A model generated the notes under the pieces. The model saw nothing but the letters and a program-made list of their open reading frames with translations. It did no database searches and was not told the origin of the DNA. Below are positions 1 through 64,000 of a stretch of DNA of 64,000 nt, piece after piece. Within the stretch, counting starts at the first letter, position 1, and each line of letters begins with the position of its first letter. The DNA is from Planctomycetales bacterium (GTDB lineage: Bacteria; 4484-113): contig JAUWGS010000007.1 of assembly GCA_030606285.1 (NCBI GenBank), forward strand, positions 1 to 64,000, written 5' to 3'. Made by a program: the position numbers and the translations under genes.

Positions 1-2
1 CC

Positions 3-125
3 ACCGGCCCTGCCGAAGCCCTCAACCGTAAGATCGCCTTGCTCCGTCGCCAGGCTTGCGGCTATACTAATCTCGACAACTTCATCAGGAGAATCCTCTT
101 GCTCAATTCACCTGCCCACCATTAA
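3..125 (+). pseudogene. C-terminal end of an ISL3-family transposase (cut by window edge)
   Basis: Reading frame 3 is open from the window edge to a TAA at 123-125 and encodes 40 residues. They carry the pattern AEALNRKIALLRR then CGYTNLDNF and RRILL, which matches the conserved C-terminus of DDE transposases of the ISL3 family (the 'N-x-K-I ... R ... GY-x-N ... F ... R-I-L' block). The transposase would cut and paste its element. Whether the gene is whole upstream cannot be seen. No terminal inverted repeat is recognisable between its stop and the helicase coding sequence, so the element is probably partial at this end. Confidence 0.7.
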
Positions 126-291
126 CTATGAAGAGCCGAACAATAGCCGTGAACGACAAATTAAGCGTTTTGGGCTACAATTACGAGAGCTAGGGGAAGG
201 GTCACTGGTAAACGAGAATACGAAAAGCGCAACTAACCGCATCATCGAACAGGAGATCGAGCAGGCTAGAGAGCGGCTCCTGGACCTAACG

Positions 292-3200
292 ATGCGGAAC
301 CGCCTTCTGAACTTCCGCCCCACAAAGCGGAGCACCATCCTAGTTGTAGATGAGGTGCCAAGAGAGGTCTATGGAAGAGTAGTAATTGACGAGAGCAAGA
401 TGGAGTTCCGTCCCAGACGGGAAGAAAGTGAGCCTTTGTCCAACACGAGTCGACCTGCAATTGAAACTAACTGGGACGAGGAAATCGACCAATACGCCGA
501 TCTCTGGGGCCTTGATGAAACCGAACTGAATGCAACCCACACAGACCGTTATCTGCAGACCGATTTGGGCCCTACGGACCTTCAGCGTAGGCTGTTCTAT
601 ATCCGGCAGAAGGCGGAAACGGTGCTGGAGGAACAGGGATACACAGTACTGTTCTTGGCATTGGGGTTTCTCGAGTGGAAAGAGAGTCCAGAAGCTAGTC
701 AAGTCCGAAGGGCACCACTTATACTGTTGCCGGCGCAACTAGAGCGCCGCGCAGTAGGCAAGGCGTACAAAGTCAGCTGGACAGGCGAAGACATATACAC
801 AAACATCTCGCTTCAAGCTAAACTTCTCGATCAAGGAGTGGAGTTGCCAGACTTCGATATGCCGGATGACAAGTCTGGGATTGACGCTTATGCCGATGAT
901 GTGCAAAAGGCGATTGTGCCGCTGAAAGACTGGCGAGTAACAAGCGATATCTACCTAGGATTCTTCAACTTCACCAAGTTCGTGATGTACCGCGATCTCG
1001 ATGCACAGAGCTGGCCTAAGGAGCAAAGGCCATCGGAACATGCGCTCACCCAGGCCGTTATTGCACCTAAGGAAGAAATCCCAGAGCCTGGTGATTTCGC
1101 CGACGATGAGCGAAAAGTCGCTCAGCTTAGCGCCCGGAAGCTATACCACGTTAAAGATGCTGACTCGTCACAAGTGGCAGTCATTGAGATGGCGAAAGCT
1201 GGGCACAACCTAGTCGTTGAAGGGCCACCGGGCACAGGGAAATCGCAGACTATAGTAAATATGATTGCGGAGCTGCTAGTGACCGGCAAGACCGTGCTCT
1301 TCGTCAGTCAGAAGATGGCCGCGCTGGAGGTAGTTAAGGAGCGTCTTGATAACTGTGGCCGTGGCCTTGCTGATGCCTGCCTGCAACTGCATAGCCGCTA
1401 TGTTAACAAGCGCATGTTTCTTAGCCAGTTGGAGCGGACGATCAAAGCACCTCCCCCTACCGATATTCCGCTGAGAAATGAGTTTAGGGAACACGAACAT
1501 CTTACAGCAGACCTCAACGGCTACGTTCTTGCGCTTAAGGAACCTTTGAATCAACTTGGGCTCTCACCATATGACCTTTATGAGTTGCGTGAGAAAGTCA
1601 CGAAGCACTTTAGCGTCCGCGGCGTGGATTTCACTAGACTCACGCTCTCTGAACCTGGGAAGTGGACCGAGGAAGAGTATCAAGAAGGTATCAGGAAACT
1701 GCAGGACCTGTCGGTTGTCTTGCCTCATGTCGCGCCTGTTACTAAGCAGCCATGGCGGGCATGCGAACGGGAACGGATTCTGCCCAACGATGTTCGCGAA
1801 ATCCGCGAGTTAATCAAGAAGCACCGCGACGAGCTGATGGGATTGCAGCGCCTACTAGAAGAGTTGGACGAAGTTAGTGCCGTTGGCAAGCCCCAGTATT
1901 TGAGTAGTACACGACTCGCTATTGCGGCAGCGCGTGTGATGGCAGCTGCTCGCCCTGCGGACCGTAGCGTACTTTTGAATGATGAATGGAACCAGCCTAG
2001 TGTAACCGCACAACAACTCTTGGATGACGTTGCATCTCTCCAGAAGCAGCTAAGAACGCTGGAATTACTCTTTCTCCCCGAGGCGTTTTCACGCGACATC
2101 GCCGCGTTGAAAGGGAGGCTAGCTGAAGCAGGTAGACGGTGGTTTAGGTTCTTCTTGCTCCGCTATTGGCGCGCGCGCACGGAAGCAGCCGCGCTATACC
2201 AGGTACGTGCCAGAAGAAACACACAACAAGTTCTTGCTGATCTGGATCGCTTAGCCCAATTTCTAGAACTGCGCAGACGGTTAGCAATCGACGAGGAAAA
2301 AGGACGAGGGCTTTTCGGTCACCATTGGAAGGGCGAAGACAGCGATGTTCCCTTGTTGCGAAAGTTTGCCCACTGGATTACTGAGTTTCGCCGGCAAGTA
2401 ATCGAGGGCTACTTAACCGCGCGAGCGGTTGAGCTGGCGGAAGCAGGTGTTGACAGACACCGAGTTATTGAGGTCGTGAAGCGAATCGAGCAGCAGTTGA
2501 CCGCGGTTGTTGAAGTGAGAGACAGACTAGTCCAACGATTGTCGCTTGACTATGACCTAGCGTTCGGAACGCCGCCTGATGAGGCACCTTTCGCGGAGTG
2601 GCTGGAAGTGCTGGAGACGTGGGTGGATGCGACAGACCAACTGCCGCGCTGGTCCGATTGGGTGAGGCTGAAGCGAGAACTCACTGCTACCGTTGCCGAA
2701 CCTCTCGTTTCGCTGGTTGAGCAAGACCTTGTTGCTGCAGTGGACTTAGTGCCCACACTTGAGGGCAACTTGGCGGATGCCTTGCTTACACTCGCTTTCG
2801 AACAACGTCCTGCCCTGGCGGACTTCATTGCAGAACTCCACGAAAGGAAGATATCGAACTTCATTGAGTTGGACGAGCACATAATCAGCCTCAACCAGCA
2901 GCGTCTGGCCCGCAGGCTTTGGGAAGCGCGCCCACAGATTGCGGGTGGGGCTTCGCGCCACTCAGAGGCTGGAATCCTGCTTGGTCAGATCAATCGCAAG
3001 CGCGGACATATGCCGATTCGAAAACTCATGAAGAGCATTGGTCACCTCATTCAGAAGATCAAGCCTTGTTTCATGATGAGCCCGCTTTCAATAGCGCAAT
3101 TCCTTGCTCCTGGCGTGAGCAGTTTCGACGTCATCATTTTCGATGAGGCAAGCCAAGTGCGCCCAGAGGATGCAATAGGAGCTCTACTAAGAGGCAACCA

Positions 3201-5022
3201 GCTGGTTGTGATGGGCGACACCCATCAACTGCCTCCTACGAGCTTCTTTGACAAGATTAGTATGGGAGACGAGTACCCGGAAGAGGATGAAGACGAGGGT
3301 ACCACTAGCGTCACAAAAGTCGAGAGCATACTACACCAATGCAGACGGAGTTTCCCAAGCAAGACCCTCCGCTGGCACTACCGCAGCCGTCATGAGTCGT
3401 TAATAGCTGTCTCCAACCAGGAGTTCTACGAGAACAGCTTATTAATTTATCCTTCATCTGTTGATACGTCACCTAATTTAGGGCTTGAATTCGTACACTT
3501 GCCAGATACGGTCTATGACCGTGGACGGTCTGCTACCAATCGAGAGGAGGCGCGAGCGGTGATCAACGCCGCCTTCGATCATTATCGCCAGTTCCCGGAC
3601 AAAAGTTTGGGGGTCGGCGCATTCAGCATCAAGCAGCAACAGGCGATTCTCGAAGAGCTGGAAATGCAGCTAAGGCTGCATCCAGAAATGGAGGAGTTTT
3701 TCGTCAGCACCCGCGAGGAGCATTTCTTCGTGAAGAACCTTGAGACGATCCAAGGCGATGAGCGCGATGTGATCTTCATCAGCATTGGATATGGATTTGA
3801 CATTAATCACAAGCTCACCAGGCATTTCGGTCCGGTGAACAGGGACGGCGGCGAACGCCGTCTAAATGTGCTGATTACTCGCGCGCGCGAAAGGTGTGTT
3901 GTGTTCAGCAACTTCCGTGCCCAGAACTTAGCCCTTGACGAAAGCAGTCCCGTCGGTCTGCGGGCTCTCAAGACGTTTCTTGAGTACGCAGAGAGCCGGA
4001 AGCTGCGCAGCATTGTAGAGACTCGTCGTGACACAGATTCGCCCTTTGAGGACTCGGTCTACGAGTTCTTGCGCGACCATGGATATGAGGTTCGAAAGCA
4101 GGTAGGCTGTGCTGGGTACCACATTGACCTTGCCATTGTCGACCCCGAAGCACCTGGGAGATACTTGCTTGGAATTGAATGCGATGGGGCGCAGTACCAC
4201 TCTTCCCCAGTTGCCCGTGACCGCGACCGGTTACGGCAGAGAGTGCTTGAGAATCTGGGGTGGCGGATTCATCGGATATGGTCTACTGACTGGTATCGAA
4301 ACCGCGTCGAAGCTCAGGAAAGACTGCTCGCAGCCGTCGAATCTGCAAAGTATGACAGTCACGAATTCGGTAAGCCAGTAAATGGCGATGCTACCCAACT
4401 CATAGATTATCCGACTGATTGTGTTGAGCGGCAGCCTAATTCTGACCAACAGGGAACCGCCTTTCCGCTGGTAGCACGTATTCCTGAATACAAGAAATGC
4501 GGGGATTTAGGCATTGAGATATACGGCGAATTGCATCAATACCCTCCGAGATTCATGGCCATAGCTATTAAAAGGATCGCCGAGATTGAAGGGCCAGTGC
4601 ATATTGACGAAGCTGTCAATCGCATTCGCGCCGCGTGGGGGCTAAGACGCGCTGGTAGCCGCATAAGAGACGCCGTTCGCTGGGGTATCGAGCACGCTGA
4701 GCGCGTAAAGTTTATCGAAGTGAAAGGTGCTTTCATTTGGCTTGCGGGACAAGCCCTAGCTCCACTAAGGTGCCGCACTGGTGACCCGGCTGCAAAGATC
4801 GAGTACATTTGCGACGAGGAAATCGTTGAAGCTGTTCGTACAATACTAAAGGCTCAATTCGCGACGGAGCGCACTGAGTTGGCTACGCAGGCTGCACGGC
4901 TTCTGGGCTTCCATGCTGTGCATAGTTCTACATCTGAGCGTGTGCAATTTGTCATAGGACAGCTTATGGAGTCCAATGAACTAAGGTTACTCGCTAACGG
5001 CATGGTTGATTTGGCAACGTAG
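292..5022 (+). CDS. DUF4011 / superfamily 1 helicase / PD-(D/E)XK nuclease / DUF3320 protein
   Basis: Giant cytoplasmic helicase-nuclease of the kind found in antiphage loci. The first Met of the frame gives 1576 aa, but the conserved DUF4011 signature runs across it: the codons just upstream read RERLLDLT and continue into RNRLLNFR, so translation must begin earlier. The frame is open back to base 1 with no ATG, GTG or TTG, so the true start is missing or unusual. Walker A GPPGTGKS lies near residue 311, Walker B DEASQ near 951, GDTHQLPPT near 978, QGDERDV near 1150 and the late helicase motif LNVLITRARER near 1190. A Vsr-like/MTES_1575 nuclease follows (about 1245-1335; D then ECDGAQYH). 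A DUF3320 region near 1400-1460 follows that. Its base composition is AT-richer than the neighbours. The order resembles Hhe-type single-gene defence proteins; that role is inferred. Confidence 0.85.
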   Translation: MRNRLLNFRPTKRSTILVVDEVPREVYGRVVIDESKMEFRPRREESEPLSNTSRPAIETNWDEEIDQYADLWGLDETELNATHTDRYLQTDLGPTDLQRRLFYIRQKAETVLEEQGYTVLFLALGFLEWKESPEASQVRRAPLILLPAQLERRAVGKAYKVSWTGEDIYTNISLQAKLLDQGVELPDFDMPDDKSGIDAYADDVQKAIVPLKDWRVTSDIYLGFFNFTKFVMYRDLDAQSWPKEQRPSEHALTQAVIAPKEEIPEPGDFADDERKVAQLSARKLYHVKDADSSQVAVIEMAKAGHNLVVEGPPGTGKSQTIVNMIAELLVTGKTVLFVSQKMAALEVVKERLDNCGRGLADACLQLHSRYVNKRMFLSQLERTIKAPPPTDIPLRNEFREHEHLTADLNGYVLALKEPLNQLGLSPYDLYELREKVTKHFSVRGVDFTRLTLSEPGKWTEEEYQEGIRKLQDLSVVLPHVAPVTKQPWRACERERILPNDVREIRELIKKHRDELMGLQRLLEELDEVSAVGKPQYLSSTRLAIAAARVMAAARPADRSVLLNDEWNQPSVTAQQLLDDVASLQKQLRTLELLFLPEAFSRDIAALKGRLAEAGRRWFRFFLLRYWRARTEAAALYQVRARRNTQQVLADLDRLAQFLELRRRLAIDEEKGRGLFGHHWKGEDSDVPLLRKFAHWITEFRRQVIEGYLTARAVELAEAGVDRHRVIEVVKRIEQQLTAVVEVRDRLVQRLSLDYDLAFGTPPDEAPFAEWLEVLETWVDATDQLPRWSDWVRLKRELTATVAEPLVSLVEQDLVAAVDLVPTLEGNLADALLTLAFEQRPALADFIAELHERKISNFIELDEHIISLNQQRLARRLWEARPQIAGGASRHSEAGILLGQINRKRGHMPIRKLMKSIGHLIQKIKPCFMMSPLSIAQFLAPGVSSFDVIIFDEASQVRPEDAIGALLRGNQLVVMGDTHQLPPTSFFDKISMGDEYPEEDEDEGTTSVTKVESILHQCRRSFPSKTLRWHYRSRHESLIAVSNQEFYENSLLIYPSSVDTSPNLGLEFVHLPDTVYDRGRSATNREEARAVINAAFDHYRQFPDKSLGVGAFSIKQQQAILEELEMQLRLHPEMEEFFVSTREEHFFVKNLETIQGDERDVIFISIGYGFDINHKLTRHFGPVNRDGGERRLNVLITRARERCVVFSNFRAQNLALDESSPVGLRALKTFLEYAESRKLRSIVETRRDTDSPFEDSVYEFLRDHGYEVRKQVGCAGYHIDLAIVDPEAPGRYLLGIECDGAQYHSSPVARDRDRLRQRVLENLGWRIHRIWSTDWYRNRVEAQERLLAAVESAKYDSHEFGKPVNGDATQLIDYPTDCVERQPNSDQQGTAFPLVARIPEYKKCGDLGIEIYGELHQYPPRFMAIAIKRIAEIEGPVHIDEAVNRIRAAWGLRRAGSRIRDAVRWGIEHAERVKFIEVKGAFIWLAGQALAPLRCRTGDPAAKIEYICDEEIVEAVRTILKAQFATERTELATQAARLLGFHAVHSSTSERVQFVIGQLMESNELRLLANGMVDLAT

Positions 5023-5024
5023 AT

Positions 5025-6590
5025 TCAAAATCCGCCGCCGAACATAATCGCGCCGGCGAGCAATCCTAAAAACGCCACCAGCCAGACCCAGGCTATTGTC
5101 GCGCGCGTCAGATCCAGCACCCGCACGCGGAGGAATCCCGCCAGCCATGCGTTGTGCGTATTCGTGGGATCGCACACGCCCTGCATCATCCCCACGGAGA
5201 AAAACGCCACCATCAGCAGCGGCGCCGCGAGCTTCCCCGCCTCCATCAACAATCCCACAATGCCGCTACCCATTCCGTACAAATTGAGCGGCCCGCGATA
5301 AAGCGCCAGTGGCGCAAACACGGTAAACGCCGCAATATACAGCACCGGCGTGCGCGGAATTAGCCCGGTTATCAGCGGCCGCACCGCTTCCGTAACTTCA
5401 GGCAGCATCGTCGCCTGCAGCAACATCCCGATGCCGAAAAGCAGCAGTATCGCCGGGATGGCCATCTTGAATCCGCCATAGCAGGCGCGCATCACGCGGT
5501 TGGCTTCGCCGCCTGCAGCGGGCCTGCCCGCCATAGCCCTCCTTCGGGACGCCAAAGCGCCCTTCGGCGCGACGGAGTCTTTAGCGACGGCGGGCGTCCA
5601 GCTCGCAGCGTGCGCGTATAAAACGCCCAAGAACAGCGCTGGAACGATGCCTAAGCTAAACTCGCCGAAGTAGCCCAGAGACTTCCCAAGATTGGCCGTG
5701 AGCAAAAGTAGCAACGGGTAAATGAGCGCCGCGATGGACAGCGCGTGCACCCGCCCCGGCAAAAACGCCGCGCCGGTGAATAGCCGCGCCAGTACCGCAA
5801 TCGTCAGCGCAGCCGTGACCGCCGCAAGCAGCCAAAACAGCGCGAGCTTCACCACGGCGAACGCTGCGGAATAGCGCAGTATCACCGCGCTTGCCACAAT
5901 GAAGACGACCGCCACGGCGACGGTCGCCGCCATTTCGGATTTGCGCACGCCCTGTTCGCGGTGCACGCGCACGAAAACGAACGCCGCGGTTACCGCTAAA
6001 AATATCACGAACAGCGTGAGCGCATACGGGATGATGCGCTCCTGCGGCAGCCCCAGCACGGAAATATATAGCTGCCAGTTCACCGGGTTTAAGCATCCGC
6101 CCAGCGAAAGCGCCAATAAAAACACCGCGCCCGCCGTGAGCGGCTCTAAGCCCATCGCCAGCATCAGCGGCAGCGCCGTCGTCGCGACCATAATCACCGC
6201 GCCAAGTCCGCCCAGGTTGGTGAACAGCAGCGCGATTACGAGCGTTAGCAGAAGCGTGAGCATGAACGGCGAATCGCCGGAAAACTCCGCCGCGTAGCGC
6301 ACCAAAAACTTCGCGATGCCCGCGTCCTCCACTTGCGCCGCCAGCACCGCTCCGAGCACGACGGCGACGATTAGCGCCGAAAGGCGGGTGAATCCCGCGC
6401 CGATGACCGTTCCGAATATCGCGTTTAGCGGTTCGGCGAACTGTCCGCTGAAGATCTGCGGCGCGAACGCTACGAGCGCAAGCAGTATCGCAGCGACGGG
6501 CAGCACGAGCGCGGTTGGCGGCCGCACGATGAACAGGAAAAGCCCCATCCCCACGATGACGGCGATGAGCAAAACGCCCAGCCAGAGCAT
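5025..6590 (-). CDS. Multispanning permease, ion-transporter superfamily (GntP/CitMHS-like)
   Basis: A 521-residue inner-membrane protein with about a dozen hydrophobic helices and two inverted-looking halves. Each half has a glycine-rich re-entrant-like stretch (TNLGGLGAVIM in the first, CDPTNTHNAW in the second), typical of gluconate/citrate/dicarboxylate-type carriers. The substrate cannot be named. The frame extends to 6605, but TATAAT sits at 6602-6597 on this strand and the ATG at 6590 is 6 nt downstream, so I start there (leaderless). A cytoplasmic loop coded by about 5516-5602 is rich in Ala/Arg/Gly and built from palindrome-like DNA, unlike the rest. The gene converges on the helicase with 2 bp between them and diverges from the zinc-finger gene. 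Confidence 0.7.
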   Translation of the reverse strand: MLWLGVLLIAVIVGMGLFLFIVRPPTALVLPVAAILLALVAFAPQIFSGQFAEPLNAIFGTVIGAGFTRLSALIVAVVLGAVLAAQVEDAGIAKFLVRYAAEFSGDSPFMLTLLLTLVIALLFTNLGGLGAVIMVATTALPLMLAMGLEPLTAGAVFLLALSLGGCLNPVNWQLYISVLGLPQERIIPYALTLFVIFLAVTAAFVFVRVHREQGVRKSEMAATVAVAVVFIVASAVILRYSAAFAVVKLALFWLLAAVTAALTIAVLARLFTGAAFLPGRVHALSIAALIYPLLLLLTANLGKSLGYFGEFSLGIVPALFLGVLYAHAASWTPAVAKDSVAPKGALASRRRAMAGRPAAGGEANRVMRACYGGFKMAIPAILLLFGIGMLLQATMLPEVTEAVRPLITGLIPRTPVLYIAAFTVFAPLALYRGPLNLYGMGSGIVGLLMEAGKLAAPLLMVAFFSVGMMQGVCDPTNTHNAWLAGFLRVRVLDLTRATIAWVWLVAFLGLLAGAIMFGGGF

Positions 6591-6596
6591 TAACCG

Positions 6597-6602
6597 ATTA
6601 TA
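6597..6602 (-). promoter_or_regulatory. -10 box TATAAT of permease gene
   Basis: TATAAT on the minus strand, 6 nt before the ATG at 6590. There is no room for a Shine-Dalgarno site, which suggests a leaderless transcript. Confidence 0.6.
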
Positions 6603-6653
6603 CATGCAACGCGAAATGGCGCGGCGCGAAAATTCCTGTTACCATTATCTGCC

Positions 6654-7130
6654 GTGGCTGACGAGAACCACCAGGAGCGGGTGCGACGCGCAATCGCCGA
6701 GCTAAGGCGCAAACGGGCGCAGCCGCAGCACGCGCCTGCCGTGATAGTGCGCAAGGAGCCGGTGGTGCCGCGCGTGCGCGTTCCGCTCGAAATCCCCGAC
6801 CACCGCTGCGCCATCTGCGGGAAGATCCCGGAGGCTGGAGTATCGCTGCCGGTGGAGACCGTGGTGTACTTCTGCACCGAGCACCTGAGAATCGGCCGGC
6901 GCATCGCCGAGAAAGCCTGGAAGTATTACAAGCGGCGCAGGAAGCTGGAAGAATTCCTGCGGGCGAAAAAGGAGCGCCTGGACGGTCTGCTCGAGCGCGC
7001 GACTTCGCAGCGCTACTGCCCGTTTTGCGGTCAGACGCTGGTCGAGGAGATTGCGAACAACGGCAAGACCGTGCGCTTCTGCCCTTCCTGCGACACCGAA
7101 TTCTACGACACCAAAGCCGAAGTTGACTGA
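6654..7130 (+). CDS. Small basic protein with two zinc-binding clusters
   Basis: Unrecognised 158-residue protein. It has a charged N-terminus and then a first metal site C52-x2-C55 ... C74-x2-H77 (CAIC, CTEH). A lysine/arginine-rich helix follows (about 85-118). A second zinc ribbon is C122-x2-C125 ... C143-x2-C146 (CPFC, CPSC). Both clusters are complete, so the protein is probably folded and functional, perhaps in nucleic acid binding. It starts at a GTG; TACCAT at 6640-6645 lies 8 nt before, matching the leaderless pattern. It is divergent from the permease and followed by a repeat-rich gap. Confidence 0.65.
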   Translation: MADENHQERVRRAIAELRRKRAQPQHAPAVIVRKEPVVPRVRVPLEIPDHRCAICGKIPEAGVSLPVETVVYFCTEHLRIGRRIAEKAWKYYKRRRKLEEFLRAKKERLDGLLERATSQRYCPFCGQTLVEEIANNGKTVRFCPSCDTEFYDTKAEVD

Positions 7131-7469
7131 ATATTCCCTGTAGGGCGGGGTCTCCGCGCCCCGCCTGTGGCGGGGTGCGGTCTCGCCTTCGACCCTGAGG
7201 CTCAGACCCGAAGGGTGCCGCACCTTCTTCTGTAGGGGTTTATGCGCCTGTGGCGTACACGGCACGCCGTGCCCTCCTCCCAAGAGTAGGCGGTGCTGAC
7301 CGGCGCCGCTCTGCTCTGCTGCTTGCCCGCGCCCCCCATGGGTAGGCCGGGCTTCAGCCTGAGTTCAGCCGAACGGCTAACCAGCCCGGCTTTTAGAACC
7401 AGACCAGTTTGTTTCCCGAAAACCGCTAGCGGGTAAAGTCTTACTGACAGGGAAGTACGGAGGGAAACC
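7131..7469. repeat. Gap of 339 bp filled with short palindromic repeats
   Basis: No gene seen. The stretch is a string of GC-rich inverted repeats of the type found across the window: a tgtagggcgggg...ccccgcc module, a GGTGCGG...CCGCACC module, a ggcacgccgtgcc palindrome and an agccggg/cccggc pair around 7350-7395. Its right end (from about 7435) supplies the leader and the SD gagg for the next gene. Confidence 0.7.
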
Positions 7470-9353
7470 ATGCGTTCCAGTCAGGTCATCCGGCTAGTGC
7501 TCGCATTCGCGGCGGTCTGCCTTGCGGTTACGCTTGCCACCTGCGGCGGCAAACGCACGTCGAATCCGCCAATCGTCAGGAGCGGCGGCTTCCAAGCCGC
7601 CGATTATCCCGCTGACACCCTTGATGAACTCGCTGCGCTCGAAACTCCCACCGGCGTGGATGAGGAGTTGTTCCAACAACTGAAGGATGCGTTGGGGGAA
7701 GCGCTCCAAGAAACCCGGAGTGGTGAACTCCAGTTCGCCACACCTTTAGGAGTCTCGCGACCTGGAGGTCGCGAGTCCGACCGGAATGTATCCACGCCCC
7801 CCATCGGCGAGCCCAACCGCGTCACCGATCTCGCCATCACCGACAACGGCGACAGCACCTTCACGCTTTCCTGGCACTACCGCAACCTCGGCGACTACGA
7901 TCAGAACGGCACGGTGGACATCTTGGACATCCTTTCTCTCGCCGAGCACTACGGCGAAGAAGTCCCGGACGACGATGACAACTCGCTCCAGGCCGTCATC
8001 GACGGCTCCGGCAACGGCATCGTAGACATCGCCGATATCACACCGCTGGCGATGAACTATGGGGCGAACTGCGCGGGGTATTCCATCCAGACCTCGGATG
8101 CGGGAGAAGGCCCGTTCACGGAAATACTAAGTGCCCCATTAAGTGCCGCTTCAGGCGAGGCGAGGAGAGTATTCGATGTGGAGTTGCCAACTGACTCAAG
8201 TGGCTATGCTCGCGTACTATCATTTGACTGTGAAGGAACTCCTGGCGTCGAAGGCATTGCAGTACAGTTGCCTTCTCTTGGCGGTCGAGGGGATTGGTGG
8301 ATGTTCGGAAGGGAACCTACGCACAACAGGAGAAGCCCATACGTGGGTGCACAATTCCCAAATCTCAAGTGGAGATATCAGACAGAACGCCGGATAGAAT
8401 CCAGTCCGGCCATCGGTCTCAGCGGAACCATATACGTGGGAAGCTGGGATGGTTATGTTTACGCGATTACACCGCAAGGAACTCTCATGTGGAAGTATGA
8501 GACTGGAGGCTTGGTGGGCTCCAGTCCGGCAATAGGCGAGGATGGCACGGTCTATGTAGGCAGTTACGACCACTACCTGTATGCCATTAGTCCCGACGGA
8601 ACCCTCAAGTGGAGATACGAGATGAGCAACTCGGTGACCTCCAGTCCAGCAATAGGTGCCGATGGAACCATTTACGTGGGGGGGTACTACCGATACTTAT
8701 ACGCCATCATAGATAACGAAATTGAAGGTACGCTCAAATGGCGATATGAGACAGACGCGGCTATGCACCTTTCATGTCCAGCGGTAGGTGCCGATGGCAC
8801 GGTCTACGTCGGTGGAGGCTATGACAATTGCGTATATGCCTTCGACGATAGCGGAACTGAAGGAATCCTCAAGTGGCAATTCGAGACTAGCGAAAACGCC
8901 ACCGTGACCTCCAGTCCGGCGATTGGCGCTGATGGCACCATTTATGTCGGATGCTTGGATAACTATCTCTATGCCATCAATCCCGATGGGACGCTCAGAT
9001 GGCGCTATCTGACGGGAGATTGGGTACTCTCAAGTCCAGCTATTGCTGTAGATGGCACTATATATGTGGGAAGCGGGGACCACTTCGTCTACGCCATCGA
9101 GGATAACGAAACCGAAGGATCACTGAAGTGGAGATACTGCTGCACGGGGTATGTGTTGTCCAGCCCAGCGATAGGTGCCGATGGCACCGTTTATGTCGGT
9201 TGCGGGTACAACTTCGTTGCCATCAGCCCGATAGGAACGCTGAAATGGGAATATAAAACTGACGGCAGCGTGTCGTCCAGTCCGGCGATAGGTGCTGATG
9301 GCTCCCTTTACGTAGGAAACCTAGATGGCTATCTTTACGCATTCGGGGACTAG
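7470..9353 (+). CDS. Lipoprotein with dockerin-like domain and eight-bladed PQQ-type propeller
   Basis: Secreted lipoprotein of 627 residues. Signal peptide with lipobox LATC (C25). Residues about 141-198 contain two dockerin/EF-hand-like calcium loops (DYDQNGTVDILDI and a DGSGNGIVDIADI copy). From about residue 270 to the end come eight repeats of SSPAIGxDGTIYVGS...YLYAI...GTLKWRYET, a beta-propeller of the PQQ-enzyme type without visible catalytic residues. Likely a surface or extracellular binding or scaffold protein. SD cggaggg sits before the ATG. Two perfect palindromes lie inside the coding sequence (7583-7602, 7754-7775) and are translated in the linker before the dockerin region, which looks like in-frame insertion of the genomic repeats. 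Confidence 0.8.
   Translation: MRSSQVIRLVLAFAAVCLAVTLATCGGKRTSNPPIVRSGGFQAADYPADTLDELAALETPTGVDEELFQQLKDALGEALQETRSGELQFATPLGVSRPGGRESDRNVSTPPIGEPNRVTDLAITDNGDSTFTLSWHYRNLGDYDQNGTVDILDILSLAEHYGEEVPDDDDNSLQAVIDGSGNGIVDIADITPLAMNYGANCAGYSIQTSDAGEGPFTEILSAPLSAASGEARRVFDVELPTDSSGYARVLSFDCEGTPGVEGIAVQLPSLGGRGDWWMFGREPTHNRRSPYVGAQFPNLKWRYQTERRIESSPAIGLSGTIYVGSWDGYVYAITPQGTLMWKYETGGLVGSSPAIGEDGTVYVGSYDHYLYAISPDGTLKWRYEMSNSVTSSPAIGADGTIYVGGYYRYLYAIIDNEIEGTLKWRYETDAAMHLSCPAVGADGTVYVGGGYDNCVYAFDDSGTEGILKWQFETSENATVTSSPAIGADGTIYVGCLDNYLYAINPDGTLRWRYLTGDWVLSSPAIAVDGTIYVGSGDHFVYAIEDNETEGSLKWRYCCTGYVLSSPAIGADGTVYVGCGYNFVAISPIGTLKWEYKTDGSVSSSPAIGADGSLYVGNLDGYLYAFGD
7583..7602. repeat. Perfect palindrome inside dockerin lipoprotein gene
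   Basis: Nine-bp arms CGGCGGCTT / AAGCCGCCG around a 2-nt centre, in frame within the poorly conserved N-terminal linker. Confidence 0.7.
7754..7775. repeat. Perfect palindrome inside dockerin lipoprotein gene
   Basis: Ten-bp arms CTCGCGACCT / AGGTCGCGAG around GG, translated as part of the linker. Confidence 0.7.
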
Positions 9354-9544
9354 TGCCCTAGGCAATCTATAACTCCCCATTTGCTAGTAAACCGTAGTCA
9401 GCAACTTCCATACTCTGCTGCGTACTTTGTCCCAGTTGTTTATACTCCTCTTCCATCTCAATCCCAGAATTTAACCCAAATCAGTGTCCGCTTTTTGCCA
9501 GAACCTGCTATAATAGTTAATGAGCGTAGAAATACGCGAAAGAT

Positions 9545-10729
9545 ATGGCTGATGTCGCAGAAACGCGCGATTCCCCTGTAGGCTTGCCCGCCTGTGGCGG
9601 GGCGCGATTTGCGCCGCCTGGTCCCAATACTGGTGGCACGGGCGACTCGCCCGTGATTCCCCCCAACAAGAGCCGGGCTAGTGAGCCCGGCGTACTCAGT
9701 GGGGAACTCATATTCGATGCGGGAGAACTCCACGCCCAACTCGCAGACCTACTCCAGCTCTATTTGAAACGCGCAGCCGATCCCGATGCGGTGGCAAAAT
9801 GCTCCGCCAAGGACGCGATTTCGTGCGCGAAGACGCTCACAGCGATGATGTCCGACGTCCAGTCGGGCAAACCCGCTTCGGTTGACGCGAACACGGACTG
9901 GCCCCGGATGGAATCCTCTTCTGTAGGGCGGGGATTTATCCCCGCCGCCTCTTCAACACATCGAAGACCGGCGGCCATAAATGACCGCCCTACAGGCTCT
10001 TCCCGTCCTACTTCCTACATCCTACCTCCTACCGGTTCTACTCCCATCCTCGAGGACGCGCTCTCGACGGTTTTTGCGTCCGACGAGGAGATTCAAATCC
10101 CCGAACCCTATAAACGCCTGATCGCCCGCATCCAGAAATTGTGCATCGAGACGCAGAAACGTCTGGACGAGGCCCCAAACCGGGTAGGCGGTGCTCACCA
10201 GCGCCGCTCTGAAAACGAAGGTTGCGCAAAGGACGCTAAGAGCCGGGCTAGTGAGCCCGGCCTACCCAATGTGGATATCGCGCCCGAATCTTCCTGTAGG
10301 GTGCGGTCTCGTGCCGCACCCTCTTCCGTAGGGGCACGGCACGCCGTGCCCTCCGGCGAAGGAGACCGGGCAATTCGTGTCTTCGACCCTGAGGCTCAAA
10401 CCCGAAGGGAATTGCCCCTACGTCAGGACGTCCAAAAACCAACAACTAACAACCAGCAACCGCTTCGGCAGGAGCCCGGCGTACCCAACAAGGATGTCGC
10501 GTCTGAATCCTGTAGGGTGTCGCGCGAAACGCGGGATGCCGCACCGTCTTCCGTAGGGGTTTACCCGCCTGGGCGGGCACGGCACGCCGTGCCCTCCGAT
10601 GCGGGTGGTGATGCAAGGGCATGGCATGCCATGCCCCTACAATCCAACAACCAAAAGCCGACATTTACCCGCCATAGCTTCAGCAACGGCGGGCACGCTA
10701 CCCGCTACTCTCCGGCAGCCCCCACGTGA
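9545..10729 (+). CDS. Unknown protein gene heavily invaded by palindromic repeats (possibly degenerate)
   Basis: A 394-codon frame with no recognised family. Two segments look like ordinary protein: about residues 57-107 (helical, from GELIFDAGELHAQL to MMSDVQSG) and about 170-215 (from PILEDAL to KRLDEAP). Everything else is the in-frame translation of GC-rich palindromes, giving peptides such as SRASEPG (twice), SSVGRGF and ARHAVPS (twice). TATAAT at 9509-9514 is 5 nt before an out-of-frame ATG at 9520 (MSVEIRERYG, stop), so the original start may have been lost by a frameshift, with translation now possible only from 9545. Whether a protein is made is uncertain. The host gene may have been a short two-part helical protein. 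Confidence 0.4.
   Translation: MADVAETRDSPVGLPACGGARFAPPGPNTGGTGDSPVIPPNKSRASEPGVLSGELIFDAGELHAQLADLLQLYLKRAADPDAVAKCSAKDAISCAKTLTAMMSDVQSGKPASVDANTDWPRMESSSVGRGFIPAASSTHRRPAAINDRPTGSSRPTSYILPPTGSTPILEDALSTVFASDEEIQIPEPYKRLIARIQKLCIETQKRLDEAPNRVGGAHQRRSENEGCAKDAKSRASEPGLPNVDIAPESSCRVRSRAAPSSVGARHAVPSGEGDRAIRVFDPEAQTRRELPLRQDVQKPTTNNQQPLRQEPGVPNKDVASESCRVSRETRDAAPSSVGVYPPGRARHAVPSDAGGDARAWHAMPLQSNNQKPTFTRHSFSNGGHATRYSPAAPT
9578..10650. repeat. Dense cluster of palindromic modules
   Basis: At least eight inverted repeats. GCCGGGCT-AGTG-AGCCCGGC occurs at 9672-9691 and again at 10242-10261. There is a tgtagggcggggattt...ccccgcc module at about 9932-9955, a GGTGCGG...CCGCACC module near 10300, ggcacgccgtgcc at about 10330 and 10580, and a perfect 20-bp palindrome at 10617-10636. 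Short-unit runs lie between them: cctac-rich at about 10005-10033 and caaca/aac-rich at about 10436-10462. Confidence 0.75.
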
Positions 10730-10773
10730 ATCTGAGCCGCGCAAAAGGCGTGGCACGCGCAAACGTGCGCGCA

Positions 10774-10807
10774 TAAAAAAATGCCGGCGCAAGCACGTCG
10801 CACCGGC
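10774..10807 (-). terminator. Intrinsic terminator pointing left
   Basis: On the minus strand an 8-bp GC stem (GCCGGTGC / GCGCCGGC, one G-T pair, 9-nt loop, 10807-10783) is followed by A and seven T. No annotated minus-strand gene ends here, so it would stop antisense transcription coming from the symporter gene. Confidence 0.5.
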
Positions 10808-10941
10808 GGGGTTCGGTTCGTATCCGCGCTAAGTATAAGCGCGGGGGCGGCGCTGCGTCAACCGGTTCATTCAAGCGCGAGCCTGTGATACCATACCCCT
10901 TTATCGCCCGCCTGCGCGGGCACTACGAAGGGAGGGATCAC

Positions 10942-12711
10942 ATGGCAGTCATCCGCGCGCAATGGGGAAGCCGGTTTGGGTTCTTGCTCGCATGCATCGG
11001 CTCGGCGGTCGGCTTAGGAAACATCTGGCGGTTCAACTACCTCGCGTACAAGTGGGGCGGCGGGACCTTTATTTTAGTCTACATCTTCGCGATACTGACC
11101 GCGGCGCTGCCCATTCTCATTCTTGAATACGGGCTGGGGCACCGCTTTAGACGCACCGCGCCACTAGCGTTCCGCAAGATCGGCAAGCGCCTGGAGGTCA
11201 TCGGCTGGATACCGCTGGTGCAGATGATCTTCATCGTGACGTACTACTGCGTGATACTCGCGTGGGTGCTCAACTATTTGTTTTATTCGCGCAGCCTGCC
11301 CGGTGTCGCAAGCACCAACGATTTCTTCTTCAAGGATTTTCTGCATCTCTCTGATTCGGTGTGGAGCATGCAGACTGTGGTGCCCATCATCGCGGTGGCC
11401 CTGTTCGTCGTGTGGTTCCTCAACTGGGTGGTCATCACCCGCGGGCTGCAGCGGGGCATGGAGCTTTACGCGAAGCTGCTGATGCCGATCCTCGCGGCGC
11501 TCGTCGTCATCATCATCATCCGAGGCGTGACGCTGCCGGGCGCGGGCCAGGGCATCGCGGCGTACCTCACGCCGGTGTGGGAGAAGCTGGGGCAGCCGTC
11601 GCTGTGGGTGGACGCGTTCAGCCAGGTGTTCTTCTCCATCAGCGCGGCGTTTGGCATCATGATTTGCTTTGCGTCGTACCTGCCGCGCAAAACGAATCTC
11701 GTTTCCGCCGGCCTCACCGTCGCGCTCGCCAACTCGGGATTTTTCGAAATACTGCTGGGATTCGGCAGCTTCGGCACGCTGGGCTACCTCGCGCACACCA
11801 GCGGCAAGTCCATGGACGAGGTGGTGACGAGCGGCATCGGCTTCGCCTTCGTCGTGTTCCCCGAAGCGCTGGCGCAGCTGCCCGGCGCGCCATGGGTGCC
11901 CGTGGTCTTCACCGCGATGTTCTTCCTGACGCTGTTCGTCGCGGGATTCACCAGCTCGCTTTCCATCGTGCAGGCGGTGACCACGACTTTCTGGGACAAG
12001 TTCCGCTGGGCGCGCAGCCGCATCACGACCGGGCTGTGCCTTTTCGCATTCGTCATCGGGCTGATGTACGTCACGCACAGCGGGCTTTTCATCCTCGACA
12101 TCGTGGATAACTACATCAGCAAATACGTGCTGTTATTCATCGGCACGTGCGAGTGCATAATCGTCGGCTGGATCTGGGGCGTTGACAAGCTCATTGCGCA
12201 CCACAACCGCCAGCCGGGCATGAAGCTCCAGGCGCTGTTCGGCACCGTCATAACCTATGTCGTGCCGCTGATACTGCTGGTCATCGCGTGGTTCCTGGGC
12301 TCAACGAGTCTCAAAAAGCTGCCCGGCGCGCTGGCGCTCGATCCCGACGCGGCGGTGATGCTCTACATCTCGCACCTCGCGGTGCCGGTGATAATCGGGC
12401 TTGCAGCGTTCGCGCTCGCGGGCTGGAGCATCACCAAGCGCGCAAACGAGCAGTACACCGTCCTCATCAAGTACTGGATACCGGTGGTGCTGACGCTGAT
12501 TTTCTACCAGGGCTGGTTCGGGGAGTTCAAGGCGGCCTACGAGGGCTACCCGTGGGGCGCGCTGGCGTTTTTCGGCGGCGGCATGCTGCTCCACATCGTC
12601 ACCATCGCCTTCCTCCTCGCATCGGCCAAAGGCCACCCGAAGCTCGACGACGAGCTCGCCGAGGAGGAACAACAATTCACCGATGGTCTTGATGTGGAAA
12701 GCGGGGGGTAG
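10942..12711 (+). CDS. Sodium-dependent transporter, neurotransmitter:sodium symporter (SNF) family
   Basis: Inner-membrane Na+-coupled symporter, probably for amino acids or related amines. Start chosen at 10942 because a strong SD (gggaggg) lies 6 nt before it; the frame itself opens at 10885. 589 residues, usual for the family. The N-terminus has the family signature around helix 1: GSRFGFLLACIGSAVGLGN then IWRFNYL and GGGTF, the unwound Na+/substrate-binding segment. About 12 hydrophobic helices follow and the C-terminal tail is acidic. It stands alone between a repeat region and the Vsr gene, which converges on it 3 bp away. Confidence 0.9.
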   Translation: MAVIRAQWGSRFGFLLACIGSAVGLGNIWRFNYLAYKWGGGTFILVYIFAILTAALPILILEYGLGHRFRRTAPLAFRKIGKRLEVIGWIPLVQMIFIVTYYCVILAWVLNYLFYSRSLPGVASTNDFFFKDFLHLSDSVWSMQTVVPIIAVALFVVWFLNWVVITRGLQRGMELYAKLLMPILAALVVIIIIRGVTLPGAGQGIAAYLTPVWEKLGQPSLWVDAFSQVFFSISAAFGIMICFASYLPRKTNLVSAGLTVALANSGFFEILLGFGSFGTLGYLAHTSGKSMDEVVTSGIGFAFVVFPEALAQLPGAPWVPVVFTAMFFLTLFVAGFTSSLSIVQAVTTTFWDKFRWARSRITTGLCLFAFVIGLMYVTHSGLFILDIVDNYISKYVLLFIGTCECIIVGWIWGVDKLIAHHNRQPGMKLQALFGTVITYVVPLILLVIAWFLGSTSLKKLPGALALDPDAAVMLYISHLAVPVIIGLAAFALAGWSITKRANEQYTVLIKYWIPVVLTLIFYQGWFGEFKAAYEGYPWGALAFFGGGMLLHIVTIAFLLASAKGHPKLDDELAEEEQQFTDGLDVESGG

Positions 12712-12714
12712 CGC

Positions 12715-13131
12715 TTATGCTACGTTATTTCTGGTAGCCAAAGCCCTGCAAATACGATCTATCTGTCGCTTAAGTAATGCCGTAGATTCGCATTGGCACT
12801 CCCACACCACTATTACGCGCCACCCAAGGCGCCGTAATTGCCGATCGTTAGCTGCATCGCGCCTTTTAGTCGCTTCTAGTTTCGGTTTCCAATAGCCCTT
12901 TCGCGACTTAGGTATGTGGCCATCCGCACATGTGTGACTGTGCCAGAAGCACCCTCTCACTTGAACAACAGTCCTGTACTTGGCGAGCACAATGTCAGGT
13001 TTACCCGGTAAGCGGTTACTATGAAGGCGGAACCTGTAACCACGCTCATGCAAGGCTGAACGTACTTTCATCTCTGGTTCTGTGTCTTTAGACCTGATCC
13101 TACGCATGTTCTCGCTTCGGCTAATAGGCAT
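12715..13131 (-). CDS. vsr: Very short patch repair (Vsr) endonuclease
   Basis: Nicks beside T:G mismatches produced by deamination of 5-methylcytosine, protecting sites of the nearby C5 methyltransferase. 138 residues, usual size. Family landmarks: RSENMRRIRSKDTEPE near the N-terminus, then LPGKPDIV (catalytic Asp), then VRGCFWHSHTC (zinc/catalytic Cys and His), and LGWRVIVVWEC near the end. Start at ATG 13131 with SD agagga 7 nt upstream; a TTG at 13137 is the alternative. AT-richer than the flanking symporter. It is the last gene of the restriction-modification cluster on this strand, separated from the methyltransferase by the oppositely oriented HNH gene. Confidence 0.9.
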   Translation of the reverse strand: MPISRSENMRRIRSKDTEPEMKVRSALHERGYRFRLHSNRLPGKPDIVLAKYRTVVQVRGCFWHSHTCADGHIPKSRKGYWKPKLEATKRRDAANDRQLRRLGWRVIVVWECQCESTALLKRQIDRICRALATRNNVA

Positions 13132-13354
13132 AAGCAAATCCTCTTTGGGGATATATGATATAAAGTCCGTTAGGCGGCAAGCTAACGCTAGCTTTCTTGC
13201 GGTAGTAGCGATTTATATGAATCCGCGGGAGTCGCAGTTCCTGCAAATACGATCGTCGAAGCTGTTTACAGACACGAGATATACTCCCTGCGTATCTCCT
13301 GCTATACTTCCTGTGTTCAGTCCGGTCATCACTATTACGGAGGCATTTAAATAA

Positions 13355-14014
13355 GTGAACATCGCTGAGTACATCAACGGACTTAATGGCGAACCTAGCG
13401 ATGTTAAGATAAGGATACTTAAGCGTCTTTGGTCGGAAGGTGATTCTTTTCCCCGCGGATGGGTGCTCAGTTCCGAACTGCTGGAGCTTACAGGGCAAAA
13501 GTACTTCGATCGCAGAGTGCGTGAACTCCGCGACGAATTCGGTTGCGACATAGAAACAGGAACTTACGGTGGTGAACACGCGTACCGTCTTCGATCGACG
13601 GAAATCACGATTGTCATGCCGCGAGCATACCTGCCAGAATCCAAAAAGCAAGCATTGTTTAAGGAGCACGACTATAAGTGCGCTATCTGTGATCAAGCCT
13701 TCAAACCAGGACTCCGTGGCCTTCAAGCTGATCACAAGGTTCCATTGAGCCGGAGCGGCTCTAATGACGTGTCGAATTGGCAACCCCTTTGTGTTGAGTG
13801 CAATGTAGGCAAAAGAAGAGCTTGCGCGGATTGCGATCTTGACTGCGAGACTTGTCCATGGGCTTTTCCGGAACGTCTTGGCCGACGGATTGTGCTGCAG
13901 CTTCCAGCTAATCTTATTGAGTTCATTAGCGAGCTCTCGTCTAAACAAGGAACATCGCTTAGCGATTCTATAGTTGCGATAATTAGGGAGTACGAAAGCA
14001 ATGCTAGGAGCTAA
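13355..14014 (+). CDS. HNH endonuclease, probable restriction enzyme of the C5-methyltransferase system
   Basis: 219 residues. The N-terminal half (about 1-85) resembles a winged-helix-like DNA-binding part. An HNH nuclease follows with CAIC, then ADHKVPLSRSG (catalytic His), NWQPLC and CVECNVGKR, a zinc-stabilised beta-beta-alpha metal finger. A further cysteine cluster CADCDLDCETC follows. Likely cuts DNA at the sequence protected by the adjacent methyltransferase. GTG start at 13355; GGAGG lies 11 nt upstream, a long spacing. It converges with the methyltransferase (10 bp gap) and diverges from vsr, a compact type II restriction-modification layout. The function as cognate restriction enzyme is inferred from position. 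Confidence 0.8.
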   Translation: MNIAEYINGLNGEPSDVKIRILKRLWSEGDSFPRGWVLSSELLELTGQKYFDRRVRELRDEFGCDIETGTYGGEHAYRLRSTEITIVMPRAYLPESKKQALFKEHDYKCAICDQAFKPGLRGLQADHKVPLSRSGSNDVSNWQPLCVECNVGKRRACADCDLDCETCPWAFPERLGRRIVLQLPANLIEFISELSSKQGTSLSDSIVAIIREYESNARS

Positions 14015-14024
14015 GCAGCTTTTT

Positions 14025-15071
14025 TCAATCAGCTTCAGCAACATCTGCCTCTTGTGCGACGCCCCCTGATTGCTCCATAAGATCGAGAAGAGGAAACCCG
14101 GTAAGGCCAAGACTAATCGGATCGAGCTTCGTTTGACCTGACAATGACATATAAATTGCACTGCCAAGTGCAGCTGCTACTGGAGGCGGGAAAGCGTTGC
14201 CCACTTGCCGGTACGCCGCCGTCTTGCCACCTGAGAACTGCCACTCATCTGGGAATCCCTGCAAACGGGCTACCATGCGAACGGTCAAGCGCGGATTGCC
14301 ATCCGCCGGGAAACTCGGATCCGGAGGATTATCTGCAATCCCCAATCCGTCGACTCTAAGCTCCAGCCACTCGCGTCTAGCCCTTGTTGGGCCTAGGTCC
14401 GGACCCCCGTGTTTCTTTGAACCGCCTACTATCGTTGGCGCAATCCTATTCGCACTAGAAACCCATCTTTCCGCACCTGACCATCCACGAGACGCCATTA
14501 TGTCCTTAACCGTCTCACCTACATTAGTCTTGCCAGATATTCGCTCTGGCCAGAAGAACCTGTCTGTATATTCGCGCCGCAATGCAACCAAGATGAAACG
14601 CGTTCGATGCTGGGGAACACCGTAATCCGAGGCGTTGATAAGTCTCCAATCCGCATGGTAACCAAGCTCACAAAGCTTTCGGAGAATACAAATCCTGTAG
14701 TTGGTAAATCTCTTGCTAGCAAGGCCTTGAACGTTCTCAATCATAACTATGCGTGGTCTGATCTCAGAAACGAGTCGTAGTGCTTCTGGAAATAGGTCTC
14801 TCTCGTCATTAGCCCCAAGCTGTTTACCAGCAACCGAAAAAGGCGGACACGGAATTCCTCCCGAGAGAAGATCGACTTCGGCGAATCGCACGCCTGAGAA
14901 GTTACGGATGTCTCCCTCAATAACGTTCCAATTGGGTCTGTTAAGTTTCAGCGTCTCGCATGGATATTTATCGATTTCCAAGAGAGCTACATGTTCGAAT
15001 CCCGCCCTCTCTAATCCTAGAGCCTGTCCCCCACCGCCCGCGCAGATTTCCACAGAAGTATACCTATTCAT
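14025..15071 (-). CDS. DNA (cytosine-5-)-methyltransferase
   Basis: Transfers a methyl group from SAM to C5 of cytosine in a target site, protecting host DNA. 348 residues with all ten-motif landmarks: motif I EICAGGGGQALGLERAGF at the N-terminus, motif IV catalytic GGIPCPPFSVAG (C75), motif VI ENVQGL (about 112), motif VIII QHRTRF, a short target-recognition region (about 180-270), and motifs IX-X with RQVGNAFPPPVA. Its ATG overlaps the 3' end of the upstream small gene by 8 nt, so translation is probably coupled. Vsr and HNH genes next door complete a restriction-modification-repair set. Specificity cannot be read from sequence. Confidence 0.92.
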   Translation of the reverse strand: MNRYTSVEICAGGGGQALGLERAGFEHVALLEIDKYPCETLKLNRPNWNVIEGDIRNFSGVRFAEVDLLSGGIPCPPFSVAGKQLGANDERDLFPEALRLVSEIRPRIVMIENVQGLASKRFTNYRICILRKLCELGYHADWRLINASDYGVPQHRTRFILVALRREYTDRFFWPERISGKTNVGETVKDIMASRGWSGAERWVSSANRIAPTIVGGSKKHGGPDLGPTRARREWLELRVDGLGIADNPPDPSFPADGNPRLTVRMVARLQGFPDEWQFSGGKTAAYRQVGNAFPPPVAAALGSAIYMSLSGQTKLDPISLGLTGFPLLDLMEQSGGVAQEADVAEAD

Positions 15072-15297
15072 TTAGCGCTCCCTCTGGCATACGATAGTAC
15101 CTATAGCCGTAAGCCAGCGATAACTTAAGAGTGAACTTGTTCGGATCGAGATGTTCATGTATTAAACGCGCGATCTGGGTGCTTTTCGGGAGTCTTTGCG
15201 CTTCTAAGTATGCCTTAAACCGTCCGAATTCCCTAGGAATAAGTAACACGATTACCTTGCTCGTTTTTAAACGGGGCACGCGGCACCTACTAAACAT
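15064..15297 (-). CDS. Small protein, possible ribbon-helix-helix regulator, coupled to the methyltransferase
   Basis: 77 residues, not matched to a family with confidence. SKVIVLLIPREFGRFKAYL followed by STQIARLIHEHL has the strand-helix-helix shape of ribbon-helix-helix DNA-binding proteins. The end is aromatic (YGYRYYRMPEG). Its stop overlaps the methyltransferase start, so it heads that transcript. A controller-like role in timing restriction-modification expression is a reasonable guess. A TACTAT lies 4 nt before the ATG, perhaps a -10 of a nearly leaderless mRNA. Confidence 0.5.
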   Translation of the reverse strand: MFSRCRVPRLKTSKVIVLLIPREFGRFKAYLEAQRLPKSTQIARLIHEHLDPNKFTLKLSLAYGYRYYRMPEGALNE

Positions 15298-15503
15298 AGA
15301 AATAGTATCACACGGAGTTCCCTCTTGTCAAGACAATATCGGTGTCTCACGTACCGACGCGAACGTAAGCTGACACTTACAGACCGCACACACTACAAGA
15401 GAATCGTTGTCCGTCTACGAGAAACCATTCGCTTGATGGCTGAAATCGACCGGGCCATCCCCAAATGGCCGATTGAGTAAATGGTCTTGCCTTGTTTCAG
15501 AGA
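15298..15503. other. Intergenic segment with a possible gene remnant
   Basis: 206 bp between the methyltransferase transcript and the TIR-like gene. On the plus strand about 15350-15480 reads without stop to a TAA and encodes a charged peptide containing THYKRIVVRLRETIRLMAEI. It has no start of its own and looks like the tail of a lost gene, perhaps of restriction-modification type. No terminator or known RNA is seen. Confidence 0.25.
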
Positions 15504-16004
15504 CTACTTGCCTGCATCCGCTGCAGCTTTCTCAACCCAATCGCCGAAGTTGAAGTACCCGCTGTTTTCAAGCCAGTCATAAGTCCTATAGAGTTCCGAC
15601 AAGTAGACCTTTTTGCCGTCCTTCATAACATACATATAGTCGAATGGATTCTTTCCCTTTGAGTCAGTTTCTCCATCCATGTTCTTTATTCCGTGTATGT
15701 GAACAGCTAGAAGACCGTTCTCGCGCTCCACGCTCTTTTCGATCTCGTATCTTACATACTTCCTATCATTGGTCTGTGCTCCTACGAGTACTGCTGTGAC
15801 CGTTGTTCCTTTCAACCCGCTATTGATCAGTCTCTTTATGGCTTCATCGCCTTTTCTTTTTGCCTCCTCCCATATTGAAGCGTCCCAGAATCCGGCAGCT
15901 TCATGGTCCTCATGAGTAACCCAACTGTTGCGGACAACATTCGCTCGCCAGATGTCCCTTTCATAATGGAAGCTGAAAAACACCCTTCTAGCCATATTAA
16001 ACAC
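15504..16004 (-). CDS. TIR-like domain protein (MTH538/DUF1863, ThsB-like)
   Basis: 166-residue cytoplasmic protein of the TIR-like family that in Thoeris senses infection and makes an NAD-derived signal. Landmarks: RRVFFSFHYERDIWRANVV (strand A and following loop), then GFWDASIWEEAK, then TVTAVLVGAQTNDRKYVRYE and GLLAVHIHGIKN. The length suits a single domain with a short tail. Met-4 is an equally likely start. It overlaps the upstream membrane-protein gene by 8 nt, so the two are translated together. There is no ThsA-like SLOG or SIR2 effector nearby. The defence role is inferred from family and from the R-M genes next to it. Confidence 0.8.
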   Translation of the reverse strand: MFNMARRVFFSFHYERDIWRANVVRNSWVTHEDHEAAGFWDASIWEEAKRKGDEAIKRLINSGLKGTTVTAVLVGAQTNDRKYVRYEIEKSVERENGLLAVHIHGIKNMDGETDSKGKNPFDYMYVMKDGKKVYLSELYRTYDWLENSGYFNFGDWVEKAAADAGK

Positions 16005-16443
16005 CTCCAGTTTGATTACAACCTTTAGCTATTGCTAACGCAACAGCTACCACCAGCAATGTTCCGTAGAATATACTTAGCGTTACGGAAAAGAACACCT
16101 TACAGGTAGGCTCGACTTTGTTTTTAAATCTACTCGTATTCATGTCAAGGAGGAAGTCACTCGTTTTATGTCTGTTCGTGATCACCCAGTTATAGAGCTC
16201 TCTGAACATACGCTCCTGCCGCAGGTAGTATGCGTCCAAGTACCAGAACATAATAACTGCAGCAACGAGAATAGTAACGTTCCAGCCCGCGAGTCCTAGC
16301 GCGACGGAACCTACAACCAGTGTTATCACCCAGCCTTTAATCAGGAAGGAGTTAGAAGCCATCCGCCTTATCGTGCCTTGCACTATGTCGGCTTCCTTCA
16401 GCAAGTATTCCCTGAGAGACTTGTCCTCGTCCATCATCGTCAC
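15997..16443 (-). CDS. Small membrane protein, probable effector partner of the TIR-like protein
   Basis: 148 residues. An acidic/basic N-terminus (about 1-35) ends in NSFLIKGW, followed by two closely spaced membrane helices (about 36-55 and 58-76), then a soluble segment beginning YYLRQERMFRELY. A third helix lies near 118-140. I do not know a named family, but the NSFLIKGW ... FWYLDAYYLRQER pattern is one I associate with proteins encoded beside TIR-like genes. First gene of the two-gene operon; TAGAAT lies about 20 nt upstream and an SD-like aggtga before the ATG. A pore or membrane-disrupting effector gated by the TIR product is plausible but unproven. Confidence 0.6.
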   Translation of the reverse strand: MTMMDEDKSLREYLLKEADIVQGTIRRMASNSFLIKGWVITLVVGSVALGLAGWNVTILVAAVIMFWYLDAYYLRQERMFRELYNWVITNRHKTSDFLLDMNTSRFKNKVEPTCKVFFSVTLSIFYGTLLVVAVALAIAKGCNQTGGV

Positions 16444-16492
16444 CTACGCAAGCGTGATTCTAGCACAGGCAGCACCATGCACGACAACGGTC

Positions 16493-17341
16493 CTAATTAA
16501 CCCCGAAGAAAATCACCATGTCGGTCAAGAAATGCAGGCTGACGGCTTGCCAGAGGGAGCCGCGCTTCCAGGTCCAGATTGCCAGCACCGCGCCGTAGGC
16601 CGCCGCCATGAATACGCCCACCATGCCCGACGGGATGCCGTGGATGTGGATTATGCCGAACAGCACTGCGGTCAGCGCAATGCCCTGCCAGGGCTTCAGC
16701 ACCCGCGTCAGCAGGCCCAGGAAGTAGCCGCGATACCAGAACTCCTCCGCCAGCGCGTTCGCCGCCGACGAGAATATGCCGAACAGAATAAATGCCAGCG
16801 GCGCGCGGCCGGTCTCAAGCGCGCTCCAGCCTTCGCTGGGCGTGAAGAAGCTTAAGTACAGCCACATCACCAGCGCGGTGGCGGCGGCGAGGCCGAGCAG
16901 GATGAACGTGTCCTCCCACTGCCAGTTGAACCGCAGGAAGAAGCGTTCGCGGAAGTCTTTCGGCGCGACGATGCGGAAGAGGATGATGGCTGCCGCGAGC
17001 GGGACGGCGTACCAGAGTACTTCGGCGAAGTAGTCCATGCCGGGCACGCGCCAGATGAGCGAGCTTTTGGGGAAGAGGCGCATAAGCCAGTGGAAGAGCC
17101 AGGGGATGAGCACGTAGATGACGAATGCGCCGGCGGCGACGAAGAAGATGGGGCGCGCGCGGCGGGCGAGGTCGTCTTTCGGGCGCCACCACGAAAACGC
17201 GGCGACGCCGATGATGAGCAGCAATGCGAGCGACCAGGTGATGCTCGCGCCGCCAAACTCGTCTTGCCAGGCGAGGTAGAAGACGTAGGCGAGCGCGGCG
17301 AGGCTAAGCGACCAGAAGTAGATGCGCTCGGTAAGATCCAC
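16493..17341 (-). CDS. CPBP-family intramembrane glutamic protease (CAAX/Abi type)
   Basis: 282-residue membrane protein with about eight helices. The protease motifs are near the C-terminus: AEEFWYRG (paired glutamates and Arg), FGIIHIHG (His) and SLHFLTD (His). Family members process membrane-bound peptides, sometimes in bacteriocin maturation or immunity. The frame opens at 17362, but TACAAT at 17354-17349 with GTG 17341 seven nt downstream indicates a leaderless start. It follows the radical SAM gene on the same strand. GC content is back to the genome's high level, so the AT-rich islet ends here. Confidence 0.85.
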   Translation of the reverse strand: MDLTERIYFWSLSLAALAYVFYLAWQDEFGGASITWSLALLLIIGVAAFSWWRPKDDLARRARPIFFVAAGAFVIYVLIPWLFHWLMRLFPKSSLIWRVPGMDYFAEVLWYAVPLAAAIILFRIVAPKDFRERFFLRFNWQWEDTFILLGLAAATALVMWLYLSFFTPSEGWSALETGRAPLAFILFGIFSSAANALAEEFWYRGYFLGLLTRVLKPWQGIALTAVLFGIIHIHGIPSGMVGVFMAAAYGAVLAIWTWKRGSLWQAVSLHFLTDMVIFFGVN

Positions 17342-17348
17342 CGCGCAG

Positions 17349-17354
17349 ATTGTA
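17349..17354 (-). promoter_or_regulatory. -10 box TACAAT of CPBP gene
   Basis: TACAAT on the minus strand, 7 nt before GTG 17341; it fixes the start choice. Confidence 0.55.
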
Positions 17355-17398
17355 GCATCCACGAGGAGCGCGCGCGACGCGAATTGCGCGTGCGGGGG

Positions 17399-18862
17399 TT
17401 AGCCGCTGGCGGGCGGTTGGCGCTCCAAATAATCGTTGCGCCAGGTTTTTTCCGAGAGCCGGCCGAAGCTTTCGCCGTACTCGATCATGCCCCGGTGGTA
17501 TGCCTCGTCCGCCAGCGCCTCCGCTGCGGGCTCGTTTTCCGGCTGCGCGCCGGTCTCCCTTATCAGGTCGCAGACCATCCCGTGATGGTCGCGGTAGGGG
17601 CAGCAGGCGATGACGTTGCCCATCTCGCCGTCGGCGCGGTCGGTGCCGGAAAGGTAATCTTGCTGCCACTTGCGGATGCCCAGCATGTAGGGGGAGAACA
17701 ACACTGTGTCGAGAGTGCCACCGCTGGCGTAGACCTCGTTTATGTTGTCCATGCCGTAAGGATTGAACGCGCAGGGCGTCACCACGCCGTTCCAGTCGAC
17801 ATAGACATAGCCGCTGTTGCCGCCCGCGCTGATGCAGCCGCACACCGCCGTGCCGCAGTTCCAGAAGTCGGCCATGAAACGCTTCTTTTCGCGTATCTGC
17901 TTCCAGGTGGCGTGGAAGAGCTCCATGCGCTCCTGCGGCGAGAGCATCAGATCAAGGGTGTAGGCGCGGCCGATGGGCATATACTGAAACATCCAGGCGT
18001 ACAGCGCGCCCTGGTCCTCCAGATAGTAGTCCCAGAACTCGTCGGTGAGCAGTGTGTCAACATTTTTGCTCGTGGCGGTGACGCTGATGCCAAACGGCAC
18101 CTGCGCCTTTCGCAGGCTGGCCATCGCACGCAGGATGCGCTTGTGCACGCCCTTGCCCCGCCGCGCGTCCGTCTCCTTCTCGTAGCCTTCCACAGAGATG
18201 GCGGGTGTAACGTTCCCCAGGTGCGCCAGCTTTTCCGCCACTTCGTCGTCTATCAGCGTACCGTTGGTGTACACGAGGAAGAAAGTGGTCGGGTTCTCGG
18301 CGCAAAGCTCGATCAGCCCCTTGCCGCCGTCGCGGTAGATAAACGGCTCGCCGCCGGTGATCACGATGAAGTGGGAGCCCCAGAGCTCGCGCTGCTCCCG
18401 TACAATGCGCGAGCACGTGTCGAAGTCGAGCTGTGCGTTGACACCGGGCGAACTCACCGCGTAGCATCCCACGCACCGCAGGTTGCAGTGATGAGTCGGC
18501 GCGAGAACCAGAAAGCCCGGAGGATCGGTGTCGTATCGGGACCTGAACGCCGCGCGCCGGTCGTGCCCCCGGGTGAACATGCCCGAAAACGCCATGGCAA
18601 ACCTGTCGGCATACTCGCGGGAGATAAGCCCGCGCGCAAGTCCTTTCTCCGCCACATTCAGCATCGCCTCTGTGAGCAGAGCCTTATCCTCCATCACCCG
18701 TTTCGGATGAGCGGGGTGGAAAAGCGTTGTGGCGGCGAAGGCCCGCGAGAGATAGCCGCGTGCGAGCTTGCTCACCACCCATAACAGATAGCGGTTCCTG
18801 ACGCTGAGGCGAGCAAGTCCGCAAGTAGCATAAATGAATCCATTTCTAACAAGCCGTGTCAT
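17399..18862 (-). CDS. Radical SAM/SPASM-type protein
   Basis: 487-residue iron-sulfur enzyme. The radical SAM cluster is CNLRCVGC (C126-x3-C130-x2-C133 from the chosen start). Downstream GGEPF (SAM-binding) is present. The C-terminal region is cysteine-rich (NCGTAVCGC, TPCAFNPYG, CCPYRDHHGMVC) and likely binds auxiliary clusters as in SPASM proteins. ATG 18862 has SD GGAGG 6 nt upstream; a TTG at 18901 opens the frame but has no signal. Such enzymes modify peptides or proteins. No short precursor peptide gene is seen next to it. Codirectional with the CPBP protease 57 bp downstream. Confidence 0.85.
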   Translation of the reverse strand: MTRLVRNGFIYATCGLARLSVRNRYLLWVVSKLARGYLSRAFAATTLFHPAHPKRVMEDKALLTEAMLNVAEKGLARGLISREYADRFAMAFSGMFTRGHDRRAAFRSRYDTDPPGFLVLAPTHHCNLRCVGCYAVSSPGVNAQLDFDTCSRIVREQRELWGSHFIVITGGEPFIYRDGGKGLIELCAENPTTFFLVYTNGTLIDDEVAEKLAHLGNVTPAISVEGYEKETDARRGKGVHKRILRAMASLRKAQVPFGISVTATSKNVDTLLTDEFWDYYLEDQGALYAWMFQYMPIGRAYTLDLMLSPQERMELFHATWKQIREKKRFMADFWNCGTAVCGCISAGGNSGYVYVDWNGVVTPCAFNPYGMDNINEVYASGGTLDTVLFSPYMLGIRKWQQDYLSGTDRADGEMGNVIACCPYRDHHGMVCDLIRETGAQPENEPAAEALADEAYHRGMIEYGESFGRLSEKTWRNDYLERQPPASG

Positions 18863-19046
18863 CGTTTTCCTCCCGGTAGCTGCAAAGGCCTTACTGGACA
18901 AGGTCCTAGCTGTGCCTTACAGCCCCATTATATATGTCTACCACGTTTTTATTCAAGATGTTTTACGCCGTCAGCCTCCAAAAATCCCGTGTTTCAGCTT
19001 GCGCGCCCGGTGTCGGCTTCCGGTTGCATGAGTTAGTGTGAGCGAG

Positions 19047-19052
19047 TATCCT
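19047..19052 (+). promoter_or_regulatory. -10 box TATCCT of alaS
   Basis: TATCCT ends 8 nt before the alaS ATG; no SD fits in between. Confidence 0.45.
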
Positions 19053-19060
19053 ATTCCTCC

Positions 19061-21781
19061 ATGCGCGAATCGTCGGAAATCCGCCAGGGATTCCTGGACT
19101 TTTTTGCGGGCAAGGAGCACCACGTGGTGCCCAGCTCGTCGCTGGTGCCGCTCGCCGACCCGTCAATGCTGCTCATCAACGCCGGCATGGCGCCGATGAA
19201 GCGCTACTTCGAGGGCAAGGAGCAGCCGCCCGCGCCGCGCGTGGCGTCGTGCCAGAAGTGCGTGCGCACGGTCGACCTCGACCGCGTGGGTTTCACCAAC
19301 CGGCACAACACGTTTTTCGAGATGCTGGGCAACTTCAGCTTCGGCGACTACTTCAAGGCCGAGGCCATCGAGCTGGCGTGGGAGTTTTTGACGAGCAAGA
19401 AGTGGGCGGGGCTCGACCCGAAATACCTGTATGTCTCCACGCACGAAAACGACGCCGACGCGCCGGGATTGTGGGAGAAGCTGACGGGCGTGACGCGCGA
19501 CCGCATCTTCGGGCTTTCCGACGAGCACAACTTGTGGGCGGCGGGCGACGTGGGGCCGTGCGGCTACGACACGGAAATCTTCTTCGATATGGAGCGCGCG
19601 GAGGAAAATCCATGCAAGAGCCGCGAGGACTTCGAGCGGATGGAAAATGCCGGCCGAATGCTCGAAGTGTGGAACCTCGTGTTCATGGAATTTAATCGCG
19701 GCGCGGCGGGAAAGATGACGCCGCTGCCCAAGAAAAATATCGACACGGGAATGGGCCTGGAGCGGCTGGCGGCCGTGCTGCAGGGCAAAACGAGCGTGTT
19801 CGAGTGCGACCTGTTTGATTATCTCGGCGACTATTTCAAAGAGCTGGTTGCGGGCACTTCGGCTGCGCTCAGCACTAGCGCGTCGGGCGATGAGCGGGTG
19901 GCGCCGGACAAGCTCTCCTACGAGCCGTTCTGGCTCTGCGCCGACCATATGCGCACGGCGGCGTTTATGCTGGCGGACAACATCACGCCGAGCAACCTCG
20001 ACCGCGGCTACGTGCTGCGGCGGGTCATCCGGCGCGTGGTGAAGACGACTTACCTGCTGGGCGTGCGCAAGACGTATCTTACCGAACCGGCGAAGCTCAT
20101 CATCGAAAAGATGGGCGACGTGTATCCGGAGCTGGTATCCCGCAAGGACAATATCCTGACGTGGCTGGCGCGCGAGGAAGAGGGATTCCTGGGCGTGCTC
20201 GCGCGGGGATGCGAAGACCTCGACGGCGAGTTTGCGAAGCTGCAAAAGGGCGGCGCGCTTTCCGGCAAATTCGCGTTCACGCTGCACGATACATACGGAT
20301 TCCCGTTTGAGGTAACGCAGGAGCTGGCGCGGCTGCGCGGATTCGAAGTGGACGAGGACGAGTTCAACGCGGAGATGGAGCAGCAGCGCAACCGGGCGCG
20401 CGAGCGCAAGGAGTTCACGTCCGAATTCCAGGTGGAGGAAAGCGCGATGGCAAATGGTGATGTTGAATTTGTAGGATACGATACGCTGACGGCTAAGGCG
20501 AAGGTGCGCGGCGTGAAGCCGTTCGCGGGCAAGATTGACGCGAAGGCAAAGGATGCCGCGGGCGCGCAGGAGGCGAAGGGCAAGGAGCTATTCGCGCTCT
20601 ACACTGACAAAACGCCGTTTTACGCCGAAACCGGCGGGCAGCCGGGCGATATGGGATACGCGGTCGGCAAAGACGTGCGCTTCCGCATCGTTGACAGCAA
20701 GGCGATGGGCGAGCACCTGGGATTTTTTGAAGAGGGCGGTCCGGACAAGCTCGCGGAGGGCGCGACGGTCGGGCTGCTGGTGGACGAGATCCGGCGGGCT
20801 GCCATCGCCCGCGCGCACACAACCGCGCACGCGATGCTGGCGGCGCTCAAGCAGGTACTCGGCGAACATGTGAACCAGGCGGGCTCGCAGATATATCCCG
20901 ACCGCATCCGCTTCGACTTCAGCCACTACGAAGGGATGACCGACGAGCAGATGCGCGAAGTGGAGCGCATCACCAACGAAATACTACTGGCGGATCACGC
21001 CGTGTGGACGCAGCAGATGCCGCTGGTGGACGCCAAGCGCGAGGGCGTGACCGCGGTATTCGACGAAAAATACGGTGAGACGGTGCGCGTGGTGAATATG
21101 GGCGAAGAGGGCGCACAGGTGAGCCGCGAGCTTTGCGGCGGCACGCACCTTACGCACAGCTCGCAGGCCGGAAGCTTCGTCATCGTGAAGGAAGAATCGG
21201 TGCAGTCCGGCATCCGGCGGCTCGAAGCCGCGGTGGGGATGGAAGCGCAGGGCTTCCTCGCGGACTACCGCAAGGTCGGCGATGACTTGATGCGCGGGTT
21301 CCACGTGCCGCTAAACGAGGTCGAAGAGGCCATCGAGAAAACGCGCCACGAGCTGAAGGAAACGCACCAGGAGCTGGCGGTGCTCAAGCGCGGCGCGCTG
21401 TACGACTCGGTGGCGCCGAAGGTCGCCGAGCCGGAATTGGCGGGAAAGGTGTCGCTGGTGGCGGTCGAGCTTGAAGGCGCGGGCAAGGACGACGTGAAAA
21501 ACGTAATTGACCGCGCGGCGCGGGAGCTTGCGAAGGCGGGCAAGCAGCCGTTTGCGGTGCTTATCGTGCGTAAGGACGAAAAGTCGGTTTCGCTGACGCT
21601 TAGGTTTTCGCCGGAGCTTCCCGAAAGCGGGGTCAAAGCGGGCGCAGTCATCCGCGATATGGCGAAGATCCTGGGCGGCGGCGGCGGGGGGGCGGACGCG
21701 TTCGCCGAAGCCGGCGGCCGCGACGCGAGCAAGCTCCCCGAAGCCATTGAGCTGCTACGGGAGAAGCTGGAAACAGCCTAA
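19061..21781 (+). CDS. alaS: Alanine--tRNA ligase
   Basis: Charges tRNA-Ala with alanine and edits mischarged serine/glycine. 906 residues, slightly longer than typical. The N-terminal class II catalytic core has FFAGKEHHVVPSSSLVP, then NAGMAPMK and NRHNTFFEMLGNFSFGDYF. Central tRNA-binding helices follow. The editing domain has HTTAHAML (about 586-593) and CGGTHLTHS (C692), the four zinc/editing ligands. The C-terminal DHHA1 region carries a run of glycines (GGGGGG) near 870. Coding is high GC. It stands alone with its own -10 box. Confidence 0.97.
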   Translation: MRESSEIRQGFLDFFAGKEHHVVPSSSLVPLADPSMLLINAGMAPMKRYFEGKEQPPAPRVASCQKCVRTVDLDRVGFTNRHNTFFEMLGNFSFGDYFKAEAIELAWEFLTSKKWAGLDPKYLYVSTHENDADAPGLWEKLTGVTRDRIFGLSDEHNLWAAGDVGPCGYDTEIFFDMERAEENPCKSREDFERMENAGRMLEVWNLVFMEFNRGAAGKMTPLPKKNIDTGMGLERLAAVLQGKTSVFECDLFDYLGDYFKELVAGTSAALSTSASGDERVAPDKLSYEPFWLCADHMRTAAFMLADNITPSNLDRGYVLRRVIRRVVKTTYLLGVRKTYLTEPAKLIIEKMGDVYPELVSRKDNILTWLAREEEGFLGVLARGCEDLDGEFAKLQKGGALSGKFAFTLHDTYGFPFEVTQELARLRGFEVDEDEFNAEMEQQRNRARERKEFTSEFQVEESAMANGDVEFVGYDTLTAKAKVRGVKPFAGKIDAKAKDAAGAQEAKGKELFALYTDKTPFYAETGGQPGDMGYAVGKDVRFRIVDSKAMGEHLGFFEEGGPDKLAEGATVGLLVDEIRRAAIARAHTTAHAMLAALKQVLGEHVNQAGSQIYPDRIRFDFSHYEGMTDEQMREVERITNEILLADHAVWTQQMPLVDAKREGVTAVFDEKYGETVRVVNMGEEGAQVSRELCGGTHLTHSSQAGSFVIVKEESVQSGIRRLEAAVGMEAQGFLADYRKVGDDLMRGFHVPLNEVEEAIEKTRHELKETHQELAVLKRGALYDSVAPKVAEPELAGKVSLVAVELEGAGKDDVKNVIDRAARELAKAGKQPFAVLIVRKDEKSVSLTLRFSPELPESGVKAGAVIRDMAKILGGGGGGADAFAEAGGRDASKLPEAIELLREKLETA

Positions 21782-21882
21782 CTTGCAGCAAGCAGGCATC
21801 ACCTGACGTAACGAGTCTTATGACCTATTCTCAGGTGGAGCAGGGCGTACACGTTCTATTTCAAATGAGTTTCGCCTAGTCG

Positions 21883-23400
21883 CTACCCCTGACGCTTGAG
21901 CAGCAGGCCAACCTCGGTATTGTAGGCTCGCAGTATGAAGATGGTGGCTCCGCCGAGCAGCCCCAAAACGAAAAGCCCCGAAGACTTCAAGACTTCAAGA
22001 CTTACATAGCGCGCATCCGGCAACACGTCCGACGAAAGGTGGACATCGAATCTAGCCAGTAGAGACGAAGCATGCTGCAACTCTAATCCTAATAGCCATT
22101 GAAGCAGCGGCACCGTTATCGCCAAGGTTACCAGTCCGGTTACGACGGAATACAGGAGCGCTCTTCGCAGCACCTTCCCGCGCGGCCCTCCGTATGCGAG
22201 CATCACCGCCAGCCAGCGAGACTCCCGAGCAGCCAGGTGGTTGCCGAGGAGAACTCCCAGCAGGAGAAGCAGCAGCAGGAGTGGAACCATGGCGTAGCGG
22301 TCAACATTCGCCAAGAATACAATCAGGGGCGCAATCTCCATCGTGTAAGGCGCTGTGCCGATGAGTCGCAGTTCGTGCTCCTTGACTACTTCACCGAGTT
22401 CTGACCAGGCACGATGCATATCGCTGACGGACCGGAACTGTATGTACCACTCGTTTCTCGCTAGCTCTGCCTGTCCCCAGGTGTATTCACCCATGCTCGC
22501 CAACCCGCGTTTGAGCTCGCCCCTCTCCAATCGCCGCCTTGTCATCTCCACTATAACGGGCCATAGCTCCTCGTCCGTACGCATGAATGCTGACGCGGCA
22601 ACAGGCAGGCGTGACATAGCTTCTTGCATTCCATCGGGCCATAGGGCAAAACCGCCAAGGATCGCTGGTTCGTAGAGGTCGCTTGAAAGTAACAACACAG
22701 ACGCACCAATAGTGCGAGGGTGGATGGTGGCCCGATCCGGCGAACGGTTCCGCGACGCCAAACGGCTCTCGTAGTCCGCGTCGGTAATCCCTACTACAAT
22801 GAAATCGTACCAATCCGGCGCGTCCTCCAGCTCATCAAAGGTGCCTTCGGGAAAGAGATTCAGCAGCTCATCTGACGCTTTCATCGCAATCCGAAAGCGC
22901 TGTCCAATCTTAGTATAAGGGTCACCAGAGAACAATCGCGCCGCTTCCTCGTACGTCAGCACCGCTTCACCGGGTTTCTCCGGCAATCTCCCGTGTATGC
23001 CATTCGTGCTGCCGGCAGCATTAATATAGCTCCAGGTAACTGGCCAGAGCCGCACATCACAACTCTGTTCACTGCTAACGGCCCAGAACCTCCTCCGAGT
23101 CTCGAGCCATACAGTGGTTGGCTCATTAGATGGTCGGACTGCAAAACCAGATAGCAGAACCACACCTTCTCTGCAGATGGGCCTGATCCTCTCATCAACA
23201 ATACGCTCCATGTCAAGCGTAGGTGCCATGTGAAAGGTAGAAATCCAACACTGGGTTAGTTCACCGCGCTCGTCGAAACGGGACCCCGTCTCCGCCATGA
23301 AACTCGCTTCAAGGAACAAACCCGTTACGACCGCGGTAATCACGAGCAGAAGGATGAGTCTTTCGAAGTGTCTGCCAATCGTTCCGACAATGTCCATCAC
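21883..23400 (-). CDS. ABC transporter permease, MacB/FtsX-like topology
   Basis: 505 residues: one N-terminal membrane helix (about 12-32), a long extracytoplasmic domain (about 35-355), then three C-terminal helices (about 362-385, 405-435, 470-495). This is the type VII/MacB-FtsX layout, a mechanotransmission permease rather than a transport channel. The GTG at 23400 overlaps the ATPase stop (GTGA), and ATG 23397 is an alternative, so translation is coupled. Last gene of a lipoprotein-ATPase-permease operon. Moderately AT-richer than the neighbours. Function unknown; lipoprotein handling or envelope stress is possible. Confidence 0.7.
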   Translation of the reverse strand: MMDIVGTIGRHFERLILLLVITAVVTGLFLEASFMAETGSRFDERGELTQCWISTFHMAPTLDMERIVDERIRPICREGVVLLSGFAVRPSNEPTTVWLETRRRFWAVSSEQSCDVRLWPVTWSYINAAGSTNGIHGRLPEKPGEAVLTYEEAARLFSGDPYTKIGQRFRIAMKASDELLNLFPEGTFDELEDAPDWYDFIVVGITDADYESRLASRNRSPDRATIHPRTIGASVLLLSSDLYEPAILGGFALWPDGMQEAMSRLPVAASAFMRTDEELWPVIVEMTRRRLERGELKRGLASMGEYTWGQAELARNEWYIQFRSVSDMHRAWSELGEVVKEHELRLIGTAPYTMEIAPLIVFLANVDRYAMVPLLLLLLLLGVLLGNHLAARESRWLAVMLAYGGPRGKVLRRALLYSVVTGLVTLAITVPLLQWLLGLELQHASSLLARFDVHLSSDVLPDARYVSLEVLKSSGLFVLGLLGGATIFILRAYNTEVGLLLKRQG

Positions 23401-24062
23401 TTTCCTACCAGTACCCCGTCTCGAAGTTCATAAAATGTATGCGCAAACGGCCTTAGCTCGTCCAGGTTGGTGGACGCCAGAATAACGTAGGGTGTCTGCG
23501 ATTGATGGGTGACCATGTTCAGTAGTGCGGTCGCCAGAGGATGCTCGATGTGGCTGAACGGCTCATCGACACATAGAACTGTCGGCTGATGAACGATGGC
23601 GCGAATGTACTGGACCATACGCTTCTGCCCCTCTGACATGGCAGCGACTCTCTTGTGCAGAAAGCGCAGTGATTTGTCGTCAGGCAACGCGTCTTGAACC
23701 ATATCCAGCCGTTCTCTAATCTCGTTACCGCTGTGTTTTCCGATATTTATATTGGCGTAACCAGTGGCAAAGGAAATTAAATCAGTCGTGTTGGCAAGGG
23801 CGATACTGCACCTCTCGTGGCGCCATGCGGAGAGGTCCCCCAGGTTGAGAGACGAGACTTTAAGACCATCGACTGTGTAGGTACCAGAGTCCGGTTTTAG
23901 TTGGCCGACGAGGATCTGCAGGAGAGTAGTCTTGCCCGAACCGTTCGACCCGCGGATTGCTATGCAGCTTCCCGTGGGAACTGTTAGCGTTATCTCCCGC
24001 AAGACCTCCAGCCTGCGGGAGCCTATATTGAAACCTCTCTTTACGTGTTTCAGCTCAATCAT
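23397..24062 (-). CDS. ABC transporter ATP-binding protein
   Basis: 221-residue cytoplasmic ATPase. Walker A GSNGSGKTTLL (about 33-43), a degenerate signature MSEGQKRM in place of LSGGQ, Walker B VLCVDEP with the catalytic Glu, and an H-region near ILASTN. The H-loop histidine itself is not obvious there (ASTNLDEL), so hydrolysis may be altered. It powers the permease coded downstream and overlapping it; the lipoprotein gene is 45 bp upstream on the same strand. Confidence 0.88.
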   Translation of the reverse strand: MIELKHVKRGFNIGSRRLEVLREITLTVPTGSCIAIRGSNGSGKTTLLQILVGQLKPDSGTYTVDGLKVSSLNLGDLSAWRHERCSIALANTTDLISFATGYANINIGKHSGNEIRERLDMVQDALPDDKSLRFLHKRVAAMSEGQKRMVQYIRAIVHQPTVLCVDEPFSHIEHPLATALLNMVTHQSQTPYVILASTNLDELRPFAHTFYELRDGVLVGK

Positions 24063-24107
24063 CGTGAGCAGAAACGCAACGATTGGTCACCATCTTCTAC
24101 CGGTTTA

Positions 24108-25016
24108 CTACGGGTACGGGTTGGCCTTCGCCTCACGGTCGTCAAGTACTGCTTGGTATACGAGAATAGGGTGTTCTTCTTGGTCCTCAGTGAGATCTTC
24201 TCCCTCGCATGTACCCGAGACAGAAGTTATCTCTCCCCCCGACTTAGTGATAGTCACATCGAACAGTTCTTCTTCGCCGTCGTAAATCGAGATATCCAGT
24301 TGCCCAGATGCTGTTACAAATAAAACTACATAGTCTTCGAAATACGAGCCGGTCTCTCCCCATCCGATCTCCTCGCAATAATCCATAACGTTCGCTTTAA
24401 ACGTCTCGCATGGCATACTTATCGTGCTTACGGCATCGATATCATCGTAGGAAGGATGCCAGAAGTCCATTAGGAGATCCGCCTCCGAATAGACTTGCTC
24501 AGCTGCTTCAAAGGACAATCCTTCGGCCATCGCCTCGGCCATGTCCTCGTCAAACACGTAATCATTGTCGCTGGCGAGGAAATCTGCTAGCGTTTCGAGC
24601 TGATCGCCTATCTCGGTCCATATCTCCGCCACCTCTAATTCATCGGATTGGTATACGTCATCGATTAACTCGTAGAGATCATACTGGTCCACCGGAAAGC
24701 CACCTATCCACTTATAGACCTTCCATTGATTACCCGAGACATACCTTATCCCCCAAATTTCATCTTGGGTCATCCATAGATGCAACCTCTCGTCCCAGTA
24801 AAACGTGCGGATATACTCCTTTATGCATGGAGTGTCTGGGTCATTATCGTGGTCGTCCCAGTGATACTCTACTACGTCCTCACCTTCTTGCTGGCAGAAA
24901 TAATAGCAGTCCGTATTACCCCCAATTCCACCTATGCATGATGACAGTAGGATAAAGCACGCAAGAAGCCCGCTGAACGCTATTGTCCTGGGCAGATATC
25001 GATTATTCTCGTTCAT
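24108..25016 (-). CDS. Acidic lipoprotein heading the ABC operon
   Basis: 302 residues with signal peptide and lipobox LLSSC (about C27), followed by a glycine-rich linker and cysteines (DCYYFC). The rest is strongly acidic with many Trp/Tyr (YHWDDHDNDPD, FYWDERLHLWM). No known domain recognised. SD gaggag 7 nt before the ATG. Its position before the ATPase and permease suggests it is the extracytoplasmic partner of that MacB-like pair. Confidence 0.65.
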   Translation of the reverse strand: MNENNRYLPRTIAFSGLLACFILLSSCIGGIGGNTDCYYFCQQEGEDVVEYHWDDHDNDPDTPCIKEYIRTFYWDERLHLWMTQDEIWGIRYVSGNQWKVYKWIGGFPVDQYDLYELIDDVYQSDELEVAEIWTEIGDQLETLADFLASDNDYVFDEDMAEAMAEGLSFEAAEQVYSEADLLMDFWHPSYDDIDAVSTISMPCETFKANVMDYCEEIGWGETGSYFEDYVVLFVTASGQLDISIYDGEEELFDVTITKSGGEITSVSGTCEGEDLTEDQEEHPILVYQAVLDDREAKANPYP

Positions 25017-25284
25017 GATTTTCTCCTCTAGATTACAGTGCCAATGTGCACCCTACAGCTTGTAGGCATCGGCTGATTTTGCTAATACCACGAATCAAGC
25101 TGTTTGTCAAGGGCAGTCGAATTTACTCAGGTTCGGTTTTCTGCGTGCTTTACTGAGAAGCTGGAATCTCTTCAGAAGTCTTTGCGATTCGGGCGCGCAG
25201 GTGAGACAATGACCAAGCGATGGCTATGCAAGGCAAATCCCGGTCGCTGTTGCGCACGATGAAACTAATCGTGATCGGGGGAAG

Positions 25285-28011
25285 ATGATGGCGGTTCAAC
25301 ATCCGCGCGGGAATTTCGCTTCAAGAAGCGTTACTGTTGCGCTTGCGATTGCGCTGGCGCTTTTTGGCACGTTCGGATGGGCGGGAGCGGCGCGGGCGGG
25401 GATTTTCGATCCACCGAACGCGAAGCCTGCCGCGCAGGGGACGCTCTTCGACGCGGAGATTCCACCGGGAGAATTCGTTGCTTTCCGGTGGGACGGGCGC
25501 GAATTTACACCGACGCATACGCCTGAACTCAACCTAACGGTGAGGGCGGAGCAGGCGCTGACGCATACGCCGAAGTGGCTCCAGCCGAGCCTGGCGGCGA
25601 AGCTCGACGGGCTAGAGCCGGAGTTGCAGGATAAACTGGCAGAAACCATCACCGGCGCCAAAGACCCGCGCTATAAAGACGAAATCGCATTCTGCGTGGC
25701 GCACCTGCCGGACCGGGAGCTCACGCGGGAGCAGTTTAACCCGATAATCATCGCCGAAAACGCGCGGCTGATTTACGAAGCGGACGCGCGGCTCGATTAC
25801 GCCGAGCTGGTTGACCGGGGGGAGTATGCCAAGGGCGACTGGACGACCACCGTGCGCTACCGGCTGCGGGGCGCGGAGGGCGCGGAGGAGTACTACGACC
25901 TGCCGAACGAGATTTATTACTGGTACGTGGTCTACCCCAAGCTCGGGCGGGAGCGGGTGGCCTACGTCAACCCCATGACCGGCGAGATTACACCGCCCGA
26001 ATGGGGCGGAGTGTTCTGGCGCGACTACCTGATGCACGATGCGGCAGACACCAAACGCTGCGCCGCGACGCACTTTTTGCTGGAGCATCCGAATCTCATC
26101 GAACGACTCCCCGCAAGCGCGGAAGCTGCCAAGCTCGTTCTCGCGGACTTCACTATCGATCCCATTGCATTGATTGTGGGCGGCGACGGCTCGCCTGCAT
26201 TGTGCACCTTTTCCTGGCCCGGCGGCCAGCTCGACGGACAGGTCACCGCCACGACGATACCGCTGGAGCTCGATAAGGGCTTTAGCGAAACCCGCTTGCG
26301 CAAGAACCTGCTGCGCTCCGGCAGTTCGCTGGCGCTGCTCAATCCCAATATTGTGCCGGAGGGATACGACGGCGTCCGTATCGCCATACTTAAGGATCGC
26401 GACCCATTTGGGGAGCCGACGATCGAGCACGAACTCAAGCGCATGGGCTTTGAGTTCAGCGTGTTTGGCTCCGACGGCATCGCGGAGATGCTCGCGGCTG
26501 ACAGCGGATTCATCAAGGTGATTATCCCGTCGGGGCAGCCCCGGGAGTTCTACGAGCGGCTGGCGGAGAGCGAAGAGCTGTGGCGTGAATGGATGAGCGA
26601 CAAGGAGCTGTCTTATAACCGAAGCGTCGAGTTCCACGGCGCAATCGATCCGGCGCATCCTGAAGACGACTGGAACGGGCTCCGCATGCCGTGGGAGTTT
26701 GGCTGCACCACGCGGGAAGACGGCCCGCTTATCCTTGCGGGATACCCGCGCCTGATGGACCTGCTCACCGGAACGCGGTATGTATGGGATAACCGTCCGC
26801 TCACAATCGACGGAAACAGCGCGCTTTCCGATGGCGCGTGCGTTATGGAACTGCTGGGCTACTACACCACTCAGAACCTGATCGACCGCTGCGCCGAGGT
26901 TCCGTACTACTATCGGGGACCGGATGGGGACGAGCGCTTCGACGGCGACGCGGCTGAGTATGTGCAAACGCTTCGCACGCATTACCCGCAGCGCAGCCTA
27001 TATCTGCACTACGGCAACTGCGGCGAGGTTGGCGACATACTGACTGCGGCGTGCAGGACGGCGCTTATACCGGTGCGCGACGTGGTGGCGCATCCCGTTG
27101 ATCACGTGTGGAACAGCGTCTACCTGATGGGCAAGTGGCGCGTCTACACGGTCTTCCGTTCCGATCGGGGCACGCGCTTCGACGACGGCGTATACACCGA
27201 AAAAAACCATATCGGGCCCATGGGCTGCCGCTCCGACGGGTACGTCACAAACGCTATCAAGGACTACTTCGATTCGACATTCATCACCGAGGTGCGGGTG
27301 ACTGACGCAAACGGCAATCCGGTGGACGGCGCGACGGTCACCGCAATGATGGACTGGGTGCACGAGGATCCGCCGCCGAAGATACACGCGGGCCTGGGGT
27401 GGACGGACCATGACGGAATCGCGCGCATCGAGCTCGGCGTTGGGCGGGACACGTTCGTGCAGGTATTCACGCCGCTTGAGGACTGGCCGGAGCTGGTGCC
27501 GGACACTTCCGACCGGGCCAAGAAGGACACCGAGCCGAGAAGCGACCCCGTGTTGGAGCGCAGGCGGCAGATGAAAGCGGAACCGGTTCTGGTCGCGGCG
27601 GCGGACGACATTGAAGCCGATGAGACGGTTCACTACGACGTCTCACTGGGTTTCGCGCTGTCAGAGCCGCTTGCGACTATTGATCCGTCAATCGCCCCGG
27701 CGGATGACAACGCGCCGAGCCTAGCGCTTGCGGCGGACGCGCGCATCCTGCACGGATACTCCAGCTACTTCGGCTGTAACTTCACGCAGCGGGAGCCGGG
27801 CGGCGCGGTTGACGCCTACATTGTTGACTGCGCGAACTACGAGCTTTTCGCGGCGGGCGAGCCTTTCGTGGCGGCGTATGCGTTGGAAGACGCGAGTTCC
27901 GCGAGCTTACCGCTGCCCGCGTCAAGCGATGGATGGTTCGTCGTCGTGTCGAATGCGCACCGGATGGCCTGGGGCCAGGTGGTGAGCCTTGCTGTGGAGT
28001 CCGGAGGATAG
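25285..28011 (+). CDS. Secreted transglutaminase-like protein with carboxypeptidase-regulatory-like module
   Basis: 908 residues with a cleavable signal peptide (hydrophobic 17-35, then AARAG). An unknown region precedes the transglutaminase-like core at about 560-625. There YGNCGEVGDILTAACR carries the candidate Cys nucleophile, DHVWNSVYL the His, and the following strand (GKWRVYTVF) has no obvious catalytic Asp. A beta-sandwich segment follows: EVRVTDANGNPVDGATVT, like CarboxypepD_reg domains. The role is likely in envelope protein cleavage or crosslinking. SD gggga before the ATG pair. High GC, host-like. Confidence 0.65.
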   Translation: MMAVQHPRGNFASRSVTVALAIALALFGTFGWAGAARAGIFDPPNAKPAAQGTLFDAEIPPGEFVAFRWDGREFTPTHTPELNLTVRAEQALTHTPKWLQPSLAAKLDGLEPELQDKLAETITGAKDPRYKDEIAFCVAHLPDRELTREQFNPIIIAENARLIYEADARLDYAELVDRGEYAKGDWTTTVRYRLRGAEGAEEYYDLPNEIYYWYVVYPKLGRERVAYVNPMTGEITPPEWGGVFWRDYLMHDAADTKRCAATHFLLEHPNLIERLPASAEAAKLVLADFTIDPIALIVGGDGSPALCTFSWPGGQLDGQVTATTIPLELDKGFSETRLRKNLLRSGSSLALLNPNIVPEGYDGVRIAILKDRDPFGEPTIEHELKRMGFEFSVFGSDGIAEMLAADSGFIKVIIPSGQPREFYERLAESEELWREWMSDKELSYNRSVEFHGAIDPAHPEDDWNGLRMPWEFGCTTREDGPLILAGYPRLMDLLTGTRYVWDNRPLTIDGNSALSDGACVMELLGYYTTQNLIDRCAEVPYYYRGPDGDERFDGDAAEYVQTLRTHYPQRSLYLHYGNCGEVGDILTAACRTALIPVRDVVAHPVDHVWNSVYLMGKWRVYTVFRSDRGTRFDDGVYTEKNHIGPMGCRSDGYVTNAIKDYFDSTFITEVRVTDANGNPVDGATVTAMMDWVHEDPPPKIHAGLGWTDHDGIARIELGVGRDTFVQVFTPLEDWPELVPDTSDRAKKDTEPRSDPVLERRRQMKAEPVLVAAADDIEADETVHYDVSLGFALSEPLATIDPSIAPADDNAPSLALAADARILHGYSSYFGCNFTQREPGGAVDAYIVDCANYELFAAGEPFVAAYALEDASSASLPLPASSDGWFVVVSNAHRMAWGQVVSLAVESGG

Positions 28012-28057
28012 TTGAACTTTACAGCAAACGCTGTTGTTTGAGACTTATAGCAAAGGG

Positions 28058-28091
28058 GCCCTGCGGGTCTCATTGCGAAGACACGCAGGGC
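28058..28091 (+). terminator. Hairpin after transglutaminase-like gene
   Basis: Perfect 8-bp arms GCCCTGCG / CGCAGGGC with an 18-nt loop, 47 bp after the stop. There is no T-run, so termination is uncertain. Confidence 0.3.
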
Positions 28092-28436
28092 ACAGCCCTC
28101 TTAAGGCGGGGTTATTCTAGCAGACGGTACTATTCGGGGACATATGCAACATCGGGGATGGGGAGAGTAGCCAGGGGCCAGGGGTTAGGGGTGAGGGATT
28201 AGGGATTAGATCTGTAGGGCGCGGACTTGTACTGCGCCGCTCCCCCTAGTCAGTTTAAGACGGCGGCATACAAGTTGCCGCCCTACAGAAAAGAGCCGGG
28301 CTGGTTAGCCCTCCATAGGCGGGCAAGTCGCCGACGCGCCATAGCGCTGTGGCGACGGCGCGCCCGGCCTATTCATGAGGGGGGGACGAAGACGGCGGGG
28401 CACAGGTCCCCGCCCTACAGAAGATGCCGTGCAGTT
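28092..28436. repeat. Gene-free stretch with palindromic modules and a G-rich run
   Basis: At 28168-28208 there is a run of agggg/tagggg-like short units. Then come palindromic modules: tgtagggcgcgg...ccgc, cggcggc...gccgccctacag, agccgggctgg and cggggcacaggtccccgccctacag. No gene is seen. Confidence 0.65.
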
Positions 28437-29126
28437 CTACTCGAGGCAGCGCAGGAGGCCCATCGGGGTGCATTCGCCGCCCTGCCCCAGCGGATTGTCC
28501 GTGAGCGCCGCAGCGACTTCGGGGAATCGCTCCTTGCTAAGGCTCCCGCCAATCACCCAGGGATAGAAAATATCGTTCACATCAACCACGCAGGCGACGA
28601 GCCCGGTGGCATCTGTTATCTCGCCGCAGATCTCAGGTATCCGCACGGGGCCGGGTATCACGCAGTCGTAGTACCGCTCTATCGCCATGGTGTGCTCCGC
28701 GTCAATCATCTTGGTGGACAGGCCCGCGACGTTGTAGAAGTCGCCGGTGCGGTGCAGGACGAGCTTGCCCCACGCGGCGGCGAGCGTGCCGAGAATGATA
28801 CGGTAAACGCCCACGCCCTCAATTGCCACCTGCATGGCGTACGGGCTGCGCAATCCCACGCCGTACTTGCTCCTGGTGACGAAGCGGCTGAGCAGGCGCG
28901 CCAGGGGCGAGACTCGGATGCCTGAGATCGGGCGCGCCCGCCCCTGCATAATCGCCAGTGCGGTTTCGGCGATGAACAGCACATCACCAGGCTGCGACAG
29001 GGGAAGGGCGTACTGGCGGACAACTTCAACGGGATCGTCCTGCTCTGTGAGAACGTGCGTCTTGACGGGAATCCGCAGGTAGCGGCGCCCGTTGACAACG
29101 ATCTCAGGTTTCTTCTCACTACCCAA
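28437..29126 (-). CDS. CofE-like F420-0:gamma-glutamyl ligase family protein
   Basis: 229 residues. Family traits: YLRIPVKTHVLTEQDD at the N-terminus, QPGDVLFIAETALAIMQGR, ARLLSRFV, a GVGLRSPYAMQ segment, and IERYYDCVIPGP. The canonical enzyme adds glutamate to coenzyme F420, but no other F420 genes are in the window and this branch is often found without them, so the substrate is uncertain. Start at TTG 29126: TATAAT at 29140-29135 is 8 nt upstream, leaderless. Divergent from aroE, whose -10 is only about 35 bp away. Confidence 0.75.
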   Translation of the reverse strand: MGSEKKPEIVVNGRRYLRIPVKTHVLTEQDDPVEVVRQYALPLSQPGDVLFIAETALAIMQGRARPISGIRVSPLARLLSRFVTRSKYGVGLRSPYAMQVAIEGVGVYRIILGTLAAAWGKLVLHRTGDFYNVAGLSTKMIDAEHTMAIERYYDCVIPGPVRIPEICGEITDATGLVACVVDVNDIFYPWVIGGSLSKERFPEVAAALTDNPLGQGGECTPMGLLRCLE

Positions 29127-29134
29127 CTTGTGCG

Positions 29135-29140
29135 ATTATA
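29135..29140 (-). promoter_or_regulatory. -10 box TATAAT of CofE-like gene
   Basis: TATAAT on the minus strand, 8 nt before the TTG start; back-to-back with the aroE promoter. Confidence 0.55.
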
Positions 29141-29175
29141 GCAGCGAAGCTCTTGCCCGCGCCGCCGTAGCCTGC

Positions 29176-29181
29176 CATAAT
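29176..29181 (+). promoter_or_regulatory. -10 box CATAAT of aroE
   Basis: CATAAT 7 nt before the GTG at 29189. Confidence 0.5.
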
Positions 29182-29188
29182 TGCAGGC

Positions 29189-30151
29189 GTGCGGAACAAG
29201 CTGTATCTCATCGGCTACCCACTGAGACATACACTCTCACCTCAGCTTCACAGTTCCTACTTCGAGAAAATGAAGCTCCCCCTATCGTATGCAGCGCGCG
29301 AGATGCCCCCGGGGCGGTTCACGCAAGTGTTCAAGGAGATGCTTGCGGAAGCCGACTTCCTTGGGGCCAATGTCACCGCCCCCTATAAGCAGAGCGTTGT
29401 CCCGTTCCTGGACGAGCTGAAGGGCGACGCGGAGACACTGGGTGCGGTGAACACTATCGTTCGTCGGGCGAAGGGGCGTCTTGTGGGCTACAACACCGAT
29501 GCAGCAGGTTTCGCTGACGCTATTCGCGCATCGGGCAGGGAGACCGTGCGCCGGGCGCTTATCTTCGGGACGGGCGGCGCAGCCCTGGCGGTTCTGCTCG
29601 CACTGGGCGAGATGGGGTGCGCCCGTTTCGTAATCGTCTATCGGAGCAACCGAAACGTGGACGCGGCGCGAAAACTCATATCTTCAATCGGAAAAAAGGC
29701 GAGGTTCGTCAGCCTTTCTCAGTTCCATGACTTCTTCAAATGGGCGGAGGAAGAGGACGTGTTTGGCGATCCGGGCGGTTATGCGAAGATGGAAAGCGCG
29801 CAAAACAGCGCGGCGGAAAGCACAGCGCCCGCGCCCGCCGAGGCAAATGCGAATGCCAACTCTGACGGCTACGACAAGGGCCCGAAGCACTTCGACCTCC
29901 TGGTGAACGCCACGCCGACGGGCTTGTTCCCCCACGCAGAGGAAGCCATCGCCGACCATCCGCGTTTCTTCCATCTCTTCGAGGCGGCCATCGACCTCGT
30001 ATACAACCCCGCCCAGACGAGGCTTTTGTTCCTGGCGCAGATCGAAGGCTGCGAAACTATTAGCGGGCGCAAGATGCTGCAGCATCAGGCGGTGCGCTCG
30101 CGCAAGATATGGGTGCGCGAGTTCAGGGCATACGAGAAGCATAAGGAATGA
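29189..30151 (+). CDS. aroE: Shikimate dehydrogenase
   Basis: Reduces 3-dehydroshikimate to shikimate with NADPH in the aromatic amino acid pathway. Residues 1-100: YPLRHTLSPQLHSSYF (substrate serines), NVTAPYKQ (catalytic Lys), GAVNTIV and GYNTDAAGF. A Rossmann domain follows with FGTGGAAL. NATPTGL and the closing MLQHQA motif complete the fold. 320 residues, longer than the usual 270-290, because of a low-complexity Ala/Asn/Glu-rich insertion (about 195-230) before the NATPTG strand. GTG start, leaderless pattern; thiE follows 12 bp later. Confidence 0.93.
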   Translation: MRNKLYLIGYPLRHTLSPQLHSSYFEKMKLPLSYAAREMPPGRFTQVFKEMLAEADFLGANVTAPYKQSVVPFLDELKGDAETLGAVNTIVRRAKGRLVGYNTDAAGFADAIRASGRETVRRALIFGTGGAALAVLLALGEMGCARFVIVYRSNRNVDAARKLISSIGKKARFVSLSQFHDFFKWAEEEDVFGDPGGYAKMESAQNSAAESTAPAPAEANANANSDGYDKGPKHFDLLVNATPTGLFPHAEEAIADHPRFFHLFEAAIDLVYNPAQTRLLFLAQIEGCETISGRKMLQHQAVRSRKIWVREFRAYEKHKE

Positions 30152-30157
30152 TAGAAT
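30152..30157 (+). promoter_or_regulatory. -10 box TAGAAT of thiE
   Basis: Sits right after the aroE stop and 6 nt before the thiE GTG. Confidence 0.5.
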
Positions 30158-30163
30158 CGGCTC

Positions 30164-31228
30164 GTGGAACGCACACTCGCGCTGCAGGTGATCGAAGCCA
30201 ACCTCAACCGGCTTCGTGAAGGACTTCGCGTGGCGGAAGACCTGCTGCGCTATACGCCCGGCGCAGGAAGCGAGTTCGGCAAACTCAAAAAGCTCAGGCT
30301 GGACGCGGGCAGAGCCGAGCAGGAAACCCGGCGCGTTCTGGGCAGTGAGCTTTCCCGCGCACGCAGGCTGCAAAAAGACGTGGGAAAGGATGAAACACCG
30401 GCTGCCGAGCTTGCGCGTACCGATGTAGCGGAAATTGTCACCGCAAACCTTAAGCGGGCTCAGGAGGCAGCGCGCACTATCGAGGAGCTGGTAAAACTCA
30501 TTGCCGGAGCCGCGCTTTCCCGTCGCTACAAGAAACTGCGCTTTGCCATCTACGCACGCGAAGCGGAAGTTGCCGCGAAACTTGTCGCAATTTCGAAGCG
30601 CAGGCGATTCGCGGAAGCGCTTGAGCGATTCCCTGTATACCTCGTCATTGACGACCTGAACACGGTCACGCAAACGCCGGTTGAACTCGCGGGAGCGTAC
30701 TACAAAGCCGGCGGGCGAGTAGCCCAGCTAAGAATGAAAAGCGTAGCAGCGAAGGCGCGGCTTATGCTGGCACGCGAGCTGCAGCGCGCATTCCCCGAGC
30801 TGATGCTCATTATCAACGACCGGGTGGATCTGGCACGAGCCGCCGGCGCTTTCGGAGTGCATCTAGGCGTTCAGGACCTGCCGCTATCGGCGCTGTCCGA
30901 CGTGCGCGGGGATCTGCTCGTGGGATTGAGCGCAGGCGGGCCCGGGACGGCTGCGAAGGCTGTCGCAGCGGGCGCGGACTACATCGGCGTCGGCGCAATC
31001 TACCACACGGAAAGCAAACAACGCATGCGAATTGTGGGAATTGCCGGGTTACACAAGGTTGTACGGGCGGTTAAGTTACCCATCGTCGCCATAGGCGGGA
31101 TTACAGCCGGCAATCTCGCGAAAGTTCTGAAGGCCGGAGCGACAGGCTGCGCGGTTATCTCCGCGGTTTCGTCTCCGAAGAAAGCCCGCGCGCTGTATGT
31201 GGAAGCGCGAAGGTTCGCCAAACGATAG
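30164..31228 (+). CDS. thiE: Thiamine-phosphate synthase with N-terminal extension
   Basis: Couples HMP-pyrophosphate and thiazole phosphate to thiamine phosphate. 354 residues. An N-terminal helical domain (about 1-140) with ANLNRLREGLRVAEDLLR is seen in the long ThiE form of cyanobacteria and some other phyla. The TIM barrel (about 155-354) has RMKSVAAKARL, LMLIINDRVDLA, GVHLGVQDLP, GADYIGVGAIYHTESK and PIVAIGGITAGN. Some barrel residues normally GPVFPTxSK are GAIYHTESK. GTG start with TAGAAT 6 nt upstream. Follows aroE closely. Confidence 0.9.
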   Translation: MERTLALQVIEANLNRLREGLRVAEDLLRYTPGAGSEFGKLKKLRLDAGRAEQETRRVLGSELSRARRLQKDVGKDETPAAELARTDVAEIVTANLKRAQEAARTIEELVKLIAGAALSRRYKKLRFAIYAREAEVAAKLVAISKRRRFAEALERFPVYLVIDDLNTVTQTPVELAGAYYKAGGRVAQLRMKSVAAKARLMLARELQRAFPELMLIINDRVDLARAAGAFGVHLGVQDLPLSALSDVRGDLLVGLSAGGPGTAAKAVAAGADYIGVGAIYHTESKQRMRIVGIAGLHKVVRAVKLPIVAIGGITAGNLAKVLKAGATGCAVISAVSSPKKARALYVEARRFAKR

Positions 31229-31241
31229 GTGCGCCTGGTGC

Positions 31242-31247
31242 TACAAT
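31242..31247 (+). promoter_or_regulatory. -10 box TACAAT of GND-repeat gene
   Basis: Nine nt before ATG 31257, just after the thiE stop. Confidence 0.5.
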
Positions 31248-31256
31248 CAGCCCACT

Positions 31257-33368
31257 ATGCGGGGTCAGATACATAGATGGGGAACCAGACTGTCACTTCT
31301 CGCCGCGCTTACGCTTATATTCCTCGCCGGGAGCGCGAATGCGGGCCGCTTCGAAGACCTGACGGGGCCGTGCGCGCCGGTGATACGCGAAGCGCTCGCG
31401 CAAAAAGGCCTTGCGCCCGGGGACGTGACGTTTGACCTGGACGACCGCGCATTCTTCGGCGGAGACCTACACCGGCTGCCCTTCTTCGACGCCCTCATCG
31501 CCAATCCGTGGAAGATACCCGAATACGTCCCGACCATCCGCGAGGGAGTGTTCACCGCGGCTAGCAGCGGTAACATCGCCAGCATGTGCCAGCAGGCCCA
31601 GTCCCGGCTGAATCTCTCCGTACGCGTGGGGCTCATCGGCAATCCGCTGGAGGATTACACAAGGCTGCTGGCAAACGAGGCGGTGGAGAACCACTTCATC
31701 GCCGCCCTAAAAAGACTCTATGCCGAGCGGAAGCTTCCCCTGAGTCCCAGCGAAGAGGAATATCTGGTCAGCAAGTCCGCCGAGTTGCCTAAGCCGGTAG
31801 CGCGGGCTGCGGCGCTGTACCTGTACGCCCTGCCGGACATCTTGGCCTATCACGACGCGGCGATGACACCCGTTAAAGCGAAGCTGCAAACGTCCAGCCT
31901 GGAGGATCCGGTTGCGGGATACATGAGATATTTGCTGGACGAGGATGAACCGACCGGTCCGGAGCAGATTGCCTATTCGACCGACTATGTCGAGCTGACG
32001 GAGTTTTTGCTAGCCAACCTCGACTGGGGATACCTGCACACCGGCGCGATGGTGCTGGGGCATGTCGTGAACCGCATGTGCGACGACCTGAAGGAGTATG
32101 CTGTGGAGGAGGGCGACTTCGGCCTCACGTTCGACACTCCGCTGGGGATGATTGTCCTGAGCGGGCCGGAGGCCGACAACTACGGCGGCGCGATGCCCTA
32201 CCTGCTCATCATTGACACCGGTGGTGACGATAATTATCTCGGCGGGGCTGCCAACGTGAACTCATCTAATCCCAGCAGTGTGCTGATTGACCTTGCGGGA
32301 AACGACACGTACGAATGCGGCGTTGAAGACATTCCCTCGTTCGGCGCCGGCGTATTTGGCTATGGAATGCTCATTGACTGCGCGGGTGATGATTTCTACA
32401 CCGCCCGACATTGCTCACAGGGCAGCGGTCTCTTCGGCGTAGGACTGCTGCTGGACGAGAGCGGCAACGACGCTTATTCGGTGGTGACAGAGGGACAGGC
32501 CAGCGGCACGTTCGGCACCGGCATTCTCGCGGATCTGGCGGGCAACGACATCTACGAGTGCTACCGCTCGTCGCAGGGATACGGCTTCACGCTTGGCGTT
32601 GGGTTGCTGGTGGATATGGCTGGCAACGACCGCTACATCGCCAACGACACCGATATCAAGTTCCCGTCGGCCCAGAGCAAGGAACACAACTCCTCACTGT
32701 CGCAGGGATTCGGCTTCGGCGCGCGCCGGGATTACACAACCGGCCATTCGTGGGCCGGCGGCGTGGGGATGCTGTTCGACGCGGAAGGCCACGACCACTA
32801 CTCCTGCGGGATTTTCGGCCAGGGCGCGGGATACTGGTACGGCACGGGCATCCTCTCGGATGCCGGGGGTAACGACGAGTATGTGGGCCACTGGTACGTC
32901 CAGGCGTCCGGCGCGCATTTCGCCATCGGTGTGCTTGACGATGCGGCGGGCGACGACCGCTACTTTGCGGATATGAACATGGCTATCGGCGCAGGCCACG
33001 ACTTCTCGCTGGGATTTTTGCTGGAGCGCGCGGGCAATGACACGTATAACGCGCCGAACCTTTCGCTTGGCGGCGGGAACGCAAGCGGCATCGGCGTCTT
33101 CTGGGATTTCGCAGGCGACGACACGTACGCTGTAACCGGCGGGACCACTTTCGGTCGGGGCCAGAACGGGCGTCGCGGGGGGCTGCGCGACTATATGCGC
33201 GTCATCGGCGTGTTCATCGACACCGGCGGTGCCGACACGTATCCGGTGGAATACGATTTTGCGGGAAACAACCGCATGTGGACCCAGGAGGGCGCAAACA
33301 CCGAAGACCCGCTCCCGCTGGTCGAGCTGGGGGTGGGGGTAGATGGGGAGGTGGATATCGTTGACTAG
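31257..33368 (+). CDS. Secreted protein with tandem GNDxY repeats
   Basis: 703 residues with a signal peptide (hydrophobic about 11-27, cleavage near ANAG). The first half (about 30-320) is helical and unknown. The second half (about 325-690) holds about ten repeats of the form LLIDxAGNDxYxxxxxxQGxGxxGxG: Asp/Gly-rich turns recalling calcium-binding RTX-like beta-solenoids but with a different spacing (about 25-35 residues). Probably an extracellular repeat protein; no catalytic motif seen. Start at 31257, as the longer frame back to 31197 overlaps thiE and lacks a signal. High GC. Confidence 0.65.
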   Translation: MRGQIHRWGTRLSLLAALTLIFLAGSANAGRFEDLTGPCAPVIREALAQKGLAPGDVTFDLDDRAFFGGDLHRLPFFDALIANPWKIPEYVPTIREGVFTAASSGNIASMCQQAQSRLNLSVRVGLIGNPLEDYTRLLANEAVENHFIAALKRLYAERKLPLSPSEEEYLVSKSAELPKPVARAAALYLYALPDILAYHDAAMTPVKAKLQTSSLEDPVAGYMRYLLDEDEPTGPEQIAYSTDYVELTEFLLANLDWGYLHTGAMVLGHVVNRMCDDLKEYAVEEGDFGLTFDTPLGMIVLSGPEADNYGGAMPYLLIIDTGGDDNYLGGAANVNSSNPSSVLIDLAGNDTYECGVEDIPSFGAGVFGYGMLIDCAGDDFYTARHCSQGSGLFGVGLLLDESGNDAYSVVTEGQASGTFGTGILADLAGNDIYECYRSSQGYGFTLGVGLLVDMAGNDRYIANDTDIKFPSAQSKEHNSSLSQGFGFGARRDYTTGHSWAGGVGMLFDAEGHDHYSCGIFGQGAGYWYGTGILSDAGGNDEYVGHWYVQASGAHFAIGVLDDAAGDDRYFADMNMAIGAGHDFSLGFLLERAGNDTYNAPNLSLGGGNASGIGVFWDFAGDDTYAVTGGTTFGRGQNGRRGGLRDYMRVIGVFIDTGGADTYPVEYDFAGNNRMWTQEGANTEDPLPLVELGVGVDGEVDIVD

Positions 33369-33451
33369 TGGTTACAGCTTAGATGGCTAAGGACGACTAC
33401 TTTGATGTATAATAACCTGCGCTGCTATTAACCGCGGGAGGTGTCGGTTAT

Positions 33452-35098
33452 ATGGTTGAGACGAAGAATGTCATATTGATCACCGGCCAATCGGGAATCA
33501 AGGTTGATAAATGCGTAGAACATATAGTTGAAGGCCTAGACGGCTTCACTCACATCAGGTTCAAGAAGCACTTGGACAGCGTCCTAAGCAATCTTCATCC
33601 AATACCAAAGGAAGCATTCAAGATGTTCTTGTGCATGCCGCCTATGGAAATGCATAAGTGGTGGCAAGCTGCGTTCAAGGAGATGATGTCGGAACTGAGC
33701 AGTCATGTTGACACGACCTGCATCATCACTTTCCATGGATGCCACTACAATCAAAGAAAACGTGAGTTCCTGTATCCTACCGGGCTTGATGAACTCCAGT
33801 TGCTAAGTGGCCGAGTTTTGCGTGTAGTCACTCTAATTGACGATTGCTTCGACATCTACGCCAGGCTATGCGAGCCTGACGAGATGTACCACCGGCTTTT
33901 GATAGAAGACGAGGGCAAGTCCAAGGACCATACTCTCTTGCTAAATGTAGCAAGAGCTTCCCAGCAGAACTTAACAGATGTTTTAATGTGGCGCGCGTTG
34001 GAAATAGCCTTCTCGCGCCTTGTAGCATATTGGCTAAAAGGCGAATTCTACGTTCTAGCTGTAAAGCACCCACTAAAGACTGGTCAGAGGTTATTTTCAC
34101 TTCCTTCTGATCACATGAAAGTGAAATATGTATCTCACCCCATCACTAAAGTCCGGACCGCTCCTAGTGAGAGTGCGGAGCGTGCCAGGAAGTACATTGC
34201 AGAGTTGAATATCTTCATAGAAGAGGAGGTTAATAAGAACGATGACCTAGTGCTTTTCATCCCTGATACCATTGATGAACTCAGGTTCACAACAGGAGCG
34301 GGCGGCTTTCCTGATTTGGATGACCATTGGGACCTCCCTTTCTCGAAGCAGGAGCGTATATGCCCTGCTTCCATAGCGCCAAATCCCGATTTTCATCCAC
34401 TCTATCCTCTGGGAAGGCCGGGGAAAAAAGCGCTGAGTGAAATGAAGGCTCGTGTGGACTCCCTTAAGGATAAGATTGATCAACAGATCGACTCTAGGGA
34501 CCATACTCTAGTTGAGCAGGCGAGTCAGGGGCTTGTCGTCTATAGGCCACGGTTCCTAGGATACGATGTGTCAGACGGAGTGAGTGAAGAAATTATGTAT
34601 AACAAAGACCTTCGCGATCAGGGAGAGAGTACAAGGCTGCTGTCTGTGTACGAACACTCCGAGGATTATGCGGAATTCGCAATTCGAAAGCTAGATTTCA
34701 CCGTTAGGCGTGTTTTGGGTATATCAACTGATAGCAATACTGAAGGTAAAGTCAGCAAAAAGATTAAAGAAGCACGTGCAATCTTATCGCGTTTCATAAA
34801 TGACGAGATGCTTTATTGCACAAATAGAATACATCAACAGAACGAACAGGATTTGCTTGACCTAATTTCTAGAGCGAAGGCGCAATTAGGAGAACTGAAA
34901 AGCCGATTAGTTTTACGTCGGAAAAGCAGGAAAAGTGCTCTCGATGGCGACTACTACCAGATGGAAGCTGTTGACTGGGATAAGCGCTGGGAAGAAATTC
35001 ACGATACGTTCCTACGGGAAATGCAGACCAGATTCGTATTTTATAAATGCCTTGAGGAGGAGAAAGGAGATATCCAGAAATGGCTCGATTTGCACTAG
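33452..35098 (+). CDS. Unknown protein with P-loop-like N-terminus
   Basis: 548 residues, not recognised. The N-terminus NVILITGQSGIKVDKC has a strand, then a glycine loop like a nucleoside kinase, but the GK[S/T] is replaced by IKVDK. IITFHGCHY and VTLIDDCFDIYARL suggest further kinase-like strands (Walker-B-like IDD). A helical/coiled-coil C-terminal part (about 325-350, 430-548) follows. Clearly AT-richer than the flanking genes, so likely acquired. SD gggagg 9 nt before the ATG; TATAAT about 40 nt upstream. A 47-bp gap separates it from the small gene downstream, likely cotranscribed. Confidence 0.55.
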   Translation: MVETKNVILITGQSGIKVDKCVEHIVEGLDGFTHIRFKKHLDSVLSNLHPIPKEAFKMFLCMPPMEMHKWWQAAFKEMMSELSSHVDTTCIITFHGCHYNQRKREFLYPTGLDELQLLSGRVLRVVTLIDDCFDIYARLCEPDEMYHRLLIEDEGKSKDHTLLLNVARASQQNLTDVLMWRALEIAFSRLVAYWLKGEFYVLAVKHPLKTGQRLFSLPSDHMKVKYVSHPITKVRTAPSESAERARKYIAELNIFIEEEVNKNDDLVLFIPDTIDELRFTTGAGGFPDLDDHWDLPFSKQERICPASIAPNPDFHPLYPLGRPGKKALSEMKARVDSLKDKIDQQIDSRDHTLVEQASQGLVVYRPRFLGYDVSDGVSEEIMYNKDLRDQGESTRLLSVYEHSEDYAEFAIRKLDFTVRRVLGISTDSNTEGKVSKKIKEARAILSRFINDEMLYCTNRIHQQNEQDLLDLISRAKAQLGELKSRLVLRRKSRKSALDGDYYQMEAVDWDKRWEEIHDTFLREMQTRFVFYKCLEEEKGDIQKWLDLH

Positions 35099-35145
35099 AC
35101 AGAAGTTTGTAGTATGCTACTATAATCTCAGGGAAGGAGAATGGT

Positions 35146-35385
35146 ATGGGGAAGTACTTATTTCGCTCCGGGGAAGTTTCTGTTCCGATACTGTTCTACA
35201 ACGGCACTCAAGAGGACCTTAAATCCATTGAGCTATTGCGCGATTCCGGCATTGAGTGCAACTACAGAGGTCCTCTTCTCGGCAAACCCACCCCTTATCT
35301 CATATGGGGCTATTTCGAGTATTCGGGACTCAAGGAGATCGAGGAATTCATTACCGATTACACGAGAAGCCGAGAAGCCGCGTGA
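35146..35385 (+). CDS. Small thioredoxin-fold-like protein of unknown function
   Basis: 79 residues. VSVPILFYNGTQEDLKSIELL then SGIECNYRGP, TPYLIWGYFEY and SGLKEIEEFI follow the beta-alpha-beta-beta-alpha order of glutaredoxin-like folds (including a TP cis-Pro-like site), but there is no CxxC. SD aggag before the ATG is strong. Downstream of the P-loop-like gene and of the same composition, so probably a functional pair. Confidence 0.5.
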   Translation: MGKYLFRSGEVSVPILFYNGTQEDLKSIELLRDSGIECNYRGPLLGKPTPYLIWGYFEYSGLKEIEEFITDYTRSREAA

Positions 35386-35504
35386 GTCTGCATAAGCTTA
35401 TGTAAAACTTCAGATTTAGCGATTTCAGGGCTTATTCTAGGCTCTTCATAATGAAGATAGCAGAAGACAGTCGTGTACTCACGCACAGTCAAATCCCAGT
35501 TCGA

Positions 35505-35577
35505 AATGCTGTACGGCGGCATATGAGACCCCGCCCTACAGAAGATAGCGGGCTAATCCTGTGATAGACTATCGGTG
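35505..35577. repeat. Palindromic module before hslU
   Basis: cggcggcatatgagaccccgccctacagaagatagcggg type module in the 192-bp gap before hslU. The hslU -10 box TAGACT (35565-35570) lies at its right edge. Confidence 0.5.
35565..35570 (+). promoter_or_regulatory. -10 box TAGACT of hslU
   Basis: Seven nt before ATG 35578 (four before GTG 35575). Confidence 0.45.
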
Positions 35578-36975
35578 ATGAGGATTACCGGTACGCAAGA
35601 AGGCGCGGGCGGCGAAATCGAGCTGACGCCCGCGGAAATCGTCGCCGAGCTCGACAAGTACATAATCGGCCAGGATCGCGCGAAGCGCACAGTGGCAATC
35701 GCCATCCGCAACCGCTACCGCCGTTCCCGTGTCGAAGGGCAGATGCGCGATGAGATTATCCCCAAGAATATCCTGATGATCGGTCCCACCGGCGTCGGGA
35801 AAACCGAAGTCGCCCGCCGCATGGCCAGCCAGATCCGTGCGCCGTTCGTCAAGGTCGAGGCCACGAAGTTCACCGAGGTTGGGTACGTGGGGCGCGACGT
35901 GGACAGCATCGTGCGCGACCTTGCCGAGATCGCCGTGCGCACGCTGAAAAACGAGCTCATGGCCGAGCTGTCCGAAAAGCTCGCGGACGCGGCGGCGTGG
36001 CGCATCGTGGATATACTGCAGCCGAAGCCGAAACGAGCACACCCCACGGCTGATATTGAGAGCATCGATGCGGCCCGCCAGCGCTCGGAGCAGATGGAGC
36101 GCGTCCGCGCAAAGCTCCACGAGCGCATCCTGAGCGGCGCGATGGACGACGAAAAAATCCGCATCCAGGTCTCCGAGAGCCAGCCGAAATTTATGCAGGT
36201 GTTCAGCTCGCAGGGCCTGGAAGAGCTGGGAATGAACCTCCAGGAGATGCTGGGTGATATGGGACCCAAATCCCGCAAGGAGAAGGAAGTGTTGGTCGCG
36301 GAGGCCCGGCGCATATTCCTCGAAGAGGAAGTGGAAAGCGAGCTTGACCATGAAAAAATCGTGCGCAAGGCGATTGAGCGGGTCGAGCAGACCGGCATCG
36401 TGTTCATAGATGAAATCGACAAGATCACGCTGGGCGAAAAGGGCGCGGGGCCGGACGTTTCACGGGGAGGCGTGCAGCGCGACCTGCTCCCGCTGGTGGA
36501 GGGCACAACTGTCATCACCAAGTACGGGCCGATTAAGACCAATCACATCCTGTTTATGGCCGCGGGAGCGTTCAGCACCGCCAAGCCGAGCGACCTTATC
36601 CCGGAGTTCCAGGGGCGCTTTCCGCTGCGCGTGGAGTTCGATTCGCTTTCGGCGGGCGAGTTTGAGCGCATACTCACCGAGCCCAAGAACGCGCTCACGC
36701 GCCAGTACCAGGAGCTACTGGCAACAGACCGGGTTGTGCTGAAGTTCACGTCCGGCGGGGTTAAGGCGCTGGCGCGGCTTGCACAGAAAGCCAACCGGCT
36801 GTTGGAAGACATCGGCGCGCGCCGGCTTTACACGATGATGGAAAAGGTGCTGGAGGATGTTTCGTTTGAGGCGCCTTTCGCCAAGCCGGTGTCGGTCAAG
36901 GTAGACCGCAAGTACGTCGAGGGGCGCGTCGGCGACATCCTGGCGGAAAAGGACCTCGCGGAATACATCCTCTAG
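35578..36975 (+). CDS. hslU: ATP-dependent protease ATPase subunit HslU (ClpY)
   Basis: Unfolds substrates for the HslV peptidase. 465 residues. N-terminal LTPAEIVAELDKYIIGQ, Walker A GPTGVGKTEVA, VEATKFTEVGYVGRDV (pore loop GYVG), an intermediate I-domain (about 115-240), Walker B IVFIDEIDKI, RGGVQRDLLPLVEG, and sensor FQGRFPLRVEF. The closing tail ending LAEYIL is the family's conserved C-terminus that docks in HslV. No hslV lies next to it here, unusual since the two are usually adjacent. It converges with the hydrolase gene 7 bp away. Confidence 0.95.
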   Translation: MRITGTQEGAGGEIELTPAEIVAELDKYIIGQDRAKRTVAIAIRNRYRRSRVEGQMRDEIIPKNILMIGPTGVGKTEVARRMASQIRAPFVKVEATKFTEVGYVGRDVDSIVRDLAEIAVRTLKNELMAELSEKLADAAAWRIVDILQPKPKRAHPTADIESIDAARQRSEQMERVRAKLHERILSGAMDDEKIRIQVSESQPKFMQVFSSQGLEELGMNLQEMLGDMGPKSRKEKEVLVAEARRIFLEEEVESELDHEKIVRKAIERVEQTGIVFIDEIDKITLGEKGAGPDVSRGGVQRDLLPLVEGTTVITKYGPIKTNHILFMAAGAFSTAKPSDLIPEFQGRFPLRVEFDSLSAGEFERILTEPKNALTRQYQELLATDRVVLKFTSGGVKALARLAQKANRLLEDIGARRLYTMMEKVLEDVSFEAPFAKPVSVKVDRKYVEGRVGDILAEKDLAEYIL

Positions 36976-36982
36976 CGCAGGC

Positions 36983-37849
36983 TCATTCCCCTGCGGGCTC
37001 TCGGAGCTGCCGGAGGAACTCCTTCAGGCTGTGCATATAGAGCTGTTCCGCAACCACGAACATATCGTTATGCCCCGCGCCCGGGATCTCCACCAGCGCT
37101 TTGGGCTGCACCGCAGCCTTATAAAGCCTTCGCGCATGCTCGATGGGAACCGTGGTATCGCGCGTCCCGTGGATTATGAGCAAGGGCGCGTTAATTCCTT
37201 CAATCTTGCCCATTGAATTGAGCTTTGTCCTGAGATAGAGCTCCGGAGGAAGGAACGGCATGGATCTGCGCGCCATGTCCTTCGCGGAGGTGAACGCGGA
37301 CTCGAGAACGACCGCTCCCACCGGTTTGCGGGACGCCAGGTCAACGGCAACGGCCCCGCCCAGGGATTCCCCGTAGAGCACGATGCTTTCGGGCTCAACA
37401 CCTCTCTCGCTGCACAGGTAGTCGTAGGCGGCGTCGGCATCAGCGTACAGACCGGCTTCGCCGGGCCGTCCCTTGCTGCGCCCGTAGCCCCGGTAGTCGA
37501 TTGCGAGAACGTTCACGTTTAGCGAGTGCAGGAGCGCGAGCTTCTCTATCCGGTCAGTCAGGTTCCCACCGTTGCCGTGGAACAAAAGCATGGTATGCGC
37601 CGCGCCTTCCGCCGGAATGAACCAGCCGTGGATGCGAACACCATCTCTGGTTGAAAGGTAAACGTCCTGAACGTCAAGACCGTAGAAGCTCGCGTCCCAT
37701 CTGCCCGTCGGGTACTTCGTCGGGAAGTAGATGAAGCTTCCTTCGAAGAGGTGCACGAGCAGGATGAGCACGGCGAGCGTGATCAGGACAATGACTATCA
37801 GGTGCACGAGCATTTTCTTTAGCTTCGCTGCTATTTCAGATCCCCGCAT
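36983..37849 (-). CDS. Membrane-anchored alpha/beta hydrolase (BEM46/ABHD-like)
   Basis: 288 residues with a membrane helix near the N-terminus (about 12-38), then a serine-hydrolase core. LLFHGNGGN (oxyanion), YRGYGRSKG, nucleophile elbow YGESLGGAV, HGTRDTTVP (Asp) and GAGHND (His) complete the triad. Esterase-like; substrate unknown. The frame extends to 37924, but the ATG at 37849 lies inside the duplicated thyX 3' end and would have overlapped the thyX stop in the ancestral order. That suggests the two were once coupled before the AIPR cassette came between them. Confidence 0.75.
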   Translation of the reverse strand: MRGSEIAAKLKKMLVHLIVIVLITLAVLILLVHLFEGSFIYFPTKYPTGRWDASFYGLDVQDVYLSTRDGVRIHGWFIPAEGAAHTMLLFHGNGGNLTDRIEKLALLHSLNVNVLAIDYRGYGRSKGRPGEAGLYADADAAYDYLCSERGVEPESIVLYGESLGGAVAVDLASRKPVGAVVLESAFTSAKDMARRSMPFLPPELYLRTKLNSMGKIEGINAPLLIIHGTRDTTVPIEHARRLYKAAVQPKALVEIPGAGHNDMFVVAEQLYMHSLKEFLRQLREPAGE

Positions 37850-37884
37850 GCGGCAAACGCGGCTGCGCAGCTCTCGCACAGGCA
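37831..37884 (-). repeat. Diverged second copy of the thyX 3' end (left flank of AIPR cassette)
   Basis: 54 nt matching 39718-39771. The first 24 nt are identical; the remaining 30 have 8 substitutions. Read in the thyX frame it encodes LCESCAAAFAACGDLK then the stop, against LCKGCTATFAACGDLK in intact thyX. Confidence 0.85.
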
Positions 37885-37908
37885 TATCCGCCCGCCTGAG
37901 ATCAGCTG

Positions 37909-39705
37909 CTACAGCAAGCCGCATCCCTCCAGATACGTATCGAGACCGATGTCTTCAACCTTCTCGTTTATTTTGTCTTTCACCTTCTGAAAGGTAGTCT
38001 TCTTTAAGAGCGCATTACGGATGCTGAATAACTCGCCATGCTCCTGCGCATCCAGAGAATCTCTTTTTACCTCGTACCATACGGCCACCTCACACTTACT
38101 GAATATCTCCGTGGCGTGCTCATCCACTTTACTTAGGAATTCGCTGACTCTCTCATTAGAACTGACGTCGAAACCGGCTGTGGAGAAAACGTGCCCCGCC
38201 GCTGCAATGAGAACAAGGTCTGCATGATCCAGAACATCAGCGCGCAACTTATTATCTGACAAAGTAGAGCTATCAGCAGGAGTATTGTTCCTAAGTTCAC
38301 GCTGCTTATTCTCAGTAAGGGCACGGAATTTTAAGGCAAGTAATGTTGGCAATAGCAGTTCGCATGCTTTCCTGTTATTGGGAAATACGTCCCTGTACCT
38401 ACCAGCGTCAGTTATGTCCCATATGCTCTTAGTCTCTGATTTTGCTTCAGTAGGATAACCATTAAATGCGAGATAGGACCTGGCAGCCTCTTGGTTGGTG
38501 AACCTACGGTACTTTGAACGCCTTGCGCCGCCTTCTCGAGGCATTTTAAAAGGATTCTTATCATTTTCGCTCAAAACCGACCATTCGCCATCCTTCACAT
38601 CAAAGAAATAGGATGGTGACCAATTCTTGAACTGCAGCTGGAGGGACCGCTGTACGGGATCATTTGCCCTAAGGGACCGCGAATCCACTCTAGTTTGGCT
38701 ATTTGTGAACGTGGCTATTTTCGTTTTAAGCTCTTCTTCGTCAGTCGCAACGATTCGAACAAGAAATGCGACGTCAGAGGCGTATCTATGGACATCATGG
38801 CGATTCAGAACTGATACGGTTTGACAACCATTAACGATTTGCGGCCGTCTAAGGTGAATCGTTCTCTCGTTATCTCTAATGTCGAAACTGTCGCACACGA
38901 TTGTCACGCCGTTGTTGTATGCCAGAACTGCGTGTCTTTCCGTTGCCTGCTGTATAGTCTGAGAAATCCTGCTATTAACGGGATTCCTCAGGTCAAGGAA
39001 GTAGCGGAAGTTAGCAGCAAACATCTCTGGAGAATTGCCGAAATCGGCAAGCTCCCTACCGCCCACCATTACAGACGCAACTCTAAGGCTTTCACTCTCA
39101 TGTAGCAACACACCGGACTCCATATAAACTAAGTCTTTCGACTCTGGAGGCGGAGACGCAAACGGTCCGATTGCGAGATATTTGTTTCGCAGCTGCTTCC
39201 ATCCAACAATCTCTGATGTAAACCTCTCCTCTTCGGCCTGTGGGTACTGGGCCCGAAGGGCGTCTCGCAGCTGGTCGCTATGTTCAGGACTTGCGGTGCC
39301 AATATGGACGAACAAAAGTGAGACGCTGTACATGTTCTCTAAGCACTTTTTCAACCTGTCGCTTTCCCTGTAGATAGCTTTGCTCTCATCGACTATTCTA
39401 TCCGGCGATTCCATTCTCTTGGGAAGCGATGCAAACGACCTTAATTCATCAAGGCCGTACGCATCAGTGTATTTACATTGTACTAAGTAAACGACACCTT
39501 CTTCATCGCTTACGTGAAATCCGTCAAGACCTCCATCGCCAGGCCCATCTGTATTCGCGGTTTTTGCCTCACTATCAGCGAGTAACAGAATCGTCCGAAG
39601 CACCCAATGAGTAAAAGCCTGTCCATCATTAGAGTACCCAGGATGGTCTTCTCTAATAGACGCGATTTCTGCGGATAACTGCTCCAAAAAATCCTGTTTT
39701 TCCAT
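37909..39705 (-). CDS. AIPR-family abortive-infection phage resistance protein
   Basis: 598 residues. The N-terminal part (about 1-165) resembles a PD-(D/E)XK nuclease: DGGLDGF (Asp) then VVYLVQCKYTD (Q-x-K). The AIPR domain follows (about 240-560), with AYNNGVTIVCDSF, HLRRPQIVNGCQTVS and FTNSQTRVDSRSLRAND. Family members give abortive infection against phages. SD agg-aga sits 5 nt before the ATG. Clearly AT-richer than thyX and the hydrolase. It is flanked by two copies of the thyX 3' end, so it looks like a single-gene cassette inserted downstream of thyX. Confidence 0.9.
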   Translation of the reverse strand: MEKQDFLEQLSAEIASIREDHPGYSNDGQAFTHWVLRTILLLADSEAKTANTDGPGDGGLDGFHVSDEEGVVYLVQCKYTDAYGLDELRSFASLPKRMESPDRIVDESKAIYRESDRLKKCLENMYSVSLLFVHIGTASPEHSDQLRDALRAQYPQAEEERFTSEIVGWKQLRNKYLAIGPFASPPPESKDLVYMESGVLLHESESLRVASVMVGGRELADFGNSPEMFAANFRYFLDLRNPVNSRISQTIQQATERHAVLAYNNGVTIVCDSFDIRDNERTIHLRRPQIVNGCQTVSVLNRHDVHRYASDVAFLVRIVATDEEELKTKIATFTNSQTRVDSRSLRANDPVQRSLQLQFKNWSPSYFFDVKDGEWSVLSENDKNPFKMPREGGARRSKYRRFTNQEAARSYLAFNGYPTEAKSETKSIWDITDAGRYRDVFPNNRKACELLLPTLLALKFRALTENKQRELRNNTPADSSTLSDNKLRADVLDHADLVLIAAAGHVFSTAGFDVSSNERVSEFLSKVDEHATEIFSKCEVAVWYEVKRDSLDAQEHGELFSIRNALLKKTTFQKVKDKINEKVEDIGLDTYLEGCGLL

Positions 39706-39717
39706 TACACTCTCCTA

Positions 39718-39771
39718 CTATTTCAGATCCCCGCATGCGGCGAATGTGGCTGTGCAGCCCTTACAGAGGCA
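39718..39771 (-). repeat. Intact thyX 3' end (right flank of AIPR cassette)
   Basis: The last 54 nt of thyX, repeated at 37831-37884 on the same strand as a direct repeat 1.89 kb apart. Confidence 0.85.
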
Positions 39772-40596
39772 GCGCTTGACGTGAAACATCGCCGCGTACA
39801 GGCCGTCGTCGGCCAGCAGGCGCAGGATGCGGCTGGGCGGCTGGCCCTTGTCCCTGAGTTTCGCCAGCTCGCGCTCGACAATCTTCTGTGCCTCCGCGCA
39901 ATCAATCGTTTCCGAGATATGCGTGACGACCCACGTTTTTTCGTCCAGGACTAGATCGCCGAACACAGCTGGTGCGAGTTCGCGGATCAGCTTCAGCATC
40001 AGGCCGCATATGCGGCGGATCTCCCATTGTGCGGCGGCGTTGCAGCGGGTGCGGCAGACGTGGCGCCATTCGCGGAAATTGCCGGAAATGACGATGCCGC
40101 TCTCAACCGCGTTGGGCAGCACGAAACGGGCGTCCTCGTTTTCCAGGCCGAGCTCCTTTAGCCGCTGGTATGCCTTTCGCGTTTCCTCCATCAGTTCCAC
40201 AAACACCTTGCGCGCTTCCGGGTTGCCAGCGATAGAGGGCGGAAGCACCGCCCGGAAGTCCTTCTCGCTGACGTAGCGCTGACTCTGCTGGGAGAACGAA
40301 AGCAGGCGGTGTCTGACCTGCTCGTGGGTGTATGCCCGGCTTCCCCCGAGCACGCGGAAAGTGGCGCTTGCATGCTCCAGCACGCTTTCGTGCCCGCGCA
40401 AGATTATGCCGCGAATGAAACGCTTGCCGCTCTCCGGGGACATCTGCGCCTGCGACTGATAGCACTCCCGTGCGGCACGCTCGATGTGCTCTTCCACAGA
40501 CCCGCCTTCGATTGGCCGGGTGAAGCCCATTAGGCTTACAGTGGGCTCAGTTAGCAGCACGGAAACCGCTTCTATGCGATCAGTAAGAGTCTTCAT
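39718..40596 (-). CDS. thyX: Flavin-dependent thymidylate synthase
   Basis: Makes dTMP from dUMP using methylene-THF, FAD and NADPH. 292 residues from the ATG at 40596, which has gagag just upstream and overlaps the HD-GYP stop by 17 nt (coupled). The frame opens at 40668. Signature RHRLLSFSQQSQRY (about 95-108), preceded by RGHESVLEHA and followed by GIVISGNFREWRH and RCNAAAQWEIR. The C-terminal cysteine cluster CLCKGC...AACGDLK is an extension beyond the core that might bind metal. The kinase-dCMP deaminase fusion at 54771 could supply its dUMP. Confidence 0.95.
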   Translation of the reverse strand: MKTLTDRIEAVSVLLTEPTVSLMGFTRPIEGGSVEEHIERAARECYQSQAQMSPESGKRFIRGIILRGHESVLEHASATFRVLGGSRAYTHEQVRHRLLSFSQQSQRYVSEKDFRAVLPPSIAGNPEARKVFVELMEETRKAYQRLKELGLENEDARFVLPNAVESGIVISGNFREWRHVCRTRCNAAAQWEIRRICGLMLKLIRELAPAVFGDLVLDEKTWVVTHISETIDCAEAQKIVERELAKLRDKGQPPSRILRLLADDGLYAAMFHVKRCLCKGCTATFAACGDLK

Positions 40597-41617
40597 CTCT
40601 CTCACTACGGATTTCAAGCCGCTGTTCGTTTTCCTCTCTGTAGCCGGGTTCAGGTATGCCAGCGACATGGTAGATCGACCGGTAGCCCTCTGCCGTGGTC
40701 TCCAGCAACTCGAAGAAATCCCTCACAAGCTGGCCGTCAAGTTGCGAGTCGGCCACCTCCAGCATTTTCTCCTTGGCGACGTTGTACGGCATGGATGGCC
40801 TGTACGGCCGATTGCTGGTCATTGCGTCAAAGCAGTCGGCAATGCAGATTATCTTCACCAGCTGCGGAAGGTCGGACAATCCGTCGGGATAGCCCCCACC
40901 GTCTATCCGCTCGTGGTGGTGACGGATGATTCCGCGAGTAGGACTGAGGAGTTTGATATTCTTCACAATCGCCTCGCCGCGCTCCGGATGCTCCATCACC
41001 ACTGCGAACTCATCGGCTGTGAGTTGTCCTGGCTTGAGCAAGATCTCGTCGGGCAGCCCTAGCTTCCCGATGTCGTGGAGCAGAGAGGCCCGTTCCAGCG
41101 TCTCGATATCCATCTCGCTAACGCCAGCGTAACGCGCCAGCAAGGTCGACCAGCCGGCCACGCGCAGAGAGTGGTTCTGAGTGTACTCGTCACGCGCCTC
41201 CAGCGTGGCGATCAGGCCGCGCACGGTTTCGAGGAACAACCCGCGCAATTCCTTGTTTAGCCGGTGTTCTTCATCGGACTGCGCAGAGACAACTTTGTTC
41301 AGGCTGAGGATGATATCGCCGGTTTCATGCTCGATTCGCGCGTGCTCTTCCGCATCGTCAAGGAGCACTCCCAGATGCTCCTTCGTCCGCCGGTAATGCG
41401 TGTGTAGAACGACAACGCCAGCCAGAAGAAGCACAGCGAACGTCAGTCCCGCAGCGATAAAGGTGAAGATGCCCGACGGGCTCCCTATCGGCGTGTAATA
41501 CCGGAATAAGACGACGAAGATGACGACACTAGCGACCGCAAGTAGAAGGATAAAAGCCCAGGCCATCCTTGGTACCTGGACTACTCCTCCCCAGGGGGTA
41601 CGAGGTGCAGTGTTCAT
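40580..41617 (-). CDS. Membrane-anchored HD-GYP domain protein
   Basis: Predicted cyclic-di-GMP phosphodiesterase. 345 residues: two membrane helices (about 18-38 and 48-72), a coiled linker (about 75-125), then HD-GYP. The latter has NHSLRVAGW, HDIGKLGLPD (HD at 181-182), HPERG and HHHERIDGGGYPDGL (233-247). The GYP is complete. TATAAT at 41632-41627 is 9 nt before ATG 41617. Its stop overlaps thyX. Divergent from the BMP-like lipoprotein gene. Confidence 0.9.
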   Translation of the reverse strand: MNTAPRTPWGGVVQVPRMAWAFILLLAVASVVIFVVLFRYYTPIGSPSGIFTFIAAGLTFAVLLLAGVVVLHTHYRRTKEHLGVLLDDAEEHARIEHETGDIILSLNKVVSAQSDEEHRLNKELRGLFLETVRGLIATLEARDEYTQNHSLRVAGWSTLLARYAGVSEMDIETLERASLLHDIGKLGLPDEILLKPGQLTADEFAVVMEHPERGEAIVKNIKLLSPTRGIIRHHHERIDGGGYPDGLSDLPQLVKIICIADCFDAMTSNRPYRPSMPYNVAKEKMLEVADSQLDGQLVRDFFELLETTAEGYRSIYHVAGIPEPGYREENEQRLEIRSERDEDSY

Positions 41618-41626
41618 TACTATTCG

Positions 41627-41632
41627 ATTATA
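41627..41632 (-). promoter_or_regulatory. -10 box TATAAT of HD-GYP gene
   Basis: TATAAT on the minus strand, 9 nt before the ATG at 41617. Confidence 0.55.
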
Positions 41633-41669
41633 TCAGACTGCGATGCTGCTAGTATCCCAAATGTGGGGT

Positions 41670-41675
41670 TATAAT
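41670..41675 (+). promoter_or_regulatory. -10 box TATAAT of BMP-like lipoprotein gene
   Basis: Six nt before the GTG at 41682; it decides the start. Confidence 0.5.
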
Positions 41676-41681
41676 CTTCTT

Positions 41682-42884
41682 GTGGGTCAGAACATACGAG
41701 CCAGTTTGCTTCTCTGGATAACACTCGCAGCCTGCGTGCCGCTCCTTTGTGCCTGCCCGCGCCAGGAGACTTCCGAAAAGCTCGCAGCCCCCGGGCGAAA
41801 GCCCATGCCCGCCCGGCAGGCGGAGAGGCCACTGGCCCACTTACTGTTTGTGATTCCACCGCCGGATCCGCTCTATCCTGAACGGGAGTACTTCACCTCG
41901 GAATTCAGCGCCGCAGCGCAGGACGTGTTTGCCGCCGCAGGCTGGGAATACCGAGAGCTGCGCCTGTACGAGCATCCGATGAACGAGTGGCATGCGGTCA
42001 TGAAGAAGGAGCTGGACTCCTATCCGATGGTAGTCTTCAGCTACCACCAGATATACATGCCCCTGTTCTGCGACCTGGCAGAACACATTGAGATCCGCGA
42101 CGCAAGCTATCTGCTCGCGCTAACGCCAGTGAAAGCCGGCGCTTCGTCGCTGATAAACGTACTTGAGTTCCGCACCGAAGAGCTTGGCTTCGTGGCGGGT
42201 GCTACGCTCGCGGGGGTCACCGTCTCCAGCCACCTGGCAACGGTCTGTTTTGATGATGAGATTGGCGAACGCTTCACCGCCGGCTTCTATCAGGGCATGA
42301 CGGAACAGCGCTCGGGCGCCACTCTCTCAGCCATTGTTGTATCCCGCAGTGACCTGATAGGCCGGGATGACAGTGTTGAGTTGCTGACCACCAGGCTGGA
42401 ACAGGGAAACCGCCGCCTGAGTTCAGGGATGAGCATCGATTCGCTCGCCTTCTTCACCGGTCCGCTGGCGGAGCCCTTCATCCTGTCCCTCCCCGCACAG
42501 AGCGCAAACGTCACTTTCGGGCCGATCCCGAACTACGATATAAAAACCGGCGTTCTCATGACCAGCACTTACATCGACTTTGGCAGGCTGCCCCGGTATC
42601 TGGTCGAGAACGCGGACGGGCTGGGCCTGCTGACGCCGGTCAGGTCCGTGGGGAATGGGCACAAAGTGCTGTCACAGCATCGAGTGCAAATCGGCAGAGC
42701 CATACCGTCCCGGGGCGTGCAGTACATCCCGGTGGGTCTTGCTGACGGAGTCCTCAACTACTCGGGCTTCAGCCACTCCAAACGCTTCCGTGGGTTCCCG
42801 GAAGGGCTGGCCTCGGACATAGACTACTACTACCGCGCCATCTGCATCGGTGAGATCGAGGTATCAGCCGAGCCGCCGAAGTGA
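41682..42884 (+). CDS. Lipoprotein resembling BMP/periplasmic binding proteins
   Basis: 400 residues from GTG 41682 (frame open to 41520, but the -10 box lies 6 nt before this GTG and the signal peptide begins here). Lipobox LLCAC (C25). The body looks like a type 1 periplasmic-binding fold of the BMP family: paired domains with EELGFVAGATLAG, TVCFDDEIGERFTAGFYQGM and GPIPNYDIKTGVLMTST. BMP proteins often bind nucleosides, but no ABC partner is adjacent. The stretch coded by about 41780-41825 (APGRKPMPARQAERP) derives from GC palindromic DNA. Confidence 0.6.
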   Translation: MGQNIRASLLLWITLAACVPLLCACPRQETSEKLAAPGRKPMPARQAERPLAHLLFVIPPPDPLYPEREYFTSEFSAAAQDVFAAAGWEYRELRLYEHPMNEWHAVMKKELDSYPMVVFSYHQIYMPLFCDLAEHIEIRDASYLLALTPVKAGASSLINVLEFRTEELGFVAGATLAGVTVSSHLATVCFDDEIGERFTAGFYQGMTEQRSGATLSAIVVSRSDLIGRDDSVELLTTRLEQGNRRLSSGMSIDSLAFFTGPLAEPFILSLPAQSANVTFGPIPNYDIKTGVLMTSTYIDFGRLPRYLVENADGLGLLTPVRSVGNGHKVLSQHRVQIGRAIPSRGVQYIPVGLADGVLNYSGFSHSKRFRGFPEGLASDIDYYYRAICIGEIEVSAEPPK

Positions 42885-42893
42885 GCGACCGCA

Positions 42894-42977
42894 CAGGTGT
42901 TCCCGCGCCCTACAGAAGCCACCGGTGGCTCTGCGTGTGCGTGCGCTTCGCCGCTAAAACGGCGGTAAGAACACCTG
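42894..42977. repeat. Nested palindromes after BMP-like gene
   Basis: Outer 9-bp arms CAGGTGTTC (42894-42902) and GAACACCTG (42969-42977) enclose the perfect palindrome gccaccggtggc and a CGCCG...CGGCG hairpin. It may act as the shared terminator with dnaE, whose 3' end is 25 bp on. Confidence 0.5.
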
Positions 42978-43002
42978 CGGAAGAGCTCGGCAACGCTTCG
43001 CG

Positions 43003-46000
43003 TCAAATGCGCCTGCGGGCCGGCAATACATGCTCTACTGTCAGGGGCAGTCCAGCAAAAGCCGCTGCGCTCTGTTGCGGATCGAGCATGAACTCCTGCC
43101 CCAGGCTTATCTTCCTCGGCGCGCCACCCGCACGTGGCACAATCAAGAATGCGGGACAATCTCCTTTCGCTCGTTCCAGCCGCTCTCTGAGATCACTTAG
43201 CTCCTCTTCACTGGGTGCACGGTTGAACTTCAGAAGCAGTCTGCCGCCTTCGCCCGATGGTGTTCGCACCTCACCCGCTTCTCCGCCCTCTCCGCGGTAG
43301 AGCACAATCTCACCCGCATACAGCTTCAGCGCATCAATCAGCGCCTCAAATGCCTCATCGGTGGCATCATCAATGTTGACCGTTCCCTGGATGACGACCT
43401 CGTTGCCTTCCTGCAGCAGATCCGCGCAACGCTCGTATGCCGCCGGTCCGACGACAACGTTGACCGAGTGCTCGACGCTGCAAAGGCGCGCAAGCGCGTA
43501 TATCTGCTTCCGGCGAGAAACGAGCACACGTATGTCGTCGAGCACGCCGCCCAGGCGCACTCTGGCGTCAGATAGATACAGCCCCCGCTCCTCCAGCTTC
43601 CGGTGCAGGTCTGAAATCTGCATCACCCGCTCGTCGCGCAGCACCGCAGCCCTCTCATATGGATTGTGCGTCAGATAGACGCCGATGCTCTCTTTCTCCA
43701 TGCGGGCAATCGCCTCAGGCGGGGTCGCTTGGTCAGCCCTCGCGGCTGTCGGTGACGAAGATTCGAACATCGCAATCTGGTTATGATGAGTCCTCCGGGA
43801 CAGGTAGTTTTCAAGATTGCGCAGAAGCTCACCCCGATCCATGCCGAACTCGTCAAAAGCGCCCGCACGGATCATAAACTCAAGGGCGGTCTTATTTACC
43901 TTCTGGCCGTCAACGCGTTCAAGGAACTCCTCAACTGATTCGAACCGGCTGCCGGCATCGCGAACCCGGACTATCTCGTCCACCGCCGAGCGCCCGACGT
44001 GCTTGATACCGCCCAGGCCGAACACAATGCGCTTTTTTGCATCCGACACGAAATCGAAAGCCGAAAGATTCACGCTTGGCGGCACGACCTCAATGCCGAG
44101 CTTCTGGCATTCCTGCAGCGCGGCGGCCAGCTTGGCGGAGTCGTGAATGTAGGTGTTCATCAGCGCCGCAAGGAAGTGGTGCGGGTAGTAATACTTCAGG
44201 TAGGCTGTCTGGTAGGAAAGGTAGGCGTAGCAGGCCGAATGTGCCTTGTTGAAGCCGTAGCCTGCGAACTTCGCCATCATGTCCCATATCTCCACGGCCT
44301 TGCCTTTGGCGACTCCCCGTTCCACCGCTCCGCTGATGAAGCGCTCCTTGTCCCGGCCCATCAGCTCGAGAATCTTCTTGCCCATCGCTTTGCGCAGAAC
44401 GTCCGCTTCGCCAAGCGTGTAGCCCGCGAGCCGCTGGGCGATCTGCATGACCTGTTCCTGGTAGAGCAGGACGCCGTTCGTAGGCGCCAGCACCGGCTCG
44501 AGTTCGGGCAAAGGCAGTCGCACCAGATCGGGTTCCCTGCGGTTGGCGGTGTATATGGAGACCATTCCGCCCTGCAGCGGCCCGGGACGGTTCAGTGCGT
44601 TGAGCGCCGTGAGATCCTCCAGTGTTGAAGGATGCGTCTCCCGCATCACGCGCACGATGTGCGGCGCCTCAAACTGGAAGACGCCGAAGCAGTTCCCCGC
44701 AGAATATATGTTCTCGTAGACAGCCTGGTCATCGAAGGGGATCTCGTCGACATTCACTTCGACTCCGTCCACCTCGCGCACGTAACGGACCGACTTATCG
44801 ATGGTTGTAAGGGTCTTGAGACCCAGGAAGTCGAACTTGAGCAATCCCACTTTCGTCAGTGCGCCCATCTCATACTGCGTCACCAGCATATCTGAGTCCT
44901 TGACTGCCCTCAGAGGAACGTACTCCGCCAGCGGGCGGTCAGCCAGCACTACTCCCGCTGCGTGAACCGACACGTGGCTCACAAGGCCCTCGAGCTTCTC
45001 CGCTTCCTTCACCAGGTCATGCGCCGCGCGGTCGCGCCTGAGCAGATCGGCAAGCTCCGGATTGGCCTCAATCGCCTTGCGGATAGTGATGTTAAGGCCT
45101 GTGATCAGCTTGGTAATGCGGTCAACATACGCATACTCGTAACCCTTAACGCGCCCAACCGCCTTAACAACCGCCCGCGCTTTCAGCGAGGAAAACGTAA
45201 TTATCTGCGCCACGTTGCCGTCTCCGTAGCGCTCTTTGACATAGTCGATAATCTCTTCGCGGCGCTCGTAGCAGAAGTCGAGGTCGAAATCAGGAAACTC
45301 TACCCGCTCCTTGTTCAGGAACCGTTCGAAATACAGGCCGTGCGCCAGCGGATCCAGTTTCGTTATGTACAGGCAGTATGAAACAAGGACGCCAGCGGCC
45401 GAGCCGCGCCCCGGGCCCACCGGAACGCTCTGCTCGCGTGCATGGCGCATGAGATCCCACACAATGATGAACAGAGCTGCGAAGCCCGCTGTGATGATGA
45501 CCGAGAGCTCCTCTTCCAGGCGCTCGGTTACAGCCTGAGGCAATTCCTGCCCGAAGCGCTCACGTGCTCCTGCATATGCCAGTTGCCGCAAGAAGTCATC
45601 CAGCGAGATCTCGCCATGCTCCTCCGGCAGCTCGAATGTGGGGAAGTGCACGCGGCTGTCTGTGATGTCCACGTCGCACTGGCGCGCGATCTTAGTTGTC
45701 GCGGAAAGGGCCTGCGGATGCTCTGGAAACGCCTTCGCCATTTCCTCGTAAGATTTAATGTAGTAGTGCGGGCCCGAGAAGCGCATCCGGTCCTTATCGT
45801 CCACCTTGCTGCGGGTTTGAAGACATAGCGCGATGTCGTGAGCCGTTGCGTCTTCCGCCTCGACGTAGTGGCTGTCGTTGGTGGCCACGACCTGCAACCC
45901 GAACTGCTTCGCCTGATCCAGCAGGAACGCGCGCGATGTGGCCTCCTCCTCCAGGCTGTGGTTTTGCAGCTCCAGGTAGAAGCGCTCAGTGCCGAAAAGG

Positions 46001-46494
46001 TCGGCGTAACGCTGGATCTCCGCCCTTGCGGATTCCTCGCCCTCGCGCAGCAGCGCGCCGTTCACCACGCCGGACAGGCACGCCGAAAGCGCAATCAAAC
46101 CCGATTTGTATTCGCTGAGAATCTCAAAATCTACCCGCGGGCGGTAGTAGTAGCCCACAGTGAAGCCGAGCGTTACCAGCTTCACCAGGTTCCGGTATCC
46201 CTCATGATTCATGCACAGAAGCACGAGATGCCGGTTGTACCTGTCGAGGTCGCTGTCGCGGTCGGTGCATTGCCTGGGCGCCACATAGACCTCGCAGCCG
46301 ATGATGGGATGCAGCTCCGCAGCCTTCATCTGCACGTAGAAATCCACCGCACCGTAGAGGTTCCCATGGTCGGTCAGCGCGAACGAGTTCTGCCCGATGC
46401 TTTTCAGGCGCTCGATGATCCGGGGAAACGTCGAGATGCCGTCGAGCAGCGAGTACTGCGAGTGGTTATGCAGATGTACGAAGCTCGTCATCAC
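43003..46494 (-). CDS. dnaE: DNA polymerase III subunit alpha
   Basis: Replicative polymerase. 1163 residues, the usual length. The PHP domain has HLHNHSQYSLLDG and LTDHGNLYG (metal ligands) in the first 60 residues. The palm has PDFDLDFCYERR (catalytic Asp pair near 402-404) and GRGSAAGVLVSYCL. Thumb and fingers have YQEQVMQIAQ and FNKAHSACYAYLSYQTAYLK. A helix-hairpin-helix region follows, and an OB fold near the end (about 990-1090). It follows the M20 hydrolase gene by 8 nt, with SD agagg, so the two are probably cotranscribed. Confidence 0.96.
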   Translation of the reverse strand: MMTSFVHLHNHSQYSLLDGISTFPRIIERLKSIGQNSFALTDHGNLYGAVDFYVQMKAAELHPIIGCEVYVAPRQCTDRDSDLDRYNRHLVLLCMNHEGYRNLVKLVTLGFTVGYYYRPRVDFEILSEYKSGLIALSACLSGVVNGALLREGEESARAEIQRYADLFGTERFYLELQNHSLEEEATSRAFLLDQAKQFGLQVVATNDSHYVEAEDATAHDIALCLQTRSKVDDKDRMRFSGPHYYIKSYEEMAKAFPEHPQALSATTKIARQCDVDITDSRVHFPTFELPEEHGEISLDDFLRQLAYAGARERFGQELPQAVTERLEEELSVIITAGFAALFIIVWDLMRHAREQSVPVGPGRGSAAGVLVSYCLYITKLDPLAHGLYFERFLNKERVEFPDFDLDFCYERREEIIDYVKERYGDGNVAQIITFSSLKARAVVKAVGRVKGYEYAYVDRITKLITGLNITIRKAIEANPELADLLRRDRAAHDLVKEAEKLEGLVSHVSVHAAGVVLADRPLAEYVPLRAVKDSDMLVTQYEMGALTKVGLLKFDFLGLKTLTTIDKSVRYVREVDGVEVNVDEIPFDDQAVYENIYSAGNCFGVFQFEAPHIVRVMRETHPSTLEDLTALNALNRPGPLQGGMVSIYTANRREPDLVRLPLPELEPVLAPTNGVLLYQEQVMQIAQRLAGYTLGEADVLRKAMGKKILELMGRDKERFISGAVERGVAKGKAVEIWDMMAKFAGYGFNKAHSACYAYLSYQTAYLKYYYPHHFLAALMNTYIHDSAKLAAALQECQKLGIEVVPPSVNLSAFDFVSDAKKRIVFGLGGIKHVGRSAVDEIVRVRDAGSRFESVEEFLERVDGQKVNKTALEFMIRAGAFDEFGMDRGELLRNLENYLSRRTHHNQIAMFESSSPTAARADQATPPEAIARMEKESIGVYLTHNPYERAAVLRDERVMQISDLHRKLEERGLYLSDARVRLGGVLDDIRVLVSRRKQIYALARLCSVEHSVNVVVGPAAYERCADLLQEGNEVVIQGTVNIDDATDEAFEALIDALKLYAGEIVLYRGEGGEAGEVRTPSGEGGRLLLKFNRAPSEEELSDLRERLERAKGDCPAFLIVPRAGGAPRKISLGQEFMLDPQQSAAAFAGLPLTVEHVLPARRRI

Positions 46495-46502
46495 CTCTTA
46501 GT

Positions 46503-47717
46503 TCAGCGCTTGCCCCGGCTCAAGTATTCCATCGTGACTCTGACGTACAGCTCTACGCCGCTCGGAAGCACGTCTTCGTCCATATCGAACTTCGGGTGGT
46601 GGTGCGGATACACAATCCCTTTAGCCGGATTCTTGGCGCCGACGTAGACGAATACTGATGGCACCTGCTCCGCGTAGCGCGAGAAATCCTCGCCGCCCAT
46701 GGACGGCTCCGCGTCCACCACCTTGCGCGCGCCTACTATCTGTTTGGCAATGCCGCGCACGAATTCCGCCTTGGTCTTGTCGTTAACCGTAGCCCCAAGC
46801 ATCCGGCGGAAGTCTATCTCGACCTTGCAGCCGAGCGCCCGCGCGGTGCCGCGGGACACCGTTTTGAGCTGGCGCTCCACCAGGTTGCGCACATCCTTGT
46901 GGAACGTGCGGACGGTGCCCTTCATCGTCGCTCTGGGCGGGATGATGTTAAAGGCGGTTCCCGCATTGATCGACGCCACTGTGAGCACCGCGGGCAGGAG
47001 GGGATTGACGTTGCGGGAGACCACGGTCTGGAGATTCATCACGATGGACGCCGCGGCAACCACCGGGTCAGCGCTCTTGTGCGGATACGCGGCGTGCCCC
47101 CCAACTCCAATGACGTCAATCGTGAACTCGTCCACCGCCGCCATGCACGGACCGTCCAGGGCCGCCATCTTTCCGGCTTCCATCGGCAACCACACGTGCG
47201 TTGCGAACGCGAAATCCACCTTTGGACTGTTCAGCACGCCTGCCTTGACCATCGCGCCGCCGCCGTCAGCGCCCTCCTCGCCGGGCTGGAAGCAAAGCTT
47301 CACCTTCCCGCCGGGAAGCCCGGTCTTTTTCAGCACCTTCGCGGTGCAAAGCAGCATCGCGACGTGCGAGTCGTGCCCGCAGGCGTGCATCGTCCCCGGC
47401 TTCAGGCTCACATATGAGTGCGTGTTTTCTTCGGTAACGGGCAGCGCGTCCATATCGGCCCGCAGCATTATCGTCGGGCCGGGCTTTCCCGAGTCGATAA
47501 GGCCAACGACGCCGGTCTCGGCCAGCCGCTTCGTAGGTATCTTGAGCCGCTTTAAGTACTTCTCGACGAACTTCGCGGTCTCGTATTCCTCAAACGCGAC
47601 CTCGGGATGCTGATGTATGTGCCGCCGGAGCTCGACAACCTCGCCGGCGAGGGCGGCAACTTCGGGCGACAATTTGGCCTTAGCCATCGATGCGGACTTG
47701 GATTTCCTTCGCGGCAT
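46503..47717 (-). CDS. M20-family amidohydrolase (HipO/AbgB/IAA-amino-acid-hydrolase type)
   Basis: Zinc peptidase or N-acyl-amino-acid hydrolase, cytoplasmic. 404 residues. Metal-site motifs MHACGHDSHVAMLL and FQPGEEGADGGG (catalytic Glu), DVIGVGGHAAYPHKSADPV (lid domain His), PSMGGEDFSRY and a final HHHPKF. The frame opens at 47750 but ATG 47717 has SD aggag 9 nt upstream and a TATTAT promoter element just before 47750, so I use it. Cotranscribed with dnaE. Substrate not predictable. Confidence 0.9.
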   Translation of the reverse strand: MPRRKSKSASMAKAKLSPEVAALAGEVVELRRHIHQHPEVAFEEYETAKFVEKYLKRLKIPTKRLAETGVVGLIDSGKPGPTIMLRADMDALPVTEENTHSYVSLKPGTMHACGHDSHVAMLLCTAKVLKKTGLPGGKVKLCFQPGEEGADGGGAMVKAGVLNSPKVDFAFATHVWLPMEAGKMAALDGPCMAAVDEFTIDVIGVGGHAAYPHKSADPVVAAASIVMNLQTVVSRNVNPLLPAVLTVASINAGTAFNIIPPRATMKGTVRTFHKDVRNLVERQLKTVSRGTARALGCKVEIDFRRMLGATVNDKTKAEFVRGIAKQIVGARKVVDAEPSMGGEDFSRYAEQVPSVFVYVGAKNPAKGIVYPHHHPKFDMDEDVLPSGVELYVRVTMEYLSRGKR

Positions 47718-47820
47718 AAAACGGGACTCCTGGCAATGGACTATGCCCATAATACCACGCTTGCGGGCAAGCTCAACGGCGCGCTGTGCGGGTAAAGAGG
47801 AATCCCTGGGTGTCCTCTCG

Positions 47821-48519
47821 CTACATCTGAGACACGAGCTTTGCCAGCTCCGAGAGAAACGCGTTATCGCATCCCGCGTCCACGTGATTGGAGTTCCACA
47901 GCCCGGACTGGCAGACCTTTTCTCGGTCGCTGCACCTGCCCAGCCAGGCCTTAGATGGCCGGTCGATTGCTCCCGACTCCGGTTTCCCCCAGTTGCTCAA
48001 CAGAGCTATCGAGTTTCGCTCGATGCACCCCCGAAGGCTCCTTGGCGACGGTTCATCGTCGACTTCCAGCCAGAGGAAGGGCATTGCGCCGATGTATGCG
48101 GAGACTTTTTTCTCCAACGCCAGCTCGCGCTCCCGAACCTCCTTTGGCGCGGAACTCCTCTGTCCCCAGCTTGGCACGCGCGGCGTGCCGTCCCGCCGCA
48201 TCAATGCTGCACCCACCAGCAGGCGGAAAATCGAGCCGCGATGGTTACCCCCGCCACTCTTTATACCTTTGTGATTTCTCAGCCGCTTCCGCAATGTCGT
48301 GCGTGAGCCTTCTTTCAGCGCATGCGTTCCCACGCGAACAACTCTGAGACCTGAGCCGGAATCGCTTCTTAGTTCGCTTTTCTCGAAGAAGAAATAGACG
48401 CCCCGCCGGGGCCAGCTCATTTTCCCGTCACAAGCTGCGAGCTTGCGGCATCCACCGACGCGCTCCTTAAGCTTGGCCAGCGTCTCGTAGAAACGCACAA
48501 GGTCTCGTAGCCTATCCAT
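47821..48519 (-). CDS. GIY-YIG-nuclease-like protein
   Basis: 232 residues. WPRRGVYFFFE near residue 36 followed by VRVGTHA and TTLRKRLRNHKG resembles the GVYxF ... RVGxH ... RL..H core of GIY-YIG nucleases in a reduced form. The later part (about 95-232) is basic and without a match. The catalytic Arg and Glu positions are not evident. Start ATG 48519; a TAAAGT abuts it. Function unknown, possibly DNA repair or defence. Composition is near the local average. Confidence 0.4.
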   Translation of the reverse strand: MDRLRDLVRFYETLAKLKERVGGCRKLAACDGKMSWPRRGVYFFFEKSELRSDSGSGLRVVRVGTHALKEGSRTTLRKRLRNHKGIKSGGGNHRGSIFRLLVGAALMRRDGTPRVPSWGQRSSAPKEVRERELALEKKVSAYIGAMPFLWLEVDDEPSPRSLRGCIERNSIALLSNWGKPESGAIDRPSKAWLGRCSDREKVCQSGLWNSNHVDAGCDNAFLSELAKLVSQM

Positions 48520-48555
48520 ACTTTATCTGTTGGTTGAGCTATCGCTTTTGCTCTT

Positions 48556-49356
48556 CTAAGTCATAAGATTCCAAACCTGAATCCCCTCGGCAATTATGCC
48601 GTTGACACCGTAGAGCCGAATGTATACCAGGTGACGCTCACCCGGATCTGGAAGTAGCGAGCTATCGTTACGGTCAAAGTAAGCGAGGATGTCAGCATCA
48701 GTTACGACTTGCATGTATGCGTTTCCGGGTGAAAACTCGGTCTTGGTGAAGTCGAACGGCTTGCCCGATATCGGACTTGCCCACCACAGCTTACGCATCA
48801 ATGAGAGTTCGCTTCCCGGTTCACGAAGAATATCCTGATCGAAGGATGATAACTCCCAGGGGCCCTCCGGTGTCCTGCCGCGCTCCAAGTAGAAATTTAG
48901 TATCGATTGCGTAAAATTCGCCCGATTACAGCTGAAGAGTCGTTTATTGTTGATACTGGTGACCAGTCCATACAAAGCCATCTCCTCGGCATCGAGGTCG
49001 GTGAGCAGCCCATACAAAGCCATCTTCTCGGCATCTGTAAGTTCATCATACGGAACTATGGGTGAGTGAAAGGTCATATTGCCACGGTCCCTGAAATCCG
49101 GGCCCTCTCCTCTGAGGTGGGCGAAGTACTCCGGGTCATGCGATTGAATCTCGAACTGCGAGAAATCGATGCCGAGAGAACTGGCGGAAAAGCTTTGCCA
49201 AGCATCGATGCTCGCCTCCCGTTGCGCAGAAGACGGGGTATTGATTGCCTTCGTCTTCTCCGTCGCCGGATTGCTACATCCGGCAGCCAGTACCACAAGT
49301 ATTGCTGCTACCATTGCCAGCGCTGATGCCAAACCGATAAGCCTTGACTGAATCAT
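48556..49356 (-). CDS. Lipoprotein of unknown function with internal 14-residue duplication
   Basis: 266 residues. Signal peptide and lipobox LAAGC (C27). In the middle the segment EKMALYGLLTDLD is repeated as EEMALYGLVTSI, from a 42-bp tandem duplication at 48969-49035. Late in the sequence AYMQVVTDADILAYFDRN is a soluble fold I cannot place. SD aaggagg 8 nt before the ATG. Only moderate GC. Neighbour to the amber-interrupted small gene upstream; no operon evident. Confidence 0.6.
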   Translation of the reverse strand: MIQSRLIGLASALAMVAAILVVLAAGCSNPATEKTKAINTPSSAQREASIDAWQSFSASSLGIDFSQFEIQSHDPEYFAHLRGEGPDFRDRGNMTFHSPIVPYDELTDAEKMALYGLLTDLDAEEMALYGLVTSINNKRLFSCNRANFTQSILNFYLERGRTPEGPWELSSFDQDILREPGSELSLMRKLWWASPISGKPFDFTKTEFSPGNAYMQVVTDADILAYFDRNDSSLLPDPGERHLVYIRLYGVNGIIAEGIQVWNLMT

Positions 49357-49455
49357 AATGTAATTCCTCCTTGCCGCCTAATTGACGGCAGTGATAATTC
49401 CCTCTCCCATTGATATGTCCATTTACCTTATCGTGCCTACTCAACTTCACCGATT

Positions 49456-49825
49456 AAGGGTCAGGACTGATACACACACAGCAGTTCTCAATTTGCATAC
49501 GTATGATATTATCGCGCCACATCGTTAGAGGAGGGCACGAGCGACAATCGTACACATCGTAAGCAACATCTACCCAGATTTTACAGCCTGGTTCGGAGCC
49601 TGGGCCGTAGTGATGGTTCTTGTAATGAACTTCTTCGTGCTAGGTCTCACCCAAGCAGGCGTCATCGCACTCATAAAGGTTATGCTCGCCCTGGCTGATG
49701 TAGTCAAAAACTTGCCCGTCGCAACCATCGCAGATTGCAAGGGCGCTTATTGATAAGACCAAGACTGCCAGCAGCGTCAGAATCGCGACCGCTGCGATGA
49801 GCGCATTCGCTCTTTCATACACCAT
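49456..49825 (-). pseudogene. Small exported Cys-rich protein interrupted by an in-frame amber codon
   Basis: From ATG 49825 (SD cggagg 9 nt upstream; frame open to 49849) a 61-residue segment has one membrane helix (about 8-31) and ends ECDDACLGET before TAG at 49640-49642. The same frame continues another 61 codons beyond the TAG: HEEVHYKNHH and then CKIWVDVAYDVYDCRSCP, with a stop near 49454. HEEVH is a HExxH zinc-protease-type motif directly after the stop. Either a nonsense mutation has broken a small metalloprotease-like protein or the TAG is read through. No known family. Confidence 0.5.
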
Positions 49826-49856
49826 AGATTCATACCTCCGATTGCACATCTCGCGT

Positions 49857-50210
49857 TGTTATTTTACCCCCCGCTGACTGGTATGTCAATGGCACGCATA
49901 GTCACCGAACGCGGCGGCCATACCCTCCGGCCACGCGCAGAGCGTCCGGTGGCCTTAGTTGGTGGCATCCCGCGTTTCGCGGGATGGCTTGTGCGAAATC
50001 ACGGGCGGGACCCACCGATGCCAAGGCTATGGCGGGCAAGCGCCCGTGCCATCGACAATATACTCAGATTCTAGAAGGCGGGGCGCCCTTCGGGTCTGAG
50101 CCTCCCTTCGAGCCTGAGCCTCAGAGCCAAAGGCAGGGTCGAAGACGGAGTCCCCGCCCTACAGGGAGGCCCGGAATCCGGTCTAAGCAATAGAGACGGC
50201 CGTGTGGCGG
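49857..50210. repeat. Repeat-rich gap before def
   Basis: No gene. Palindromic modules include atcccgcgtttcgcgggat (about 49966-49984), ggcgggcaagcgcccgtgcc (about 50033-50052) and an extended copy of the tgtagggcgggg...ccccgcc module (about 50077-50165). Ends at the def -10 box. Confidence 0.65.
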
Positions 50211-50216
50211 TATAAT
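50211..50216 (+). promoter_or_regulatory. -10 box TATAAT of def
   Basis: Eight nt before ATG 50225. Confidence 0.55.
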
Positions 50217-50224
50217 CTGTGGGC

Positions 50225-50746
50225 ATGTCTCTTATCGAAATAGTCACGTATCCGGCGGAGGTTCTCACGAAGACCGCGCGGAAGGTCGGGCGCGGGGACA
50301 TCGAGCGCGTTCGCAAACTGGTCCACGATATGGCGGAGACGATGATCGAAGGCGAGGGCATCGGGCTCGCCGCCAACCAGGTGGACGAGCTTTTGCGGGT
50401 AATCGTAGTCAGAGACCTTGAAGCCGATGAAGTCCACTACTACCTCAATCCCACAATCACCAAAGGGCACGGGGAAGAGCTGGGCGAAGAGGGCTGCCTG
50501 TCGTTCCCGGGGCTGGCAGGCCTGATACCCCGGTACGAGCAGGTAACAGTCAAGTTCCAGGACCTGGATTTGAAGATCTACAAGATTGAGCTGGAGGGCT
50601 TGCCCGCCAGGACGGTACAGCACGAAATAGACCACCTTAACGGGATTACCATCAAGGACCGCAGCACGGTGGAGCTCTACCATCGCGAGGAAGAAGAGGA
50701 CGAAGAAAGCAGGCGCCCAGGTAAGCGGCATGCTGTGCTAAACTAG
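50225..50746 (+). CDS. def: Peptide deformylase
   Basis: Removes the N-formyl group from nascent proteins using Fe/Zn. 173 residues. Motif 1 GIGLAANQ (usually GxGLAAxQ), motif 2 EEGCLSFPG with the metal Cys, motif 3 QHEIDHLNG with the two metal His and catalytic Glu. An acidic tail (EEEEDEES) closes the protein. Start at ATG 50225 with a leaderless arrangement; GTG 50219 is alternative. ruvB follows with only 4 bp in between but has its own -10 inside the def 3' end. Confidence 0.95.
   Translation: MSLIEIVTYPAEVLTKTARKVGRGDIERVRKLVHDMAETMIEGEGIGLAANQVDELLRVIVVRDLEADEVHYYLNPTITKGHGEELGEEGCLSFPGLAGLIPRYEQVTVKFQDLDLKIYKIELEGLPARTVQHEIDHLNGITIKDRSTVELYHREEEEDEESRRPGKRHAVLN
50739..50744 (+). promoter_or_regulatory. 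-10 box TAAACT of ruvB
   Basis: Six nt before the ruvB ATG, with an extended TGTGC upstream; partly within def. Confidence 0.4.
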
Positions 50747-50750
50747 GCGC

Positions 50751-51848
50751 ATGCCGCGCCCCGGCACCGGTCCTGAAAGCACTAATGAGGAGCGTTTCGC
50801 CTCCCCCCAGCAGCGCGAATTCTCCGCATTCACCGCAAAGCGTCCTGCTTCACTTGACGCGTTTGTAGGGCAGAAAGGCCCGGTAGCGAATATCCGCGTG
50901 ATGCTAAGTGCCGCGCAGAAACGGGGCGCGGCCCTTGAGCACGTCCTTTTTGCCGGCCCGCCCGGACTCGGCAAGACGACGCTGGCGAACATCATCGCCC
51001 GCGAACTGGGCGTGAGCCTTACATCCACCACCGGCCCGCTGCTGGAGCGCCCCGGCGACCTGCTCGCCATCCTGACGAGCCTGCAGGAGCGGCAGGTGTT
51101 CTTCATTGACGAGATCCACCGGCTCAACCGCGCGGTGGAGGAAACGCTGTATTCCGCGATGGAGCAATACAAGGTTGACGTAATTATCGGGAAGGGGCCG
51201 GGTGCCAAGACGATACCGCTCAACCTGAGCCCGTTTACGCTAATCGGCGCGACGACCCGCAGCGGGCTGCTCACCGCACCGCTGCGCGACCGCTTTGGCG
51301 CGCTGTTTCACTTAAGCTTCTACGCGCCGGAGGAGCTTGCACGTATCATCGGGCGCAAGGCGCTGGAGCACAACATCAAAATAAACGACGAGTGCCTGCT
51401 ATCCATCGCCCGCAAGTCGCGCGGGACGCCGCGCGTGGCGCTGCGGCTATTCAAACGCGTGTGGGATTTCGCAATCGTCGCCGGTGATACGGAGGTCACG
51501 TCGAAGCTGGCTGAAGAATCCCTGGAGCGCTTAGGCATCTCCGACGAGGGCTTAGATGAGATGGACCGCCGAATCCTGATGCTCATCCTCAAGAATTTCA
51601 ACGGAGGGCCTGTGGGCATCTCCACCATCGCCGCCGTGCTCAACGAGGAGCGCGACACCATCGAGGACGTCTACGAGCCGTACCTGATGAAGGCGGGATT
51701 CCTCGAGAAGACTTCGCGCGGGCGGTGCGTGACGCAGAAGGCGTACGATTACTTCAAAGTGCCTTACACGCCGGACAGGTTCCGGCCCGGGCCTGCTGTG
51801 CCGCTATTCGAGGAAACCGAGGGAAGCGAAAAGGAAGAGCCAGCCTAG
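50751..51848 (+). CDS. ruvB: Holliday junction branch-migration DNA helicase RuvB
   Basis: Motor of RuvAB branch migration. 365 residues. RPASLDAFVGQ, Walker A GPPGLGKTT (69-77), Walker B FFIDEIHRLN, sensor GATTRSGLLTAPLRDRFG (arginine finger region), and a C-terminal winged helix with GLDEMDRRIL, GGPVGI and KAGFLEKTSRGR. No ruvA or ruvC nearby. Convergent with mazG, overlapping its stop by 4 bp. Confidence 0.96.
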   Translation: MPRPGTGPESTNEERFASPQQREFSAFTAKRPASLDAFVGQKGPVANIRVMLSAAQKRGAALEHVLFAGPPGLGKTTLANIIARELGVSLTSTTGPLLERPGDLLAILTSLQERQVFFIDEIHRLNRAVEETLYSAMEQYKVDVIIGKGPGAKTIPLNLSPFTLIGATTRSGLLTAPLRDRFGALFHLSFYAPEELARIIGRKALEHNIKINDECLLSIARKSRGTPRVALRLFKRVWDFAIVAGDTEVTSKLAEESLERLGISDEGLDEMDRRILMLILKNFNGGPVGISTIAAVLNEERDTIEDVYEPYLMKAGFLEKTSRGRCVTQKAYDYFKVPYTPDRFRPGPAVPLFEETEGSEKEEPA

Positions 51849-52477
51849 CCATTGCCGCCAGCCTTCTCCTCTCGCTTGATGGCTTCCCAGTTGTCCAGCA
51901 CATCTTCGGCCGACGGCGCATCCACCGTGCCGAAAACATGGGGGTGCCGGCGTATAAGCTTATCGCAGATGCCGTCAATGACATCCTCTAAGCTGAAGTA
52001 GCCCAGCTCCTCGCCCAGTACGCCCTGGAAGACCGGCTGCAATAGCAAATCACCAAGTTCTGTCACCAATTCACGCTGCGCGCTTTCCCATTGCGCTGCC
52101 AGTTCCTCCGGCAATTCGCCTTCACCCAGTGGCGCGCCGGAGGCGGATGTGGCCTGGTCGAACCTCTCATGCGCGGGATGATGCGCGTGGGTGCGGCCTT
52201 TTTCACTGTGCCCGGTGCTGAAATCCTCCGGCGGTGACGGCTCGGCGGGCGGCAGGCCACGATGCTCGCGGATGCGCGCTTCCACAACGACTAGCCGGTC
52301 AATTGCGGCGACGACTTCCGCCGACTCTTCTGTGACATACTGCCGCAGCGACGCCAGCGTCTGCTCCTTATCCCAGGGGCAACCGTCGGGCGCAAGCAAC
52401 CGCCGCATAATTCCCGCAAGGCGCGCAAACGCACTCCCGGCATCGTCGTCAGGCTGGGGCGAAATATCGTCCGTCAC
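51845..52477 (-). CDS. mazG: Nucleoside triphosphate pyrophosphohydrolase MazG
   Basis: Hydrolyses NTPs to NMP and PPi, cleaning the nucleotide pool. 210 residues. CPWDKEQTLASLRQYVTEE contains the metal-binding Glu residues. The second half has LVTELGDLLLQPVFQG and KLIRRHPHVFG. Between these lies about 60 residues of polar, His-rich insertion (about 68-130) not found in the family. GTG start: TAGAAT at 52489-52484, 6 nt upstream. Overlaps ruvB by 4 bp at the 3' ends. Confidence 0.9.
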   Translation of the reverse strand: MTDDISPQPDDDAGSAFARLAGIMRRLLAPDGCPWDKEQTLASLRQYVTEESAEVVAAIDRLVVVEARIREHRGLPPAEPSPPEDFSTGHSEKGRTHAHHPAHERFDQATSASGAPLGEGELPEELAAQWESAQRELVTELGDLLLQPVFQGVLGEELGYFSLEDVIDGICDKLIRRHPHVFGTVDAPSAEDVLDNWEAIKREEKAGGNG

Positions 52478-52483
52478 GTCGCG

Positions 52484-52489
52484 ATTCTA
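52484..52489 (-). promoter_or_regulatory. -10 box TAGAAT of mazG
   Basis: TAGAAT on the minus strand, 6 nt before GTG 52477. Confidence 0.5.
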
Positions 52490-52588
52490 CCACCGTTGGT
52501 ACAACCCGCCGCCGAAGCGACGACCATACGGATTTCCACAGCCTCCTACTGCGTAGCCTTCTCCTTCAGGCCCATCAGCTCGGGCAAA

Positions 52589-52617
52589 TTGACTTTGCGT
52601 AAGCGAGTTGGTAGACT
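52589..52617 (+). promoter_or_regulatory. Sigma-70-type promoter TTGACT-17-TAGACT
   Basis: TTGACT at 52589-52594 and TAGACT at 52612-52617, exactly 17 nt apart, upstream of the lipoprotein gene. The transcript would have a leader of about 24 nt that includes the SD aaggggg. It is the clearest -35/-10 pair in the window and supports the -10 calls elsewhere. Confidence 0.65.
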
Positions 52618-52647
52618 GATTTCCGCGAAAGAAGGGGGCAATTACCG

Positions 52648-53571
52648 ATGATTACAAGATATATCCCGTTTGCCATAGTGCTAGTTATTGCGCTCGTCGC
52701 AAACGCCTGCGGCGGGGGAGGCGGCGACGGAGCGCCTCTGCCGGGCGGCGCGGAGCATACCCAGCAGGTGACGGTGGAGCCCGACGGCGACTCCACAATC
52801 ACTCTTGAGAGCGGCGCGCGCGTCCACTTCCCGGCCGGCTGCTTTAACGTCCCGACAATCATCGTGTTTTCCGACACGATTGTGGGGCCGGAGCGCGAAG
52901 CCGACACCTATCCCGCGGGCACGCCGGGGCTGGTCTCATATCTCACCATCAACAATCCCGCGACCGAAGACAACCAGTTCCAGCGCGACATCACTGTCAC
53001 GTTCAACATCCGCGTGACGGACCTTACGGACGGCATGGAGTACTGGGTCTACCGCTACGACGACCTGGAGGGGCAGTGGGTCCGCTTCGCGAGCGCCATC
53101 GCTACGGTGACTTCCGAGGGCACGCTTGCGACCGCGACGCTGCCGACAATCGGCATTGCCTATTACGTCGGCTCCATCGGGCTGTTTGACGGGCTGCTCG
53201 CTGACGGCGGCGATCTGCCCGGCGACGCGGCAGGCATCGTCACCGGCATCATCACCGACGCGGTTTCCGGCGATCCGGTTGAGGGCGTTGACGTAATGCT
53301 GTATCTGGTTGACGGCGGCGAGACACTAGCCCACGACTTTCTAAACGGCGAGGCCGATCCGGACAATCCCAACAACCACAACCTCACGTACACGCGCGTC
53401 GACGGGCGCTACGAGCTCCAGTTCGCCGAATCCGACATCGGCGCGGGGATGGTTTATGTGTTGCGCCTGGCGCAGATATGCGGCGATTACGTGGAGACCG
53501 AGACCGGGACATTCACGGTGAGCGAAGGCGTGAACCCGGACAAGGACCTCGTGGTCACTCCGGCGGAGTAG
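52648..53571 (+). CDS. Lipoprotein with ZU5-like and carboxypeptidase-regulatory-like domains
   Basis: 307 residues. Signal peptide and lipobox VANAC (about C21), then a Gly-rich linker. Residues about 45-165 are a ZU5-like beta sandwich (GARVHFPAGCF, then FQRDITVTFNIRV). From about 190 there is a CarboxypepD_reg-like fold with GIVTGIITDAVSGDPVEGVDV and DGRYELQF. Likely cell-surface. The promoter TTGACT-17-TAGACT lies about 30 bp upstream with SD. Convergence and composition are ordinary. Confidence 0.7.
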   Translation: MITRYIPFAIVLVIALVANACGGGGGDGAPLPGGAEHTQQVTVEPDGDSTITLESGARVHFPAGCFNVPTIIVFSDTIVGPEREADTYPAGTPGLVSYLTINNPATEDNQFQRDITVTFNIRVTDLTDGMEYWVYRYDDLEGQWVRFASAIATVTSEGTLATATLPTIGIAYYVGSIGLFDGLLADGGDLPGDAAGIVTGIITDAVSGDPVEGVDVMLYLVDGGETLAHDFLNGEADPDNPNNHNLTYTRVDGRYELQFAESDIGAGMVYVLRLAQICGDYVETETGTFTVSEGVNPDKDLVVTPAE

Positions 53572-53712
53572 GGAGAAGCACGGTAAGCGGTAAGAGAGCG
53601 ATGGTCGCTGCGGCGGTGAAGCCGGATATTGCGGCGCACATCGCGCAGGTGGTGCGCGAGCTGACGAAGGACGCAGAAATGCGGTAAACACTGCTGTAGA
53701 GGAGTTACTCTA

Positions 53713-54417
53713 ATGACAAAAGCATCAGGAAGCATTAGCGTTTCGGGCATGGTGATCGCGATTCTGGCGCTTATCGGAGTCCTGACTGCCATGGGTGCTG
53801 AATCCGAGCGCGATTCGCAGCAGGAGGATTCGGCCTTCGCCAATGAAGTATCAAGGGTCGTTGCTGACATTTCGGAGCTTTGGGGAGAAGACGTGTCTCT
53901 GCCAGAACTTCCAACTAGTGCGCTATCTGCTGAGAGTGTAACTATCTCTGGATACACACTGCTATTGAAGTCCACCCACGGCGACGATAAGCCATTTCGT
54001 GATCCCAAGCACGGAATGACAACTTTGAGATTCGCAAGATGGTCGGATGGTCGGATTTCGTTTAAAGTTTTGGCGCGAACAAGCCCGCCTGAATCGGAGA
54101 CCAGCGTATTGCTTTCTCCGGCTATAGGAATACTGGACGGAGAGTACGTAAACAAGGCGCGTGCGAACGAAGGAGTTGACTCTGTAAACTTCGGCAGTTT
54201 CACTCTCGGAATAACCTCGCCGTCCGAGGTGCAAACGGTGCTAGGAGAGCCCGATGAGGTTAAGGCCCGGGAGTCGCCTCGAGGCGCTTTTAGGACTGTG
54301 CTGACGTATGATTACACAAAAAAGGCGAAAGGATATGTGGGTTTAACAAGACTGACCTACTTCTTCGACGTTGCTGGGAAGCTCGTTCTCGCTCACATCT
54401 ATTTCGACTGGCCATAG
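53713..54417 (+). CDS. Exported/membrane-anchored protein of unknown function
   Basis: 234 residues. One N-terminal membrane segment (about 8-28). A periplasmic part of unknown fold follows; the end (RLTYFFDVAGKLVLAHIYFDW) looks like strands of a small beta-rich domain. The block ITSPSEVQTVLGEPDEV is like the start of SmpA/OmlA-like small folds. SD gagg 10 nt before the ATG. AT-richer than the ZU5-like gene upstream. Followed by a 10-bp hairpin. Confidence 0.5.
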   Translation: MTKASGSISVSGMVIAILALIGVLTAMGAESERDSQQEDSAFANEVSRVVADISELWGEDVSLPELPTSALSAESVTISGYTLLLKSTHGDDKPFRDPKHGMTTLRFARWSDGRISFKVLARTSPPESETSVLLSPAIGILDGEYVNKARANEGVDSVNFGSFTLGITSPSEVQTVLGEPDEVKARESPRGAFRTVLTYDYTKKAKGYVGLTRLTYFFDVAGKLVLAHIYFDWP

Positions 54418-54425
54418 AGGATATG

Positions 54426-54458
54426 GGTGTTGCACTGGCCAACTGCGGGTGCAACACC
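54426..54458 (+). terminator. Hairpin downstream of the unknown exported gene
   Basis: Perfect 10-bp arms GGTGTTGCAC / GTGCAACACC (54426-54435, 54449-54458), 13-nt loop, 8 nt after the stop. No T-run follows. Confidence 0.4.
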
Positions 54459-54770
54459 ACGGGCGAGTGTCGCAGATGAAGTTTGAGGACATGACCAATC
54501 CCTATCCGGGAAGGACAGTCTCGATGGACTGAAGAGAGTATGCTCCTAACCACACTACAGCTCTCGGTGGACCGGCCACATCTGGGCCGGGTCGAGGTCG
54601 CGGCGGGCTTCGCAGTCCTCAGTCATCAGTCGTCAGTCGTCAGATAAGAGGAAGGCGGGGCGCGGAGACCCCGCCCTACAGGGGGATCCCCCAATTAAGA
54701 GCCGGGCTGGTGAGCCCGGCGTACTCACATGGAGCGGAAGGCGGCGGTCATAAATGACCGCCCTACAGCG
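54459..54770. repeat. Gap with palindromic modules and a tcagtcg run
   Basis: No gene. From about 54615 there is a run of tcagtca/tcagtcg units, then GC modules (ggcggggcgcggagaccccgccctacag), GCCGGGCT-GGTG-AGCCCGGC at 54701-54720, and ggcggtcataaatgaccgccctacag at about 54741-54768. These are close relatives of those at 9.6-10.0 kb. Confidence 0.65.
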
Positions 54771-55760
54771 CTACTCTGAAGACGGCTCGTTGAGGGCGGC
54801 TGAGAGGTCGGACATTTCTACGCCGATCTGCTTTGCCGCTTCCAGCACCCGCTCGTTGCGGTAGAACTCGCCGAAGCAGATGCGGCGGATGCCCGCGTTC
54901 GCCAGCACCTTGAAGCACTCCCAGCAGGGGCTTGCGGTTACGTAGAGCGTCGAACCGTTGATGTTCACGCCGTTTTTCGCCGCCTGCGCGATGGCGTTCA
55001 TCTCCGCGTGGATGGTGCGCACGCAGTGGCCGTTTTCAATCATATGGCCCACATCGTCGCAGTGCGGCGTGCCGGAGATGGAGCCGTTGTATCCCGTGCT
55101 GAGGATAACCCGGTCGCGCACCAGCACCGCGCCGCAGCGCTTGCGGTCGCAGGTTGAGCGGCTTCCGACCTGCCGCGCAATCTGCATGAAGTACTCGTCC
55201 CAGCTCAGGCGGCGGCGCCTGCCCGTGTCGCCCACAGCGGCGCTTACATTTTCGTGCAGATCCTCGATGCTCCCGTCGTTTGTGATCACCGCGTCTGCGG
55301 CGTCGCGCAGCTCGTCTAGGTTCTGCTTCCCTTCGCCGCCATTGAACTCCCGCCGCTCAAGCTCGATGAACTCGTCAAGCGTCAGGCCCTCGCCGACGCG
55401 TCCCCGGCTCTTCACGCGCGCAAAGCGCACTTCGACCGGCGCGTCGATGAACAAAAGCTTGAAGCCGTCGGTGGTTCTCACGGGCTCGAGCTCGCCCAGA
55501 TTGCGCACGCTGGAGATGACGATGTTGAGCGCGCCCTGCGCTTCCTTGAGCACGCGGTTGGTGAGATACGCTTCGCCGTGCTCGGTGCGCAGCATATTGC
55601 CCAGCTCCTGCAGCACTTCGCGCGTGGGGTCCTGGTTGCGCGAGCGGGCGATGTCGCGCAGTACGTCGCTGAGCGAATAATGCGCGAATCCCTTCTCCTC
55701 GAAGTAGCGGGCGGCTTCGTCCTTGCCCGCGCCGTTTGTCCCCGCGATGGCGATAATCAC
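54771..55760 (-). CDS. P-loop kinase-like / dCMP deaminase fusion protein
   Basis: 329 residues. Domain 1 (about 1-178) has a Walker A GTNGAGKDE (7-15) and dephospho-CoA/adenylate-kinase-like elements. Domain 2 (about 186-320) is a zinc deaminase of the dCMP type: HAE (251-253) and SPCWEC (C279, C282), preceded by CDRKRCGAVL. It would turn dCMP into dUMP for ThyX. The same order occurs in the antiphage AvcD proteins, although those are longer, so either housekeeping or defence is possible. GTG start with SD-like agga 7 nt upstream and TATAAT at 55808-55803. Confidence 0.85.
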   Translation of the reverse strand: MIIAIAGTNGAGKDEAARYFEEKGFAHYSLSDVLRDIARSRNQDPTREVLQELGNMLRTEHGEAYLTNRVLKEAQGALNIVISSVRNLGELEPVRTTDGFKLLFIDAPVEVRFARVKSRGRVGEGLTLDEFIELERREFNGGEGKQNLDELRDAADAVITNDGSIEDLHENVSAAVGDTGRRRRLSWDEYFMQIARQVGSRSTCDRKRCGAVLVRDRVILSTGYNGSISGTPHCDDVGHMIENGHCVRTIHAEMNAIAQAAKNGVNINGSTLYVTASPCWECFKVLANAGIRRICFGEFYRNERVLEAAKQIGVEMSDLSAALNEPSSE

Positions 55761-55847
55761 AGCTTAATCCTGCGGCGCGCCGCGTGTGCAGCGTCCACTC
55801 GCATTATAGAGGAATCTCTGCGTTATTGAAGGTGGTCGAGGGGTCTT

Positions 55848-56468
55848 TTAGCCAGAATCGGCGCTCGCGTCGCTTTCTTTAGCGCCATAAGCGGCGTGCA
55901 GACGCTCGGCGTATTTTTTGCGGTCACCCAGCCAGTAGGGTTCGGCAAGCCCTTCGCGCAGCATCCATTCGTTGACGAAAAGCGGCTCGCTGCCATCGCC
56001 GTCCTCCAGCCAGACGTACGCGAGAAGCCTTCCGTAGCGGTCCACCTGCTGGCCCTCGAATTCCAACGTCAGTGTCCCGCCGAAAAGCAGTTCTTCCAGG
56101 CGCTGCTGCGATTCCTGGGCTGCGGGATCGTCGGTGGCTTCCCATTCGGTCGTGAGGCGGTCGCGCTCGGTTTTCGTGACCTTGCGGTAAAGCTCGCCCG
56201 CGTCCACGCCCAGAAGCTGCACGCGCTCTTCTTCGCCGTCAATTCTGACCGCGAGCGTGTCGCCGTCAACTGCACGCACGAACTGCGCCTGCACGGTTGC
56301 GGGATAAGGCTTGCGCTTGACCTCCGGCACGACCTGCCTGCTGCTTGAGCCGATGCGGTAGATGAGAAACGGCATGGCGACGATGATGACGAATGCGATG
56401 AGCTTCACCGCCATCGGCCACCGCGACGGCTTTTCGGATTTGCCCGGCTTTTTCCCCTCGGCGGGCAT
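55848..56468 (-). CDS. Membrane-anchored thermonuclease (SNase-like) protein
   Basis: 206 residues. N-terminal membrane anchor (about 21-38), then a staphylococcal-nuclease fold with VRAVDGDTLAVRID (metal Asp), QLLGVDAGEL (in place of the usual RLxGIDxPE), and DRYGRLLAYVW (catalytic Arg). About 20 residues longer than the secreted nucleases. Acts outside the membrane on nucleic acids if active; the position normally held by catalytic Glu/Arg near the GVD loop is altered (GEL). TACAAT at 56480-56475, 6 nt before the ATG. Confidence 0.75.
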   Translation of the reverse strand: MPAEGKKPGKSEKPSRWPMAVKLIAFVIIVAMPFLIYRIGSSSRQVVPEVKRKPYPATVQAQFVRAVDGDTLAVRIDGEEERVQLLGVDAGELYRKVTKTERDRLTTEWEATDDPAAQESQQRLEELLFGGTLTLEFEGQQVDRYGRLLAYVWLEDGDGSEPLFVNEWMLREGLAEPYWLGDRKKYAERLHAAYGAKESDASADSG

Positions 56469-56474
56469 GCGGCT

Positions 56475-56480
56475 ATTGTA
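56475..56480 (-). promoter_or_regulatory. -10 box TACAAT of SNase gene
   Basis: TACAAT on the minus strand, 6 nt before ATG 56468. Confidence 0.5.
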
Positions 56481-56583
56481 GGCGATGAGCGGGTGAGCGC
56501 AAGCTGGGAGTAAGTTTAGTTATACGAGTCTGCAAACTGCGCGTTACTAGGATTCGCTAGATCCTCAAACTACATCTGCCTGG

Positions 56584-57660
56584 TCATTTCGGTTCAATGA
56601 GTAATAGCTCATTTGCGATACCGTCATAGAGGACAATGGGCCCCGAAGATGCAGCTGTGGGCACCGTGTGCTCAAGGTCGGTAGGCGTTGGCAGTCCTGC
56701 TAACCTGTAAAGCCAGTAGTAGATACTAGGGGCATCTCGGTCGAAATCTCTGTACCACCACACGTGGCCGTTTGAGCTAATCCCGAGCCAGTCCCCCCAC
56801 TTCTTGGCCCTGAGTATAGGGAAATAGTACACATCGCGAAAGCCAACACTGAATCTATCCCTAACCCCAAACAGCCAACCAAACCCACGTCCGACGAGCC
56901 CGTCGCCAATTGACGATCTCAGTTTCTTACGAGCAGACTCGTCTACTGCTATCTCCCAAGTAATTGGATCTACCAACACCAAGCTTTCGTCTTTAAGGTA
57001 GGCTATGTAGCGCTCCCCAAATACTATCGATAGCATGCTTGTTCCGTGTAGTCTCTCACCTATAGGTAGCGTCTGATCCTTCTCAATGAAAGAGCCGTTC
57101 TTAAGGCTGTATCCACGGATTTCCGTAAGAGAGGATCGCATTAGCAGCAGGCTTTGCGTGGCGTTATCAAATATCGCGCGCTGCCCTTCAAGGTGCGGTA
57201 TCTCGCGGGCTATAATGGCTTCACCCTTTGGCGATAGGAGAACTAAATAGGCTTTGCCAATTCTCTCGTCATCTAAGGGTTGGGCATAGTAGCAGAAGCC
57301 AAGACCACTTGTATAGTGAAGTGCACTGTCCGCTATAGCTGGGCAAGGAACTTCACTCAGCAGCGGTTTAGCTGATGCTATGAGCCTCCCGGAGTAGTCG
57401 TACGCTAGGAGACTGAAAGCGTCACTAGGGCCATAATCTGCAACGCTGCAATACGTGGAATAAATAACAACGCTATCCCGCTCTGGACATATCGCAATGA
57501 GATGTTTAGTCGGTCTTGGTGAGTCTGCATCGAGCTTAACGCGGGTAAGACGGAAGTCCTTCTTGCAGGCGCGTACGGCAGCCAGTGCCCCGATGACGAG
57601 TAATGCCACGGCAATAATCGCAATCAGTATTATCCAGAACTTTCTACTCATCTGCGACAT
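56584..57660 (-). CDS. Membrane-anchored protein of unknown function
   Basis: 358 residues. An N-terminal hydrophobic helix (about 9-30) is followed by a large extracytoplasmic part. That part has recurrent LVLVDP/LLLMRS/LLAYDYSG strand patterns suggesting a beta-propeller, without a motif I can name. The composition is AT-richer than the FHA gene upstream. It starts 18 bp after the FHA stop on the same strand, so it is probably cotranscribed. ATG 57660 has no clear SD. Confidence 0.5.
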   Translation of the reverse strand: MSQMSRKFWIILIAIIAVALLVIGALAAVRACKKDFRLTRVKLDADSPRPTKHLIAICPERDSVVIYSTYCSVADYGPSDAFSLLAYDYSGRLIASAKPLLSEVPCPAIADSALHYTSGLGFCYYAQPLDDERIGKAYLVLLSPKGEAIIAREIPHLEGQRAIFDNATQSLLLMRSSLTEIRGYSLKNGSFIEKDQTLPIGERLHGTSMLSIVFGERYIAYLKDESLVLVDPITWEIAVDESARKKLRSSIGDGLVGRGFGWLFGVRDRFSVGFRDVYYFPILRAKKWGDWLGISSNGHVWWYRDFDRDAPSIYYWLYRLAGLPTPTDLEHTVPTAASSGPIVLYDGIANELLLIEPK

Positions 57661-57678
57661 ACGATCCGCCGCCGTAGC

Positions 57679-58674
57679 CTAATCGCTTTCAGGTTCAGGC
57701 TCGTCGGCATCATTGACTGCCTCCTCCGGTTCTTCCGGCGTGGGTTCTTCTTCATCGGGTGCGGGTTCGGGTTCTTCGGCGGGGGGGTCTACGCGCTCCA
57801 TCGGGGCGATGACCTCGACGATGAACTTGGTCTGGCCGGCCTTTATCTCGTCGCTGACGGCAAGCTCCATCCATTCATTCGCCGCAACCTTTTCGCCGTT
57901 TACGAACGTGCCGTTGGTCGAGCCGAGGTCTTTGAGCTCAAGGTAGTCCAGGTCCACGTCCAGTACCAGGTGAGTGGCGCTCATATACCCGTCCTGGGGG
58001 AAAGCGAGGTCGTTGCGGTCGGTCTTGCGGCCGATGCGCACCTCGCCAAAGTTGAGCCGGTGCTGCTCGTCGCCCACCTTGAGGGCCCACGGGCTGTCCA
58101 CTTCGGTAACGTCTATGGATGTCGGTTCGAGGGGCGGAGCTTCGGCTTTCTCCTCGGACGGTTCGACTACGGCAGGCTCCTCCTCTTCCGAAACTTCCGG
58201 CGCTTCGAGCCAGCGCAGTTCGATAAGCAGTTCACCGGCTTTCAGCTCAGTGTCCGCGCTGACTTCGTGCTCTGTGTTTGGCTCCAACCGCTCACCGTCC
58301 ACGAACGTGCCGTTGGTGGAGCCTAAGTCGGTTACGAAGAGCTTGCGTTCGCGCACTGCGAGCTTCATATGGCTGCGCGAGAGGTAGGGGTTGCTCACGA
58401 CGATGTCGCCTTCGCTGCGGCCGAGAACGTGCTCGCCCTCGGAAAGCCCGAAGGTCTCGTCAGCCACCGTGATTTCAATCACGGCATCGCCCGCGGCTTT
58501 CGGCGCGCCGGTTTCGGCATCCGCCTCCAGGCTGCCGACCTCGTAGCCGCATTCCGCGCAGTATTTTTCACCTGCGCCGATGCTTGCGCCGCAGTAGGGG
58601 CATTCTGTCTCTCCCTGCGCCGGTTGCTCCGGTGTCAGGGCTTTAGTTTCTTCAGCCTCTTGTGACTTATCCAT
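57679..58674 (-). CDS. Zinc-ribbon protein with two FHA domains
   Basis: 331 residues. A zinc ribbon CPYCG ... CAECG (about 22-40), then FHA 1 (about 75-155; LGRSEGDIV, LSRSHMKL, DLGSTNGTFVDGERL) and FHA 2 (about 205-290; IGRKTDRND, MSATHLVL, DLGSTNGTFVNGEKV). The first has the canonical S-R-S-H phosphothreonine reader; the second has SATH in its place. The tail is acidic/proline-rich. FHA domains bind phospho-Thr partners; no kinase is adjacent. SD gaggag 5 nt before the ATG. Confidence 0.85.
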   Translation of the reverse strand: MDKSQEAEETKALTPEQPAQGETECPYCGASIGAGEKYCAECGYEVGSLEADAETGAPKAAGDAVIEITVADETFGLSEGEHVLGRSEGDIVVSNPYLSRSHMKLAVRERKLFVTDLGSTNGTFVDGERLEPNTEHEVSADTELKAGELLIELRWLEAPEVSEEEEPAVVEPSEEKAEAPPLEPTSIDVTEVDSPWALKVGDEQHRLNFGEVRIGRKTDRNDLAFPQDGYMSATHLVLDVDLDYLELKDLGSTNGTFVNGEKVAANEWMELAVSDEIKAGQTKFIVEVIAPMERVDPPAEEPEPAPDEEEPTPEEPEEAVNDADEPEPESD

Positions 58675-58730
58675 TGGATCTCCTCACCGCGTATCAGCGG
58701 AATTCGCCGGTTCCGGAAGACACCTAAATT

Positions 58731-59354
58731 CTAACTCACAGCGGCGCGTTTCCCAAATCGCCGCGTAAGCCAGAAGATAATCAGCAGAAGGATCGCCGCG
58801 CCCACAATCCAGTCGAGCAGGTGAGTGTAGTCGCGGATGCTCTCCCAATTCTCGCCGAGTTTCACGCCCGCGTACGTCAGGAGATAGCACCAGGGAAGCG
58901 AGCCAAGAAAGGTGAGCAGGCAAAACGGAGCGAACCGCATCCGCGCGATTCCCGCGGGGAGCGAGATATAAGTGCGGACGATGGGCAGCATGCGGGTGAA
59001 GAACACCGTGCTTTGCCCGTAGCGCTCGAAGAAGCGGTCGGCGACGGCTAGCTCGTGCTCGCGGATGAGGATGTAGCGCCCGTAGCGCGCAAGGAACGGC
59101 CTGCCGCCGTAGTATCCCAGCGCGTAAGCGCCGATGCTTCCGGCAAGGTTGCCCAGCGCACCAGCGAAAGCCACCATATGCAGGTTGAACCGGCCCTCAT
59201 GCACCAGGAAGCCGGAAAACGGCATTATTATCTCGGAAGGCAGGGGGATGCAGGCGCTTTCCACCGCCATCATCCATGCGATGCCCCAGTAGCCCGCCGC
59301 TGAGATGCCGCTTTTAACGAACGCGACCACCGCTTCGATTATTGGCACGAACAT
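58731..59354 (-). CDS. DedA-family membrane protein
   Basis: 207 residues with about five membrane helices, including the VTT/SNARE-associated core. Signatures: ESACIPLPSEIIMPFSGFL (the charged re-entrant loop), GNLAGSIGAYALGYYGG and FFTRMLPIVRTYISLPAGIARM (second re-entrant loop), ending with a basic tail. DedA proteins are thought to flip undecaprenyl phosphate or phospholipids. TAGAAT at 59370-59365 lies 10 nt before the ATG, so the leader is almost absent. Between the acidic protein gene upstream and the FHA operon. Confidence 0.88.
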   Translation of the reverse strand: MFVPIIEAVVAFVKSGISAAGYWGIAWMMAVESACIPLPSEIIMPFSGFLVHEGRFNLHMVAFAGALGNLAGSIGAYALGYYGGRPFLARYGRYILIREHELAVADRFFERYGQSTVFFTRMLPIVRTYISLPAGIARMRFAPFCLLTFLGSLPWCYLLTYAGVKLGENWESIRDYTHLLDWIVGAAILLLIIFWLTRRFGKRAAVS

Positions 59355-59364
59355 GAAAGCGGTG

Positions 59365-59370
59365 ATTCTA
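59365..59370 (-). promoter_or_regulatory. -10 box TAGAAT of DedA gene
   Basis: TAGAAT on the minus strand, 10 nt before ATG 59354. Confidence 0.4.
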
Positions 59371-59375
59371 GCAGA

Positions 59376-60239
59376 CTACCAGACCGGCACCGCGTCATCA
59401 CCGCCGTCAGGTGGCGTCTCGTCTGGAGGCGTTTCATCGGGAGGAGCCTCTTCGGGAGTCTCTTCCGGCGGTTCTTCTTCAGCGCCGTCATCTTCTTCCG
59501 GCTCGCCGGATGGCTCAGGTTCTTCCGCTTCTTCTCCGTTCTCAGGCTCTTGCGGTTCACCGCCGATGTCAACCGACTCGCCTTCAACCGGCGGCTCCTC
59601 AGCTTCACCTTCAGCCTCCGCTACGTCTTCGGCGGCTTCTTCCTCCAGCGCATCTTCCGCGACCTCTTCTTCTTCGGGCGTCTCGGCTTCTTCTGATGGT
59701 TCAGGTCCGGCGGCCTCTTCGGTTCCCTCCACAAGGCCCGGCGGAGTATACGTGCCCTTGGCTATCTGCAGCGCGATGTTGTCGTGAGGGTCGTACGGAT
59801 ACAGCCCGGCGCTCCCTGATCGCAGGTAGCCCATCTCGATGTCAACGTAGGTCGCCGGGCTCGTCAGCGGCTCGACGCGGTTCGTCTCGAGGTCGTGCTT
59901 CCAGCGATAGACCAGCTTGTCGGCTCGGCCGGGGATACTGATGGTCCAGAGGAAGTACTTCACTCCCTCCTTAATGTAAGGAGTGCTCTTGGCGACCTTC
60001 AACCGGTGCTGTCTTGCCTTGTCGAAGAAATGCTCATAATCCGAGATACGCTCGTTAGCGGGCGTGTAGTCCTTCTGTGCTATCTCCGTTAGGATGCCGA
60101 CCATGTAGTAAGCGCCGACGATGAAGACGATGCAGAGGATGAAGAACACGGTGCCGGAGGCGACGCCGACGATGCCCCAGAATTCGGACTTGCGCCGTTT
60201 CAAGGGGCGCCGTCCGGACTTCGGCCTGCCCCTAGACAT
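59376..60239 (-). CDS. Single-pass membrane protein with acidic repetitive tail
   Basis: 287 residues. Basic N-terminus (about 1-18, RPKSGRRPLKRRKS), one membrane helix (about 22-48), a compact unknown domain (about 55-170), then about 100 residues of Glu/Pro/Ala-rich low complexity ending in GDDAVPVW. The repeats EEE, PPEETPEEAPPDE are composition driven. Function unknown; resembles scaffold or cell-wall-facing linkers. SD-like gggaga before the ATG. Confidence 0.55.
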   Translation of the reverse strand: MSRGRPKSGRRPLKRRKSEFWGIVGVASGTVFFILCIVFIVGAYYMVGILTEIAQKDYTPANERISDYEHFFDKARQHRLKVAKSTPYIKEGVKYFLWTISIPGRADKLVYRWKHDLETNRVEPLTSPATYVDIEMGYLRSGSAGLYPYDPHDNIALQIAKGTYTPPGLVEGTEEAAGPEPSEEAETPEEEEVAEDALEEEAAEDVAEAEGEAEEPPVEGESVDIGGEPQEPENGEEAEEPEPSGEPEEDDGAEEEPPEETPEEAPPDETPPDETPPDGGDDAVPVW

Positions 60240-60332
60240 GCCGGTCTCCCAGCGGCCATGTGCGACAGGCTACTCGATGGGAAGGCTGCGGGTTAGACGC
60301 AATGCTTGGCTGTGGATGCTCCATAGCCGGTT

Positions 60333-61094
60333 TCAGTATCGCGGCAGTTCGTTGCCCAGACGCTCGGTGACCATCGCAGGGTAGCCTGCGTCGTCTAGGC
60401 GGGACACGACGGCTACGGCTTCCTCCAGCGTCAGGTAGGTGTCTTCAACGAATACAGCGTTGCCGATGACGATTACATCGGGGTCAAATCCCTCGGGCAG
60501 GTCTTCGCGTGCTACCAGCGCGAATGCGGTCTGCACATCCCCCACGTCCTGAAGCTGCACTGCGTAGACAATGGGGATCGTCTCAGATGGGAGATACTTC
60601 ACGTCCAGAGCCAGCTTTGCCGGATCGTCCACCTCGATGACCTTGAACAGCGCGGGGCCGGTGATGAACATCTCCATAAGCTGGATGTCGTTTTCGGCGT
60701 TGGTGACAATGGACAGCGGGACCGCGTAAAGCGTGTCCACGCGGGCGTCTTCGGCGTACTCAACTCCCTCAAACGTTATGCAGAAGCGGTAGGGGAATGT
60801 CCGGTACTCGACGCGATAGGGTGGGTGCTTGGGCGCGCCGGTGCGGGTGCCGCCGGTCACCACGCTGAAGTCAAGCACAATGCGTAGAAAGCCGGAGTGC
60901 TTGCCGAAGCGGATCCCCGTGAGCACGCAGCCCGGAAGCTCGCTTCCGCCGGAGAAGTGGCCGGACGACTTGTACTGCGCCGGAGCCTTCTGGGGCTCGG
61001 CGGACGAATGGGTTGTGGCCACGGCTGAGACAGCCAGAATGCAGCCGAGGCCAAACGCCAGCGATACCCCCCAACGCGTTAGCCGCGTAATCAT
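60333..61094 (-). CDS. Secreted AMIN-like / SPOR-like protein
   Basis: 253 residues. Signal peptide (hydrophobic about 8-27). The central part (about 50-175) has the strand pattern of AMIN-type peptidoglycan-targeting domains (SGFLRIVLDFSVVTG, YRFCITFEGVEY). The C-terminus (about 180-245) has YAVQLQDVGDVQTAFALVAR and VSRLDDAGYPAMV, like a SPOR repeat. Both assignments are by pattern only and suggest a role in the cell wall. TAGACT at 61108-61103, 8 nt before the ATG. Confidence 0.5.
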   Translation of the reverse strand: MITRLTRWGVSLAFGLGCILAVSAVATTHSSAEPQKAPAQYKSSGHFSGGSELPGCVLTGIRFGKHSGFLRIVLDFSVVTGGTRTGAPKHPPYRVEYRTFPYRFCITFEGVEYAEDARVDTLYAVPLSIVTNAENDIQLMEMFITGPALFKVIEVDDPAKLALDVKYLPSETIPIVYAVQLQDVGDVQTAFALVAREDLPEGFDPDVIVIGNAVFVEDTYLTLEEAVAVVSRLDDAGYPAMVTERLGNELPRY

Positions 61095-61102
61095 TCGCGT
61101 TG

Positions 61103-61108
61103 AGTCTA
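61103..61108 (-). promoter_or_regulatory. -10 box TAGACT of AMIN/SPOR-like gene
   Basis: TAGACT on the minus strand, 8 nt before ATG 61094. Confidence 0.45.
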
Positions 61109-61314
61109 AGTTCAGGTGGCCCGTGTGTCAAGGAAGAGCCTCGTCTGGTATCGCCAGCGTCCTTGAGAACTCCTTCAGCAGGTGTAGTATTTGACGGTGG
61201 GTTTTGCTAGAATTGGGCTTGCCGTTAGTGACGGCGTTCACTATGGTCCTTTGACCGCCCGGTTGGGGGCGGAGACACCGGGGGGATGGACATGTCCCTG
61301 AGCCAGGAGCTGAC

Positions 61315-61701
61315 GTGTTAATTGACTACCTGCCGATTGCCATCTACTTGGCGGTTTTGGTGGCGTTCGCGGTGGCGCTGATTGTGCTGTCACACATTCT
61401 CGTCCCGCGAAACGCGCCCCGCCTGCGCAGATGGGACGAGCCCTTCGAGTGCGGCCTGCGCAGCGAAGGCCTGGCACCGGGAAGATACCCCGTGAAGTAC
61501 TACCTCGTGGCCATAATGTTCGTCATCTTCGACCTCGAAGCGGTCTTCTTCTACCCCTGGGCGGTGAGCCTCCAGGCGTTCAAGGATTCGCAGCTTGGAT
61601 GGCTCTGGTTCCTTGAAATGCTCGTATTCATCGTGATACTGCTCGTGGGCTACGTGTATATCGTCGCAAAGGGAGTGTTCGGATGGTCCGAGAGCGACTG
61701 A
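61315..61701 (+). CDS. nuoA: NADH-quinone oxidoreductase subunit A
   Basis: Membrane subunit of respiratory complex I. 128 residues, three helices. Landmarks FECGLRSEG (with the conserved Glu/Cys loop), [22 protein letters not shown] and the last helix. GTG start with SD aggag 5 nt upstream. TAGAAT near 61206 gives a leader of about 95 nt, long for this window. First gene of the nuo operon; nuoB overlaps it by 19 nt. Confidence 0.93.
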
Positions 61702-62225
61702 CCAAACCGGACAGTCCCACGGCGGCTGAACTCCTCAGCAACCCGGACGACGGGAGCATACTGCTCACATCCATAAACAAGGTAATCGGCTGGTTCCAAT
61801 CCAACTCGATCTGGCCGTTGACCTTCGGCCTTGCGTGCTGCGCCATAGAGATGATGAGCCTGACCGCAAGCCGGTTTGACCTCTCGCGTTTCGGGTCGGA
61901 GATCTTCCGCGCGAGCCCCCGGCAGGCGGACTTGATGATTGTCTCCGGACGCCTTTCGTGGAAGATGGCGCCGATTGCGCGCGAGCTGTACGAGCAGATG
62001 CCGTACCCCAAATGGGTCATCGCAATGGGCGCGTGCGCTTCGTGCGGCGGCGTCTTCTCCACATATGCGATTGTCCACGGCGCGGACCACATCCTGCCGG
62101 TGGACATCTACGTGCCGGGATGCCCGCCACGGCCGGAGGCGCTGCTTGACGCCATCATCAAGCTGCAAAAGAAGATAAAGACCGGCACCTACGTTGCGCA
62201 GGGCCTCAAGGATGGCCGCCGGTGA
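61683..62225 (+). CDS. nuoB: NADH-quinone oxidoreductase subunit B
   Basis: Hydrophilic subunit carrying the N2 4Fe-4S cluster. 180 residues. The cluster ligands: GLACCAIEM (paired Cys), MGACASCGG and [12 protein letters not shown]. Also [14 protein letters not shown] at 61683 within the end of nuoA; its stop overlaps the nuoCD start (GTGA), so translation is coupled through the operon. Slightly short at the C-terminus relative to E. coli NuoB. Confidence 0.95.
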
Positions 62226-63931
62226 GCACCGCCGTTGATGAGCGGCTGCAATCGGCTCTCGGCGGGCTTGCCGAGCGTGCTTATGTGGACGCGGCAGGCG
62301 AACCGGTAGCTGTCGTCCCGCCGGCGAATCTGCGCGAAGCGGTGAAGGTGCTGAAGGCGTCGCCCGATACTTACTGCGATTACCTGTCTTTCGCCAGCGC
62401 CCAGGACATGATTCCTCGCGTCCCGCGCTTCGACGGTATCTACCAGCTCTATTCGATCAAGCACCACCACTGGTTCAGGCTGCGGGTGCCGGTGAGTGAC
62501 GGGGAGGCTTTGCCGTCACTGGCGGACATTCACAAGGGCGCGGACTGGCACGAGCGGGAGACGTACGACCTTTTTGGAATCCCCTACGACGGCCATCCCG
62601 ACCTGCGGCGCATACTGCTGACCGACAACTGGCACGGCCACCCGCTGCGTAAGGAATACGACCACCAGTTCGAACCCGTTTGGGCGCCGGGCACCAACGT
62701 GCTGCAAAACGTGGCCGAAGAGGGAATGGCCGGCCACGAAGCCGCCGGGGAGGATCCTGCAAAGACCATCGTGCTGAATCTCGGCCCGCAGCATCCGGCG
62801 ACGCACGGAGTGATGCGCCTAGCGGTGGAGCTTGACGGCGAGAACATCGTGGGATGCGTGCCGCACATAGGCTATCTGCACACGGGCATCGAGAAACTCT
62901 CCGAGCACCACAACTGGACGCAGAACATTACGCACTACGCGCGGATGGACTACCTGTCGCCGATGAACAACGAGCTGGCGTATTGCCTGGCTGTGGAGAA
63001 GCTCCTTGGCGTGGAGGTTCCCAAGCGCGCGCAGTACATACGCGTGTTGATGAGCGAGTTGACGAGGATCATCTCGCACCTCGTGTGGCTGGGCACCCAC
63101 GCGATGGACATCGGCGCTCTTACGGTATTCCTGTATTGCTTCGCCGAGCGCGAAAAGATACTGGAGATGTACGAGGCCATCGGCGGCCAGCGGATGATGA
63201 CGAGCTACATCCGCATCGGAGGCGTGCAGGACGACATGCCCGAGAGCTTCCCGGGGATGGTGGAGGCTTGGGAGAAGACCTTTGATTCGCAGCTTTCGAT
63301 ATATCACGGCCTGCTGACGAAGAACCCCATCTGGCGGCAGCGCACGATGGGCATTGGAGTGATGGACCGCGACACATCGCTGAGCTACGGGCTGTCCGGC
63401 CCGCTGGCACGGGCGGTGGGAATCGACTGGGACTTGAGGAGGGACAACCCGTACAGCAGCTTTGAGGAATTTGAGTTCGACATTCCCGTGGAGCAGACGG
63501 GCGACGTGTACGCGCGGTATCTCGTGAGGATGGAAGAGCTGCGCCAGTCCCGCCGGATAGTGCTTCAAGCGCTGAAGAAAATCGCCGAGACCGAGCCGGG
63601 CACTTATGTCGCCGAAGACTACAAGCTGGCGCCGGTGCCGCGCGACGGCATAAACGCATCTATCGAGGAACTCATCCACCATTTCAAGTACTGGACGGAC
63701 GGCATATGGGTTCCCTCTGGCGAAGCGTACGGCTTCATTGAAGCCAGCAAGGGCGAACTCGGCTATTTCGTTGTGAGTGACGGAACGGCGCATCCGCAGC
63801 GCGTCAAGATACGCGGCCCGTCCTTTTCCAACCTGAGCGCTTTTCCCGAGATGATCAAGGGCCATCTCATCGCGGACGTCATCGCCACCATCGGGAGCAT
63901 TGACATCGTGCTCGGGGAGGTGGACCGGTGA
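62222..63931 (+). CDS. nuoCD: NADH-quinone oxidoreductase subunit C/D fusion
   Basis: 569 residues combining the 30-kDa (NuoC, about 1-165) and 49-kDa (NuoD, about 175-569) subunits, as in enterobacteria. Nuo[35 protein letters not shown]. Nuo[15 protein letters not shown], the quinone-site [12 protein letters not shown], and [13 protein letters not shown]. The end has [11 protein letters not shown]-like [16 protein letters not shown] start overlaps the nuoB stop by 4 nt and its stop overlaps the next GTG the same way. Confidence 0.95.
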
Positions 63932-64000
63932 CGGTGTCGGTTCAGCTTCACCCGGAACTGCGCAAGTGGGTAGAGGAGCGCCTGTCCCGCTATCCAACGC
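63928..64000 (+). CDS. nuoE: NADH-quinone oxidoreductase subunit E (5' end only, cut by window)
   Basis: GTG at 63928 overlaps the nuoCD stop (GTGA). The first 24 codons read [19 protein letters not shown] then SRYPT. The 'R-x-W-x-EERLxRYP' opening is that of the 24-kDa 2Fe-2S NADH dehydrogenase subunit. The rest lies beyond the window. Confidence 0.75.
   Translation, partial: MTVSVQLHPELRKWVEERLSRYPT

Follow-up and report, generated by a model that had tools for sequence, protein, structure and literature searches.

The window analysed here is a stretch of 64,000 nucleotides from a Planctomycetales bacterium, in which three genes on the minus strand follow one another: thyX, a gene of the AIPR family and the gene of an alpha/beta hydrolase (Table 1). 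The AIPR gene begins 12 nt past the thyX stop codon, and its GC content is 0.47 against about 0.60 in its neighbours. The thyX reading frame is intact, as the first-pass annotation had stated. ThyX proteins of this family carry a C-terminal extension beyond the Thy1 domain, ending in CxCxxCxxxFAACGDLK (39718-39800 in the window), which looks like a small putative metal-binding motif.

Two further features of the window are recorded here in their own right. A second low-GC stretch (43-49%) lies beside hslU at 33370-35500 and holds ORFs of 548 and 79 aa; the longer one has no match in Pfam, PADLOC, NCBIfam or PHROGs, and no gene-end repeat was found on the flanks of the stretch. GC-rich interspersed intergenic repeats are also present, of the form GAGCCGGGCTRGTGAGCCCGGCGTA at 9658, 10228, 28281 and 54687, and of the form CGGCGGYCATA..CCGCCCTACAG at 9969, 28260, 28392, 35513 and 54742. 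At other places in the genome, similar sequences lie on the flanks of some of the inserted cargo genes.

Table 1. Features of the thyX locus (window coordinates) and the clear loci elsewhere in the genome at which a gene end is repeated behind an insert. Target names are our reading of the protein sequences, except for thyX, cargos tested with Pfam and named families.
Feature	Position	Strand	Evidence or insert
thyX	39718..40668	minus	intact, first ORF of the pair; Thy1 PF02511 E 4e-58, TIGR02170; extension ends CLCKGCTATFAACGDLK
Gene-side copy of the 57-nt repeat (thyX 3' end)	39715..39771	minus	repeat comparison
24-nt identical core, gene-side copy	39718..39741	minus	repeat comparison
AIPR-family cargo gene, 598 aa, low GC	37909..39705	minus	ORF; Pfam PF10592 E 3e-39
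Orphan copy of the thyX 3' end	37828..37884	minus	encodes CLCESCAAAFAACGDLK*; first 30 nt diverged
24-nt identical core, orphan copy	37831..37854	minus	repeat comparison
Alpha/beta hydrolase, native downstream neighbour of thyX	36983..37813	minus	start set by comparison with two relatives
Biotin carrier (BCCP)	contig C15		TPR gene
Aldehyde dehydrogenase (ALDH)	contig C29		HicB-HicA
rtcB and neighbour g315	contig C17		DUF433-DUF5615
gatB	contig C17		secreted proteins
Sugar nucleotidyltransferase	contig C23		Xre-M78 and a weak DUF4411-like PIN gene
Terminase-like gene	contig C26		weak HicA
g439	contig C10		unrelated gene between
ptb	contig C29, 34478-41849		three orphan ends
219-aa gene	contig C12		HD-domain protein
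rluB	contig C17		RelB-ParE/RelE, at 5' end
481-aa gene	contig C12		N6/N4 DNA methylase, at 5' end
metK			also among the clear loci, with others

The AIPR gene and the duplicated thyX end

The domain that assigns the cargo gene to the AIPR family spans residues 229-478 and scores 135.8 bits against a curated Pfam cut-off of 25. The closest PADLOC entry is AbiU, and an Abi alpha-like phage family in PHROGs matches over nearly the full length, whereas the NCBIfam equivalog for MzaE gives 47.9 bits against a cut-off of 1050; the AIPR domain is what the cargo gene has in common with AbiU, MzaE and the Abi alpha-like proteins. Unlike in the MZA system, the gene stands alone, without MZA partner genes. 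Towards its N-terminus the protein has an Mrr-type nuclease-like region (Mrr_cat) at 21.0 bits, exactly the Pfam cut-off, and it shares about 22-36% identity with phage and plasmid members. No sequence match was found in the PDB, and a single-sequence structure model was discarded (mean pLDDT 34). Neither a second AIPR copy nor the cargo gene that occupies this junction in a congener was found in the scanned part of the organism's own genome. The gene is a foreign one and probably acts against phages.

Direct repeats of 54 nt around the AIPR gene, with an identical core of 24 nt and a diverged arm of 30 nt, had been noticed in the first-pass annotation, and our comparison confirms them as a 57-nt repeat, 84% identical, with a spacing of 1887 nt. 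When the hydrolase-side segment was searched against the genome, the thyX-side copy was matched at E 2e-11. Within the 54 coding nucleotides the last 24, on the stop-codon side, are identical and all eight differences lie in the remaining 30, distributed over codon positions 1, 2 and 3 as 4:0:4. The thyX end translates to CLCKGCTATFAACGDLK and the orphan copy to CLCESCAAAFAACGDLK, a diverged version of the same C-terminus, as had been claimed. For comparison, 7 of these 54 positions differ between thyX here and that of a congener. The 24-nt core proved unique to this locus, with no third site in the genome at up to three mismatches, and no integrase ORF lies between the repeats, also as annotated. 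One detail is doubtful: the hydrolase had been thought to start inside the orphan copy. An in-frame ATG at 37849 does lie there and is not conserved, whereas the ATG at 37813, 17 nt past the orphan copy, aligns with the start in both relatives examined, so that the gene probably begins just outside the repeat.

Junctions in relatives and gene-end repeats across the genome

In a member of the same family, Planctomycetales bacterium 4484_113 (genome G002, locus L032), the hydrolase follows directly after the thyX stop codon, which constitutes an empty site. In the congener (genome G001, locus L031) an unrelated gene for a putative lipoprotein of 246 aa lies between thyX and the hydrolase (8916-9656), and no second thyX end was found at that junction. 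AIPR is absent from all 39 other genomes searched. Since thyX and the hydrolase are adjacent in G002 and AIPR occurs in none of those 39 genomes, the AIPR gene is an insertion at the 3' end of thyX, as first proposed, and a constant order of thyX, AIPR and hydrolase lacking the repeat is not what the relatives show. The three states together, with AIPR here, the lipoprotein gene in the congener and nothing in G002, indicate that different genes have come to lie at this junction in different lineages.

The thyX case is one of many. Over 2.2 Mb of the genome, taken as stretches, the ends of each gene were searched for extra copies nearby, and about 16 loci besides thyX were found at which a gene end is repeated behind an intervening gene (Table 1), the repeats measuring about 30-170 nt. 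Copies outside called genes numbered 16 downstream of 3' ends and 10 upstream of 5' ends, against four and two in the reverse arrangement, in which no intact gene stands beside the insert (six in total). The thyX copy overlaps a called gene and is not among the 16; with it added, giving 17, the orientations compare as 27 to 6 (binomial p 2e-4). Such recurrence suggests that small foreign genes are acquired here in some general manner and not through one special integration site. Behind ptb each of the three orphan ends lies past further genes for secreted proteins, as if insertions had been repeated at one place. The HicA gene behind ALDH (contig C29, 131534-132039) seems to carry a frameshift near its C-terminus.

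About half of the inserts hold a toxin-antitoxin, methyltransferase or defence-type gene. Flanking repeats were seen at 3 of 15 loci with HicA or DUF5615 and, for comparison, at 16 of 299 small genes picked at random (Fisher p 0.054), an enrichment that is suggestive only, in a genome rich in such genes anyway (14 HicA matches). With that frequency, flanking repeats were dropped as a marker of all toxin-antitoxin loci. REP-like intergenic repeats were likewise rejected as the cause of the insertions, as they flank some inserts (BCCP, rfbA) and not thyX.

Several of the other sites can be read against relatives in the same way. In G001 nothing is inserted at the biotin-carrier site or at g439, and in G002 gatB is followed directly by GAPDH. 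G001 also has an orphan gatB end. At ALDH, the G001 gene, which lies at a contig edge, is followed by the same intergenic sequence that stands past the orphan in this genome. G002, which belongs to another genus, has its own ALDH insertion (contig C57, locus L193), a NYN-domain gene followed by an orphan ALDH end that differs from its own gene at three positions and has almost the same boundary as here.

These comparisons also bear on two other explanations. The orphan as the remnant of a tandem thyX paralogue was rejected as the main account, given that thyX is single in the relatives and that the same scar occurs at many unrelated genes. An artefact of assembly or binning that joined strains would be conceivable in a draft of 36 contigs, but the three genes lie within a 105-kb contig, the 24-nt identity is shorter than the usual assembly words, and the same architecture occurs in independently assembled relatives (ALDH in G002, gatB in G001), all of which makes this explanation highly improbable.

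Coding history of the copies and the route of insertion

When the 17 loci are pooled, gene end and copy differ at codon positions 1, 2 and 3 as 20:21:79 (chi-square p 4e-13), and this predominance of third positions indicates that both copies have a coding history. With G001 as outgroup, changes at seven loci could be assigned to one copy or the other: orphan-specific changes are distributed 7:6:24 (third-position excess p 9e-5) and gene-specific ones 5:4:11, with totals of 37 and 20 (two-sided p 0.03), with the orphan often, not always, the farther from G001. The third-position excess among orphan-specific changes suggests that orphans had their coding past in a lineage other than that of the intact end. 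Copy divergence is about that of congeneric orthologues, although some pairs are 95-100% identical. Judged from their substitutions, the copies resemble orthologues of a gene end that belong to two lineages, and not a neutral target-site duplication.

This pattern weighs against a transposition-like insertion with long target duplication, in which the target is copied upon insertion and the outer copy then decays. The geometry fits the case published for restriction-modification genes (PMC1643837; PMC3031569), and selection against insertions that break genes would explain the position at gene ends. However, decay of a duplicate would be expected to affect the three codon positions equally, whereas 24 of the 37 orphan-specific changes are at third positions, and the repeats often halt at the stop codon; we regard such an origin as distinctly improbable.

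Our preferred reading, to which we give about an even chance, is that the AIPR gene arrived by homologous import of related DNA, consisting of a gene end and its cargo, through a single-crossover or one-sided event. A small DNA fragment of a related organism, bearing AIPR as well as the donor's own form of the thyX 3' end, may have been taken up by transformation and would have recombined at the end of thyX, by a single (Campbell-type) crossover or by a one-sided, partly illegitimate event. The outcome would be an intact thyX followed by the cargo, with an additional, orphan end of thyX beside the hydrolase, that is, a horizontally acquired single gene between thyX and its native neighbour. 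Cargo of the toxin-antitoxin, methyltransferase or defence type could then be kept because it is addictive or protective. The crossover route and the exact mechanism are what we infer. The import reading is supported by the empty sites, the recurrence, the third-position bias, the divergence at congeneric level and the low GC of AIPR. It is weakened by several points: no donor was found in which AIPR stands next to thyX; the stretches of homology, at 30-100 nt, are short for recombination of the RecA type; the copies cluster at gene ends and often halt at the stop codon, as a site-specific system would give; the ALDH insertions in two genera have different cargo and nearly the same boundary, like a fixed attachment site; and the thyX differences do not point clearly to one position of crossover. 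We also considered a mosaic breakpoint in thyX relative to G001 and rejected it, as third positions diverge less, not more, over the final 40 codons, and this gives no sign of a distant donor.

A stricter form, homology-facilitated illegitimate recombination, would make the intact end and the cargo donor DNA and the orphan the recipient's original end. Competent bacteria are known to trap foreign DNA in this way (PMC3240628), and the same route has been put forward to explain the orphan ends at type VI loci of Vibrio (PMC5361080). The native flank that follows the orphan at ALDH agrees with it, as do the last residues of the g315 orphan, which agree with G001. At ALDH, however, it is the intact end and not the orphan that is nearer the relatives (6 against 14 differences). 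Moreover, the strict process usually deletes recipient DNA, and in Escherichia coli duplications were ascribed to single crossovers with circles (PMC3240628); no recipient deletion of a size like that of the insert was found here, where there is duplication instead and synteny is kept. We therefore hold the strict form to be improbable. The mixture of native and farther ends is weakly suggestive of single crossovers at varying points of the repeat.

Site-specific integration that restores the gene was the interpretation of the first-pass annotation. The insertion, the duplicated end and the intact thyX stand, and a specific action at thyX is not supported; the interpretation is thus partly supported, correct on insertion with a restored gene and too narrow as to the site. 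On such a model, an element without an integrase, like a cis-mobilizable element, would be moved in trans by a tyrosine integrase recognising the thyX 3' end, and the repeats would be attL and attR. The restored gene end, repeats that finish at or near the stop codon and the identical 24-nt core would all follow, as would the shared ALDH boundary in two genera and the three orphan ends behind ptb, which resemble tandem accretion. Against this, there are about 16 target genes with unrelated sequences, including 5' ends, the core has no match in viral contigs, and serine recombinases are absent from the genome, whose only two tyrosine recombinases are of XerC/D size. It does contain homologues of ComEC and DprA, DNA-uptake components of the kind seen in naturally competent species, and these, with the two Xer-like enzymes, the lack of a serine recombinase and the many unrelated targets, lead us to favour homologous capture over a site-specific integrase. 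ComEC and DprA occur also in bacteria not known to be competent. The integrase model, whose helper might lie outside this genome, we consider unlikely. Because the homology is short, the repeats end sharply at stop codons and the ALDH end has been used more than once, we also retain, as a somewhat unlikely alternative, a site-specific or other mobile route. Such a route, recombinase-free or trans-acting, would place small toxin-antitoxin, methyltransferase or defence genes where housekeeping genes begin or end. Every cargo would bring a coding-competent copy of the target end that restores the gene, and the same ends would be reused across genera for different cargo; this too seems to us rather unlikely.

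Related systems and wider meaning

The closest known system is the insertion with long target duplication of restriction-modification genes, which is said to have been described by Nobusato and colleagues in 2000. As set out in two other reports (PMC1643837; PMC3031569), it shares with the present loci a small selfish or defence gene or operon between conserved genes, direct repeats on both sides, no transposase and an empty site in a relative. Here, both direct repeats and an insertion against an empty site are found at thyX, BCCP, g439 and gatB. In contrast to that system, the copies here differ like orthologues of two lineages, the repeats are short and lie at gene ends, AIPR, toxin-antitoxin modules and secreted proteins are among the cargo, and the lineage is an uncultured one.

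Other systems share parts of the arrangement. Single crossovers with circles in E. coli duplicate part of the target (PMC3240628), and in Vibrio type VI immunity arrays orphan 3' ends are displaced downstream (PMC5361080); in common with our loci, incoming DNA is anchored by homology within a gene, and part of that gene is duplicated or its orphan 3' end displaced. The E. coli duplications measured 109-950 bp, however, compared with the shorter repeats here, for which we infer the route.

Cis-mobilizable elements (CIMEs) are flanked by attL and attR; as in our case, the cargo sits at the 3' end of a gene, has a related site on each side and contains no integrase. They differ in that here there is no parent element, no shared attachment site and many target genes. 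The single defined target sequence expected of an integrative element was not found among about 17 unrelated target genes, used at 3' and 5' ends.

This set of insertions speaks to the question of how individual genes for defence or toxin-antitoxin functions can spread when neither a transposase nor an integrase is in sight. Any genome can be screened computationally for the scar, to learn how general it is, what kinds of cargo are preferred, and whether it is a mark of transformation, of single crossovers or of some unknown element. More interesting than the thyX case alone is that this genome holds a whole set of insertions with traceable scars, each consisting of an intact gene, a cargo and an orphan end that appears to come from another lineage.
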